A stretch of 46,920 nucleotides of DNA, taken from Candidatus Hydrogenedentota bacterium. Its GTDB lineage: Bacteria > Hydrogenedentota > Hydrogenedentia > Hydrogenedentales > SLHB01. Below, one piece after another: positions 1-46,920 of this stretch (positions are counted from its first letter, which is position 1; each line of letters begins with the position of its first letter). The notes beneath the pieces were generated by a model, which worked only from the letters and a program-made list of their open reading frames with translations, was not told where the DNA came from and did not search any database. Made by a program: the position numbers and the translations under genes. Where the stretch lies: contig JACRLJ010000062.1 in NCBI GenBank assembly GCA_016215105.1, forward strand, positions 1-46,920, read 5' to 3'.

Positions 1-28
1 CCCTAGACCCTAGACCCTAGACCCTAGG
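1..28. repeat. 7-bp tandem repeat CCCTAGA
   Basis: Four head-to-tail copies of CCCTAGA, the last one degenerate, run off the left edge of the window. Similar C-rich heptamers (ACCCTGA, CCCCAGA) occur at 19004-19060 and 37577-37606, so this looks like a genome-wide low-complexity filler rather than part of the following gene. Confidence 0.8.
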
Positions 29-48
29 CCCCGAAAGGCTCCGACCCA

Positions 49-843
49 ATGAGTAGCCTCCTCTGCGCGCTACTCGCCGCGGCCGCCCCCATCTACCAAA
101 TGCCCAAGGCCGACGTGGACACGTTCCTATCCGGCATGAACGCGGGAGGGAAGCCCTACGGCGAGCGCGTATGGCTCGTCGCAAACCAATATCTGGGCGC
201 GCCCTACGTCAACGGACCGCTCGGCGAAGGTCCCGATGGGACTCACGACAAAGACCCGCTGATGGATTTGGAGCACGTAGACTGCGTTACGTTTGTGGAG
301 CAGACTCTGGCCCTCGCGGCGTCAAAATCCCACGACGAGACCTTCGACCTGCTTCAGAGGATACGCTACAAGGACGGCCACATCGCATTCGAATCGCGCA
401 ACCACTTCATGATCGCCGACTGGGTCGCGAACAACACCTTCTGCAAAGACGTCTCCAAAGACCTCGGCGTGCCCACCCAGTCCCTCACCCGGACCATCAG
501 CCGCAAGGACTTCTTCGCCAAGCGCGTCAACGCCCCCGAACTCGGTCAGGACATCCCCGACCAGCCCATGACCATCGCATATGTTCCGGTCGGCCAGGCC
601 GCCGAGGCAACCAAGAAACTACCCAGCCCCTGTCTCATCTGCTTCATCGGCAAGATCGACTGGCTCTTCACGCTCCACTGCGGCCTATACATTCGCGACG
701 AAAAGGGAGCGGGGGCCTTCTACCAAGCCAGCTCCGGGAAAGGTGTGATGAAGGTCGTCAAGTCCGACCTCGCCGAATCCATCGGCGGCTCGGAGCGGTA
801 CCTCGGCTTCACAGCGTATGAAATCAGCAATCCTCGAAAGTAG
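49..843 (+). CDS. DUF1460 (N-acetylmuramoyl-L-alanine amidase-like) cysteine hydrolase
   Basis: The 264-residue protein matches the DUF1460 family, which belongs to the NlpC/P60-type papain-like cysteine peptidases that cleave cell-wall peptides. The supporting motif is DCVTFVEQ near residue 79, whose Cys would be the nucleophile. The region GHIAFESRNHFMIADW and the late HCGLYI (near residue 213) can supply the catalytic His and its polar partner. A short hydrophobic N-terminus (SLLCALLAAAAP) suggests export, which suits action on peptidoglycan. The ATG at 49 is preceded by a weak AAAGG. The gene stands alone before a tRNA gene. The family call is fairly secure; the exact bond cleaved is inferred. 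Confidence 0.8.
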   Translation: MSSLLCALLAAAAPIYQMPKADVDTFLSGMNAGGKPYGERVWLVANQYLGAPYVNGPLGEGPDGTHDKDPLMDLEHVDCVTFVEQTLALAASKSHDETFDLLQRIRYKDGHIAFESRNHFMIADWVANNTFCKDVSKDLGVPTQSLTRTISRKDFFAKRVNAPELGQDIPDQPMTIAYVPVGQAAEATKKLPSPCLICFIGKIDWLFTLHCGLYIRDEKGAGAFYQASSGKGVMKVVKSDLAESIGGSERYLGFTAYEISNPRK

Positions 844-929
844 GTACGCAGGGTTGGCGCCGGGCGCGAAGCACTTTGTCTTCCGGTTGACACCCTAAGG
901 TGGCGATGCTAAAATCAGGACATCTCTGA

Positions 930-1005
930 GCGGGACTAACTCAGTTGGTAGAGTGCCAGCTTCCCAAGCTGGATGTCGCGGGTTCGAACCCCGTGTCCCG
1001 CTCCA
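930..1005 (+). tRNA. tRNA-Gly (anticodon CCC)
   Basis: A complete 76-nt cloverleaf can be drawn. The acceptor stem pairs GCGGGAC (930-936) with GTCCCGC (995-1001); the D stem pairs ACTC with GAGT; the anticodon stem CCAGC/GCTGG encloses the loop TTCCCAA, giving anticodon CCC at 963-965, which reads GGG; the T arm carries TTCGAAC. The discriminator is T and the 3' CCA is encoded at 1003-1005. A T-rich stretch follows from 1006 and may help termination. Confidence 0.95.
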
Positions 1006-1076
1006 TTTCTTTTTCTTGCCCCCTGTTGAAGACTCTTGCCAGTACGTGTCGAAGTACGATTCGCAGCCGGGACTGG

Positions 1077-1322
1077 TTACGCCGCGTCAAATTCGGCATC
1101 GGACACGCCATCTTCCGGCCTTAACCGGAAACGGCGCCGTGCCTTCACGACGTACACATTGTCAATGCGGTTATTGTGACGCGCAACGGGATAGATGACC
1201 CAAGCTCGGTCAATCAGCTTCTTGAGTTTGAAATGCGATCCCCCGCCCGTAGGCGCAATTACCTCCACACCAAAATGCCGCATTTTCCGTTCAAAATCGG
1301 AGAAAAGCATCGGACTAGCCAC
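1077..1322 (-). CDS. HicA-like toxin (divergent)
   Basis: The 81-residue protein has the size and layout of HicA/YcfA mRNA interferases, which are small double-stranded-RNA-binding-like folds. An early FERKMRHFGVEV helix leads to a strand ending GGGSHFKLKK, where the GSH corresponds to the family's catalytic-histidine motif. The start is a GTG at 1322, three bases after the stop of the upstream HicB-like gene; an ATG at 1310 is an alternative. The order (antitoxin-like gene first, toxin-like second) matches many HicBA pairs. Overall similarity is weak outside the GSH motif, so the toxin assignment is a family-level inference. Confidence 0.6.
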   Translation of the reverse strand: MASPMLFSDFERKMRHFGVEVIAPTGGGSHFKLKKLIDRAWVIYPVARHNNRIDNVYVVKARRRFRLRPEDGVSDAEFDAA

Positions 1323-1325
1323 GGT

Positions 1326-1718
1326 TCACACCATTGCAGGTTGAAGCTGTATTTGTCCGAGATTCTTCCTGAGCTTGCGCACTTCGCCGACGGTCTTCAC
1401 TTCCAGCGGAATCCCGAGGGGCAAATTATCCCCTCCGAAGACGAACATGACGGAGTGATACTCCTTGTCCGGCGTTTCCCACTCGTCCGCCTCTGACGGA
1501 CAGTAGAAACGGACTTTTCCGTCCGAACGTAAGACCTCTTCCACGTAAGCGTAAAGCAACTGTTGCAGTTCCTGGAAAGCCTTCGCGCGTGTCGGCCCGA
1601 TCCCCACAATGTCGAATTCGAGCGCCGTCGCGTAGACCTTGCCTCCGCGCTTCTTGAACGCAACGGTAACCGTACCGCCTAGTCTGGTTACAACGAGTCT
1701 TGGCGCACTGTGCTGCAT
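1326..1718 (-). CDS. HicB-like antitoxin
   Basis: The 130-residue protein contains a HicB-like segment, VYATALEFDIVGIGPTRAKA followed by an amphipathic helix. This is the partly degraded RNase-H-like fold by which HicB antitoxins mask HicA. ATG 1718 is preferred over the upstream ATG at 1736 because GGAG sits seven bases before it. The tail (residues about 75-130) is longer than in minimal HicB and contains no recognisable DNA-binding domain. The gene directly precedes the HicA-like gene with a three-base gap, implying one transcript. Autoregulation is expected of the family but no operator is evident. Confidence 0.55.
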   Translation of the reverse strand: MQHSAPRLVVTRLGGTVTVAFKKRGGKVYATALEFDIVGIGPTRAKAFQELQQLLYAYVEEVLRSDGKVRFYCPSEADEWETPDKEYHSVMFVFGGDNLPLGIPLEVKTVGEVRKLRKNLGQIQLQPAMV

Positions 1719-1739
1719 TGATTGCTCCAATCCCATCCT

Positions 1740-2671
1740 GTTTGGAGTATACCATAGGTCCCCCTGGCTGAAATGTCAATCATGGCGGGTCACAAGATCG
1801 ACGGTACACGTCCAGCGGTTAAACACTATCGTGATCACGTCACCGAGTCCACACAACGGCGCGAGGTAGTTTCGCCAGCCGTTCCAAATTGAGCGCATTT
1901 TGGGTTTGACCATTCATCGTTGGCGCCGCCTAGAACGTCCGCCAGCGCCGCCAGCAGCGTGTCCCGGTCCACACCTCGGCGCTTCCAGCAGCGTCTTCTT
2001 GGGGTCCATTTCTTCTTCTTGGCCCGGGCTACCATCCCCATCCGTATAGGTCGCCCCACTTGAACCGCTGTGGCGTTTCTCGTTCCCTGTCCGATGAAGG
2101 GCTGCGGTAATCCCGGTGCGATGGTCGACGGGGGAGCTGCCATCCCTAGCGGGTGCGACCGACATCTGGTCCACTGCGGGCGGTGAGTGGCGGGGAAAGC
2201 AGACCACGCGGTTCGCTTTGGCAGAGTCCGGTTTCGCGCTGGCGTCTCCGCGCTCGGCGACGAGGCGTGGATACTCGGCGGGGGAATCGAGACGTGTCAA
2301 GTCTCGATGACACGTTGTCGTTCGAAATCGCAAGCTCCGGTGGTCGGCGGGCGGACGACAAGAACACTTGGCTCTGGGACACCCCACGCCGTCGGGCAGC
2401 CTTCCCAACGGAACCGGCGATGGCCGTGTCTGGAGTCCGACTCGGAAATCGGTAGGGGGAGATTTCTGCAAACCGAGTGGGGGAGTAGTCCCCCCCCTGT
2501 ATCCGGCTTTCGGCGACCGTTAACGGGGCGCACTTGGGAAGGCCATCCTATCGAGGCCTAGTCGGGCACCGACTGTCAGCTTTCCGGCCATCGTACCTCC
2601 CGCGCTGGTCCTCGTCGGTGCTCCCCTCATGAGGACGCGAGCGGCGCCTATTGGACTCTGCAGTTCGTGAT
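1740..2671. other. Gene-poor, inverted-repeat-rich region
   Basis: No convincing protein is encoded in these 0.9 kb. All six frames hold overlapping open stretches of Arg/Pro/Ser-rich composition typical of non-coding GC-rich DNA. The DNA is dense in possible RNA helices: TCGAGA/TCTCGA interleaved with CGTGTCA/TGACACG at 2287-2314; TTGTCGT (2315-2321) against ACGACAA further on; a GGGGGA...CCCCCC hairpin near 2472-2488; CCGTTAACGG near 2518; AGTCGG-GCA-CCGACT near 2560-2574; and CCTCATGAGG near 2625. It may be a structured RNA or the remains of a mobile element. tRNA, tmRNA and RNase P signatures were not seen. Confidence 0.4.
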
Positions 2672-2989
2672 TCAATTTGCGACGTTTCGGGGCGTCGGAA
2701 TATCCAGATCCAAGGCGTCAGGCCTCAGAGGCAAACTCGCAGAACTACTGAAAATATCCTTATCACCAGCGACCTCATAGGTCGTATGAAGTTGATAACC
2801 ATCTAAATATAATAGAGTTAGGCCAGTGACTTCATGCCCGTGCTCAGGTTGGAATATTACGTGACCAGTGCAATCCTTATTACGAAGGCCCATTGGAGAA
2901 TTGACTCTGTGGATGTTCAAAATGGCGTCGCGTAAACAATAATGAACATAATATATATTATCAGACGTTAGATAAGATGCAGAAGTCAC
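2672..2989 (-). CDS. Small hypothetical protein in an AT-rich patch
   Basis: An open frame of 105 residues starts at GTG 2989. Base composition is clearly more AT-rich than the neighbours, for example the ATAATATATATTATC stretch near 2948. The translation (VIFQPEHGHEVTGLTLLYLD and surroundings) looks like a small beta-rich protein but I recognise no family. No clear Shine-Dalgarno sequence precedes it. It lies 83 bp downstream of zapA on the same strand, so it could be read through from that operon. It may be a transferred gene or a chance frame. Confidence 0.35.
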   Translation of the reverse strand: MTSASYLTSDNIYYVHYCLRDAILNIHRVNSPMGLRNKDCTGHVIFQPEHGHEVTGLTLLYLDGYQLHTTYEVAGDKDIFSSSASLPLRPDALDLDIPTPRNVAN

Positions 2990-3072
2990 CCGTTTTGGGT
3001 GTCTTTAGGTGGGTTTGGTTGTATGGTGCGGCAACTTTGTCCGGATCATGGCGCCTCACTGAGACGCGAGCC

Positions 3073-3393
3073 TTAGGGCTTGCGGAGGTCTGTCCCCTCG
3101 GCCGCTTCCAGGGTCTGACGAAGAGTCTTGAGAAGCGCGTTGAGGGCTTGGAGCAGTTCGCGCTGGTCCCAGTCATTCTGGCGGCGGAGTTCGGTGAGTT
3201 CGACAGCGAAGGACACGGCGGTCTGGAGCGCGAACGCTTGGGTGTCGATGCGCGTGGCGTTCGCCTCGATGTCGGCCAGGCGCGCGTTGACCTCCTGAAC
3301 AACGGCGTTGGTGCTTATGGCGTCTTCGTAGACCGGTACCGGGATCTTGACGCCTCCGACGGTGACCGACATGGTGTGGTCCGGTTTTGTCAT
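3073..3393 (-). CDS. zapA: ZapA-like cell division protein
   Basis: The 106-residue protein matches ZapA, the small FtsZ-associated protein that bundles FtsZ filaments at the division ring. The N-terminal strand region (MSVTVGGVKIPVPV) corresponds to the ZapA head. It is followed by VVQEVNARLADIEAN and an extended helix (TQAFALQTAVSFAVELTELR...), the dimerising coiled coil. The gene starts with an ATG overlapping the stop of the upstream coiled-coil gene by four bases (ATGA), implying translational coupling. Placement behind pheT is a known arrangement for zapA. Length is normal. Confidence 0.75.
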   Translation of the reverse strand: MTKPDHTMSVTVGGVKIPVPVYEDAISTNAVVQEVNARLADIEANATRIDTQAFALQTAVSFAVELTELRRQNDWDQRELLQALNALLKTLRQTLEAAEGTDLRKP

Positions 3394-3686
3394 GGGCGGT
3401 ACTCGGCAGCCAGGGCTTTCACCTGCTGCAACATCCGATGTAATGTCGTCTTTACTTGGCCGCGCTGTTCCCGGAGTACTTCGTTTTCCTGGTCGACCGT
3501 GTCGAAGTCGTCCGCGATGCGTTTGAGGGTAGTGATTTCCTTACGAGCCGACCAGAGTTCCTTTTGAATCTTGTCTCGTTCGAGTTCCCGCTCCTTCAGC
3601 GCTTCATTTTGCCTCGCCAGTATCTCCCCGAGCTGTTGCGCCGCCCGGGTTATCTCGGCGATTTGATTCTTGACCATCAAGTTCAA
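3390..3686 (-). CDS. Small coiled-coil protein between pheT and zapA
   Basis: The 98-residue protein is almost entirely predicted coiled coil: charged heptads such as LARQNEALKERELERDKIQK run from about residue 20 to 75. It has no signal peptide or membrane segment. It overlaps pheT by four bases at its start and zapA by four at its end, so all three should be co-translated. By size, composition and position it could be a ZapB-like or other division-ring accessory protein, but coiled coils give poor homology signals and this role is inferred from context only. Confidence 0.65.
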   Translation of the reverse strand: MNLMVKNQIAEITRAAQQLGEILARQNEALKERELERDKIQKELWSARKEITTLKRIADDFDTVDQENEVLREQRGQVKTTLHRMLQQVKALAAEYRP

Positions 3687-6082
3687 CGCAGTTCCGCCTT
3701 GTAGTCGGTTTGAAGTTTCCGAACGATGCGGTCAACGGATTTCTGGGTGTCCTGGTCGGTTAGCGTACGCTCGTCGGACTGGAACAGCAACGCCAGTGCG
3801 ACGCTCTTCTTGCCGTCCGGGATCTGTTTACCTTTGTATACGTCGATGAGGTGGGTACGCCGCAGCAGATTCCCCCCCGCTTCGCGTACGGCAGTCTGCA
3901 AGTCCCCTGCCGGAACGGCATCGTCGACTACCACCGCTATGTCCCGAAGCGACGGCGGGAACACCGGGATAGATGCAAAACGCGCCGGGGGTGTTTGCCG
4001 CGCCAGGAGCGTATCCAGATTCAGTTCGGCGAGGTAAACGGGGAATCCGAGGTCGAACTCGGACTGAAGGTCCTTGCGCAACATTCCCATCCACGCGAGG
4101 ACTTGGCTGCCCTCGTCCAAGAGGGCAACACTTTGCCCGGACTGGAACGGACCGAGATTCCGATGCTCGAAGGCGCATGGCAAGGCGAAAAGAGCCGCCA
4201 CGTGTTCGAGATAGCCTTTCAGGTCGTAGAAATCGAGCGTCTGCTCCGCCCTGCTCCAGTGCTTAGCGGTTGGCGTCCCGCCCAGTACGATGCCCAGTCG
4301 TTGGGACTGTCCGGGCAGGCCGCCGTTGGCGCCAGGCGCAAATACGGGTCCAATTTCAAACGCCGCGATTCCGGAGGCGCCATGCCGCGCGTTTCGCGAA
4401 GCGGTTTCAAGAAGACCAGGAATCAGACTCGATCGCATGGTTGCGTGATTCTCGGACAATGGGTTCTGAAGGGACACCATTTGAAGATAGCTATCCGGCA
4501 AGCCGGACCTCGTCGTGGCCGCCAAGCTGGAGAAAGTCATGGTAATAACTTCGGTCAGGCCCTGATTGACAAGATTACGCCGGAGAGTTCGTATTGCTTC
4601 TTCTGTCGGCGCGAAGGTTTTCTCTGAGGGGCGAATGCGCGGCAATGTTGTGTTTATATTACCGTAGCCATATAGGCGGGCAACTTCTTCAATGAGGTCG
4701 ATTTCTTTGGTCACGTCACAACGCCAAGTTGGAACCGATACTGCGCAGCTTGTCTGTCCTGTATTGATTACATTGAAGCCAAGGTCTTCCAACGCTGATC
4801 TCTGTACAGCAGGTTCGATTTCCGAGCCAATGACGACATTCGTCCGGTTATAGCGGAGCTCCAATTTCTTTTCAGCAATAGGGTCAGGGTATTCGTCAAG
4901 CGAGCCTGAAAGCACTTTGGCGCCAGCAAGTTCTTGAATGAGTTGGGTGGCGCGATTGGCTGCATATGCCGCCATTTTGATATCGGCTCCACGCTGAAAA
5001 CGCTGCGACGCTTCGGTCTGCATTCCAAGCGACCGGGCAGTCTTTCGAACGGATTTCGGGTCGAACCACGCGCTCTCAAGGAAGATCTCGGTCGTTGTGT
5101 CCCCCACTTCGGATTCCAATCCACCCATGACACCGGCTACGGCGACCGGACGATCCGCATCTGCGATAACCAGCATGTCCTCGGTGAGATTCCGGACCTG
5201 TTTATCGATTGTTTCAATCGTTTCACCGGCCTTAGCGGTGCGCACGACAATGCGGTTTTCGGCCAGTTTCATAAGGTCGAACGCGTGCAAAGGGTGCCCT
5301 GTTTCGAGCAGCACGTAGTTCGTTATATCAACGACATTGTTAATCGGACGTTGACCCGCCGCCACAAGGCGGCGTTTCATCCAGTCAGGAGAAGGCTCAA
5401 TTCTAGCATCAGTCAGGACCCTGCCGACGTAGCGGCGACACAGCTCCGGGTTCTCGATGGTGACGGACGAACGCTCGCTCGCTTTTTGTGTAATCTCGAC
5501 TAGGCCCGTATCTGGAAGCCGAAGTTTCGTATGAAACAGTGCGGACAGTTCGCGTGCTACTCCGATGAGTCCAGCCCAGTCACCGCGGTTGGGTGTAATC
5601 TCGATTTCGAGTATTGTGTCATCTAAACCTAACAATTCAGTGGCGCTCATTCCGATAGGCGCGTTGGCGTCCAAGATGAGAAGTCCCGAGTGGTCGTCCC
5701 CCATTCCGAGTTCTTTCGCAGAGCACATCATCCCAAACGACTCGATTCCGCGCATCTTCCGGCGGCCGATTTCGAACCCGCCGGGCAGCGTCGCCCCCAC
5801 TACCGCTGTTGGGACCTTATCCCCCGCTTTCATGTTCTTGGCGCCGCATACGATCTGGAGTGGTTCGCCCGAGCCGACGTTCGTCCGGCAGACGACCAAC
5901 TTTTCGGCGTCAGGATGCGCGTCTATCGAGAGTATCTGGCCGACGACGACGTTCTTGATGTCGGCTCCTGGACGTTCGATTGCTTCGACGCCGATACCCA
6001 GCATAACCATCTTGGCGGCCAATTCCTCGGCCGAGACAGGGATGTCAATGTATTCCTTGAGCCAATTGAGTGAGATTCGCAT
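3683..6082 (-). CDS. pheT: Phenylalanine-tRNA ligase beta subunit
   Basis: At 799 residues this is a full-length PheT, the beta subunit of the heterotetrameric enzyme that charges tRNA-Phe. Domains in order: the N-terminal start MRISLNWLKEYIDIP; an EMAP/Myf-type tRNA-binding domain (VVVGQILSIDAHPDAEKL, about 40-150); the B3/4 editing domain (about 215-390, with PVAVAGVMGGLESEVGDT); B5 (about 405-475); a degenerate synthetase core; and the C-terminal ferredoxin-like anticodon-binding domain (PSLRDIAVVVDDAV, about 705-799). The ATG at 6082 lies one base after the stop of the yggS-pheS fusion. Nothing appears truncated. Confidence 0.97.
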   Translation of the reverse strand: MRISLNWLKEYIDIPVSAEELAAKMVMLGIGVEAIERPGADIKNVVVGQILSIDAHPDAEKLVVCRTNVGSGEPLQIVCGAKNMKAGDKVPTAVVGATLPGGFEIGRRKMRGIESFGMMCSAKELGMGDDHSGLLILDANAPIGMSATELLGLDDTILEIEITPNRGDWAGLIGVARELSALFHTKLRLPDTGLVEITQKASERSSVTIENPELCRRYVGRVLTDARIEPSPDWMKRRLVAAGQRPINNVVDITNYVLLETGHPLHAFDLMKLAENRIVVRTAKAGETIETIDKQVRNLTEDMLVIADADRPVAVAGVMGGLESEVGDTTTEIFLESAWFDPKSVRKTARSLGMQTEASQRFQRGADIKMAAYAANRATQLIQELAGAKVLSGSLDEYPDPIAEKKLELRYNRTNVVIGSEIEPAVQRSALEDLGFNVINTGQTSCAVSVPTWRCDVTKEIDLIEEVARLYGYGNINTTLPRIRPSEKTFAPTEEAIRTLRRNLVNQGLTEVITMTFSSLAATTRSGLPDSYLQMVSLQNPLSENHATMRSSLIPGLLETASRNARHGASGIAAFEIGPVFAPGANGGLPGQSQRLGIVLGGTPTAKHWSRAEQTLDFYDLKGYLEHVAALFALPCAFEHRNLGPFQSGQSVALLDEGSQVLAWMGMLRKDLQSEFDLGFPVYLAELNLDTLLARQTPPARFASIPVFPPSLRDIAVVVDDAVPAGDLQTAVREAGGNLLRRTHLIDVYKGKQIPDGKKSVALALLFQSDERTLTDQDTQKSVDRIVRKLQTDYKAELR

Positions 6083-6083
6083 A

Positions 6084-7640
6084 TCAGAACTGCTCCAAGA
6101 AGCGTAGGTCGTTTTCGTATAGATGGTGGATGCTGGGTATGGCGTGGCGCAGCATCGTCATCCGCTCGACCCCGATGCCGAAGGCGAAGCCGGTGTATTT
6201 CTCATCGTACCCGACCCCCTGGAACACGTTCGGATGGACCATTCCGCACCCGAGCACTTCCATCCATCCGCTGTTCTTGCACGCGCGGCAGCCGTTTCCG
6301 CCGCACACGGTACACGAGATATCGACCTCGGCGGAGGGTTCCGTGAAGGGGAAAAAGCTGGGCCGCAGCCGCATTTTCGTGTTCTCTCCAAAGAAGCGGT
6401 GGGCAAAGTACATCAACGTGCCCTTCAGATCGGCGAAGCTGACTCCCTCATCCACCAGGAGCCCCTCGATTTGCCGGAACATGGGGCTGTGGCTCGCGTC
6501 ATCGTCCACGCGGTACACGCGTCCCGGGGCGACAATGGCCACGGGCGGCGGAGTGCTTTCCATTACACGTACCTGGACCGGCGACGTATGCGTTCGGAGA
6601 ATGACACCCGTCCGAATATAGAACGTGTCATGCGAGTCACGCGCCGGGTGGTCATCCGGGGTGTTTAGGGCGTCAAAGTTGTAGTGCTCGGTTTCGATTT
6701 CCGGTCCCGTTGCCACCTGGAAGCCAAGGTCACGGAATATATCTAGCAACTCCTCTTCCACCTGGGAGACCGGGTGCATGTGGCCTAGTGGCGCCCGGCG
6801 GCCGGGCAGGGTTAAGTCGATTCGGGTCGCTTTCGCGAGCCATTCTGACTCCAGCGCGTCGAGCACGGCCTTACGCGCATCGAGGGCCGCGGAAATGGCG
6901 TCCCGTACCCGATTGGCTGCCTGCCCCAGGGCCGGCCGTTCTTCCGCCGAGGCTTGGCCGAGACCGCGGAGGATCTCGAATAAGGCGGACCCAATGCGAA
7001 GCTGCGTCGCGCCTTCTTCGATAGCCACTTCAAAATCGTTCGACATTCCCATGGACAACTCGCGCAGCTCCATTGCGCTTGCCAGTTCACGCAAGCCGGC
7101 AAACACCGGCCGCGCGGCCTCCGCGTCCTGATCCAAGGGCGCCATGGTCATCAATCCTTCCACATTCAGATGGCGCAAGTATCGAATCGCATCAACAGCG
7201 GCAGGCAGATCCGCCGGTGTGAAACCGTGCTTGGACGCCTCTCCGGAAACGTTTACTTCGAGTAGGACGTTCAAGGTCTTATCCTGCTCGGCGCAACGGC
7301 GTTCCAGGGCGTCTGCAAGTTCAACTCGATCAACCGAATCCACGCGGTCGAATAGCGTTACTACCGAAGCAACCTTGCGCCGTTGCACGTTGCCGATCAT
7401 GTGCCAGCAAGCTGGTCCTGCGAGGCCGTGTATTTTTGGAAGCGCACCGTCGAGCCGGTTCTCCGCGAAATCCGTAAAACCTAAGGATTGGAGAATTTGC
7501 ACTTCGTCCAGACCTGCGGATTTGGTGACCGCGACGAGCCGAGGCGCATTCGGACCACGGCCGGCGCGTTCACAGGCCAAGCGGATGCGATTCTGTACTC
7601 GTTGGAGATTGCGTTCGATAATGGCCCTGGGCACTGACAT
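6084..7640 (-). CDS. pheS: Fusion of PLP homeostasis protein YggS and Phe-tRNA ligase alpha subunit
   Basis: One 518-residue frame joins two unrelated proteins. Residues 1 to about 220 are a YggS/PLPBP-type PLP-binding barrel: RLVAVTKSA holds the cofactor lysine (Lys40), with HMIGNVQRRK, LLEVNVSGEASKHGF and the phosphate-binding SMGMSNDFEVAIEEGAT...RIGSALF. From about residue 222 the sequence becomes PheS: EERPALGQAANRVRDAI and the second helix of the tRNA-binding arm, DLTLPGRRAPLGHMHP, motif 2 (FRQIEGLLVDEG) and motif 3 (GFAFGIGVERMTMLRH). The first roughly 45 residues of normal PheS are absent. ATG 7640 is chosen because AAGGA precedes it by seven bases. The PheS part should make Phe-AMP and charge tRNA-Phe with PheT. 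Whether the fusion is biological or an assembly deletion cannot be told here. Confidence 0.92.
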   Translation of the reverse strand: MSVPRAIIERNLQRVQNRIRLACERAGRGPNAPRLVAVTKSAGLDEVQILQSLGFTDFAENRLDGALPKIHGLAGPACWHMIGNVQRRKVASVVTLFDRVDSVDRVELADALERRCAEQDKTLNVLLEVNVSGEASKHGFTPADLPAAVDAIRYLRHLNVEGLMTMAPLDQDAEAARPVFAGLRELASAMELRELSMGMSNDFEVAIEEGATQLRIGSALFEILRGLGQASAEERPALGQAANRVRDAISAALDARKAVLDALESEWLAKATRIDLTLPGRRAPLGHMHPVSQVEEELLDIFRDLGFQVATGPEIETEHYNFDALNTPDDHPARDSHDTFYIRTGVILRTHTSPVQVRVMESTPPPVAIVAPGRVYRVDDDASHSPMFRQIEGLLVDEGVSFADLKGTLMYFAHRFFGENTKMRLRPSFFPFTEPSAEVDISCTVCGGNGCRACKNSGWMEVLGCGMVHPNVFQGVGYDEKYTGFAFGIGVERMTMLRHAIPSIHHLYENDLRFLEQF

Positions 7641-7700
7641 GACACGATCCTTAACGGGGTGCAAGGGCAGTGGAGATGATAGGTTCCCGCCGCGGCGGAA

Positions 7701-9605
7701 TCAAGCCGCGCGCGGGGTCGTAAATCGGACAGGCAGTTCGATGCGCGCGTGACCCGGCGTCTCCGCCGCTGGAATGGCCGCCGGTTGAGCCTGCGGAGGC
7801 GTGTATTGGTACCACACGTCGTCAATCTGGAATGTCACCGCGCCCAGGTTGAGGATTTGTTGCAGTTCTGGAATCTCACGCTTCGATTTGGCGAACTCCT
7901 CCGGAGTGGGCAAGTACGGTTTGGTGACTTGGCCCCGGTAGTCATCCTGATACCAAGCGTCCGCGCGGTATTCGTAGAAACGGCCGCCAATCTGTTTGGG
8001 GGCCTCGTTAGCGTACTGTTTGGCGTCTTCACGCCGAGCCAGTTCCATACGTTCCGAAAGGTTGAGCGCAATGCCGCCTTTCTGTTTGGCCTCGATAATC
8101 ATGTCGGACCCTTCAGACCAGAACGCATTGCTTTGGTAGCGCGCATAGTCCAGCAGGCCAATCGCTTCCCGGTACTGCTGATTGGCAATCATTTTCCTCG
8201 CGTCCATCCGCGCTATACGTCCGAACGCAAACGGATCACCACTTTCACCGGCGGACATCTGCTCCCAGATGGCCCGGGCTTCCGCATAGAGGGCGTCACC
8301 CTTTGCGCGCGCCTCCTTCTCTTTCGCCTCGGCCTGCTCGATTTTCTGCGTAGCTGCTGCGGCGGCGCTGTCTTGCTTCTGGGCCTCGGCTTCGTTATTG
8401 GCCGCGCGCGCCGCATCGGATGCGGCTTTCGCCTCCGCTAACGTCTTTCTCGCCTGATCCGCCAAGGCCTTTTCTTGATCGGCCAAGTAGAATTCTATTT
8501 CCGCGTCCCGTTCCTTGATGAGTCCCTGGATGGTGGACATTGAACGGCTCACGACATCCTTGGAACTATCCGGGAACTTGGCCTTGTAGTCCTCCCAGCC
8601 GGCCAACGCGTCTTCGTAATGTCCGGCTAACTGCAATGCACGGTACAGCATGCGCGGAACCCACTGGTCGTGGCGGTGGCGAATCGCCTCGGACAGGTAC
8701 GTTTGCGCGTTATAGTGGTCCCCCATCTTCGTTTCATAGACTGCGAAGCCCAAGTCAAAGTAGAGCTTGTAGTTTTTCGGATTCTTGCGAATACCATCCT
8801 TTAGGAAATCAATCGCGTAGTTGTACAGACGTTCTTTGTCGCCAATTCGCATTTTGTGAATTGGGTCAAATACTTTCAGTTTCTCAGGGGTATCTGGCAG
8901 CCCTGCGGTCATATTGAAGGAGAGGTGCCACGCGCCCAATAGGAACGCGTCAATGAAGTTCGGGTCCAACGCCACGCAGGTCTTCATCAACGGATACATC
9001 CGGTGCATCTCGCCTTGATGCCAGAACTTGTCGACCTGCAACCAGACCAGATTCGCCGCCATGGTTCGGAAACCGAAGAATACCACGCCTAGATTCACGT
9101 CACCGCTATTGGGGTCAAGGAACTTCGATGGATTCAGGGGATCTCCGAACGCGGCTATCTTCTTCTCTCGAAGATAGGTCAGAAACTCCTTGCGCTGCGG
9201 CGCCAGGTCGTTCGAGCCGGCCAACTGATACAGAAAGCGTTCCTTAACCACGTCCGGATTGGACTCGTTGACCGCGTCCTTCACCGTCAGAACGATCTTG
9301 GGCCATACTTTCCCGTTGGAGTCGTAGTCGTCCTTGACAAGCGGACGGTCCACATTGTCAAGCACGCGATCGGTAATCTCGACGACGCTCTTGAAGAGTT
9401 CGGCGTCCATCGCCTTGGGCCCTTCGGAGTCGGCGTCTGTCTTCTTTTCTTCGCTACCAGTCCGCGCCTGGTTCGCGTAGGTGATTATCCAGCGGTAGAA
9501 ACGCTCGGCCTCGCGCATCTTCTCGAGGCGCGAACCTTGAAATGTTGTAATCGCCACGGCAATAAGTAGCACCACAGCGAACCCGATATTCGAAGTTTTC
9601 TCCAT
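7701..9605 (-). CDS. Membrane-anchored TPR-like protein of an ABC exporter operon
   Basis: The 634-residue protein has one N-terminal membrane anchor (about residues 8-24, NIGFAVVLLIAVAITTF), then a largely helical periplasmic body. A TPR-like middle (about 180-350) carries LDPNFIDAFLLGAWHLSF and KNPKNYKLYFDLGFAVYE. A long Ala/Glu/Lys-rich coiled coil follows (about 375-450), then a second helical region and a C-terminal DDVWYQYTPPQAQP tail. I recognise no named family. It starts eight bases after the ABC permease gene, so it is probably co-expressed with the exporter and may be a periplasmic partner. Enzymatic motifs were not seen. Confidence 0.7.
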   Translation of the reverse strand: MEKTSNIGFAVVLLIAVAITTFQGSRLEKMREAERFYRWIITYANQARTGSEEKKTDADSEGPKAMDAELFKSVVEITDRVLDNVDRPLVKDDYDSNGKVWPKIVLTVKDAVNESNPDVVKERFLYQLAGSNDLAPQRKEFLTYLREKKIAAFGDPLNPSKFLDPNSGDVNLGVVFFGFRTMAANLVWLQVDKFWHQGEMHRMYPLMKTCVALDPNFIDAFLLGAWHLSFNMTAGLPDTPEKLKVFDPIHKMRIGDKERLYNYAIDFLKDGIRKNPKNYKLYFDLGFAVYETKMGDHYNAQTYLSEAIRHRHDQWVPRMLYRALQLAGHYEDALAGWEDYKAKFPDSSKDVVSRSMSTIQGLIKERDAEIEFYLADQEKALADQARKTLAEAKAASDAARAANNEAEAQKQDSAAAAATQKIEQAEAKEKEARAKGDALYAEARAIWEQMSAGESGDPFAFGRIARMDARKMIANQQYREAIGLLDYARYQSNAFWSEGSDMIIEAKQKGGIALNLSERMELARREDAKQYANEAPKQIGGRFYEYRADAWYQDDYRGQVTKPYLPTPEEFAKSKREIPELQQILNLGAVTFQIDDVWYQYTPPQAQPAAIPAAETPGHARIELPVRFTTPRAA

Positions 9606-9613
9606 AGGGAAGT

Positions 9614-10447
9614 CTATAGTTCCTTACGCCGAAATACCCAAAGCGCGATGATATAGCCTACGACGGTGCAAGCGAGCGCATACGCGATCACCTGGGGAAT
9701 CTGGGCATCCTTGGGCGGATCGTTGACGCTGAGGTACAGCACCTGGTTCTTCAGACTGAATTTCTGAAGGTTTGGAAGTACCATGTAGAGCCAGTATGCG
9801 GTTTCACGAACGATCTTGTCCGCCAAGACAGTGCTCTCGCCAACCCGGTTGGCGACATCTTTGAGGTACTCTGTCAGGTTGCCAATGATGTAGATGAACA
9901 ATCCGCCAATCGTGGGCAAAACGGCGGACGTGGCCGAACAGGACACCGCAAAGGTGAACGCTGAAATGACCAGGAACTCGCAGTACGTCAACAGAATCGC
10001 CCAGATCAGAAGACTTGGAAAGATTCCTTCTTTTGAGTAGACCGCTATACAGAAAAGGATCCCCATCAGAACCAAGTTCAATATAACGGTCAACTGCACG
10101 CCGATGAACTTGCCCAACAAGTACTGAAAGCGGCGAATCGGCTTCGAGAGGACCGTGTATATGACCTTGTTCTCGACCTCGTTTGGAACCACGGAGGCGG
10201 AAATGAAGATGGTGATTAGCACCCCAAAGATCGAGATGGTAGTGAGACAGATGTCTTTGATCATCTTCGATTCGATTTCCGACGGCGTGCTGGTTCCGCT
10301 CGTCGGCGCTACATACGCCGTCAGCACACTCGACCCGAAGATAGTAAGAATGCTCAAAATGAAGAAGCCAATCAGCGTCTTCTTGCGCATACCCTCTCGC
10401 CATGTAAACACCGAGATGGTCCATGTACTTCTCAGGAAAGAGCCCAT
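9614..10447 (-). CDS. ABC transporter permease (ABC-2 type)
   Basis: The 277-residue integral membrane protein has about six hydrophobic segments and the ABC-2 permease pattern: an N-terminal cytoplasmic helix (WTISVFTWREGMRKK), TM1 (TLIGFFILSILTIFG), an external loop, then a run of TMs ending with LWVFRRKEL. KVIYTVLSKPIRRFQYLLGK is the conserved cytoplasmic stretch typical of exporters of this class. ATG 10447 is preferred over an in-frame start at 10489 that would overlap the ATPase gene more deeply. It should pair with the ATPase encoded just upstream; the substrate is unknown. Confidence 0.85.
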   Translation of the reverse strand: MGSFLRSTWTISVFTWREGMRKKTLIGFFILSILTIFGSSVLTAYVAPTSGTSTPSEIESKMIKDICLTTISIFGVLITIFISASVVPNEVENKVIYTVLSKPIRRFQYLLGKFIGVQLTVILNLVLMGILFCIAVYSKEGIFPSLLIWAILLTYCEFLVISAFTFAVSCSATSAVLPTIGGLFIYIIGNLTEYLKDVANRVGESTVLADKIVRETAYWLYMVLPNLQKFSLKNQVLYLSVNDPPKDAQIPQVIAYALACTVVGYIIALWVFRRKEL

Positions 10448-10457
10448 AGTCCTGAAC

Positions 10458-11402
10458 TTATCCTTTCTTCTCGTTCTGAGCTGCGCCAACGACCCGTACG
10501 AAGAGTTCCTCGAGGGTCTCGCGGCGTGGCGCCACGCTTACTAGCGTAATCTTCTCATTCTTACAGTATTCAAGTACTTCATAGACCGACATCGTGTTTG
10601 GAACGCGGAGCAGGCTGACACCCTGCGGTTGACTTTCTGACTGGATTCCTTTGGCGGTGAGACGTTGCAGGGCTTCCGGGGAAGCTCCCCGTACTTCCAA
10701 CGTAACATCGCGGTCTGTAAGGAGTTCCGTGATGGATCCCATGGCCTTGAGATCACCCTCGTAGAGAATTCCCACTCGATTACTGATCAGTTCCACTTCC
10801 AGCAACTCGTGGCTCGAAATCAGCAGCGTCTTACCCTCGTCGCGGAGCCGGATGAGAATATCCCGAATCTCCTTACGCGCGATGGGATCGAGGCCGGTCG
10901 TGGGCTCATCGAGCACCAGAATCTGGGGGTCGCTAATAAGGGCTTGGCCCAGCCCGATACGCTGACGCATCCCTTTTGAGTAGCCGCGCACCAGGCGTTT
11001 GCGCGCGCGGGACATCCCCACGATGTCGAGCACCTCGCTGATGCGCTTCTCGAGCGTTGAGCCGTGCAGACCATAGAGCTGGCCGTAGTAGCGGAGCACT
11101 TCTTCGCCTTTGAGAAACTCGGGATAGTACGCGCCTTCTGGAAGATATCCTATCTTCCGCTTCACATCGGAGGCGCCGTAATCCTTACGGCCGAGAATGG
11201 CAATCGAGCCCGATGTCGGGAACATCAGACTCAAGAGCATCTTTATCGTAGTCGTCTTGCCCGAGCCATTGGGGCCGAGATAGCCGAAGATCTCCCCGGT
11301 AGATACCGTCAATGTGAGGTTCTTGAGAGCATGAACGTCCTGCCCTCGCCTGCCTCCTTCGTACACCTTGGTTAGATTCTTCGTTTCGATGACAGCAGAC
11401 AC
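10458..11402 (-). CDS. ABC transporter ATP-binding protein
   Basis: The 314-residue protein has every nucleotide-binding-domain motif: Walker A GPNGSGKTT (about 44-52), Q-loop region, signature YSKGMRQRIGLGQAL, Walker B ILVLDEPTTGLDP and the switch histidine in LLISSHELLEVE. The C-terminal 90 residues (VTLEVRGASPEALQRL...) are the extension common in CcmA/NatA/Ybh-type exporter ATPases. It is the first gene of the minus-strand exporter operon, with the permease and TPR protein following. The 273-bp gap upstream separates it from the divergently transcribed AI-2E-family gene and must hold both promoters. Confidence 0.93.
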   Translation of the reverse strand: MSAVIETKNLTKVYEGGRRGQDVHALKNLTLTVSTGEIFGYLGPNGSGKTTTIKMLLSLMFPTSGSIAILGRKDYGASDVKRKIGYLPEGAYYPEFLKGEEVLRYYGQLYGLHGSTLEKRISEVLDIVGMSRARKRLVRGYSKGMRQRIGLGQALISDPQILVLDEPTTGLDPIARKEIRDILIRLRDEGKTLLISSHELLEVELISNRVGILYEGDLKAMGSITELLTDRDVTLEVRGASPEALQRLTAKGIQSESQPQGVSLLRVPNTMSVYEVLEYCKNEKITLVSVAPRRETLEELFVRVVGAAQNEKKG

Positions 11403-11675
11403 GTATTTGAGCCTTTCATCGTTCGTGAGAGCACCGCGTCACGCAGTGTCGAGTAGCGGGCCACAGTCACATTACCGAAACAGCGGCGGAATCATAGCAG
11501 ACGTTCACGTGGGAATCAAAGTATAATTCTACGATAACTTGGGATACCTCAAACTGCGCTGCCCGATGTTGCAGTTCCGGGATTTGGCCGGCGCGTTGCC
11601 GAGCATCTGCAACCCTGTTATGATGTGCCCGGTCGGGAATTGGTCCGATAGGCGCTTGACAGAGGAAGGTTGCGC

Positions 11676-12914
11676 ATGCTCAAACCGGTGCTGGAAAATC
11701 CCTGGGTGCAAATGGCGGCTCTGCTATTGGCGCTGGGGCTTGCCGCGGTGCTTGTCTACTTTCTCAGTCCCATTCTGATCCCGCTGGGCTTCGCGCTACT
11801 GGCCGCCTATGTGCTCGATCCCGTGGTCAATTTCTGTCAAAGGATAGGCATACGCCGCCAACTGGCCATTTCCGTGCTGGCGATCATCGCTTTGGCGGTC
11901 GTGCTTAGCGTCCCGGTATTTCTGGTGCCCAGTGTACTATCCCAGGCCGAAGATCTGATCAAGGCGGACGCGCGCGATGCCGTTGGCCAGGCCGGCGGAA
12001 TTCAAGGGCGATTCTCGTCGTGGTTTGATCGCCAAATCGCGGAACCGCTCGTTAAGAATCTGAATCTCCCGGAGACAAACACTGACACTGCCCGGGTCGC
12101 GCTCGCGAAGTGGATAGGACGAGAGATTAAGGCGAATGCCGTCGATATTATCCGATCTCACGGCGCAACGGTGGCCAGCGCCGGCCAACATGCCGGCTGG
12201 ATGGCGGCGCGGTTCTTCGCAGTGCTTGGCAACAGCATTCTGTCGGTGCTGCTTTTCCTCGCGAACTTCGCCCTGTTTGCGTTCGTCGCCGGATACATGC
12301 TGAACGACTTCCACAGCATCGAAGCGGCGTCAGTCGAGCTAATCCCGCCCAAGTATCGCGCGAAGACTGTCGAGATTCTGAGCAAGATCGATCAGCAACT
12401 CCGCGGCTTTCTCCGTGGACAACTTACCGTATGCTTTTTTCTCGGCGCGCTGTACATGATCGGGCTACTGATTGCGGGTACGCCGTTTGCCGTGCCCATC
12501 GCCGTGTTTGGCGCGGTCGCCAGTTTCGTCCCCTACATGGGAATCACACTTACCATTGCCCCGTCCGTTCTTCTGTCTTTGCTGCAACACGGGGTTGACT
12601 GGCATGTGGCGATGGTGCTGCTGACCTTTGTAGTCGCTCAATTCATCGAGGGCATGATTCTTACGCCCAAAATAATGGGCGATAACGTGGGGTTGAGTCC
12701 GGTATGGGTCATACTGGCGATCATGGTCTTTGGGACGTCCCTGGGATTCCTGGGACTGCTGCTGGCCGTGCCCATTGCCGCCGCGCTCAAGGTGCTTGTA
12801 GTCGAAGCGGTTGCATACTACAAGGCGTCCCGGGCGTTCAATGCCGAAGAACCGCCGCCACCCAAGAGAGTCCCTCAAAAGAAGCCCGCTAAGTCCCCGA
12901 AAACGTTACAGTAG
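11676..12914 (+). CDS. AI-2E family transporter (PerM/YdiK-type)
   Basis: The 412-residue membrane protein belongs to the AI-2E/PerM family. N-terminal helices (MAALLLALGLAAVLVYFLSP, IPLGFALLAAYVLDPVV) are followed by a soluble central segment (about 100-165) and then four or more TMs with the family's conserved C-terminal pattern (QFIEGMILTPKIMGDNVGLSPVWVILAIMVFG). Family members are implicated in autoinducer-2 export or Na+/Li+-H+ exchange; the substrate here cannot be inferred. ATG 11676 is preceded by AGGAAGG, six bases away. The stop overlaps the end of the convergent pssA gene by nine bases. Confidence 0.88.
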   Translation: MLKPVLENPWVQMAALLLALGLAAVLVYFLSPILIPLGFALLAAYVLDPVVNFCQRIGIRRQLAISVLAIIALAVVLSVPVFLVPSVLSQAEDLIKADARDAVGQAGGIQGRFSSWFDRQIAEPLVKNLNLPETNTDTARVALAKWIGREIKANAVDIIRSHGATVASAGQHAGWMAARFFAVLGNSILSVLLFLANFALFAFVAGYMLNDFHSIEAASVELIPPKYRAKTVEILSKIDQQLRGFLRGQLTVCFFLGALYMIGLLIAGTPFAVPIAVFGAVASFVPYMGITLTIAPSVLLSLLQHGVDWHVAMVLLTFVVAQFIEGMILTPKIMGDNVGLSPVWVILAIMVFGTSLGFLGLLLAVPIAAALKVLVVEAVAYYKASRAFNAEEPPPPKRVPQKKPAKSPKTLQ

Positions 12915-13844
12915 TCCGCCGGTCTTGGGTTGCGCCGCCGGGTCCGTCGAAGCGGGGGCGCCAGTGGCGGCATTTTCGACTTGTGTTTGGGCCAGCCAAC
13001 TCTGTTTACGGAAGACCCGCAAGTAGAACGTGTCGATGATTCCGTACAACACATACGCAATCGCGAGTGGAAATAGCGCCACCGACGGCGAATAGTCGCT
13101 CAGCACGTGAAAGATTCCGATACCGAACACGAATACCACGATGATTGGAAACGCTTTGCTTGGCGCGAAGACCAGCGCCTTCATCTTGTCCTTCGGGTAG
13201 CGCACCGTGCTGACCATCAAGAACGCGAGCATCAATGTGAGCGGCGCTAACACTCGGAAGGCGACCGGCATCTCGAGTTCGTGGACAAACAGTACGAACG
13301 TCGCGATGGCCCCGCCGGCCGCGGGAATGGGCAGGCCGGTGAAATAATCGCGCCGTTCGCTCTGAAATGTGTTGAAGCGCGCCAGCCGCAGTGCGCCGCA
13401 GATGGCGAAGACAATTGCCATGACTCCACCCAGCTTGGCGATTATCGTATGCTCCGACTGCTCGACTTTGATGAAATCGGTGAAGATCAGTATCGCGGGC
13501 GCCACCCCGAACGCAACCACGTCGCATAGACTGTCGAGCTCTTTTCCGAATTCCGTGACCGTGTGCGTCAATTTCGCGACGGTGCCGTCCAGCGAATCGA
13601 AGACCATGGCCCCCAATATCAAATAGGCCGCCTTTCTAAAGTCTCCCGTTATTGCCGCGAACGCGCTGGCGATTCCGCAGTATAAGGTCATCACGGTCAG
13701 AAGACTCGCGAGGATGTTGACCGGACGCCTGCGGAGTTTCAGCCGGTGCTTGCGTTGCGCCCGCTTCTCACGGCGGAACCGGTTCATGTGAAACGGGCCA
13801 CCACCGTCGAACCCCCGTGTACCTTTTCCTTCATCTGGACACAT
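12906..13844 (-). CDS. pssA: CDP-diacylglycerol-serine O-phosphatidyltransferase
   Basis: The 312-residue protein is a CDP-alcohol phosphatidyltransferase that should make phosphatidylserine from CDP-diacylglycerol and serine in the inner membrane. The metal-binding motif is present as DSLDGTVAK...GKELDSLCD, with Lys where the consensus usually has Arg. About eight hydrophobic segments follow RRRPVNILASLLTVMTLYCG. ATG 13844 is chosen because GGAGG lies seven bases upstream; MNRFRR at 13787 is a shorter option. The gene overlaps the 3' end of the truncated psd gene by 14 bases. The product of PssA is normally the substrate of Psd, which makes the psd truncation notable. Confidence 0.9.
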   Translation of the reverse strand: MCPDEGKGTRGFDGGGPFHMNRFRREKRAQRKHRLKLRRRPVNILASLLTVMTLYCGIASAFAAITGDFRKAAYLILGAMVFDSLDGTVAKLTHTVTEFGKELDSLCDVVAFGVAPAILIFTDFIKVEQSEHTIIAKLGGVMAIVFAICGALRLARFNTFQSERRDYFTGLPIPAAGGAIATFVLFVHELEMPVAFRVLAPLTLMLAFLMVSTVRYPKDKMKALVFAPSKAFPIIVVFVFGIGIFHVLSDYSPSVALFPLAIAYVLYGIIDTFYLRVFRKQSWLAQTQVENAATGAPASTDPAAQPKTGGLL

Positions 13845-14301
13845 ATCGCCACCTCCGGTGGTAACGGCTCGTGTCCAGCCACATCGCGTTTGACTCATTG
13901 CACTCTGATGTTTCCGTCTTGCGCGCGTCTTTGAACAGCCCCTTCTTATAGCGAATATCACGCACTACTCCGTCAAACGGCGTCCGGTTTACGTGGACGT
14001 TGAATACGGACAAGAAGATCGATATTCGTTTGCACGGTCCCTCGTAATGCGGTGACGTGGAAAGCTCCTCGATTCCCACAATAGTCCCGTCGGCGGGGCA
14101 GACGACCTCCTTCGGATTCGTCGTGATCGCGCGCGCGGGATCGCGGAAGAACGACAAAGTGTACAGCCCCGTGATGAAGAAGAGCGCGGAAAACGCGGCG
14201 AAACCATTAGACCACAACGCCGCCAGCAACACCGCGCCAATCACGAACTGGGGAACGTAATACGGCGCGCCCTCTTTCCACGCGCTATACGGCCTCTTCA
14301 C
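13831..14301 (-). pseudogene. psd: Truncated phosphatidylserine decarboxylase
   Basis: The 156-residue frame matches the N-terminal two thirds of the short (about 215-residue) Psd class: an N-terminal membrane region (IGAVLLAALWSNGFAAFSALFFI), then FFRDPARAI, VVCPADGTIVGIEE, ISIFLSVFNVHVNRTPFDG and the start of the NE.N motif (CNESNAMWLDT). The match stops there. The expected AGAIARRI segment and the Gly-Ser cleavage site that yields the pyruvoyl cofactor are absent, and no other frame supplies them because the pssA ribosome-binding site begins immediately. As read, the product could not be an active decarboxylase. It overlaps radC by four bases, so the operon position is retained. Confidence 0.8.
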
Positions 14302-14993
14302 ATCAGATTCCTTTCTTTCAGACTCACAAACCGGCCGTCGCCAAAGACGATGTGGTCAATGAGGCGCACCCCCAACACCGTCGCCGCCTCGTCCAAGCGT
14401 TTCGTGAGCGAAATATCGTCGCGGCTCGGTTCCGGGTCGCCGCTGGGATGATTGTGACACACAATCACTCCCGTCGCGCCCTCTCGCACCGCTTGTCGAA
14501 ACACGTCGCGCGGCAGCGCAATTGTCGCATCCAGCCCGCCGGCGGATATGTCCGCCACGCGTTGCACCTCGTTCTTGGTGTTAAGCAGGAGACACTTGAA
14601 CAGTTCCGTCTCACAATCCTTGTACTTTATCATCAGCAGGTCGGCCACGTCCTGCGCGGACCGGATTTTGAAACGGTCCATATTCCTATGGTCCGCCAAA
14701 CGCTTGCCCAACTCGAGCGCCGCCTTGATCTCGATGGATTTTACCTCGCCTAGCCCTTTGACCTCCTGAAGTTCCGTCAAAGATGCTCGCGCCAGATCGC
14801 GCAGGTTTCCAAAATGACGTATTACCTTTTCCGCAAGCGCGACCGCTCCGTCCTCGCGCGTCCCCGTTCGAAACAGGACGGCGAGCAGTTCGGCGTCGCG
14901 CAACGCCTCGGGTCCGAGACGCGCCAAGCGTTCGCGGGGCCGCTCTTCCTGCGGCATCTCGCGCACGGCGGAGGATCGTACTGGCGGTTTCAT
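14298..14993 (-). CDS. radC: RadC/YeeS-type JAB-domain protein
   Basis: The 231-residue protein has the two-part RadC architecture. An N-terminal helix-hairpin-helix region (RPRERLARLGPEALRDAELL...LQEVKGLGEVKSIEI, to about residue 100) precedes a JAB/MPN metalloprotease-like domain with HNHPSGDPEPSRDDISLT (about 178-196), which supplies the His and Asp metal ligands. Despite the name, RadC is not an established repair protein. The ATG at 14993 overlaps the prmC stop by four bases. Length is normal. Confidence 0.93.
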   Translation of the reverse strand: MKPPVRSSAVREMPQEERPRERLARLGPEALRDAELLAVLFRTGTREDGAVALAEKVIRHFGNLRDLARASLTELQEVKGLGEVKSIEIKAALELGKRLADHRNMDRFKIRSAQDVADLLMIKYKDCETELFKCLLLNTKNEVQRVADISAGGLDATIALPRDVFRQAVREGATGVIVCHNHPSGDPEPSRDDISLTKRLDEAATVLGVRLIDHIVFGDGRFVSLKERNLM

Positions 14994-15835
14994 GGCTTTG
15001 GAACGTGCCCCACAGCGATTCGGGGTATCCCCGCTAAGTCGTTACGGTAACCAACACCCACATATCCGTGCTCGCACAGCAGCGCATGCACTGCGTCATA
15101 CTGCCCCATTCCTATCTCCAACGCAAGCAGGCCGTCCGGCCGAATATGGGCTGGCGCCTCCTTCAGAATGCGCCGAACGACGTCAAGACCATCCTGACCC
15201 GCCAACAGCGCACGCGGGTCTTCATACATGCGTATCGACGGGGACAAATCCGGCCAAGCGCTTTCCTCGACGTAGGGCGGGTTGGAGCAGATCGCGTCGA
15301 AAGGCTCGGAGCCATCCGGCAACGCGGCAAACAGGTCGCCGTGAAACAATGCGACGCGTGATTCCAGGGCGTGACGCTTGATGTTCCGTGCGGCCAACGC
15401 CAGCGCGGCCTCGTTGATATCCGTGGCGATGACTTGGCACTGCGGCGCGTTGACTGCGACGGCAAGGCTGACGCATCCCGACCCGGTACCGAGTTCGAGC
15501 ACGCGCGCCGGTGACTGGCCAATGTGCTCCAGGACCGCTTCCACGAGGTGTTCAGTTTCCGCGCGAGGGACAAGGATCGGTTCTTCGATTTCCAATTCGA
15601 GCGAAAAAAACTCCCACTCGCCAAGGATGTAGGGGATGGGCTCGTACGCGATTCTACGCTCGACAAAGGCGTCGAACTCGGGAACTTCGGGAGAAGTCTT
15701 CAGGCGTGCGGATAATTGCTTGGGTGAGATACGCAGGGCGTGCGCGAGCAGCAGTTCGGCATCGAGCCGCGGCGAATCGGAAACCGGCGCGAGAAGCGCA
15801 ACGGCCGCCGCCAACCGCTCGGCCAGAGAAAGCAT
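14990..15835 (-). CDS. prmC: Peptide chain release factor N5-glutamine methyltransferase
   Basis: The 281-residue PrmC/HemK methylates the glutamine of the GGQ motif in release factors using S-adenosylmethionine. An N-terminal helical domain (DAELLLAHALRI) precedes a Rossmann-like methyltransferase domain with the SAM-binding VLELGTGSGCVSLAVA (about residues 113-128) and the substrate-amide motif NPPY. It starts with an ATG that shares one base with the prfA stop, the common prfA-prmC pairing, so enzyme and substrate are co-translated. Confidence 0.95.
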   Translation of the reverse strand: MLSLAERLAAAVALLAPVSDSPRLDAELLLAHALRISPKQLSARLKTSPEVPEFDAFVERRIAYEPIPYILGEWEFFSLELEIEEPILVPRAETEHLVEAVLEHIGQSPARVLELGTGSGCVSLAVAVNAPQCQVIATDINEAALALAARNIKRHALESRVALFHGDLFAALPDGSEPFDAICSNPPYVEESAWPDLSPSIRMYEDPRALLAGQDGLDVVRRILKEAPAHIRPDGLLALEIGMGQYDAVHALLCEHGYVGVGYRNDLAGIPRIAVGHVPKP

Positions 15836-16902
15836 CAGTTCTGGGCCATTTTTTCCGCGCGATCGGCCGCGATCAGCGCGTCGATGAAATCCTGAATGTC
15901 GCCTTCCCGCATGGTCGTCTTGAGTTGGTAGATGCTGAGGTTGATGCGGTGGTCGGTGATGCGATTCTCGGGATAGTTGTAGGTTCGGATCTTTTCGCTG
16001 CGATCACCGCTGCCGACTTGGCTCTTGCGGTTGGCGGCGCGCGCCGAATCTTCTTCGTCTTGTTTGGCCGCCAACAGCCGTGACCGCAACACCAGCAACG
16101 CTTTGGCCTTGTTCTTATGCTGGGAGCGCTCGTCCTGGCAACTTACCATCAACCCAGAGGGTTTATGGATTATTTTGATGGCGGAGTCCGTGGTATTGAC
16201 GTGCTGACCGCCCGCTCCGGACGACCGGCAGATTTGAATGTCCAAATCAGCCGGGTCAATTACGATGTCCACTTCTTCGGCTTCCGGCAACACCGCTACC
16301 GTGACCGCCGACGTATGGATGCGGCCTTGCGCTTCGGTCGCCGGAACGCGCTGCACGCGGTGTACGCCGCCCTCGTACTTGAGCTGGCTGTACACGTTGT
16401 CCCCGGTGATCTTGAAGGAGACTTCCTTGTAGCCGCCCAGCCCGGTTTCGTTCAGGCTGAGCATCTCCACGCGCCACTTCTTGTGTTCCGCATAGCGCGA
16501 ATACATCTCGAACAGGTCGGCTACAAACAACGCCGCCTCGTCGCCCCCCGTTCCAGCCCGGATTTCCATGATGGTGTTCTTCGCGTCGTTAGGGTCTTTG
16601 GGGAGAAGGAGAATCTTGAGAGCTGACTCGATGTCAGCTAACTTGACGAGCAGGTCGCGCTTCTCCTGCTCGGCCATGTCGCGCATTTCCGGATCGCTTT
16701 CCTCACGGAGCATCTGCTCGGCCTCGACGAGACGCTTCTCCAGCGCCTCACACTCGCGAAAACACTCCACCAACTCCCGGATTTGCGCCTGCTTCGTGGC
16801 CCGCTGGCGGTATTGATCCGGGTTGGAGGCCACCTCTTGGGTGGACATTTCGTGAGAAAGACGATCGTACTCGCCGACAATTGCGACGAGCTTGGCGTGC
16901 AT
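15835..16902 (-). CDS. prfA: Peptide chain release factor 1
   Basis: The 355-residue RF1 terminates translation at UAA and UAG. It shows the PAT tripeptide (about 187-189) that distinguishes RF1 from RF2 and the catalytic GGQ in SSGAGGQHVNT (about 231-233), the target of PrmC. The helical N-terminal domain (EMSTQEVASNPDQYRQ...) is complete. ATG 16902 is chosen over an in-frame TTG at 16914; a GGA lies eight bases before it and the protein then begins MHAKLVAIVGEYDRL, as is usual for RF1. It follows rpmE by 18 bases, a common rpmE-prfA order. Confidence 0.96.
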   Translation of the reverse strand: MHAKLVAIVGEYDRLSHEMSTQEVASNPDQYRQRATKQAQIRELVECFRECEALEKRLVEAEQMLREESDPEMRDMAEQEKRDLLVKLADIESALKILLLPKDPNDAKNTIMEIRAGTGGDEAALFVADLFEMYSRYAEHKKWRVEMLSLNETGLGGYKEVSFKITGDNVYSQLKYEGGVHRVQRVPATEAQGRIHTSAVTVAVLPEAEEVDIVIDPADLDIQICRSSGAGGQHVNTTDSAIKIIHKPSGLMVSCQDERSQHKNKAKALLVLRSRLLAAKQDEEDSARAANRKSQVGSGDRSEKIRTYNYPENRITDHRINLSIYQLKTTMREGDIQDFIDALIAADRAEKMAQN

Positions 16903-16920
16903 GACCGGTTCCAAGAGGGA

Positions 16921-17121
16921 TCAGTTCTTTTCGTATTTCTTGCGGAAACGCTCGACGCGTCCTTCGGTGTCCAGGAACTTCTGCTTGCCCGTAAAGAACG
17001 GATGGCACTGGGAGCAGATTTCAACGTGGATCGAATCTTTCGTGGAGCGCGTCTCGAAGGTATTCCCGCAGGCGCAGGTTACCTTGGCTACTTGATACGC
17101 AGGGTGGATCTCTTTTTTCAC
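16921..17121 (-). CDS. rpmE: 50S ribosomal protein L31
   Basis: The 66-residue protein is a zinc-binding (C+) type L31. Cysteines in VTCACGNTF and [13 protein letters not shown] form the zinc site. The start is a GTG at 17121 (VKKEIHPAY), preceded by GGAG nine bases upstream; the frame stays open further upstream to 17232 but that extension has no L31 similarity. The tail FRKKYEKN is normal. It is the first gene of the rpmE-prfA-prmC-radC-psd-pssA run. Confidence 0.95.
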
Positions 17122-17232
17122 AGAATGTCTCCGCTTCGTCTGGCTTGCAGAACGGCTTAAGTGCGCCCCGGTACGGGGCTTGAATGTCGGCCAATAGTCT
17201 AGCATATATTGGATATCTTGCACAAATCGCAC

Positions 17233-17835
17233 TCATTTTTTACTCAAGGAGCCACTTGGGGCAAGCGCGAAGCCCTTCTCAGAGGAGTACGTGTAGTGTC
17301 GTTCCACACCGTTTCCATCTTCTTTCTGACCGTCAAGTGGACCGTATGAAACGACCTTGATGCGTAGATCGGACTTGTCCGTCCAACCAAGTCCTTCGAT
17401 GTATTCATGTGCCCATCGCCCCGATTCCCGTTTTACCTGCTTCTTCAGGAGATCTCCGACATTCTCTTCTTCGATGTTCAGGATATCCGCGCTGGGTTTG
17501 ACGGTCAGCACGTGACATGACGTAATATTACTTCCTTCGTGATCGTTGAGAAGTATTCTCGAACCATCGGGTGACCAAGCAACGTCAACACTTCTTCCGT
17601 ACTGCCAGATGCGCAGTACCGACGGTCTTGCGGGATCTATGAGGAGTAGTACATGGCTATTTCCCAGAGCTTCCGCCTGTTGACCATTCTCGGCATCCAC
17701 GTTTAAGAGCAATTGTCCGCCCCCGGGGGACGCCAAAGTGTCACGTGTGCCGGGAAATGCGGTCAACGCCATTTTCGGTCCTTGCGCTGCGAATAAACAA
17801 ACAAGCCCAATGATCCCAAGTCGGGTTGTTAACAT
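17233..17835 (-). CDS. Secreted hypothetical protein with one TolB/WD40-like motif
   Basis: The 200-residue protein has a likely signal peptide (MLTTRLGIIGLVCLFAAQG). One beta-propeller-like blade, VDVAWSPDGSRILLND, lies near residues 83-98. A single motif is too little for a propeller, so this may be a short relative or a domain remnant. ATG 17835 is preferred, with GGGAGG six bases upstream. The stop lies just upstream of the region 5' of rpmE. I recognise no family and the function is unknown. Confidence 0.65.
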   Translation of the reverse strand: MLTTRLGIIGLVCLFAAQGPKMALTAFPGTRDTLASPGGGQLLLNVDAENGQQAEALGNSHVLLLIDPARPSVLRIWQYGRSVDVAWSPDGSRILLNDHEGSNITSCHVLTVKPSADILNIEEENVGDLLKKQVKRESGRWAHEYIEGLGWTDKSDLRIKVVSYGPLDGQKEDGNGVERHYTYSSEKGFALAPSGSLSKK

Positions 17836-17888
17836 CACAAGCCTCCCAACAGTGAATTGTTCGTTTCACCTTTGACTGGTTGTGCGGC

Positions 17889-19499
17889 CTAGCCCTGGTA
17901 TTCCTCCCCCGCTCCAAACCGTTTCACTATCCCGGCAATCTCTCTCTTGGCTTGCCGCGCAATCGCTGCGTCCGCAGCCACTACCTCCCAGCGCGCCAAC
18001 CCATTCTCGCTTTGCGAGATCCGATGGCACACCTGCAGCCAATCCCCCGCCAAATGCGCTTCCGAACCAATAACCAGGGGTATACCCCGCCGCATCATCG
18101 TCGCCTCCAACTCGTATCCATTGGGCATGCGCGTCATGGCCTCGGCGCCCAGTCCCTCGAAATGCGCCTGGACCGCTTCCAACGCCTCCGCACGCTTCTC
18201 GTCGGAAGGGAATTTGTAGCCCCACTCCCGCTCCCGCGCCGTCCGCGACTGGAGCTCAAAAAGCGCCTCGAACCGCGCCGGGTCGTCCTGCCACGCTTTC
18301 GACACCAGCAGCGCGATGTACAGGGTATTCTCCGTGCAGAATCGGCCACCATCCAACAGGAAGGACTCGTAGAAATGCGCGGATTCCTCGACCGTGCCGA
18401 ACATCGCCACGTTCTCAAACAGCGCGTTCTTGATTTGCGAGTGCCCGTTGCGGATGACGTTGACCGTCACGCCGGTTTTCGCCATTTCCATTACGGCAAG
18501 GGGGTTCGACTTCAAGTCGGCGTAGATGCCCAGTCCCGCGCCGCTGAACCGCTTCCGAATCGCCGGCAGAACTGCTGCGTACACGAAACTCGATGACAGA
18601 TACGTCCCGTCTCCGCGATAGAAATCGATCCGATCGCCATCACCGTCAAAAAACGTGCCCAGCACGAAGTCCCCCGACTTCAGCGCGGTTAGCCCTTCCG
18701 CGATGACCGCCGATTTCACTAGATTCGGATCACCCAGCGGAAACCGTCCGTCCGCGGCACGCCCAAACGCCAGCATCATCTCCCGGCCCGCCGCGCCGTT
18801 CAGGTAGTCGTGGAATACCTTCAACCCACGCAACGACCCCGCCTCGACTCCTGCCAAGTCCATGCTATAGGCGATATACTCCTCCGTAGGGTCATAAGCC
18901 GTAACCCGCCCCACGCAACCCGATGTGCGTGCTGCCGCTGGTCTGTCTGGTCTGTCAGACCTGTCAGACCTGTCAGACCTGTCAGACCGGTCGGACTGAC
19001 GCGGACCCTGAACCCTGAGCCCCGAACCCTGTCCCTCGCTCCGCACCCCAGACCCTTCCCCTCCCCCCGCTCCCGCCACATACAACTCCTGGATCTTGTC
19101 CAGTCCCCCCTCTGGCCCAATATGCTCCGCGATAGGCTTCACTCCGGGCCCCAGTATCTTCTGACCCGTATCCCCGGCCGGATTGTGCGACGCTCCGAAC
19201 ATCACGGCCGCCAACTCCGGACGCCGCATCGCCGCAAAATAGAATTCCGAGGTAGAGCACACGCCGGGTATGACCACTACGTCCAGCCCCGCTTGCAAGT
19301 ACGCCCCCGCCGCCAACTGCAAGTACCGCGGTCCCGTGCTCCGCGCGTCGTGCGCCACCAACACCCCGTCCACCCCTAACACCTCACGAAAATAGACCGC
19401 TTCCGCTCGCGCCAACCGCAACGCCAACGCGTCCGTCAGCGCCGCTGAAGTGGTCCGAATGTCATACGCGCGAAACATGGAAAGATTCAGGTCAGTCAT
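17889..19499 (-). CDS. Phosphomannomutase/phosphoglucomutase with repeat-derived insert
   Basis: The 536-residue alpha-D-phosphohexomutase should interconvert hexose 1- and 6-phosphates for nucleotide-sugar synthesis. Motifs seen: the N-terminal FRAYDIR, the phosphoserine loop FGASHNPAGDTG (Ser104), the metal loop FDGDGDR, and the substrate loop GTVEESAHFYE. Between domains, residues about 143-197 are a low-complexity insert (a Gly/Ser/Arg-rich stretch, then five SDR triplets) encoded by the 9-bp and 7-bp repeats at 18940-19060. Family members do not carry this. The insert keeps the frame and lies before TAYDPTEEYIAYSMDLAGVE, where a surface linker is plausible, so the enzyme may still fold. 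PMM versus PGM specificity cannot be decided. Confidence 0.88.
   Translation of the reverse strand: MTDLNLSMFRAYDIRTTSAALTDALALRLARAEAVYFREVLGVDGVLVAHDARSTGPRYLQLAAGAYLQAGLDVVVIPGVCSTSEFYFAAMRRPELAAVMFGASHNPAGDTGQKILGPGVKPIAEHIGPEGGLDKIQELYVAGAGGGEGSGVRSEGQGSGLRVQGPRQSDRSDRSDRSDRSDRPDRPAAARTSGCVGRVTAYDPTEEYIAYSMDLAGVEAGSLRGLKVFHDYLNGAAGREMMLAFGRAADGRFPLGDPNLVKSAVIAEGLTALKSGDFVLGTFFDGDGDRIDFYRGDGTYLSSSFVYAAVLPAIRKRFSGAGLGIYADLKSNPLAVMEMAKTGVTVNVIRNGHSQIKNALFENVAMFGTVEESAHFYESFLLDGGRFCTENTLYIALLVSKAWQDDPARFEALFELQSRTAREREWGYKFPSDEKRAEALEAVQAHFEGLGAEAMTRMPNGYELEATMMRRGIPLVIGSEAHLAGDWLQVCHRISQSENGLARWEVVAADAAIARQAKREIAGIVKRFGAGEEYQG
18940..19060. repeat. 9-bp and 7-bp tandem repeats inside the phosphohexomutase gene
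   Basis: From 18940 to 18993 there are six 9-bp units, mostly GACCTGTCA (first units GGTCTGTCT and GGTCTGTCA). They translate in frame on the minus strand as repeated Ser-Asp-Arg. From 19004 to about 19060 C-rich heptamers related to ACCCTGA follow, encoding the Gly/Ser/Arg-rich stretch. The same two repeat types occur between genes elsewhere in the window. Confidence 0.85.
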
Positions 19500-19557
19500 C
19501 TAAAACAATCCTTTGAGACTCCGAAGAGGAAACACGCCAAGGCGTACGGTTGGGACG

Positions 19558-19590
19558 CATGGGAGGGCGATTGTCCTCAATCGCCCGTCT
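19558..19590. repeat. TCCT-loop hairpin element, copy 1
   Basis: A perfect 9-bp stem, GGGCGATTG (19565-19573) with CAATCGCCC (19578-19586), encloses the loop TCCT, preceded by GGGA. Copies at 37284-37308 and 40666-40691 keep the GGGAGGGCG start and the TCCT loop while stem bases change in pairs. It lies in the 250-bp gap upstream of the phosphohexomutase gene, which holds no recognisable gene. Confidence 0.75.
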
Positions 19591-19750
19591 TGCGCCGTAA
19601 CATTTGTCAAGGACGGCTCTCCCCACCCGCCGAGGCCGTGGCACAACTTTCTGTCAGGGTCTCTTATTGTATTTCACTCAGGTAGGCGCGAAATGCGAGG
19701 CAACAGTATAGACCGTAGAGGCCACCGGACGCCATCGTGAGAAGGCAACA

Positions 19751-19978
19751 CTATATAAGACCTGCAAACCGATCTACATCTATTCCTATTCCCGCGTGTC
19801 GCAAGATGCTTCGCAGGGTTCCCCGGTCGAGTTCCTGGTGGTCCGGCACAACCACCTGCGCATAGGGATCGTTCCGGATGAGTATGATGTGACTTCCCCG
19901 CTGTCGCACGACCGCGAACCCGGCCTTCTGAAGCGCTTTGACGCATTCCCTGCCGCTCACCACGGGCAGACCGCTCAC
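19751..19978 (-). CDS. hicA: HicA-type toxin
   Basis: The 75-residue protein is a canonical HicA/YcfA mRNA interferase. SGRECVKALQKAGFAVVRQR is followed by GSHIILIRND, whose histidine is the catalytic residue of the family, then VVVPDHQELDRGTLRSIL and a short tail. It would bind and cleave mRNA when free of HicB. The GTG start at 19978 overlaps the hicB stop by four bases. Downstream is the gap holding hairpin copy 1. Confidence 0.88.
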   Translation of the reverse strand: MSGLPVVSGRECVKALQKAGFAVVRQRGSHIILIRNDPYAQVVVPDHQELDRGTLRSILRHAGIGIDVDRFAGLI

Positions 19979-20175
19979 AAAGCCACGACCTCCAACAGGT
20001 CTTCAGGCACTGGTTTTCCCTTCTCGAGCAGCACGTCCGTGTATAGGTCTATGGCCTCTCTCATATTCGACAGCGCTTCAGTCCGGCTCACCCCCTGACT
20101 GACGCAACCCGGAAGGCTCGGACATTCCGCCACCCAGTACCCGTCTTCTCCCGGATAGATGATTACTTTTCGCAT
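19975..20175 (-). CDS. hicB: HicB-type antitoxin
   Basis: The 66-residue antitoxin has the HicB pattern: VIIYPGEDGYWVAECPSLPGCVSQGVSRTEALSNMREAI, the compact RNase-H-like fold that covers HicA. No C-terminal DNA-binding domain is present, as in many minimal HicB proteins, so autoregulation may depend on the complex. ATG 20175 is preferred; GGAG lies upstream, and a GTG at 20184 is an alternative. The antitoxin precedes the toxin. Confidence 0.87.
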   Translation of the reverse strand: MRKVIIYPGEDGYWVAECPSLPGCVSQGVSRTEALSNMREAIDLYTDVLLEKGKPVPEDLLEVVAL

Positions 20176-20288
20176 GCCCTTCACTCCGTCACGCCAGCCC
20201 AGTCATCCTCGTTCGATTATAGCATTTCGGATACGCTTCTTCGCCACCGGCGCCACACAACGCGGGCATCCCACGGGCCCCAACCAAC

Positions 20289-20759
20289 CTAAAGCCAGCG
20301 GCGCACTCGCGCGCAGTAGCGGTCGTAGGTTTCCCCAAATACTTCCCGCAGCCGCGAATCCTCGAACGGGATTACTAACTTGTGAAGGAAGAGCACGGGC
20401 AACGGCAAGAAGAGCAACGCCCACATCTGTAACAGGATCGCGGCCGCGCCGAGATAAACTGCCACAACACTCACGTACATCGGATTCCGCGAGAATCGGT
20501 ACGGCCCCCAGGTGACCAGGCTCGAGGCCGTCGCAAATGGAACAACGGTAGTTCGGTTGGCGAAGAATATGCCGACACAGTGCAGAGCGTTCACGGTGCC
20601 ACAGACGATTAACCCGATTCCAATCTCTTGACCGAATTGAATTGCGCTCGCTGGGCGAATGGTAATAGGCGCCAGGCGCTGCAAACCGACGCCGGCAAGG
20701 AATGCCAATCCAAACGCCAGAGGCGGGGGGACCCGCACGAGATACTTAGCTGCGGACAT
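20289..20759 (-). CDS. Isoprenylcysteine carboxylmethyltransferase/PEMT-like membrane protein
   Basis: The 156-residue membrane protein matches the ICMT/phospholipid methyltransferase superfamily. Three to four hydrophobic segments are followed by the diagnostic VTWGPYRFSRNPMYVSVVAVYLG (about 86-108), and a late EDSRLREVFGETYDRYCARVRRWL that completes the SAM site. Bacterial members methylate small or lipid substrates that are mostly unknown. ATG 20759 has GAAGG nine bases upstream. Its start overlaps the end of the FtsH-like gene by 14 bases, implying coupling. Confidence 0.85.
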   Translation of the reverse strand: MSAAKYLVRVPPPLAFGLAFLAGVGLQRLAPITIRPASAIQFGQEIGIGLIVCGTVNALHCVGIFFANRTTVVPFATASSLVTWGPYRFSRNPMYVSVVAVYLGAAAILLQMWALLFLPLPVLFLHKLVIPFEDSRLREVFGETYDRYCARVRRWL

Positions 20760-21186
20760 CTGCGCCGCCTTCACCGGCTCGCCTGCTCCGCTGGTTTTCG
20801 AGGATCTGGTTCAGCTTCATGATGATGACAATCAGGAGAAACAGTCCGACAATCGGCGTGAGCAGAAACATAAATCCACCCCACAGTGGCGAGGGAAAAC
20901 CCGAGTCACTCACGTTCTGCAGCGTGACCTGCACACCATGTTCCTTCAGTATCCGGTTCAATAGCGGATCGTTAGAGGAGCCACTGCTCCCGTAGCAATG
21001 GAATTCCTTGGAGGCGTTGCCATCAGTCAACGAGCCAGTGATGCCAGACCGGTTATCCAGAGTAACTGACTTGATGTTGCCCGCCTCGATATACCGGACG
21101 AATTCGTCGTAAGTAAGGTATTTCGATTCATCGGCCCACGTTGTTGACGCGAAACCCAACAACAAGAGAATACATGCTGTCTTCAT
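20746..21186 (-). CDS. Stand-alone FtsH-extracellular-like domain protein
   Basis: The 146-residue protein has a signal peptide (MKTACILLLLGFASTTWA), then LTYDEFVRYIEAGNIKSVTL, GITGSLTDGN and a strand-helix-strand region ending GVQVTLQNV. These correspond to the periplasmic N-terminal domain of FtsH proteases (the usual tYSeF...g.V..V.i pattern). A C-terminal TM (GGFMFLLTPIVGLFLLIVIIMKL) follows, but no AAA or peptidase domain. ATG 21186 has GAGG five bases before it. It could modulate a membrane protease or be a remnant; function is unknown. Confidence 0.65.
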   Translation of the reverse strand: MKTACILLLLGFASTTWADESKYLTYDEFVRYIEAGNIKSVTLDNRSGITGSLTDGNASKEFHCYGSSGSSNDPLLNRILKEHGVQVTLQNVSDSGFPSPLWGGFMFLLTPIVGLFLLIVIIMKLNQILENQRSRRAGEGGADVRS

Positions 21187-21218
21187 TAGAGGCCTCCCTG
21201 TAAGCGTCCTCGCCATAC

Positions 21219-21587
21219 CTAACCCCTGTGGCCACCCAGGGGACCGTCGCGCCGCCGCTTGTCCACCCAGTAATCCCGAAGCGTAGCATAAACCCTTGCC
21301 AAAAAGACCGTGGCATAGCCGGCGGCAAAGTTCCCAACAAAGGCGCCAACGGTTACACCGACCGCAATGCCAAAGGTGCGCGCGTAGCCTGCGCCACCGA
21401 TAGTGTTGCCGATCATGCTGCCAAGATACCCACCGAGACTCATGCAAGACAGCAAGATCGCTAGACCGATCCACGATTGCCAATGGCGGAACGCTATCCA
21501 GAAGACGCGGAGCCTCGCAGCTATTCTGCTTTGCATGGGAAGATGAGAGAAATTTGGGATGGTCATTGGAACTAATTCCACTTTCAT
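21219..21587 (-). CDS. Small glycine-rich membrane protein
   Basis: The 122-residue protein has about three hydrophobic segments (WIGLAILLSCMSLGGYLGSM, FGIAVGVTVGAFVGNFAAGYA) with glycine-zipper spacing and a basic C-terminus (DYWVDKRRRDGPLGGHRG). The ATG at 21587 is preceded by GGAGG five bases away, which strongly supports expression. It lies 32 bases upstream of the FtsH-like gene on the same strand. I recognise no family. Confidence 0.6.
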   Translation of the reverse strand: MKVELVPMTIPNFSHLPMQSRIAARLRVFWIAFRHWQSWIGLAILLSCMSLGGYLGSMIGNTIGGAGYARTFGIAVGVTVGAFVGNFAAGYATVFLARVYATLRDYWVDKRRRDGPLGGHRG

Positions 21588-21823
21588 ACGACCTCCTGGC
21601 GGCAGTAATCACCGCATCGTAACGCTAGACCTCTCTAGCGTAGCATGGAAGCCGACGCCCACCAAAACTCAGCGGTGCGGGCCGAAATACCGGCTTCGTA
21701 TGTGGCGCGTGTGCAAACTCGCCGGCGTGAAATGCGGTATAATCTGAACTACAGGAATTTTGAGCGCGCGGGGAATGGCTTACTGCTGCAGATGGCTAGG
21801 CAGTATCTCGGGGAGGGTTCTGA

Positions 21824-24625
21824 ATGACTTTACGCATACGGGTACAGGTGTCTCTGTTTTTCCTGGTGGTGTGGTGGTCAATTACCTTGCCAGCGGCGGC
21901 GCTGGACGTGCCGTTGGAAGTTAAGGAGCCGAGCGGGGTTACACGCTCCGCGGAGCCGGTGACGGTGGGTGTGCCGCTCCCGAATACGCCGGGGTTTACG
22001 AACACGGCCTCGCTGGCGCTATACGATGGCGCGACCGTGATTCCCGCTCAATTTCGCGTGTTGTCGCGGTGGGGCGGAACGGTAGATGCAGCGGACTGCC
22101 CGCTGCGCTGGGTGTTGGTGGACTTCCAGGCCGCGTTGACCGCGAACGAGACGCGAACGTACCACCTGAAGGACACCGGTCCCGTAACGGCGCCGGCCAC
22201 ATCGTTGACCGTGGACGCGTCAGATCCCGCCGTCCTGCTCATCGACACCGGAGCAATGACGGTCACCTTGAATCGTCAGCGCGGAAACCTGATTGACCGC
22301 GTCGTCGTGAACGGCCAGATCGTGTCCGATGACCCCACAACCGAGCGATTGCGCTCGGGCGTGCAAATGGTCGTTGAGGGTGGTGGCGTGTATCGGGCCG
22401 GCTATGCTTCTAATCCCGAGGTCGTCGTCGAGGAACAGGGCCCCGTCCGCGTAACGGTCCGCGTCGTGACCAACCTCGCCGATTCGAGCGGAACATCGTT
22501 GCGCGGTGGTAACGTTCGCGTTACCCATCGCCTGACTTTCCACGCGAACAGCGCCGAGATTGGGTTGCGGACCTGGCTCGAGAACAACGCGACCTTTGGC
22601 GATCCCGGCAACGGGGGCGCTATCCCGGAGAACATCCTCTATTTCGACTCGATGGTCATGGATGTCCCGCTCGCGATATCCGGAACGCGAACCGTACGTA
22701 CGCAGGGCTACGAAGGCACCGGCGCCGATACGGACACATGGCGCGTGTACCAAGCGCATCAGTTGACCAACCTGAACGACGAATCGGAGAACTTTACGTA
22801 CACGATCATGCACAACGTCGGCCAAGCCACCACCGGAACGCGCCACGATGGATGGATTGACGTGGCAGACGCCAACGGCGGGGTTACTGCTGGGGTTCGC
22901 TGGTTTTGGCAGAACTATGAGAAGGCGTTGTCCGTATCGCAAAACACGGTATCCCTGGAGTTCTGGCCCCACGAAGGCGTCTATCCCCCGACCCGGACCG
23001 ACCTATATCAGGTCGAGGGAGGCCGCCACAAGGGCTACGAAGCCGTTCTCGAATTCCATTCCAGCGCGCCGAACTCTGCTCTGATGACCGCGCGCCTGAC
23101 GCGTCCGCTGATTGCGCGCGCTCCGTCCGCGTGGTACTTCACGACCGGCGCAATGGGGATAACCGACCCCGGCGATCAGGTCTTTAGCGGCACGTATGAC
23201 GATTCGCGGATGAACACCGCCTACGCGCGTTACAACGACCTGATGCGCAAACGCGCCGACGGCATCGCCCCGGATGGCGGGCGCTACGTCAATAACATCG
23301 CAGAGGCCCGGGAGAAGCGATTCGTGATTGGCAGCTACGGCACCACGGATTGGTACGGCTGGGCCCACTTCGGCGATTGCGCCTGGGCCGATGGGTACAG
23401 TTCCAATCACTATGACATGCCGGGTTTTGCTTTGCTGCATTTTCTTCGAACCGGCGACCGCGCGCTGTTTGACCAGTTCGAGCCGCACGTGCGCCAGGCC
23501 TCCGAATGGGGCCAGATTTGGGGGATAGACCCGAACGTGTGCGTGGCGTCTATATCCTTCTACGAAAAGGTCACCCACGGTCTCGCCGTGGACGGCTATC
23601 GTCAAGCGCCCAGCCACAATTGGATACGCCGTCTCGTGTATTACCACTGGATGACCGGAGACGAAATGGCCAAGGCGGCCGCGATTTTCAATGGCGAGGC
23701 GCTCGACCGCTACTGGAACGGATGCTTCGACGTGACCAATCCCGCCTCGATGGACCTCGGCGCGGAGCAGTGGTCGCCATTGAACGAGCCGCGCCACCTC
23801 ACGTGGACCATTGACAACGCCCTTGCGCTCTATGACATGACCGGCGAAACGCGGTGGATGACGCTTGCGGAGAATTGCATGCGCTGCGTGCTCTATTCGT
23901 ACCACAAGTATGGCCACGCCAATGGCTACGGCGCGAGTGTATTGGGCCGGAATCTCCAGACGCATTACGGAGCGGAGCCGGCGGTGCGCTTTCATCAGCA
24001 GTCCACCAATGTGAGTCTGCGCGCCGACGTGCTCGACATGTTGCGCGGTATCATCACGGCGACCTACGACCAAGACCGCTCCGAATCCAGCGGGACCGGC
24101 GCCGCCTACTACCCAGCGATTCTTGCCGATGACTGGGATTGGGGACGGCCAAATCCCGAGAGCAATGACACCATCTTCAACGGATTCGCCGCGAGTGTGT
24201 ACGCCTACGTCGGCTGGCTCGATCACAATTCGGACTACATACGTATCGCAGATAAGCTGTGGTCGGATTTCGTCTTCTATCCGGAATACTCGCCCATTTA
24301 TCCGGCGCGTGACTATCGGAATTACGCGTCGTGGGACACGTGGGGATGGGCCAGCAGCGCCTATCCCGGCTCGGACGAGAAAGTGTTCGCGCGCGAGACC
24401 CGCGAAGGCATCCCCTATCTTTGGGTCCGCGCGGAAATGGCCTCGGGCACTAGCATAGACGCGGATATAGATGGCAGCGGACACGTGGACGCCACGGATG
24501 TGCAACTGGTGATCAACGCGGCTCTGGGCATACCGATCACCGGCGCCAGCGACATCAACCACGACGGACAGACCGACGCGGTCGATGTGCAACTCGTGAT
24601 CAACGCCGCACTGGGGTTTGTCTGA
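21824..24625 (+). CDS. Secreted exo-rhamnogalacturonan-lyase-like protein with C-terminal dockerin
   Basis: The 933-residue protein starts with a signal peptide (VSLFFLVVWWSITLPAAA). Residues about 28-420 are beta-rich with the RIFT-barrel-like start seen in exo-rhamnogalacturonan lyases and YetA-like proteins (VPLPNTPGF, IPAQFRVLSRWGG, RWVLVDF). Residues about 480-860 are an alpha/alpha-toroid-like part (HFGDCAWADGYSSNHYDMPGFALLHFLRTGD). The end (about 877-933) is a type I dockerin: two calcium-loop repeats, DIDGSGHVDATDVQLVINAA and DINHDGQTDAVDVQLVINAA, which would dock to a cohesin. GGGAGGG precedes the ATG. It probably removes units from pectic polysaccharide; the precise substrate is inference. 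Confidence 0.75.
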   Translation: MTLRIRVQVSLFFLVVWWSITLPAAALDVPLEVKEPSGVTRSAEPVTVGVPLPNTPGFTNTASLALYDGATVIPAQFRVLSRWGGTVDAADCPLRWVLVDFQAALTANETRTYHLKDTGPVTAPATSLTVDASDPAVLLIDTGAMTVTLNRQRGNLIDRVVVNGQIVSDDPTTERLRSGVQMVVEGGGVYRAGYASNPEVVVEEQGPVRVTVRVVTNLADSSGTSLRGGNVRVTHRLTFHANSAEIGLRTWLENNATFGDPGNGGAIPENILYFDSMVMDVPLAISGTRTVRTQGYEGTGADTDTWRVYQAHQLTNLNDESENFTYTIMHNVGQATTGTRHDGWIDVADANGGVTAGVRWFWQNYEKALSVSQNTVSLEFWPHEGVYPPTRTDLYQVEGGRHKGYEAVLEFHSSAPNSALMTARLTRPLIARAPSAWYFTTGAMGITDPGDQVFSGTYDDSRMNTAYARYNDLMRKRADGIAPDGGRYVNNIAEAREKRFVIGSYGTTDWYGWAHFGDCAWADGYSSNHYDMPGFALLHFLRTGDRALFDQFEPHVRQASEWGQIWGIDPNVCVASISFYEKVTHGLAVDGYRQAPSHNWIRRLVYYHWMTGDEMAKAAAIFNGEALDRYWNGCFDVTNPASMDLGAEQWSPLNEPRHLTWTIDNALALYDMTGETRWMTLAENCMRCVLYSYHKYGHANGYGASVLGRNLQTHYGAEPAVRFHQQSTNVSLRADVLDMLRGIITATYDQDRSESSGTGAAYYPAILADDWDWGRPNPESNDTIFNGFAASVYAYVGWLDHNSDYIRIADKLWSDFVFYPEYSPIYPARDYRNYASWDTWGWASSAYPGSDEKVFARETREGIPYLWVRAEMASGTSIDADIDGSGHVDATDVQLVINAALGIPITGASDINHDGQTDAVDVQLVINAALGFV

Positions 24626-24643
24626 GTCGTCCCACAGGCAAGA

Positions 24644-25696
24644 TTAGTACGGTGGCGCCAAACGCCGAAATCCGTGCGCAAGCACAATAGCAAGAAAGAA
24701 GAGGTTACGAAGAACAACGAGGACAAACGGGGTCTCTACCGCTCGGCAGGGTACGCCGGACTTAACCGTCGCGCCGAGTTGAGCCCCTAATCGGCGCAGC
24801 CATGCGACGGACCGCGGCCATTCGAAGATGCCGTCGAGCCACTCCGCAGGTATGCCCTCTTCGCCAACTTCCGCTCCGACGATTCCGCCCACGATGGCGG
24901 CCGTCGTATCCGCGTCACCTCCGCATCGGATCACCGCGGAGACGGCGGAGCGGTAGTCTCCGGGATGGGATAGCCAGGCATGTATGGCAACGGGTACCGT
25001 GTGGTTAACATAGCCGGACACGCCCCTGGACAATCCCAGCCGTTCGGCGAAGGCCTCCGTGCTCGATCCGTCTGACACCGCGTCCACGGCTTGGGACAGC
25101 AACGCCATCATTTCGCCGGCTTTGCCCTGGAACGCGGATTCGACTTGCGCCAAGTATTCCGCGCCGGAGACCCTTGTTCCCGAAGCCGACGTTTGCGCGG
25201 CTAGAGCCACCGCCAGCGCCCCGTACTCGGCTCTTGGGTCGGTGTGCGTGATGCGGGTTGAGGCCCTTACGAACTCACGTAAGAGCGCCGGATCGGAAAT
25301 AGCCGCGCCAAGGATCGGCGCGCGCATGGCGGGACCATTTCCCGCTGAAAACACGCCGCTCGATTCGGGGTTGTACCCTATCCACAGTCGAAGCAAGGCG
25401 CGCAAGGTCGCAAAACCGACTCCCGCGGGAACGCCAAGCAGCCAGACACGCAGCCGGTAGGCGAAGCGCCGCCGAAAGACCGTCATGTCACCGCCCGCCT
25501 CGATCAGGGACTGGGCAACCATGCAGGTGTGTTCGGTATCGTCCGAGAGCATTCCCCTGCCAAGAAAGAAACGGTGACGGTCCGGCGGCCCGAGGAGTCT
25601 GAGCGCTCGGTCCCGTGAAAGACCCTCGTACGGCAGGCCCAGCGCATCACCAACCGCCGTGCCGAGAATAGCGCCAACGACGTGTTTGTCTGCCAT
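24644..25696 (-). CDS. ADP-ribosylglycohydrolase family protein
   Basis: The 350-residue protein has the dinuclear-magnesium ADP-ribosylglycohydrolase (DraG-like) signature: GAILGTAVGDALGLPYEG at the N-terminus, SDDTEHTCMVAQSL (about 55-68) and the late GGDADTTAAIVGGIVGAEVG. These acidic clusters bind the two metals. Members remove ADP-ribose from proteins or small molecules. ATG 25696 is preferred to an in-frame TTG at 25747. A hydrophobic C-terminal segment (FVLVVLRNLFFLAIVLA) is unusual and may associate with the membrane. It converges with the dockerin gene, 18 bases apart. Confidence 0.88.
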   Translation of the reverse strand: MADKHVVGAILGTAVGDALGLPYEGLSRDRALRLLGPPDRHRFFLGRGMLSDDTEHTCMVAQSLIEAGGDMTVFRRRFAYRLRVWLLGVPAGVGFATLRALLRLWIGYNPESSGVFSAGNGPAMRAPILGAAISDPALLREFVRASTRITHTDPRAEYGALAVALAAQTSASGTRVSGAEYLAQVESAFQGKAGEMMALLSQAVDAVSDGSSTEAFAERLGLSRGVSGYVNHTVPVAIHAWLSHPGDYRSAVSAVIRCGGDADTTAAIVGGIVGAEVGEEGIPAEWLDGIFEWPRSVAWLRRLGAQLGATVKSGVPCRAVETPFVLVVLRNLFFLAIVLAHGFRRLAPPY

Positions 25697-25818
25697 CGTG
25701 TGTAACCAACTCCGTTCGCTCGGGCCCCGCTCACGACCGAAGCTCAATACCTAACTAGCCGGTGATCGTTCCCAGACAATTCGATATCGAATACAAACCA
25801 CGGCTGATTCAGATTTCG

Positions 25819-26043
25819 GCCCTGACGGGGCCGTACTATACCAGCCCAGGGCAACGCCCTGGGAACACGAAACAGCGCTGCCAACAGCCCTGAAAGGGCG
25901 TGCTATCACTCCATCAGCGCTATCGACGGGCACAAAAAGACTCTGCCCCATCCCAATAGTACGCCCCTACAGGGCTCACCGCGCCCCGAATCCTGCTCCC
26001 AGGGCGTTGCCCAGGGCGGATATAGTCAAGCCCCTTCAGGGCT
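25819..26043. repeat. Inverted pair of composite palindromic repeats
   Basis: Two roughly 90-bp copies of one composite element face each other (25819-25910 and 25953-26043). Each has a central palindrome, CCCAGGGCAACGCCCTGGG (25845-25863) and its inverted relative (25998-26016, one base different), flanked by AGCCCTGAA-GGGGC-type sequences and a CTATA/CTAT box. The 411-bp gap 25697-26107 contains no gene apart from these repeats. Confidence 0.8.
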
Positions 26044-26107
26044 AGAACACACAATCCATTCGGCCTGCCGAGAATGTCTGAGGAAGTTTCCCGGCCATCT
26101 AGACGGG

Positions 26108-27535
26108 TCAAATCATATTCCGCTGGCGCAGGGTCTCATAAACACGCGAGAGGGCGACATCGGCGCCGGCTTCGGCGAGTGTGCGGCCTTTCTTGACGTG
26201 CGGCTCCATGCTCGCGTACATGGCGTCGAATCGTTCACGCAGATACGCGAGGGTCATGTCGCGGGTGTACTTCATGCCGCCAAGCGCTTGGCGATATTCG
26301 GCGTTCGACGCGATGACGCCGCCGGCATTCGCGTAGGTGTCGGGGATAATCTCGATGCCGCGCTTCTGCAGGACCTGCATCCCCGGATAGGTTACGGGCA
26401 TATTGGCGGCCTCGACGACCACTCTGGCGCTGACGGTCTTGCAGTTCTTCTCGTTGAGCACGTGACCGGTCGCGGCGGGGATAAGATAGTCGCACTTCAT
26501 TCGGAACAGTTCATCGTTGGTTAGCGTCTTTCCTTTCCGCACCGGGAGGTGGCCCTGTACCGCGTAGCTCGTCATGAGCGCGGGCACATCGATCCCGCGC
26601 GGATCGTGGAGACCGCCGGTCATGTCCGTAATACCGATGACCTTAACTCCCGCTTCGTGGAGAAACTTCGCAGAGTAGCTGCCGACGTTCCCAAAACCTT
26701 GGATCGCCGCGGTACACTGGTCCGGCGAGCGGCCGGTCCGTTCCATATGTTTGAGGACGGCGTAGAACACGCCGTAACCAGTCGCCTCGCGGCGTCCAGG
26801 CAACGCGCCCTCGATTCCGTCCGGCTTGCCGGTTACGGACGCCGGGTCGTTGGTCATGTTGTAGATATGCACTATTTCAGCGCCGCTGGTGCCCATGTCC
26901 GGCGCCGGAATGTATTCGTGGTTTGAAAAGAGCCAGCCGAAGTTGCGCGCAAATTCGGTAATGATGTCGATCTTGGCGATCCGCGCAAACTCGCGGAATC
27001 CGCCGCGGAAACGCTTTTCACGAATCATGCGTTCGTGCAACGCGCGCAGATTGATGCTGATACCCGATTTCCCGCCGCCCAAGTCCACACCGGCCAAGGC
27101 GGTCTTGAGCGTCATTAGCCGTGCAAGCTCGTTGGTCTCCCAAATATCGACATCCTGGGCCAAGCGTATGCCACCTTTGTACGGGCCCCGCGCGCGATCG
27201 TGCAACACGATACCGGAGACAATGTTCACCACCGCGCCGAGAATGGGCACCGACAACCGGCGGATGTACACGGCCTCCGGTTTGATAATCTGGTACAGCG
27301 CCTCGCGTTCAATCTTGAGCCGTTCCGCGCTTTCTTGCAGGAGCACGGCGGAGCGGGTCGGCGGCTCGATACTCCGAACGTAGTCTTCAAGGCGATTTCC
27401 GAGCCGTTTGTCGTATTCTAGCTTCTGCTTGAGGCCCTTCGCGCGCGTCTTCTTCGCGCGAAGAGAGGAGGGCGCCGGTAGAGATGTGGCGCCAGACGTC
27501 TTGGGGTTGCGGCGAAGCCGCTTTTGTGTAGTCAT
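26108..27535 (-). CDS. Glu/Leu/Phe/Val dehydrogenase
   Basis: The 475-residue protein belongs to the glutamate dehydrogenase superfamily, oxidatively deaminating an amino acid with NAD(P). The N-terminal domain contains GPYKGGIRLAQDV and LMTLKTALAGVDLGGGKSGI, the substrate and catalytic-lysine region, written GGGKSG instead of the common GGAKGG. The Rossmann domain has AIQGFGNVGSYSAKFLHEAG. The end, ASNAEYRQALGGMKY, resembles the usual SYFEW segment but lacks it, so specificity is uncertain. ATG 27535 is chosen; the first 35 residues are basic and low-complexity, so the true start may be further in. Divergent from the nucleotidyltransferase gene. Confidence 0.88.
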   Translation of the reverse strand: MTTQKRLRRNPKTSGATSLPAPSSLRAKKTRAKGLKQKLEYDKRLGNRLEDYVRSIEPPTRSAVLLQESAERLKIEREALYQIIKPEAVYIRRLSVPILGAVVNIVSGIVLHDRARGPYKGGIRLAQDVDIWETNELARLMTLKTALAGVDLGGGKSGISINLRALHERMIREKRFRGGFREFARIAKIDIITEFARNFGWLFSNHEYIPAPDMGTSGAEIVHIYNMTNDPASVTGKPDGIEGALPGRREATGYGVFYAVLKHMERTGRSPDQCTAAIQGFGNVGSYSAKFLHEAGVKVIGITDMTGGLHDPRGIDVPALMTSYAVQGHLPVRKGKTLTNDELFRMKCDYLIPAATGHVLNEKNCKTVSARVVVEAANMPVTYPGMQVLQKRGIEIIPDTYANAGGVIASNAEYRQALGGMKYTRDMTLAYLRERFDAMYASMEPHVKKGRTLAEAGADVALSRVYETLRQRNMI

Positions 27536-27700
27536 GGGACGAAATAATACGCGAGCGCTACCGCCTTTGCCAAGTCTCGGCTGCCGCGAGAACGCGGTCA
27601 AGAGACTCCCGTTAGCGACGATACGTCTTGCGTTCCGTCTCGAAGTTTGGTACACCTTGCTCATGGTGTCAACGAAGTACATAGCGACAAGGAGGGCGGT

Positions 27701-28672
27701 GTGCGTATACGCAAAGCAGTGATCACGGCCGCGGGCCGCGGTGTTCGCCTCTGTCCCGCGGCGGTTACGGTCCAAAAGGCGATGCTGCCGATGGTGGACC
27801 GTGACGGATTATCAAAACCGGTGATCCAGATTATCGCCGAGGAGGCGCTCGAAAGCGGCATCGAAGAATTGTGTGTCGTGTGCGCGCCGGGCGATGAAGA
27901 GCAGTACCTCAGCCGCTTCCGCTCGTTGCGGGAGAATCTGCTGGTCGCGCACAAGGGCAGCGACTGGGCGCACCAGCAGGCCGAACGCGTGAGCAATCTT
28001 CTCCTGCGCATTCAGTTCAGGGCGCAAGAGGAGCCGCTGGGCTACGGGCATGCGGTCCACTGCGCCAAGTCGTTCGTGGGCGAGGAGCCGTTCCTGTTGC
28101 TGCTGAGCGACCACCTATATGTTTCAGATTTGGCGGACCAGCGGTGCGCGCGGCAGGTGATGAGCCTGGCGGAGGGTCAATCCTGCGCGGTCGCCGCCGT
28201 ACATGCGACCCGCGAACACCTCGTGGGGCGGTACGGCACACTCAGCGGTCGGCGCGTCCCCGATATGCCGGGCGCGTATCAAATCGAGCGAATACTGGAG
28301 AAGCCGTCGGTTAGCGCCGCCGAAGCGCAACTTCACACCCCCGGTCTGCGCGCCGGGCATTTCCTGTGCTTCTTCGGAATGCATGTCCTGACACCGGCTT
28401 TGTTTCAACTGCTTGACGCCGCCATCGCCGAGGCGAAGTCGGCGGGCGGTGAAGTACAGTTGACGCCGGCGCTCCAGGCTCTGGCCGAACGCGAAAAATA
28501 CCTCGCTCTCGAAGTGGCCGGCAGGCGCTACGACATTGGCGCTAAGTTCGGCGTGTTGCAGGCCCAGATTGCGCTCAGCATGGCCGGCCGGGATCGCGAC
28601 CAAGTGCTCGCGACGTTGACCGAGCTGTTGGCGGAATCCGCTCTCCTGCGTAATCGCGAGACGGGAAAGTGA
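27701..28672 (+). CDS. GalU-like sugar-1-phosphate nucleotidyltransferase
   Basis: The 323-residue protein resembles UTP-glucose-1-phosphate uridylyltransferase GalU. KAVITAAGRGVRLCPAAVTV is the nucleotide-binding loop (AAGRGVR for the usual AAGLGTR). It is followed by KAMLPMVDRDGLSKPVIQII, FLLLLSDHLYV and GRYGTLSGRRV. The product would form UDP-glucose or another UDP-sugar. The start is a GTG at 27701 with GGAGG six bases upstream. Its stop overlaps the GTG of the kinase/pyrophosphorylase fusion by four bases (GTGA), so the two are translationally coupled. Confidence 0.85.
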   Translation: MRIRKAVITAAGRGVRLCPAAVTVQKAMLPMVDRDGLSKPVIQIIAEEALESGIEELCVVCAPGDEEQYLSRFRSLRENLLVAHKGSDWAHQQAERVSNLLLRIQFRAQEEPLGYGHAVHCAKSFVGEEPFLLLLSDHLYVSDLADQRCARQVMSLAEGQSCAVAAVHATREHLVGRYGTLSGRRVPDMPGAYQIERILEKPSVSAAEAQLHTPGLRAGHFLCFFGMHVLTPALFQLLDAAIAEAKSAGGEVQLTPALQALAEREKYLALEVAGRRYDIGAKFGVLQAQIALSMAGRDRDQVLATLTELLAESALLRNRETGK

Positions 28673-31600
28673 CCGTGAACGCATTTATCGAAACAATTAC
28701 GAGTTCCGATCCCGCCCTTCGGAACCGTTCGTTCCAGAGTGTGTGCGCTGGACTGAGTCCGCAAGAGTTGCTGGCTGCGTGCGAAGAACTGGACGCGTTT
28801 CGCCGCAAGTCCACCAACCTCTACGAACGGGTACGGGCCACCCTGTTCCTGTTCGCGGCGTACCGCTTCGGTTTGATGGAATCGCCCGCGTATCCCAACA
28901 CGGGCGCTGTTCCGCACGCCGGTTTCACGGACTTCCTGGCGCGGCGCTTTGAGCAGGCTATTGACCGATTTCGGGCCGCCATCGCCTCGGATGGTCCCAA
29001 TGCGGCGCTGTTCAGCGCCTTGGCGGACTGCTACCACCAACTTTCATTTCAGACGCTCAGCGACCAAGTGCGGCGGAGCGTTCGATCCAGCCGCGGCAAT
29101 CAATGGACGTTCCGTGTGGGCCACCCCGACGAGCATCCGCTGCGGATACGCTCCGAAATGCTGCATCGCGAAGAGGGAACGCTCCTCTACCCTATCTTGG
29201 TGGAGACAATGCCGGTGCGGCTCGATCTGAGTCATAGCGGCTGGTCGGACATCTTCTTCCTCGGAATGGACTATCCCGAGTGCGCGCGCGTAGTGAACCT
29301 TTCGGTGGACTTGGGCGTGTATGGCCGGGATACGGATGTGCGGCCGCCGGTGGAGACCTACGTCCGCGTTATTCCCGAGCCGGTGCTGCGCCTGACCAGC
29401 GTCGATCTGAAAGCAAACAAGGACGTCACTACACTGCGTGACCTGTTCAATTTCGGCAATGACTATCTCAGTCTTCTGAAGGCCGGTGTCATCGCGTCCG
29501 GCCTGATTCCGCCGTCATTCGAAGGAACTCACCATTCCATCGCCGATATTCTGGCGATGGTGGTAGCGCCGGGCATGGGTGTCGAGTTGGTGTGCAAAGT
29601 GAACGACATACCGAAAGGTTCCCGGCTCGCCGTCTCGACGAATTTGTTGGCGTCCATCGTTAGCGCATTGATGCGGGTCACGGGTCAAACCATGGCGTTG
29701 GTGGGCGGTCTGTGCGAAGAAGAGCGCCGACTGGTGGCGTCACGGGCAATTCTGGGCGAGTGGCTCGGCGGTTCCGGCGGCGGCTGGCAAGATTCCGGCG
29801 GTGTGTGGCCCGGCATTAAACTGATCGAGGGGGCGCTCGCGCACGACGGCGATCCCGAATTCGGAATCAGCCGAGGCTGCCTGCTACCGCGTCACCACGT
29901 TCTCGGTGAAGCTGACCTCCACCCCGAGATCACACGCCGTCTGGCGGACTCGCTGGTGGTCATACACGGCGGTATGGCGCAAAACGTCGGCCCGATTCTG
30001 GAAATGGTGACCGAGAAATACTTGCTGCGGGCCGAGGCGGAATGGGACGCGCGCCAATCCATGCGCCAGATCCTCGACAACATGCTGGCTTCCTTAAAGA
30101 AGGGCGACATGCGCGCCTTGGGCGCCAACACCACGCGAAACTGGGACGGCCCGCTCAAGACGATCATCCCGTGGGTGACAAACCATTTTACGGAGACGAT
30201 TATTGCGCGGGCCAAGGAATCGCTAGGCAAGGACTTTTGGGGATTCCTCATGTTGGGCGGCATGTCCGGCGGCGGCATGGCCATGTTTGTGGCGCCCGAA
30301 CGCCGGGCGGCCTTTTGCGCGCGCATTCTGGAGATCATGCGATCCACCAAACGTGAACTCGAGGATGCCCTGCCGTTTGCGATGGACCCAGTCGTCTACA
30401 TGTTTCGTATCAACACCGAAGGCGCGACCGCGCGGCTCATTAACGAAGGCGACGCGGTCATGCCCTCGCGCTACTATGCGATCCAGACGCCGGAGATGGT
30501 GCGCCAGGCGCCGGAAACCATTCCGTATTTGCGCCGCGCCGAATTGGATCATTTCACGGCGCGTTGCGACACCCCGGAAGAGACCTTCGGGATGTTGCGG
30601 ACGCTGGTGAGCAATCTGTTCCGCGTGGCCGATCCCGCAACCCAAACCGAGCGGATGGCGCAAGACGTCCAAATCGCGCGCATCAAGCACGAAAATGGGT
30701 TTGACACGATTCAACATGAACAAATTCGCGCCGACCTTCGGAGCGGACGCATCGGCTTGGCGCGGAACCGATTGCCGGTCGATACGGAGATCGATGATGT
30801 GCGTTCCGGTGACTACATGGTAATGGGCCGCGTTAACGGCGCAAGAGCGCGCGGCGAGGAGGCGCTGCGCAACGGCCGGGTCGCCGTGCTGACACTAGCT
30901 GGAGGCGTCGGCAGCCGGTGGACCCGCGGGGCCGGCGTAATCAAGGCGGTGAATCCGTTCGCGTATATGGCAGGTAAGCATCGCAGCTTCCTCGAAATCC
31001 ACTTGGCGAAGACGCGCCGGATCGCGCATCAATTCGGCGCGCCTCTCCCCCACCTCGTATCTACAAGTTTCCTGACGCACGGTCCAATTCAGAAGCACTT
31101 GGGTCTGAACGCCAACTATGGCTACGACGGACCTTTGTACTTGTCCCCTGGGCGATCCATCAGTCAGCGTTTCATCCCCATGGTGCGCGACCTCGTGTTC
31201 TTGTGGGAGGAAATGCCGCAGGAAACCTTGGACGAACAAAAGCAGAAGGTGCGTGAAGCCGTGAGGAGCGCGTTGATGGACTGGGCGCGTTCCAAAGGTG
31301 AAGGCAGCGACTATGTAGACAACGTGCCGATCCAGCGGGTGAATCCGCCGGGACACTGGTATGAAGTCCCGAATTTGTTTCGGAACGGCGTCCTCGCCCG
31401 GCTTCTCCGGGAGCATCCGCAGGTCGACACGATCATGCTCCACAATATCGACACGCTCGGAACCGATCTCGATCCCGATGCATTGGGCGCCCACCTCGAG
31501 TCCGGCAATGTCCTGACCTTCGAGGTCGTTCCGCGGCGCATTGACGACCGAGGAGGCGGGCTGGCACGCGTGAATGGCCGGGTACGTCTGCTCGAGGGAT

Positions 31601-32007
31601 TGGCGCAGCCGCGCGAGGAAGACGAGTTACGCCTGGCCTACTACAACTCGATGACCACGTGGATCCAGGTGGATGCGCTGCTCAATGTCTTTGGCCTGAC
31701 ACGCGAGGATCTGAGCGGGCCGGAGGAGAAGATTACGGAGGCGGTGAGGCGAATGGCTCAGCATCTCCCGACGTATGTGACCATCAAGGACGTCAAGCTG
31801 CGTTGGGGCCACGGCCAGGAAGACATCTATCCGGTCGCCCAGGTCGAGAAACTCTGGAGCGACATGACATCCCTCTCGGATGTCTCCTGCGGGTACCTCG
31901 CCGTGCCGCGGCAGCGCGGACAGCAACTCAAAGATCCCGTTCAATTGGATCCCTGGGCCAACGACGGCAGCAAGGACTACGTTACGGGTTTGTGCGACTT
32001 CACGTAA
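28669..32007 (+). CDS. Bifunctional GHMP sugar kinase / UDP-sugar pyrophosphorylase fusion
   Basis: The 1112-residue protein joins a fucokinase-like GHMP kinase to a UDPGP-family pyrophosphorylase. Residues about 1-170 are helical and unassigned. Kinase motifs follow: VRLDLSHSGWSDIFF (183-197), PKGSRLAVSTNLLAS (315-329; family norm PxGSGLGTSS), GGSGGGWQDSGGVWPGIK (367-384) and the C-terminal GGMSGGGMAMFV (530-541). The UDPGP part starts at LTLAGGVGSRWTRGAGVIKA (741-760), with HGPIQKHLGL and the remaining barrel to the end. It could phosphorylate a free sugar at C1 and then form a UDP-sugar. The GHMP loop residues deviate from consensus, so kinase activity is less certain than the fold. Confidence 0.8.
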   Translation: MTVNAFIETITSSDPALRNRSFQSVCAGLSPQELLAACEELDAFRRKSTNLYERVRATLFLFAAYRFGLMESPAYPNTGAVPHAGFTDFLARRFEQAIDRFRAAIASDGPNAALFSALADCYHQLSFQTLSDQVRRSVRSSRGNQWTFRVGHPDEHPLRIRSEMLHREEGTLLYPILVETMPVRLDLSHSGWSDIFFLGMDYPECARVVNLSVDLGVYGRDTDVRPPVETYVRVIPEPVLRLTSVDLKANKDVTTLRDLFNFGNDYLSLLKAGVIASGLIPPSFEGTHHSIADILAMVVAPGMGVELVCKVNDIPKGSRLAVSTNLLASIVSALMRVTGQTMALVGGLCEEERRLVASRAILGEWLGGSGGGWQDSGGVWPGIKLIEGALAHDGDPEFGISRGCLLPRHHVLGEADLHPEITRRLADSLVVIHGGMAQNVGPILEMVTEKYLLRAEAEWDARQSMRQILDNMLASLKKGDMRALGANTTRNWDGPLKTIIPWVTNHFTETIIARAKESLGKDFWGFLMLGGMSGGGMAMFVAPERRAAFCARILEIMRSTKRELEDALPFAMDPVVYMFRINTEGATARLINEGDAVMPSRYYAIQTPEMVRQAPETIPYLRRAELDHFTARCDTPEETFGMLRTLVSNLFRVADPATQTERMAQDVQIARIKHENGFDTIQHEQIRADLRSGRIGLARNRLPVDTEIDDVRSGDYMVMGRVNGARARGEEALRNGRVAVLTLAGGVGSRWTRGAGVIKAVNPFAYMAGKHRSFLEIHLAKTRRIAHQFGAPLPHLVSTSFLTHGPIQKHLGLNANYGYDGPLYLSPGRSISQRFIPMVRDLVFLWEEMPQETLDEQKQKVREAVRSALMDWARSKGEGSDYVDNVPIQRVNPPGHWYEVPNLFRNGVLARLLREHPQVDTIMLHNIDTLGTDLDPDALGAHLESGNVLTFEVVPRRIDDRGGGLARVNGRVRLLEGLAQPREEDELRLAYYNSMTTWIQVDALLNVFGLTREDLSGPEEKITEAVRRMAQHLPTYVTIKDVKLRWGHGQEDIYPVAQVEKLWSDMTSLSDVSCGYLAVPRQRGQQLKDPVQLDPWANDGSKDYVTGLCDFT

Positions 32008-32091
32008 TCCGTGTCCCGCCGAAGCCGGGAGGGTAATCGGGGCGGATGGGACTCGGGACGTCCCGGTGTAACACAGACGGAGGATTCAAAC

Positions 32092-34161
32092 ATGCGAAAC
32101 GGATTGCGCTCGTGCGCACTCGCCCTACTCGTCTCTGCAACTGCGTTTGCGGGGCAAATGGTGAACGGCGTACTGATGGTGGATGGCAAACCGTTTTATC
32201 CGCTCGGTAGTTGGAATTTCGATTACACAACTCCGGACGACATCGCGCGTCTGGGCATGAATACGAGTTTCCGGGGCGGCCCGAACACCGACGCGGCGGT
32301 GGAACAATTCCGGACGTTCATGCGGGATTGCGCTGCCCGCAACATTCAAGTCACACCCTATCTATCGTACGGCGGCGACGGTGTTGTGCCGTGGCCTCCG
32401 GACGCGGTCCGGGCGATTGCGAAGTTGGCTTCGGAACCGAACCTGCTGGCATGGTACGTCGGAGATGACATAGGGATGCCTCATCTTCCAGGTATCGAGC
32501 AGACGGTGAATCTGCTTCGCAAGGACACGCCAACGATCCCGACCGTGGCCGATTACATTGCGGACAAGACGCCGGAAGCCAAGACCACCTTCACCAAATT
32601 TGTCGACATTCGATGTCAGTACAGCTATCCGATCCCTAATGAGCCCTTCAGTAAGTACCTGTCATTTTTCGATCAGCAACGCCAATTTGTAGGCGACCCC
32701 CTTTGGACCTGGGTCCAGACTTTCATGTGGGGCGGAACCGGACGGAAGTTCGACGTAGGCGCGGAGGGACCGGGGCCCGTTCCTGATCCGGAGCAGGTTC
32801 GCCTCCTGTCCTTCGCGGCGATCAACCGGGGCGTGCGCGGGCTGCTCTTCTTTCCGCACCACGAACTGCACCGTCAGCCGGAACTCGCGGCGGAGGTCGC
32901 GTTGACCTGCCACGAGATACGGTTGGTGAGCGACTTTCTTGCCTCCGGGACGACGACGCTGAACCTGGTGACGAACGTTCCAGACGTGAATGCCGCGGCA
33001 TTTACCTACGGTGAGTCTGAAGTCGTTTCTGTGGCGCTGTTCAAACCGGCTTACCACCGCTGGGTGGACGAAGCGGTGATCAAGAATCTGACGATCGAGT
33101 GTCCCTGGCCGGGCGAGCGCCTGCCGCAGGCGATGCTCGTGGCAACGCCCGACGTGACCACATGTGTGGTGGAGCGCGGGGCCAATCCCAAGACCATTCG
33201 GATCACGCTGCCGTCATTGGAATTGGCGGGCTTCGTGTTGGTCACGTGCGACCAAGGCCAGATTGATGCCTTACGCAAGGGCGTCGATGCAATTCCTGCG
33301 CAGATCGCGCGGCTCATCGTGCCGGCGGCATCGGTCCAGGCACGTAAGACGGCCGAGGTGGTCTGGCAACTGGGCTTGGACAACCTATACGACCCTTCCA
33401 TCGTCATGGACTCGATGCGGGCCGTCGAGCGCTGCGCTGACGCAGTGAATCAAGGGAAATCGGCGGATGCGGTCCGGGCGTGGCGTGATGCGCTGCGGGC
33501 ATCGCGTAATGAAATTGGAACGGTCATGAAGTTCGCCGAAGCCCGACGTGACCGGGTCCCGGCAAACTTGCGGCTGTTCTTGGAAAGCCCCTACGGACTG
33601 CGCAACATCCACGGACTGGCCAGCGTACCGGCATCGGATGACCCCTGGCGATTTGTTGACCGGTGGATGATCGCCGGGCCATTCCCCCTCGAATGGGACG
33701 GCGTGAAGAGCCCGACGCCCCCGGCGGGTTTCGTGAAGGCCTATCCTCCCGAAAAGCAGCGATCTCGTGCGACTACGTTCAAGACGGTGGATGGCTCTTC
33801 GGGCTGGATGCCCGCGACGTCCGACCTGTCGGGACTGCTGGACTTTAGCTCTCACTTCACCACGACCGATAACGTGGTGTGCTACGCGCGGTGCCGGATC
33901 ATCGCCCCGCGGACTATGGAGGCGAAACTCAGTCTCGGCAGCAATGATGGCGCTCGAGTGTGGATCAACGGCAAGAACGTGTTCTCCTGGTCGGGTACCG
34001 CTACCGGCGGGCGCCCAGCAAAGCCCCATCAAAATGAAATTCCGGTCCAGCTAACAAAAGGGCCCAATTCCGTGCTGGTCAAAGTAGAAAACCTGGGCAA
34101 AGACTGGCAGCTCTATTTATCGGCGCATGACCCGGCCGGCGAATTGAAATTCGATACGTAA
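32092..34161 (+). CDS. Secreted glycosidase-like protein
   Basis: The 689-residue protein has a signal peptide (MRNGLRSCALALLVSATAFA). The N-terminal part starts GVLMVDGKPFYPLGSWNF and continues as a TIM-barrel-like domain (DDIARLGMNTSF, LLAWYVGDDIGMP, VRGLLFFPHH), a pattern seen in glycosidase-like proteins that open with a short KPFFP strand. The LAWYVGDD acidic pair may be catalytic. A helical region (about 430-520) and a C-terminal carbohydrate-binding-like beta domain (AKLSLGSNDGARVWINGKNV, about 620-640) follow. ATG 32092 has GGAGG eight bases upstream. Substrate is unknown; it follows the fusion gene by 84 bases. Confidence 0.65.
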   Translation: MRNGLRSCALALLVSATAFAGQMVNGVLMVDGKPFYPLGSWNFDYTTPDDIARLGMNTSFRGGPNTDAAVEQFRTFMRDCAARNIQVTPYLSYGGDGVVPWPPDAVRAIAKLASEPNLLAWYVGDDIGMPHLPGIEQTVNLLRKDTPTIPTVADYIADKTPEAKTTFTKFVDIRCQYSYPIPNEPFSKYLSFFDQQRQFVGDPLWTWVQTFMWGGTGRKFDVGAEGPGPVPDPEQVRLLSFAAINRGVRGLLFFPHHELHRQPELAAEVALTCHEIRLVSDFLASGTTTLNLVTNVPDVNAAAFTYGESEVVSVALFKPAYHRWVDEAVIKNLTIECPWPGERLPQAMLVATPDVTTCVVERGANPKTIRITLPSLELAGFVLVTCDQGQIDALRKGVDAIPAQIARLIVPAASVQARKTAEVVWQLGLDNLYDPSIVMDSMRAVERCADAVNQGKSADAVRAWRDALRASRNEIGTVMKFAEARRDRVPANLRLFLESPYGLRNIHGLASVPASDDPWRFVDRWMIAGPFPLEWDGVKSPTPPAGFVKAYPPEKQRSRATTFKTVDGSSGWMPATSDLSGLLDFSSHFTTTDNVVCYARCRIIAPRTMEAKLSLGSNDGARVWINGKNVFSWSGTATGGRPAKPHQNEIPVQLTKGPNSVLVKVENLGKDWQLYLSAHDPAGELKFDT

Positions 34162-34178
34162 TAACGCATTTGTCAGCG

Positions 34179-35267
34179 TTAGCTCGAGTAGTTTCGCCCT
34201 TCGTCGAGCATGGCGAGATAGTTGTCGAGGGGAATGTAGTTGGCGACGCTGTTGCCTGTGCCGAGACAGTAGCCGCCACCCGGCATGCAAACGTCCAGCG
34301 TCTCACGGACGCGCGCGCGGACCTGATCTTCGCTGGCGCGGCATAGGAAATCCACATCCAATCCGCCAAGCAACGCGATGCGGTTACCGTAGCTCTGTTT
34401 GGCGTCGGTGACGAGTTCGATCGTATCCTCGAAAGAGTGCTTGGCGTCGATCTTCACGTCGTCGATGAGGTCATCCATGATGAGATCGATCTTGCCGCAA
34501 CAGTGCAGGAGATACGGGCGGCTCTCGGCGTGACTCATTTCAGCCATCAGCTTGTGGCCGGGCAAAACGAACTCGCGCAGGTCGTCCGGACTGATGAGCG
34601 GTCCCGTGCGGAATCCCATATCATCGCTGCCCCAGACGATCTTCACGCGCTCAAATTGGAGAATCCGCTGAATAACGACTAGATATAACTCGACGAGCCG
34701 ATCGCTGATGGCGGCTACCAGGTCGCGCTGTTCGTACAACGCCACACACAGTGTTTCGTAGCCCATCAGCCAGCAGATGTACTCGGCAAAGTGCGCAAAG
34801 CCCCCGCTTCCAACGACACACATATTTTCGGGCAGATTCTTCTCATACCATTCGAGCGCGCAAGTGGTCAGTGAATTCGGGTCCGGCCACGGGTAGGACT
34901 CGAACTCCCTCCACGACGTGATGGGCCCGCGTTGTTCGTTGACGTAGTTTCGTCCGCCGGCCCGCTGTAGCTCAGCGGTATCGTCTGTCTTCACTTGGCG
35001 CAGCGGCATCTCCATGCGGTCCATTCCGCAACGCACGAAGTCGTATCCGAGGAAGGATTGTAACGCGATCTGTTTACGCTGCTCGTAGAACGGGTCATCG
35101 GGATTCAGACCGTCGAGTACATTGAATCGGTCGCAAATAGCGGTTTGTACTTCAGGATCGAGAAACAACTCGATATGGTGGACACGCGACGGTGTGCCCC
35201 GGCGCTGTATACAGCGCAGCAACGCCTCCCAATCGGGAGTGACCGGCGTCTTGAAAGGCTGGCTCAT
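34179..35267 (-). CDS. Uroporphyrinogen decarboxylase family protein (MtaA-like)
   Basis: The 362-residue protein has the URO-D/MtaA-type TIM barrel. Features: GSGGFAHFAEYICWLMGYE, a zinc-ligand-like region YLLHCCGKIDLIMDDLIDD (about 251-269), and IALLGGLDVDFLCR near the end. The His/Cys pair suggests a corrinoid methyltransferase or related zinc enzyme rather than haem biosynthetic HemE, and no haem genes are nearby. Many copies of this subfamily occur in anaerobe-rich candidate phyla. The ATG at 35267 gives a normal length. Confidence 0.8.
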   Translation of the reverse strand: MSQPFKTPVTPDWEALLRCIQRRGTPSRVHHIELFLDPEVQTAICDRFNVLDGLNPDDPFYEQRKQIALQSFLGYDFVRCGMDRMEMPLRQVKTDDTAELQRAGGRNYVNEQRGPITSWREFESYPWPDPNSLTTCALEWYEKNLPENMCVVGSGGFAHFAEYICWLMGYETLCVALYEQRDLVAAISDRLVELYLVVIQRILQFERVKIVWGSDDMGFRTGPLISPDDLREFVLPGHKLMAEMSHAESRPYLLHCCGKIDLIMDDLIDDVKIDAKHSFEDTIELVTDAKQSYGNRIALLGGLDVDFLCRASEDQVRARVRETLDVCMPGGGYCLGTGNSVANYIPLDNYLAMLDEGRNYSS

Positions 35268-35305
35268 TTCAGCGCGATTGCTCCCCGTTACGCGGCCATT
35301 GTCCC

Positions 35306-36817
35306 CTATTGTGAGTTTCGAACCGCGAGGAATTTGTTCAATGCGTCGATGTAGGCCTGCACTGCCGCTTCGATGATGTCCGTGCTCGCGCCTTGGCCGT
35401 TACACATGTGGCCGTTGAACTGCACGGTCACGTGGGCCTCTCCAAGCGCGTCCTTTCCGGGAGTCGCGGCACGGATCACGAATTCCTGAACCTTGCCCTC
35501 GACTCCGACGATCTTTTCGATGGCGCGATATGCGGCGTCCACGGGGCCGTCGCCGGTGGCGGCGTCCACCAACAGTTCATCCCCCTTCTTGATGCGGACT
35601 ACCGCCATGGGCGGCTCTCCGCCCGAAGTGCGCACAGTGTCAAGATGGTATGTCTCGAAACTCTCGTCGCGGTGTGAGGCAATGAGAACCCGCAAGTCGT
35701 CGTCAAAGACCTCCTTCTTGCGATCGGCCAAGGCGATGAACTGCTTGTAGAGGTGCTCGACTTCGGATTCGGTCAGGTGATAGCCGAGTTGTTCGCAGCG
35801 CCGGGACAGACCGTGGCGGCCCGAATGCTTGCCCAGCACAAGATCGCTCCGGCTACGTCCGACGGATTCAGGCGTCATAATCTCGTAGGTCTTGCGGTTG
35901 GCGATCATGCCGTGCTGGTGTATGCCCGCCTCGTGAGCAAACGCGTTCCGGCCAACGATGGGCTTGTTGTAGGCGACGGTGAGGCCGGTGAGCTTGCACA
36001 AGAGATTACTTGTCGCGACGATCTCCTCGGTAATCACGCCACACTCGTAGGGATAGTTTTCGTGGCGGGTCCGTATGGCCATCACCACTTCTTCCAGGGA
36101 AGTGTTGCCGGCGCGTTCGCCGATGCCGTTGATGCAGCATTCGATCTGGCGGGCTCCGGCGCGAATTGCGGCCAACGCGTTGGCAACGGCCAGCCCCAAA
36201 TCATCGTGGTTGTGGCACGAAAACACGACATTTTCCGAACCCGGAGATTCCGAGATCGCGCGCCGGAACATCTCGTAGATCTCCTCGGGGGTCGTGTAGC
36301 CCACGGTATCCGGCAGGTTGATCACGTCGGCGCCCGCCTGAATCGTGGCCTTCGTGACTTCCACCAGAAAGTCCAAATCGGAACGCGTCGCGTCCTCCGC
36401 CGAGAATTCCACCCGGCCAATGAGACTCTTGGCCTTGCGGACTGCCTCGCCCGCGGCGTCCAGCACCTGCGCGCGGGACATACGGAGTTTGTGCTCCAGA
36501 TGGATGTCCGACGTCGCGATAAAGGTGTGCAACACCGGGCGCTGGGCTGATTCCAGCGCTTTTGCGGCGCGCTCGATATCGTTCTTGGTGGCGCGCGCCA
36601 AGGCGGCGACACGCGGTTTGGACACGGCCGCGGCGACTTTGCGGACGCCCTCGAATTCCTGCTCGGACGCGATTGGAAAGCCGGCCTCGATGATGTCCAC
36701 GCCCAAGCGCTCGAGCTGCCGAGCCATTTGAATCTTCTCGTGGGCATGCATGCTCGCGCCGGGCGACTGCTCGCCATCGCGTAAAGTCGTGTCAAATATC
36801 TCGATGCGGTCGGCCAT
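35306..36817 (-). CDS. leuA: 2-isopropylmalate synthase
   Basis: The 503-residue enzyme condenses acetyl-CoA with 2-oxoisovalerate, the first committed step of leucine synthesis. Motifs: EIFDTTLRDGEQSPGASM at the N-terminus, FSCHNHDDLGLAVANAL (HxH metal ligands), GIGERAGNTSLEEVVMAI, and LGKHSGRHGL, followed by the regulatory LeuA dimer domain (about 370-500) that normally binds leucine. ATG 36817 is preferred, with GGAGG four bases upstream. No other leucine genes lie in the window and no T-box or leader peptide was recognised upstream. Confidence 0.95.
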   Translation of the reverse strand: MADRIEIFDTTLRDGEQSPGASMHAHEKIQMARQLERLGVDIIEAGFPIASEQEFEGVRKVAAAVSKPRVAALARATKNDIERAAKALESAQRPVLHTFIATSDIHLEHKLRMSRAQVLDAAGEAVRKAKSLIGRVEFSAEDATRSDLDFLVEVTKATIQAGADVINLPDTVGYTTPEEIYEMFRRAISESPGSENVVFSCHNHDDLGLAVANALAAIRAGARQIECCINGIGERAGNTSLEEVVMAIRTRHENYPYECGVITEEIVATSNLLCKLTGLTVAYNKPIVGRNAFAHEAGIHQHGMIANRKTYEIMTPESVGRSRSDLVLGKHSGRHGLSRRCEQLGYHLTESEVEHLYKQFIALADRKKEVFDDDLRVLIASHRDESFETYHLDTVRTSGGEPPMAVVRIKKGDELLVDAATGDGPVDAAYRAIEKIVGVEGKVQEFVIRAATPGKDALGEAHVTVQFNGHMCNGQGASTDIIEAAVQAYIDALNKFLAVRNSQ

Positions 36818-36985
36818 AAGCCCTCCGTAAGTGACGTATCGTTGAATACCAGAGAGTAGCAAACGCAGGCGATCCGATTCAAAACAACGGTAGCGAAAGT
36901 GATGGCGGGAACTTTTGGCCTAAGGAAAGCTCGAGGCCATTGTGGAACAAATTCAGGCCCATCTACCAATATGCGCACGAGGCCC

Positions 36986-37111
36986 CACAAAGTAGAAGCG
37001 GCGTCCCCGCCGCTTCCGATGGCCTTCCCACCGCGCATTGGCTGCCCCAATACCGTACCCCTTCTGTCCCATCGGCCCCATCCGCCCCATCGGTCCCATC
37101 GGTCCCATGGG
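36986..37111. repeat. Hairpin-plus-9-mer cassette A
   Basis: A 9-bp stem GAAGCGGCG (36995-37003) / CGCCGCTTC (37008-37016) encloses TCCC. A shared spacer starts GATGGCC, then five 9-bp units (37067-37111: TCCCATCGG, CCCCATCCG, CCCCATCGG, TCCCATCGG, TCCCATGGG) follow. Cassettes B and C (42944 and 43580) repeat the hairpin; B also repeats the spacer and has 9-bp units of a different sequence. The surrounding gap from leuA to 37606 contains only repeats and no supported gene. Confidence 0.75.
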
Positions 37112-37283
37112 ACCGCTTGCTATTAACGTAGTGCCATTCCAGTCTATCTCCGCATCTCGCGGCTTTCGCGTCCAGGGACAAGCTCCCAACCGCATGAATC
37201 TGTGCACAAGAACGCCGGGCGGGAAGTAAATTGCCTGACCAAGAACACCGCCGTGATGCGGAGAGTTCGGTACAGGGAAATCG

Positions 37284-37308
37284 GGAGGGCGAATGTCCTC
37301 ATTCGCCG
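37284..37308. repeat. TCCT-loop hairpin element, copy 2
   Basis: GGCGAATG (37288-37295) pairs with CATTCGCC (37300-37307) around loop TCCT, preceded by GGGAG. Compared with copy 1, the stem bases change in pairs, keeping the fold. Confidence 0.75.
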
Positions 37309-37369
37309 GTCGGAGCGCAAGTACTGTCCAATTTCAGCGGCCATCTGGAGCTCGATACCTCGCTCACGA

Positions 37370-37496
37370 CTAGAGGCGCGGCCAGAAAGCCTCCGTTTGC
37401 CAAAACCCTACAAAAGCGAGCGCTGGTGTTAAACAACTTACAGATGCTTTCTGGCCGCGCCGGGTCAAGAAGCCGACTTTCTGACCGAACTCCTAG
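37370..37496. mobile_element. 127-bp MITE-like element, copy 1
   Basis: The element is bounded by CTAG at both ends and contains a perfect 16-bp inverted repeat, GGCGCGGCCAGAAAGC (37375-37390) and GCTTTCTGGCCGCGCC (37446-37461). Copy 2 at 42633-42759 has exactly the same length with the inverted repeats at the same offsets and about 80% identity. It encodes nothing; no transposase with these ends is in the window. Confidence 0.75.
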
Positions 37497-37576
37497 TTCA
37501 CTTGTGATTTCCGCAGAAATACCAAAGAGCGCAACGCCGTCCCGCGCCCAAGGCAGCATTTCCCGTGACACCCAAA

Positions 37577-37606
37577 TCCCAAACCCCAGACCCCAGACCC
37601 CAGACC
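37577..37606. repeat. 7-bp tandem repeat CCCCAGA
   Basis: Three to four copies of CCCCAGA follow a degenerate CCCAAAT unit. On the minus strand this tract abuts the point where the RHS fragment at 37607-37827 loses similarity to YD repeats. Confidence 0.7.
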
Positions 37607-37827
37607 ACCTGCGCCGTCCGCGTGATGTTCCCCTGCGCGTCCAAGGTGTAATTGAACGAATCCAGCGCCGTCGCCCCGTCCTTATGCTCGATCTTCGTCA
37701 AGCGGTTGCGGTTGTCATACGTGTACGCCGTCGTCATCCCGTTCGGGATCGCCACCTGCGTCGGCTGGCCTATCCCGTTGTACGTATACGTCCACGTCTT
37801 GTTCCCCGGCGCCGTGAGCGTGCTCAA
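37607..37827 (-). pseudogene. RHS/YD-repeat gene fragment
   Basis: About 73 codons of YD repeats are readable: TWTYTYNGIGQPTQVAIPNG, MTTAYTYDNRNRLTKIEHKD and FNYTLDAQGNITRTAQ. The similarity starts abruptly at 37827, right after the SUMF1 gene, and ends at the CCCCAGA tract, after which the frame continues through non-coding repeat DNA to 37498. It lacks signal peptide, core and toxin tip, so it is a remnant. The missing upstream and downstream parts are not nearby in order. Confidence 0.8.
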
Positions 37828-37855
37828 GCGTCCAATGTTTATCTACTCTCCAGCA

Positions 37856-38845
37856 TCAAGGCAATTCACGAAGGATGCGGAATGTCTTTCCTCGGAAACC
37901 TTCTTCACCGGGCTCGAGCTTTCGCGCTGGCGCCCCATGTCGCGTCCAACCTGTTGCGGGATGGTTGAAATCCACGTACTGCCCACCGCGGATAGCGATT
38001 TGGGGAACGCCAGTGTCCCTTGTTCCGCAGGAACGACAATCGTCGGGTGGATTGGCAAATCTTTCGAATTTCGTCCCATCCGCACCAACGGACCCTTCAG
38101 TGTAGTCGTACAAGTAGTTAGCACACCACTCCTCTGCGTTTCCGATGAGATCGTATACTCCTTCGGGTGACGCCCCAGAAGGAAACTGACCGACCGCTAT
38201 CACCCCAGGTAGGGATGAATCATCAGTATACCAATAGTGCGCCCGAAGATAGGCTCGCCCAATCGCCGACTCCTCCCCCCAAGGGAAAGTCCGGTCTTGT
38301 GGCCCGCGCGCTGCAAATTCCCACTCTATTTCCGTAGGTAAGCGATAGTGCTTACCAGTTTTCGCGGACAACCATTCGCAGTACTTCCGCGCCCCTCTGA
38401 TTTGGACATGCATAGCAGGGGAGTATTTATACCCATCGCGCGGTTCGTATTTGCTTTCCTTCATCGTAATAGTTGATGTCTTGTCCAAATAGATATACTG
38501 CCTCGCCTCGATTATGGTAGGTTTGATCTCGTTGAGAAAGTCACAAAACTCCCTTGCCGTAACTTGGTATTTCCCGATTTCGAACGACCTGGCTAATTCC
38601 TTGTGTGGCGGCCAAGCCATCTCCACCCAACCTCGGTCGCTGTTCGGAGTGGTTGGACGTTTTCGCGCATCAGAGGGCGCTCCCGTGGTGAACGTGCCCC
38701 CTTCGATTCTGACCGTCGCGCCAATATCATTGGGAATTGACAACGGAGGGAGGACTAGCTGTTTGTAGCCACCGACTCCAATCTCAACACACGATACCGA
38801 GACGACGGCAATTCCAAGAAGTAGCGAGCTAACTGCAAGTCGCAT
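37856..38845 (-). CDS. SUMF1/formylglycine-generating-enzyme-fold secreted protein
   Basis: The 329-residue protein has an N-terminal signal (MRLAVSSLLLGIAVVSVSC, a possible lipoprotein anchor with a poor lipobox) and a SUMF1/FGE domain: IGKYQVTAREFCDFLN, YRLPTEIEWEFAARG, FPWGEE, YDLIGNAEEWCANY and IRGGQY. The catalytic cysteine pair of true formylglycine synthases is not evident, so it is more likely a binding or structural FGE-fold protein. The frame is open upstream to 39004, overlapping the RHS gene end by 14 bases; ATG 38845 is chosen for the signal peptide although no good ribosome-binding site is seen. Position right after an RHS tip is that of an immunity gene, a weak inference. Confidence 0.75.
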   Translation of the reverse strand: MRLAVSSLLLGIAVVSVSCVEIGVGGYKQLVLPPLSIPNDIGATVRIEGGTFTTGAPSDARKRPTTPNSDRGWVEMAWPPHKELARSFEIGKYQVTAREFCDFLNEIKPTIIEARQYIYLDKTSTITMKESKYEPRDGYKYSPAMHVQIRGARKYCEWLSAKTGKHYRLPTEIEWEFAARGPQDRTFPWGEESAIGRAYLRAHYWYTDDSSLPGVIAVGQFPSGASPEGVYDLIGNAEEWCANYLYDYTEGSVGADGTKFERFANPPDDCRSCGTRDTGVPQIAIRGGQYVDFNHPATGWTRHGAPARKLEPGEEGFRGKTFRILRELP

Positions 38846-38990
38846 TCTGCGTGGGCATGATGCACTTGAGGAACCTGACAGGAGTCGCCGCAATGACTCT
38901 CGACGGATAGTGACAATCGCGCTCCCGTGCGCCCTGACGCACGACAACTCGGCGGGTACTAGACAATGCTTCATGATTGTGTACACGTCC

Positions 38991-40634
38991 TCAGTACGGC
39001 ACACCCCACCACCCGAGCCAGTTTATTGGACCACACGGTCTAGCTGTGCCTGGCCCCTCCGGGGTCCCGGGACCGACCTCGTACTTACTGCAACACTCTA
39101 TACATCTGTTCTTCCCCGTATAGGAACAATCTTTTGCGCACCTGCGCCCCCGCGCGTTGTCTCTATAGTCCGAGTCTTGATGCGCACTACAGCAATAGGC
39201 CCTATGGTGAAATCCCCAGCACATCGCATAATCCCAGTTCTCCTTCACTATGTCCGCCAGGTACCAAGCAGGGAAACTACCGACGTGGCTGGCAAGCACG
39301 CAGGTGTTCACGCAATGCTTGTGCGGGTTTCCCCCGGTATAAGTCGGGCTCGGATAAGGCTCCGTTGGCGCCATCGGCGGATGGTTGAATCCTGGCAAAC
39401 CGACTGTACTCAGACCTATGGGGTCTATTCTGTTTACCGGTTGCATTCGTACATAGGAATAGAGATTCGGCCCGTCCGCTCTGAGCTGGTCACGGCTAAT
39501 CCAGCATGACAATCCGGGAGCCCGGCACCGAAACGTCGTGTAGTAGAGTTGCGACGTGGAATCGAGGGTGTGATCGGTGAACAGGTGATCACACACTGCC
39601 CCAGTCTGACTATATGTGGCTCCGTAAGGCTCGAATTCATATTGGCTGACCGATGTCTTGGCCTGGTCCCTTAACGTTCTCGTAGAAGCGATATTGTCCC
39701 AGAAGCGGTAAATATAGGTTCCAGCGCCCGGATTGCTACCGGAAATCTCGGCCCCGCCACCGACATACGTCGTAGTGAGTGCCCCGCCTGAGTTCTCTTC
39801 TTCTACCACACTCCAACCGTCATCCCATCTAAACTTTGTCACCGCGCCATCATTCCTTTCGCGCCGATGGCTGTCCCCGCCATACTCATACGTCACATTC
39901 CCCTCGCCGGGGAAGTTGGAGGTGACGGCGGTGAGTTTGTCGCCGTAGCGGTAGGCGTAGGTGGCGGCGTAGCTGCCCCAGGTCTTGGCTGTCATGCGGC
40001 CGTAGGCGTCGTAGGTGTAGCTGGTGGTGTTTCCGTCGGAAGTGGTCGAGGTCAACTCGTTGGCGTTGTCGTAGGCTAGCGTGCTGTTGGAGTTGAGGCT
40101 GTCGGACAGGACGCGGATGTCGTCGAAGCTCCATTGGCTGTCCACGGTGATGAACATCAGGGTGTCCGTGGTGGTGACGGTACACGTCGAGACTTGTTTG
40201 ACCAGGGTCATGGCCCCGCCTTTGGGGCCTTTCCAAACGTTGATGTTGGCCCCGTCGCATTCGACGCGGAGATCGTACCACGAGCCCGCCGTGCTGGTGT
40301 TGCTCCACGTCCCGAAATCCGTCATGACCCCGCCGACGAACTGGCGCAGCCACATCCACGTGGGATACACCACCAACTCGACCCGGTCGCCGTTAGCGTT
40401 GTTCACCTGGCGCGGCCGCACGTACATCCGCTGCGTTCCGCTGTCCAGGCGGTAGGACATCTGCACGTCCACGCTCGGGTCCGTTTGCGCGCGCGAGTAC
40501 CAACTCCACCCGGCCGCGGTCGTGTTCTGCATGTACCCGTTCGCCGCGCTCCACCCGTTCGTGGGATACGGCGCCCAGCCGGTGCAGTTCCCGTCGCTAA
40601 AGTCATCCTTGAACGGCTCGACCTTCGCGGTCAT
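38991..40634 (-). CDS. RHS core protein, 5'-truncated, with Cys-rich C-terminal tip
   Basis: The 547-residue readable part starts with a LamG/ConA-like domain (FKDDFSDGNCTGWAPYPTNG to WSFDDIRVL, about 8-180). YD repeats follow (LAYDNANELTSTTSDGNTTSYTYDAYGRMTAK), then the RHS-associated core (FEPYGATYSQTGAVCDHLFT, YYTTFRCRAPGLSCWISRD, NLYSYVRMQPVNRIDPIG). After the PIG boundary a variable 150-residue tip carries eleven cysteines in about 120 residues (KHCVNTCVLASH, YCCSAHQ, NRCIECC). A full RHS protein would extend well upstream; here RHS similarity stops around 40660 beside hairpin copy 3, so this is a fragment or a short derivative. The frame remains open to 40811. No signal peptide is seen. 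Confidence 0.75.
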   Translation of the reverse strand: MTAKVEPFKDDFSDGNCTGWAPYPTNGWSAANGYMQNTTAAGWSWYSRAQTDPSVDVQMSYRLDSGTQRMYVRPRQVNNANGDRVELVVYPTWMWLRQFVGGVMTDFGTWSNTSTAGSWYDLRVECDGANINVWKGPKGGAMTLVKQVSTCTVTTTDTLMFITVDSQWSFDDIRVLSDSLNSNSTLAYDNANELTSTTSDGNTTSYTYDAYGRMTAKTWGSYAATYAYRYGDKLTAVTSNFPGEGNVTYEYGGDSHRRERNDGAVTKFRWDDGWSVVEEENSGGALTTTYVGGGAEISGSNPGAGTYIYRFWDNIASTRTLRDQAKTSVSQYEFEPYGATYSQTGAVCDHLFTDHTLDSTSQLYYTTFRCRAPGLSCWISRDQLRADGPNLYSYVRMQPVNRIDPIGLSTVGLPGFNHPPMAPTEPYPSPTYTGGNPHKHCVNTCVLASHVGSFPAWYLADIVKENWDYAMCWGFHHRAYCCSAHQDSDYRDNARGRRCAKDCSYTGKNRCIECCSKYEVGPGTPEGPGTARPCGPINWLGWWGVPY

Positions 40635-40665
40635 GTTATCCGCCGCATCCACAGCGTTCACGACC

Positions 40666-40691
40666 GGGAGGGCGGATGTCCTCATCCGCCG
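40666..40691. repeat. TCCT-loop hairpin element, copy 3
   Basis: GGCGGATG (40671-40678) pairs with CATCCGCC (40683-40690) around TCCT, preceded by GGGAG. It lies exactly where the RHS reading frame loses similarity, suggesting it sits at the breakpoint that removed the 5' part of that gene. Confidence 0.75.
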
Positions 40692-40884
40692 TTCGTCCTG
40701 CCGAGCGCAGTGAGCGCGTTCACCGACACATCCAACCGCCACGGAGTTCTCCTCCAAAGATGTCACAGATTCTCGCAGATAAGAGACCGCCATCGCAACG
40801 CCCTCTCGCACTCAGTGCGAACATCCGCATTTCGATAAGTGGTTGCTGTCGCCAATTATCCCTTGCGGCAACCAATCGAGTTGA

Positions 40885-42501
40885 CTACCGTCGGACGGGA
40901 AGCAAGAGGGCACTCGCATTCTGTCCGCCCATATGCACCGAGTTCTTGGCCGGACGCAGTTCCTTTCCCGGGAAATCCTCGCCGGTATTCGGATTGAGCT
41001 CGAATCGGGGATAATTGCTGCTGGAAACTTGCGCGCCGATCCGGTGTCCTTTGTTCACAATCAGGCTGATAGACCAAAGGTCAATATCAACCTTTCCAAC
41101 CGACCCGGAAGGCAAGGGGTCGGCTTTGTCCCGCCCCTTGCGGAACTTCACCCGTTGAATCCCATCAAGCATGAGCATCTGACGTCCATCCGGATAGATG
41201 TCCAGTAGTTTGGCTGTAAAGTCTGTGTCCGGCGCGTCTGTTGTAACGTATAGACTAACCTTGACAGCGCCCGTGATTTCGATTGGCGCATCGAGCGGAG
41301 GGGATGAGAACGTCAGTACATCCGGCCGCGCGCTCACGCTGCGTTGATCATGCGGCCCGCTGGGCAAGAACAGATTCTGACCGCCGAGCGTCGGACAGGG
41401 ATTGCCAGGATCATAGGTGTAGGAACGGCTACCTGCCTCCACCGTGGCGAGTTCCGTCGTCAAGCTCCCGTTAGGCGCAAGATAGTAGGCTGTTTCCTGC
41501 GTCGCGACTGGGGGCCAATCGTCGGCCTTCCGCCATTCATTGCCCGGCGCCTTCGGGTCATCGCAGTCCCCCATCGTGTAATAGACGACCGCCGGTTCCC
41601 TCATGATGCCATTGTCTTCTCCTTTCAACCAATGATTGAAGAACCGGATTTCATAGCCCGGTATGTCGAAATTGAAATTGTCGGGGAACTTCATTTCACC
41701 GGAGCGTTGCTTGGGGCCATGCGTCCAAGGACCCATGATAAGTTTTTGGTTGTTCTTGGCGTGAGGGCCGCCTTGATGCTGGCGCAATACAAAGCTGTTG
41801 ATTGTTCCCTGAGCAAAAATATCAAACCATGCTCCCCAATGGACCCCGGGCGCGTCGACAAGCCGCGTCTGCGACTCCGTATTGAAGTACGTCCAGAACG
41901 AATCATACGTCGGATGACTGCGCCACAGTTCCAGGATGCCGGGGCTCTCCTGGCGCTTGAGCCACTCCTCGATTAACGCTTTGCGGAAAACTCCTCCTTG
42001 ATAGACTCCCTGGCCACAGAAGTCCGACGCCGCTACTCCAATTGACTGCGCCTCTATCGCGCCGCCGGCGCCCGCAAGAAACGACTGTGTTATTCCCAAG
42101 GCGGATTCGCCCCATGTGCCGATCTTGCCGTTGCACCAAGGCTGCTTGCGGAGCCAATTCACCGTATCAACGCCGTCCTGGTTCTTACCCCATCCATCGT
42201 CCGCAAACGGTGAGTCTTTCCCGTCGCTGCCGCCCCGGCCCCGAGTGTCCTCGATGGCAAGCGCGTAACCCTTTACCGTGAACAAAGGGGCTATCTGCGC
42301 GCCGTATCCCCGATCATAGGTCGAGCGCACGAGTACAACCGGAAAGGCCGGACCGGCCTCGGCAGGAAGATAGTAGTCTAGCGCAAGCTTTGTGCCATCA
42401 CGCATGGGAACCTTCGCCGTTTCCGCTTGGACCGGCACGGAAGCGATGATTGTGATCGCCAGCAATACAAATTCGATTACGCCCCGAGTACGCCGTTTCA
42501 T
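40885..42501 (-). CDS. CocE/NonD family hydrolase (X-Pro dipeptidyl-peptidase-like)
   Basis: The 538-residue protein has a signal peptide (GVIEFVLLAITIIASVPVQA) and the CocE/NonD fold. The alpha/beta-hydrolase domain starts VPMRDGTKLALDYYLPA, with DTRGRGGSDG as oxyanion strand, the nucleophile in WGESALG and a His in IMGPWTHGP; the C-terminal jelly-roll contains PIEITGAVKVSLYVTTDAPD. Family members hydrolyse esters or Xaa-Pro peptides; the substrate is unknown. ATG 42501 has GGAGG ten bases upstream. It is transcribed toward the RHS gene with about 250 bp of repeat-bearing DNA between. Confidence 0.9.
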   Translation of the reverse strand: MKRRTRGVIEFVLLAITIIASVPVQAETAKVPMRDGTKLALDYYLPAEAGPAFPVVLVRSTYDRGYGAQIAPLFTVKGYALAIEDTRGRGGSDGKDSPFADDGWGKNQDGVDTVNWLRKQPWCNGKIGTWGESALGITQSFLAGAGGAIEAQSIGVAASDFCGQGVYQGGVFRKALIEEWLKRQESPGILELWRSHPTYDSFWTYFNTESQTRLVDAPGVHWGAWFDIFAQGTINSFVLRQHQGGPHAKNNQKLIMGPWTHGPKQRSGEMKFPDNFNFDIPGYEIRFFNHWLKGEDNGIMREPAVVYYTMGDCDDPKAPGNEWRKADDWPPVATQETAYYLAPNGSLTTELATVEAGSRSYTYDPGNPCPTLGGQNLFLPSGPHDQRSVSARPDVLTFSSPPLDAPIEITGAVKVSLYVTTDAPDTDFTAKLLDIYPDGRQMLMLDGIQRVKFRKGRDKADPLPSGSVGKVDIDLWSISLIVNKGHRIGAQVSSSNYPRFELNPNTGEDFPGKELRPAKNSVHMGGQNASALLLPVRR

Positions 42502-42632
42502 GTTGCGATGACCTCCCATATATGATTCTGTTCAGATACCCTATGATCGTGAATTCCTGGTGGAATTGAAAGTCCCGACCGATTCGCATCAAGCATCTAG
42601 CATGCCATTGGCTTCGACCTGCGGAAGTCCTT

Positions 42633-42759
42633 CTAGAGGCGCGGCCAGAAAGCCTCCGCATAGCAAGGCTCTGCACAAGCCAGCGCCGGTATTGAACAAC
42701 TTACAGACGCTTTCTGGCCGCGCCGCGTCTAAAAGCAGCCTTTCTGGCAGGATTCCTAG
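42633..42759. mobile_element. 127-bp MITE-like element, copy 2
   Basis: It has the same CTAG ends, length and perfect 16-bp inverted repeat (42638-42653 and 42709-42724) as copy 1. The block AACAACTTACAGA before the right repeat is identical in both; counted differences are about 23 of 127, all outside the inverted repeats and ends. Confidence 0.75.
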
Positions 42760-42943
42760 AGTAAGGACTTAGAATCTGCGGACCTCACGGTCTTTCTGGT
42801 GTGTGGCGGGGATCGCCATACTATGGCAAAAACAACGCTGGAATAGTTCCTCTTGCCCGAAGGTGGCATGCCAACGTGAATCAGTCCGTGTGCAGGGAAA
42901 TAAGGGGACGCTGCCGAATGCCGCTAAGCCAAGCGCGGGAAAC

Positions 42944-43141
42944 GCCAAAGTAAAAGAGGCGTTCCCGCCTCTTCCGATGGCCGTCTCACTGCGCCTCGAC
43001 AGGCCCAACGCCACACTCCTGCCTACCCTATCCGTCCACTTTGTCCACTTTGTCCACGATGTCCACGATGTCCACGATGTCCACGATGTCCACGACGTCC
43101 ACGACGTCCACGACGTCCACGACGTCCACGACGTCCACAAG
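42944..43141. repeat. Hairpin-plus-9-mer cassette B
   Basis: The stem AAGAGGCG (42954-42961) / CGCCTCTT (42966-42973) has loop TTCC. The spacer is the GATGGCC(G/T)TC... type seen in cassette A. Twelve 9-bp units follow (43034-43141): GTCCACTTT x2, GTCCACGAT x4, GTCCACGAC x5, GTCCACAAG x1. Confidence 0.8.
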
Positions 43142-43446
43142 GCTCGTAGTCCTATCGTAACGCCATTTGGGACCCCACTAGATTTTTTCATTTACACTAT
43201 AAATCATATAATTAGTCAACTAAAAGACCCCTCGTTTCCCCATCTTACCCCTCCCGTCCCCTGCCAGCCCCAAGAGCCATCCCGCTCCGGCCTCACCTCC
43301 AAAACCCAATATGCCGCAATGACTTACCCCTTATTACCCCTTGTTTGGAAAACCCGCCCGTTCCCGCGCTCCCGGCCCTGCCCAGCTTCGGCTTTCATCC
43401 TCTCCATCCTCCTTGACGATGCGGAAGTCCTTCACGGCCTCGGATT

Positions 43447-43484
43447 TTAGACCCTGACCACCTTGACCCTGACCACCTTGACCC
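43447..43484. repeat. 15-bp tandem repeat
   Basis: Two copies of ACCCTGACCACCTTG followed by a partial third (ACCCC). The ACCCTGA core is the heptamer seen in the phosphohexomutase insert. Confidence 0.65.
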
Positions 43485-43579
43485 CTTGTTCCACCATCCG
43501 TTAGCTACCGCGACCCCTTCGTTCCCAGGCAACACTCGGCAAGGCGCCTTGAATCGCGCCAAGCTAAACGCGGGAACCC

Positions 43580-43640
43580 GCAGAGTAGAAGCGGCGGCCC
43601 GCCGCTTTCGATCAGCTTCCCCCTGCGCAACCCCTCCGCC
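43580..43640. repeat. Hairpin cassette C (without 9-mer array)
   Basis: AAGCGGCG (43589-43596) pairs with CGCCGCTT (43600-43607) around GCC. The flanks GCGGGAA...AGAGTAGAAG on the left and CGATCAGCTTCCCCCTGCGC on the right resemble cassette B, but no 9-bp array follows. Confidence 0.65.
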
Positions 43641-43893
43641 GTCAGGTCCTCCCCGATCCGCGCATCGCTGTTCCTTCCACCCACTCAACCCTGCGGCGCC
43701 CTCGTCTTGCCCTCGCTTGTGTTCGCCTTTTATTCGTCCCAATTGGCCCATTTCCCTTATTCCGAGCCACTTGCCCGTCCAAAAAGCCGAAACAAACGAA
43801 CCTTACATATAGGGGCATATCGCGACGGCCAACTGCCGAATCTGGGATTGCACCCGTTTCACGAGGATACGCGCGAATTGGTATACTCGGCGC

Positions 43894-44457
43894 ATGGAAA
43901 AGAACTCCCTAGCAAAACACCCCAAGAGTGTGCGCCGGCGTCTCTTGACGATCCTGTACGAGCATTACAACCGGGATCCGCTGGAAATGCTGACGCCGGA
44001 AGATTTGTTGGAAGACGGCTCGGTGCAGCGCGGCGATCTTTTGTGTAACGCGTTCTATTTGCACGATCGCGGTCTAGTCGAGTTGATGATTGGCTATAAC
44101 CCGCCAATGTTTGCCGCCGCGCGAATTACGTACAAAGGCATCGACTTGGTGGAGAATCCGTTCGAGTTCAACCTGCAATTTCCACCCGCACCGGACGAAG
44201 CGGAGCAGGCGATGGCGGAAGTGCCTTTTCTGCTGGAAAGGCTCGTGCAGGAAGCCGACTTCTCCGCGCTGGACGGTGAATTGCGCCGGTGCCTCCTACG
44301 GGACGTCCAGTACCTTCGAGACGAGCTGCTGCGTCCGGTCGAACGATGGCGAAAGCCCGTGGCGAAAACGGTGATCGGTTGGATCGAGGGGTATTTTGAC
44401 GTACCGCGAGAAGCGTTGCCGTCGCTTTTCGAACTGAAGAATTTCGTGGGTGACTGA
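43894..44457 (+). CDS. Hypothetical protein with N-terminal winged-helix-like region
   Basis: The 187-residue protein opens KHPKSVRRRLLTILYEHYNR, then LTPEDLLEDGSVQRGDLLCNAFYLHDRGLVELMIG and a two-strand wing (AAARITYKGIDLVENP), the layout of a winged-helix domain (to about residue 85). The rest is helical (FLLERLVQEADFSALDGELRRCLLRDVQYLRDELL). No signal or TM is present, so it is probably cytoplasmic. DNA or protein binding is inferred from fold only; I know no named family. The gene follows the repeat-rich region and converges with the HDOD gene. Confidence 0.75.
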   Translation: MEKNSLAKHPKSVRRRLLTILYEHYNRDPLEMLTPEDLLEDGSVQRGDLLCNAFYLHDRGLVELMIGYNPPMFAAARITYKGIDLVENPFEFNLQFPPAPDEAEQAMAEVPFLLERLVQEADFSALDGELRRCLLRDVQYLRDELLRPVERWRKPVAKTVIGWIEGYFDVPREALPSLFELKNFVGD

Positions 44458-44501
44458 GAGCGCCCAATAATACTTCACGGCGTGGTTCCGGCGATTGCCT
44501 C

Positions 44502-45359
44502 TCAGCGTGATCCGAGCACCCCGAGAAGGTCGTTGATGGTATCGGCGGATTGCTCCAGATGGTTCCGTAACTCGTCGACTTGTTCGCTGGTGAGGCCGAG
44601 CGCCGCTGCCGACGTTTCAGGATACTCCGGCTCGCAGCCATTGGATGGCTCCCCCATCCCCACTTGGTAGGTAAGATAGTCGGCAAGCCCGGTTAGGTTC
44701 GTAAGACCAGCAGACTTGAGACTCAATGACGGCTCGTGGTGAAAGCGTATGGACTCGACGATGGGCTCGGGCATGTTCCAATGCTCTCCCAAGAGACCGC
44801 CAATTTCTCCGTGATGTATGCCGAAAACTTCTCGTTCCGCATCGCGGACAAACGATCTGTTCTTGTGCGCCAACGAAACCGCCCGCTGGAATTGCTCGGG
44901 GTAGACCAAGTCAAACGCGACTTTGCCCACATCGTGCAAGAGACCGGCAGTGAAGCCGTCACCGGGCAGCGGCATCGCAAGCATGCGCGCCCCGCGTTCA
45001 GCCGCCATGGCGGTAGCCAGCGAATGCCGCCAAAGTTGAACCCGATCATAGCCGGAATCCCCGCCGGAGAGACTTTGAAATGCCGTCGCGGTAAGCACCA
45101 GCTTCCGAACTTCCCGGAAGCCCAGAAGCACGACCGCGCGTGGAACGCTGGTAATCTCGCGATAGAAACCGTAGTACGCCGAATTGACCAACCGCAGAAC
45201 AGTCGCGGAGAGACTCTGATCGACCGCAATATGACGCCCGAGGTCTACGGCCGAGGTCTCGGGATCGCCGGCGGCGTCCAGGACCTTGCCCAAGACGGTG
45301 GGAAGGGTCGGCAACTGGCCAATCCGTTTGATGGTTTCTTCGATACGAATCGTATCCAA
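44502..45359 (-). CDS. HDOD domain protein
   Basis: The 285-residue protein is an HDOD (HD-related output) signalling protein. IKRIGQLPTLPTVLGKVLDAA, VDQSLSATVLRLVNSAYYGF and VVLLGFREVRKLVL are typical of the fold. Unlike many HDOD proteins it keeps LLHDVGKV, the HD metal pair, and a later HHGEIGG. The start is uncertain: TTG 45359 with AAGGG about 11 bases upstream gives a typical N-terminus, while the frame is open to a GTG at 45464 with a hydrophobic extension. Members act downstream of cyclic nucleotides or in chemotaxis and motility; target unknown. Confidence 0.85.
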   Translation of the reverse strand: MDTIRIEETIKRIGQLPTLPTVLGKVLDAAGDPETSAVDLGRHIAVDQSLSATVLRLVNSAYYGFYREITSVPRAVVLLGFREVRKLVLTATAFQSLSGGDSGYDRVQLWRHSLATAMAAERGARMLAMPLPGDGFTAGLLHDVGKVAFDLVYPEQFQRAVSLAHKNRSFVRDAEREVFGIHHGEIGGLLGEHWNMPEPIVESIRFHHEPSLSLKSAGLTNLTGLADYLTYQVGMGEPSNGCEPEYPETSAAALGLTSEQVDELRNHLEQSADTINDLLGVLGSR

Positions 45360-45618
45360 GCCGAGAATTACCCTTCTACTGACCAATACACCTAACTTAC
45401 CGGCAACGCAATGCGCCAGCGAAATCGCCAAGCTAATTGCGGCAAGACGATAACCAGCTTCCACCCAATGTTACGTACTCCACGCGGTCAAAGCAAGAAG
45501 AGTTCCCGGAAAGGAATTTGCCCGCCGAAAAAAGTGTTTGACTACGTATCCAGTTCGCGGGCGAAAGGGTCAATTGGGTCAATTCGCAGTGAATTGATGG
45601 TTACGGAGGCAGGACGAC

Positions 45619-46107
45619 ATGACGAAGGTGGACTCAGCGATTCCTGACGCTGGCGCAATGGCGCCCGTCTTCGATTTACTCGCCGGGGATGGCCGACGAG
45701 TTAAATTGCGTGACTTCAAGGGTAGGCCCGTCGTGATCTACTTCTACCCGAAGGACGACACCCCTGGATGTACCGTCGAGGCGAAGGAGTTCGGGGACAG
45801 CATGCCGGAGTTCGACGAGCTCGGCGCGACGGTCCTGGGAATCAGTCCGGACAACACGGCGTCGCACTGCAAGTTTGCGAGCAAGTACGACCTGACTTTT
45901 CCTCTGCTATCGGATACGGAACACGCGGTCGCGGAGAAGTATGGGGTATGGGTCGAGAAAAGCATGTACGGCCGGAGATATATGGGAGTTCAGCGCGCGA
46001 CGTTTCTAATTGACGGCGCCGGTAGAATTGCCCAAGCGTGGCCCAAGGTGAAGCCGGAGGGACACGCGGAACAGGTCCTTGACGCGGTGAGAGCGCTTCA
46101 AAAGTAG
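45619..46107 (+). CDS. bcp: Bcp/PrxQ-type peroxiredoxin
   Basis: The 162-residue thiol peroxidase has the AhpC/TSA fold with the active-site motif YPKDDTPGCTVEA; Cys51 is the peroxidatic residue. The usual partner five residues later is absent (Lys56), but Cys84 in ASHCKFASKY lies at the position used as resolving cysteine in the alpha-3 type Bcp proteins, so an atypical 2-Cys mechanism is plausible. GGAGG precedes the ATG by nine bases. A strong terminator follows immediately. Confidence 0.93.
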   Translation: MTKVDSAIPDAGAMAPVFDLLAGDGRRVKLRDFKGRPVVIYFYPKDDTPGCTVEAKEFGDSMPEFDELGATVLGISPDNTASHCKFASKYDLTFPLLSDTEHAVAEKYGVWVEKSMYGRRYMGVQRATFLIDGAGRIAQAWPKVKPEGHAEQVLDAVRALQK

Positions 46108-46109
46108 GG

Positions 46110-46146
46110 TCATGAGGCGCATCGCGTGATGCGCCTCATGATTTTT
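46110..46146 (+). terminator. Rho-independent terminator of bcp
   Basis: A perfect 14-bp stem, TCATGAGGCGCATC (46110-46123) and its complement (46128-46141), with loop GCGT, is followed by TTTTT at 46142-46146. It may also end the convergent lipoprotein gene, although that strand lacks a T-run. Confidence 0.92.
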
Positions 46147-46730
46147 CATTTCACTGCGGGCGCAGTTCTTGGGGCGCCGCCCTTGGCGACGATTGCGCCT
46201 GTCGCGTCTTGGTACTTCTGTCCGTCCTTCAGCACGTCAACGCGCGCTTCGTGAAAGATCTGCTGGATGGCGCCCAGAGCCCGGGGCGAAAAGTGGCTGG
46301 CGTCCACGATGCCTTCGTAGAGCGTCCACCGGCTTTGGTTCTCACTGATGATCGCGACTGCGTTTCGATCCCGGTCCTGGCTGGTCCCCGTCTTCTTGTA
46401 CGCGGCGTTGCGCTGAATGGTAATCAGGCCATGATTGTCTTCATAGGCGAACCCGCTGTTCAGCATTCCGTCGATCAGTTCCAGACGCGCCGCGCGCGTC
46501 CGAATGGCCTGCATAACGCTCTCGTTATTCACCACGACGCCGCCTTGGTCGGCAATCTTTGGCTCGCGCTCGCCTTTCGCGATGGCGGTCTCGATTTCCT
46601 TGGCCACAGCTTTCATTGCGTCCGCCGGCAGCGCCGAATAGTCCGGCTTAATTTTCGAAAACGGACTGCCGATGCTTGCGCAACCGGCGCTGAGCAGGGC
46701 CACAATCGAGAACACAAGAACTACTCTCAC
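46146..46730 (-). CDS. DUF1318 (YdbL-like) lipoprotein
   Basis: The 194-residue protein begins with a lipoprotein signal peptide (VVLVFSIVALLSAGC; lipobox LSAGC). The body resembles YdbL/DUF1318: KGEREPKIADQGGVVVNNESV, an arginine-rich helix (AIRTRAARLELIDGML), GLITIQRNAAYKKTGT and a helical end. It would be anchored to a periplasmic membrane face. YdbL homologues sit next to AsmA/YdbH-like proteins in some bacteria, but here the neighbour is a GGDEF gene. The start is a GTG that overlaps the upstream stop (GTGA). Confidence 0.8.
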   Translation of the reverse strand: MRVVLVFSIVALLSAGCASIGSPFSKIKPDYSALPADAMKAVAKEIETAIAKGEREPKIADQGGVVVNNESVMQAIRTRAARLELIDGMLNSGFAYEDNHGLITIQRNAAYKKTGTSQDRDRNAVAIISENQSRWTLYEGIVDASHFSPRALGAIQQIFHEARVDVLKDGQKYQDATGAIVAKGGAPRTAPAVK

Positions 46731-46920
46731 GATTTTTCTCCTTGAGGGGCGGCCACCACCACCCGGTTCTTTCCGTTTCGCTTGGCTTCATACAAGGCTC
46801 CATCCGCCATACGGATGAGCGATTCGGTTTCGACCATCGTCTCGTGGTCGAAAATCGCGACACCGATACTGACCGTCGATTGAAAACCACTAGGGAACCC
46901 GCGATAGGTCTGGGCGCGCA
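46727..46920 (-). CDS. GGDEF domain protein, C-terminal end (partial)
   Basis: The last 63 codons of a diguanylate cyclase-like protein enter from the right edge: STVSIGVAIFDHE, then SLIRMADGALYEAKRNGKNR, the final strand and helix of a GGDEF domain. The GGDEF motif itself lies outside the window, so catalytic competence cannot be judged. Its stop overlaps the GTG of the DUF1318 gene by four bases, implying co-translation. Confidence 0.9.
   Translation of the reverse strand, partial: RAQTYRGFPSGFQSTVSIGVAIFDHETMVETESLIRMADGALYEAKRNGKNRVVVAAPQGEKS

Follow-up and report, generated by a model that had tools for sequence, protein, structure and literature searches.

The window, by which we mean the whole stretch of 46,920 nucleotides that was analysed, carries on its reverse strand a phosphohexomutase gene whose reading frame passes without interruption through a block of short tandem repeats. 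The gene and the features that distinguish it are the following:

17889..19499, reverse strand: phosphohexomutase gene (PGM/PMM superfamily), 536 aa, uninterrupted frame
18939..19076, reverse strand: insert of 138 bp (46 codons, residues 142-187), defined against the nearest orthologues and counting one of the two flanking 8-bp near-repeats
19069..19076, reverse strand: GCGGGAGC, near-direct repeat bounding the insert on its 5′ (coding) side
19005..19075, reverse strand: G-rich degenerate 7-bp block (GGGTTCA-like), Gly/Ser/Arg-rich when read, placed from repeat calls and register
18952..18996, reverse strand: 9-bp array with the coding-strand unit GTCTGACAG, read as Ser-Asp-Arg (TRF, 5.0 copies, 94% matches)
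18931..18938, reverse strand: GCGGCAGC, near-direct repeat (7/8 match to GCGGGAGC) at the 3′ edge of the insert
18755..18756, reverse strand: junction of a 30-bp in-frame deletion, where relatives have about 10 residues (GADLxPLHFx, a domain II β-strand)

Genes for a HicA toxin (PF07927) and a HicB-like antitoxin (PF15919) lie just upstream of the mutase, at 19754-20184 on the reverse strand.

The homology of the window gene to α-D-phosphohexomutases (PMM/PGM, e.g. PDB 5bmp and 1k35) is clear, and its product is a putative enzyme of this kind. The gene product has the fold and the active-site motifs of this group: Foldseek recovered the PMM/PGM fold (best match 5bmp, E=2.8e-24), the motifs GASHNP, FDGDGDR and EESAH are kept, and Ser104, DGDxDR and EES form invariant columns when the protein is aligned with its relatives. 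PF02878, which represents domain I with the phosphoserine loop, matches with E=5e-17. Domain II was not recovered as complete, PF02879 scoring 23.3 bits, under its cut-off of 29.3; the orthologue L150 scores 47.2 bits, above the cut-off.

The insert is extra DNA that is specific to this lineage and is read in frame. We measured the region linking domains I and II between 'GLDKI' and 'AYDPTEEY' after aligning the protein with those of 25 full-length relatives and the codons with those of five orthologues. The relatives come from records titled Hydrogenedentes/Hydrogenedentota, Armatimonadota, Planctomycetaceae, Chloroflexi, Sphaerochaeta, Treponema and others. The linker region spans 77 residues in the window mutase as opposed to 31-33 residues in all 25 relatives (38-78% identity), none of which has an insertion there. 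The extra residues number about 46 (44-46, depending on the relative), fewer than the "about 55" of the preliminary description. The same description had placed 9-bp and 7-bp repeats inside the mutase, and the TRF calls at 18952-18996 and 19005-19031 (the latter within the 7-bp block, 3.9 copies, 80%) do fall within the open frame. It had also named the finding that would speak against inserted repeat DNA, namely a non-repetitive linker of similar length in close homologues. This is not what the relatives of the mutase have, but it is what we found for an AraC-type regulator (C98:13259-14509) described below.

On the coding strand, the G-rich 7-bp block precedes the 9-bp units. The latter run on in diverged form to about 18940, TRF reporting a related 2-copy stretch at 18938-18956. 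Two G-quadruplex-type motifs are present on the coding strand of the 7-bp block, and the 9-bp part is predicted to fold as a hairpin on both strands. The 8-bp near-direct repeats at the two edges are suggestive of an insertion. GCGGGAGC and GCGGCAGC are spaced by exactly 138 bp, a likeness reached in 0.2% of flank shuffles at that register (P ~0.002), and removing the insert with one 8-bp copy leaves a linker of 31 residues, equal to that of the nearest relatives.

Modeling with AlphaFold2 (28-sequence alignment) gave pLDDT values below 50 for residues 146-190, the neighbouring domains being mostly near or above 90. This stretch sits at the junction of domains I and II, preceded by helix 133-145 and followed by strand 199-201. 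The product of the insert is accordingly modeled as a disordered part of the interdomain linker. The surface loop proposed earlier is not supported in that form: what is predicted is an interdomain linker, and its exposure at the surface is at most suggested by the low confidence of the model where domains I and II meet. A similar qualification applies to the proposal that changes in array length would only lengthen a loop: it would hold for the 9-bp part, whose period keeps the frame, but not for the 7-bp half, where a single unit gained or lost shifts the frame. Slippage in the 7-bp block is, however, probably hindered by its degeneracy.

The repeats of the insert belong to a class that is found throughout the genome. 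In a sample of 1.82 Mb, about a third of the mutase's own genome, TRF reported 24 period-9 arrays at a score of at least 50 and none in Markov-shuffled sequence; the repeats in the insert are therefore not a product of chance. Among the short repeats of this genome, period-9 tandem arrays are in fact what stands out most: three strict copies of GTCNGAYNN match 318 times genome-wide, compared with 6 matches for a reversed-pattern control. Of the 17 strict arrays in the unbiased 1.82 Mb sample, 15 lie between genes and two within them, though 83% of bases are coding (by simple arithmetic, a chance of ~2e-10), with coding and intergenic DNA separated by an in-house simple hexamer scorer and no standard annotator. 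The earlier view of the insert as intergenic-type repeat DNA agrees with this distribution. Its further claim, a likeness to intergenic repeats elsewhere in the window, is true of the period and of the GTCC/CCC motifs, not of the exact unit, which differs in the following arrays:

37068..37108, forward strand: related intergenic period-9 array
43034..43141, forward strand: related period-9 array of another sub-type, 12 units GTCCACGAT/GTCCACGAC, called by TRF at 43034-43138, with no confident gene over it
37571..37606, forward strand: related period-7 run (CCCCAGA/CCCAAAC)
1..31, forward strand: related period-7 run (CCCTAGA) at the contig end

The combination of the two repeat types is also not confined to the mutase. 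Among 29 arrays, three (the window insert included) have a 7-bp run at most 60 bp away, as against 0.29% of random intergenic points, and in all three composites the G-rich 7-bp run lies 5′ of the 9-bp units, giving them the same polarity. The two composites outside the mutase are:

L188 15650-15721, contig C15: intergenic composite, 7-bp then 9-bp
L191 8140-8305, contig C39: intergenic composite, 7-bp then 9-bp

A relative, G033, likewise has a 7-bp-then-9-bp arrangement between genes, plus a second, inverted 7-bp run beyond. Its composite (L062 1500-1690, G033:C17) reads as a G-rich 7-bp run, a 9-bp palindromic array and an inverted C-rich 7-bp run, and as RNA it is predicted to form a single very stable hairpin of -110 kcal/mol.

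Because the class occurs genome-wide, is biased toward intergenic DNA and shows an equal 7-then-9 order elsewhere, the insert is, judged by its sequence, intergenic repeat DNA of the composite type native to this genome. This assignment holds for the class and comes without a near-identical full copy: in the mutase's own genome no full-length second copy of the insert was found, and only its 9-bp and 7-bp parts alone have matches. The hairpin folding of the array and the G-quadruplex-type motifs of the 7-bp block hint at a possible effect of the intergenic copies on transcripts or on replication.

The origin that we favour, and regard as fairly probable, is a neutral in-frame passenger insertion of such a composite into the linker of the mutase. 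A ready-made, genome-native unit, consisting of the G-rich 7-bp block and then the 9-bp GTCNGAYNN array, would have entered between domains I and II, presumably in a single event. That its 138 bp are divisible by three might be due to chance or to the loss of frameshifting versions. Some 46 Gly/Ser/Arg and Ser-Asp-x residues would then be translated and loop out unstructured in the real protein, and the insert would be tolerated as a passenger with no selected protein-level function, as may be the case for Rickettsia palindromic elements in genes. Counting against this origin are the loss of a strand from the same protein, the lack of an array-wide insertion signature and the lack of a near-identical copy of the insert. 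With regard to the signature, a comparison with MITEs and transposed elements can point to the 7/8 direct repeat at 138 bp here, but the target duplications sought over the 29 arrays showed no clear enrichment (flanking direct repeats, 34% versus 22%). We are doubtful of a broader interpretation, by which the composites form a mobile, non-autonomous Hydrogenedentota family whose spread by insertion leaves short duplications of the target; most copies would land between genes and an occasional one in frame in an enzyme. If it were true, the 9-bp period and the palindromic GTCNGAC core would provide new disordered Ser-Asp-x linkers.

Two known systems offer close parallels to the insertion. The nearest of them, Rickettsia palindromic elements (RPEs; Ogata et al. 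2000) of ~105-146 bp, are found both between genes and in frame in conserved enzymes, and the RPE peptide inserted in guanylate kinase seems neutral or slightly harmful (PMC2229807). Like an RPE, the mutase insert lies in frame in a conserved gene whose orthologues are without it, belongs to repeats that are also dispersed between genes (here as a class, without near-identical copies), and has a part, the 9-bp one, that folds as a hairpin. However, RPEs have a conserved sequence with terminal inverted repeats, whereas the insert consists of variable tandem 9-bp and 7-bp units, and its host phylum is unrelated to Rickettsia. The second parallel is provided by the tandem repeats of Borgs, which occur between genes and in ORFs, where their units are three-divisible and create new disordered regions that homologues lack (PMC9879509). 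The 9-bp part of the insert is similarly three-divisible and its product has pLDDT below 50. On the other hand, Borg units are near-perfect and virtually all unique per genome, while here one degenerate 9-bp family extends genome-wide, and the 7-bp block is translated yet not three-divisible. The insert thus works like RPEs in genes and like Borg amino acid repeats and is a member of neither class, being neither a conserved palindromic element nor made up wholly of three-divisible units. Beyond Rickettsia and Borgs, it represents a clear, alignable case in which repeat DNA of the intergenic kind has turned into coding sequence in a bacterium. The 7-bp block taken by itself resembles the G-rich heptamers of Xanthomonas and Nostoc, which are multi-copy, mainly intergenic and G-quadruplex-capable (PMC4692102); these differ in unit (GGGAATC and GGGGACT, versus GGGTTCA/GGGTCTG here, with G-quadruplexes putative), and the run here is joined to 9-bp arrays.

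The missing domain II strand, overlooked in the preliminary description, leaves the condition of the enzyme in doubt. The ten deleted residues are kept by every relative and correspond to strand 205-209 in the model of an orthologue; in the AlphaFold2 model of the window mutase, the loop after the deletion (residues 251-261) has pLDDT below 50. Near the deletion, a Pro-to-Leu change affects a column that is invariant in all other sequences. Judging from these models, the window copy is perhaps no longer a good enzyme. It is conceivable, though in our view unlikely, that this reflects early gene decay, in which the mutase of this lineage is on its way to losing function and both the insertion and the 30-bp deletion are tolerated because it is no longer under selection. 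The lost strand and the Pro-to-Leu change would fit such a scenario, as would the sporadic occurrence of the gene (close orthologues or fragments in 7 of the 60 genomes searched, its own included) and the second, distant PMM/PGM homologue on contig C25 of the same genome. Yet all 536 codons are open, none of the catalytic motifs is damaged, and apart from the two indels the gene has diverged as a constrained one would: dN is ~0.17-0.19 with dS saturated, equal to the values between orthologues, and the branch of the window mutase is about as long as those of its sisters. Since the motifs are intact and both the branch length and dN are ortholog-like, the indels may be recent, or tolerated.

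Could the repeats have arisen in place, the GC-rich codons of the linker slipping into 7-bp and 9-bp units with nothing inserted? Slippage can create short tandem units, and a local origin through errors of duplication has been proposed for short-repeat prokaryotic satellites (PMC6749651). We nevertheless find local expansion quite improbable, given that two unrelated unit types stand in the genome-typical order and that an 8-bp near-repeat marks the exact length difference, all of which an insertion explains more easily.

The Ser-Asp-x array might instead be a selected, tunable linker, in which changes in 9-bp copy number vary the distance between domains I and II. Relevant here are two further arrays found inside genes of the same genome:

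L145 13780-13813 (G000:C98): 9-bp array SSSDQSDPSDPSDQPTS between sensor and HTH in an AraC/PocR-type regulator gene (C98:13259-14509)
L188 9035-9068 (G000:C15): 9-bp array TSDRSDPSDKSDRSE near the C-terminus in the gene of a 588-aa protein (C15:78960-80723)

Both lie in variable stretches of their proteins. SSSDQSDPSDPSDQPTS replaces a variable linker about equally long and so barely alters linker length in the regulator; TSDRSDPSDKSDRSE adds ~7 residues to the 588-aa protein, for which no Pfam match was found. That all three intragenic arrays use the Ser-Asp-x frame and are placed in linkers or variable loops is what a tunable linker would predict, as is the behaviour of Borg in-ORF repeats, all three-divisible and mostly in disordered regions (PMC9879509). 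However, the use of this frame in three out of three cases, itself about a 1 in 27 outcome by simple count, is mild evidence of selection at most, because the palindromic GTCNGAC core gives Ser-Asp-x in two of six frames and another frame often has TGA. Moreover, relatives do well enough lacking the insert, a unit gained or lost in the 7-bp block beside the array shifts the frame, and the one draft assembly shows no length variants. We therefore consider selection for a tunable linker very improbable. An assembly artefact, in which a repeat-mediated misjoin put intergenic repeat DNA into the mutase of a 171-contig draft with multi-copy repeats, is scarcely credible, the array being just ~45-60 bp long and both flanks belonging to one gene, in frame.

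The insert also points to an abundant Hydrogenedentota class of 9-bp repeats, of which we found no report: literature searches on intergenic repeats of 9 bp (nonanucleotides) and on tandem repeats in Hydrogenedentes turned up no relevant paper. The genome studied here is represented by one draft assembly of 171 contigs; the idea that arrays at contig ends cause the assembly breaks was rejected (0 of 78 contig starts). GTCNGAYNN arrays are present in many genomes of the order and absent from some, and their distribution is patchy even inside genera, with 0 versus 130 matches in g21 and 103 versus 0 in g37. Such genus-level patchiness (0 versus 130) opens the gain and loss of arrays to study. 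Outside the order, the genome G091 has 62 GTCNGAYNN matches.
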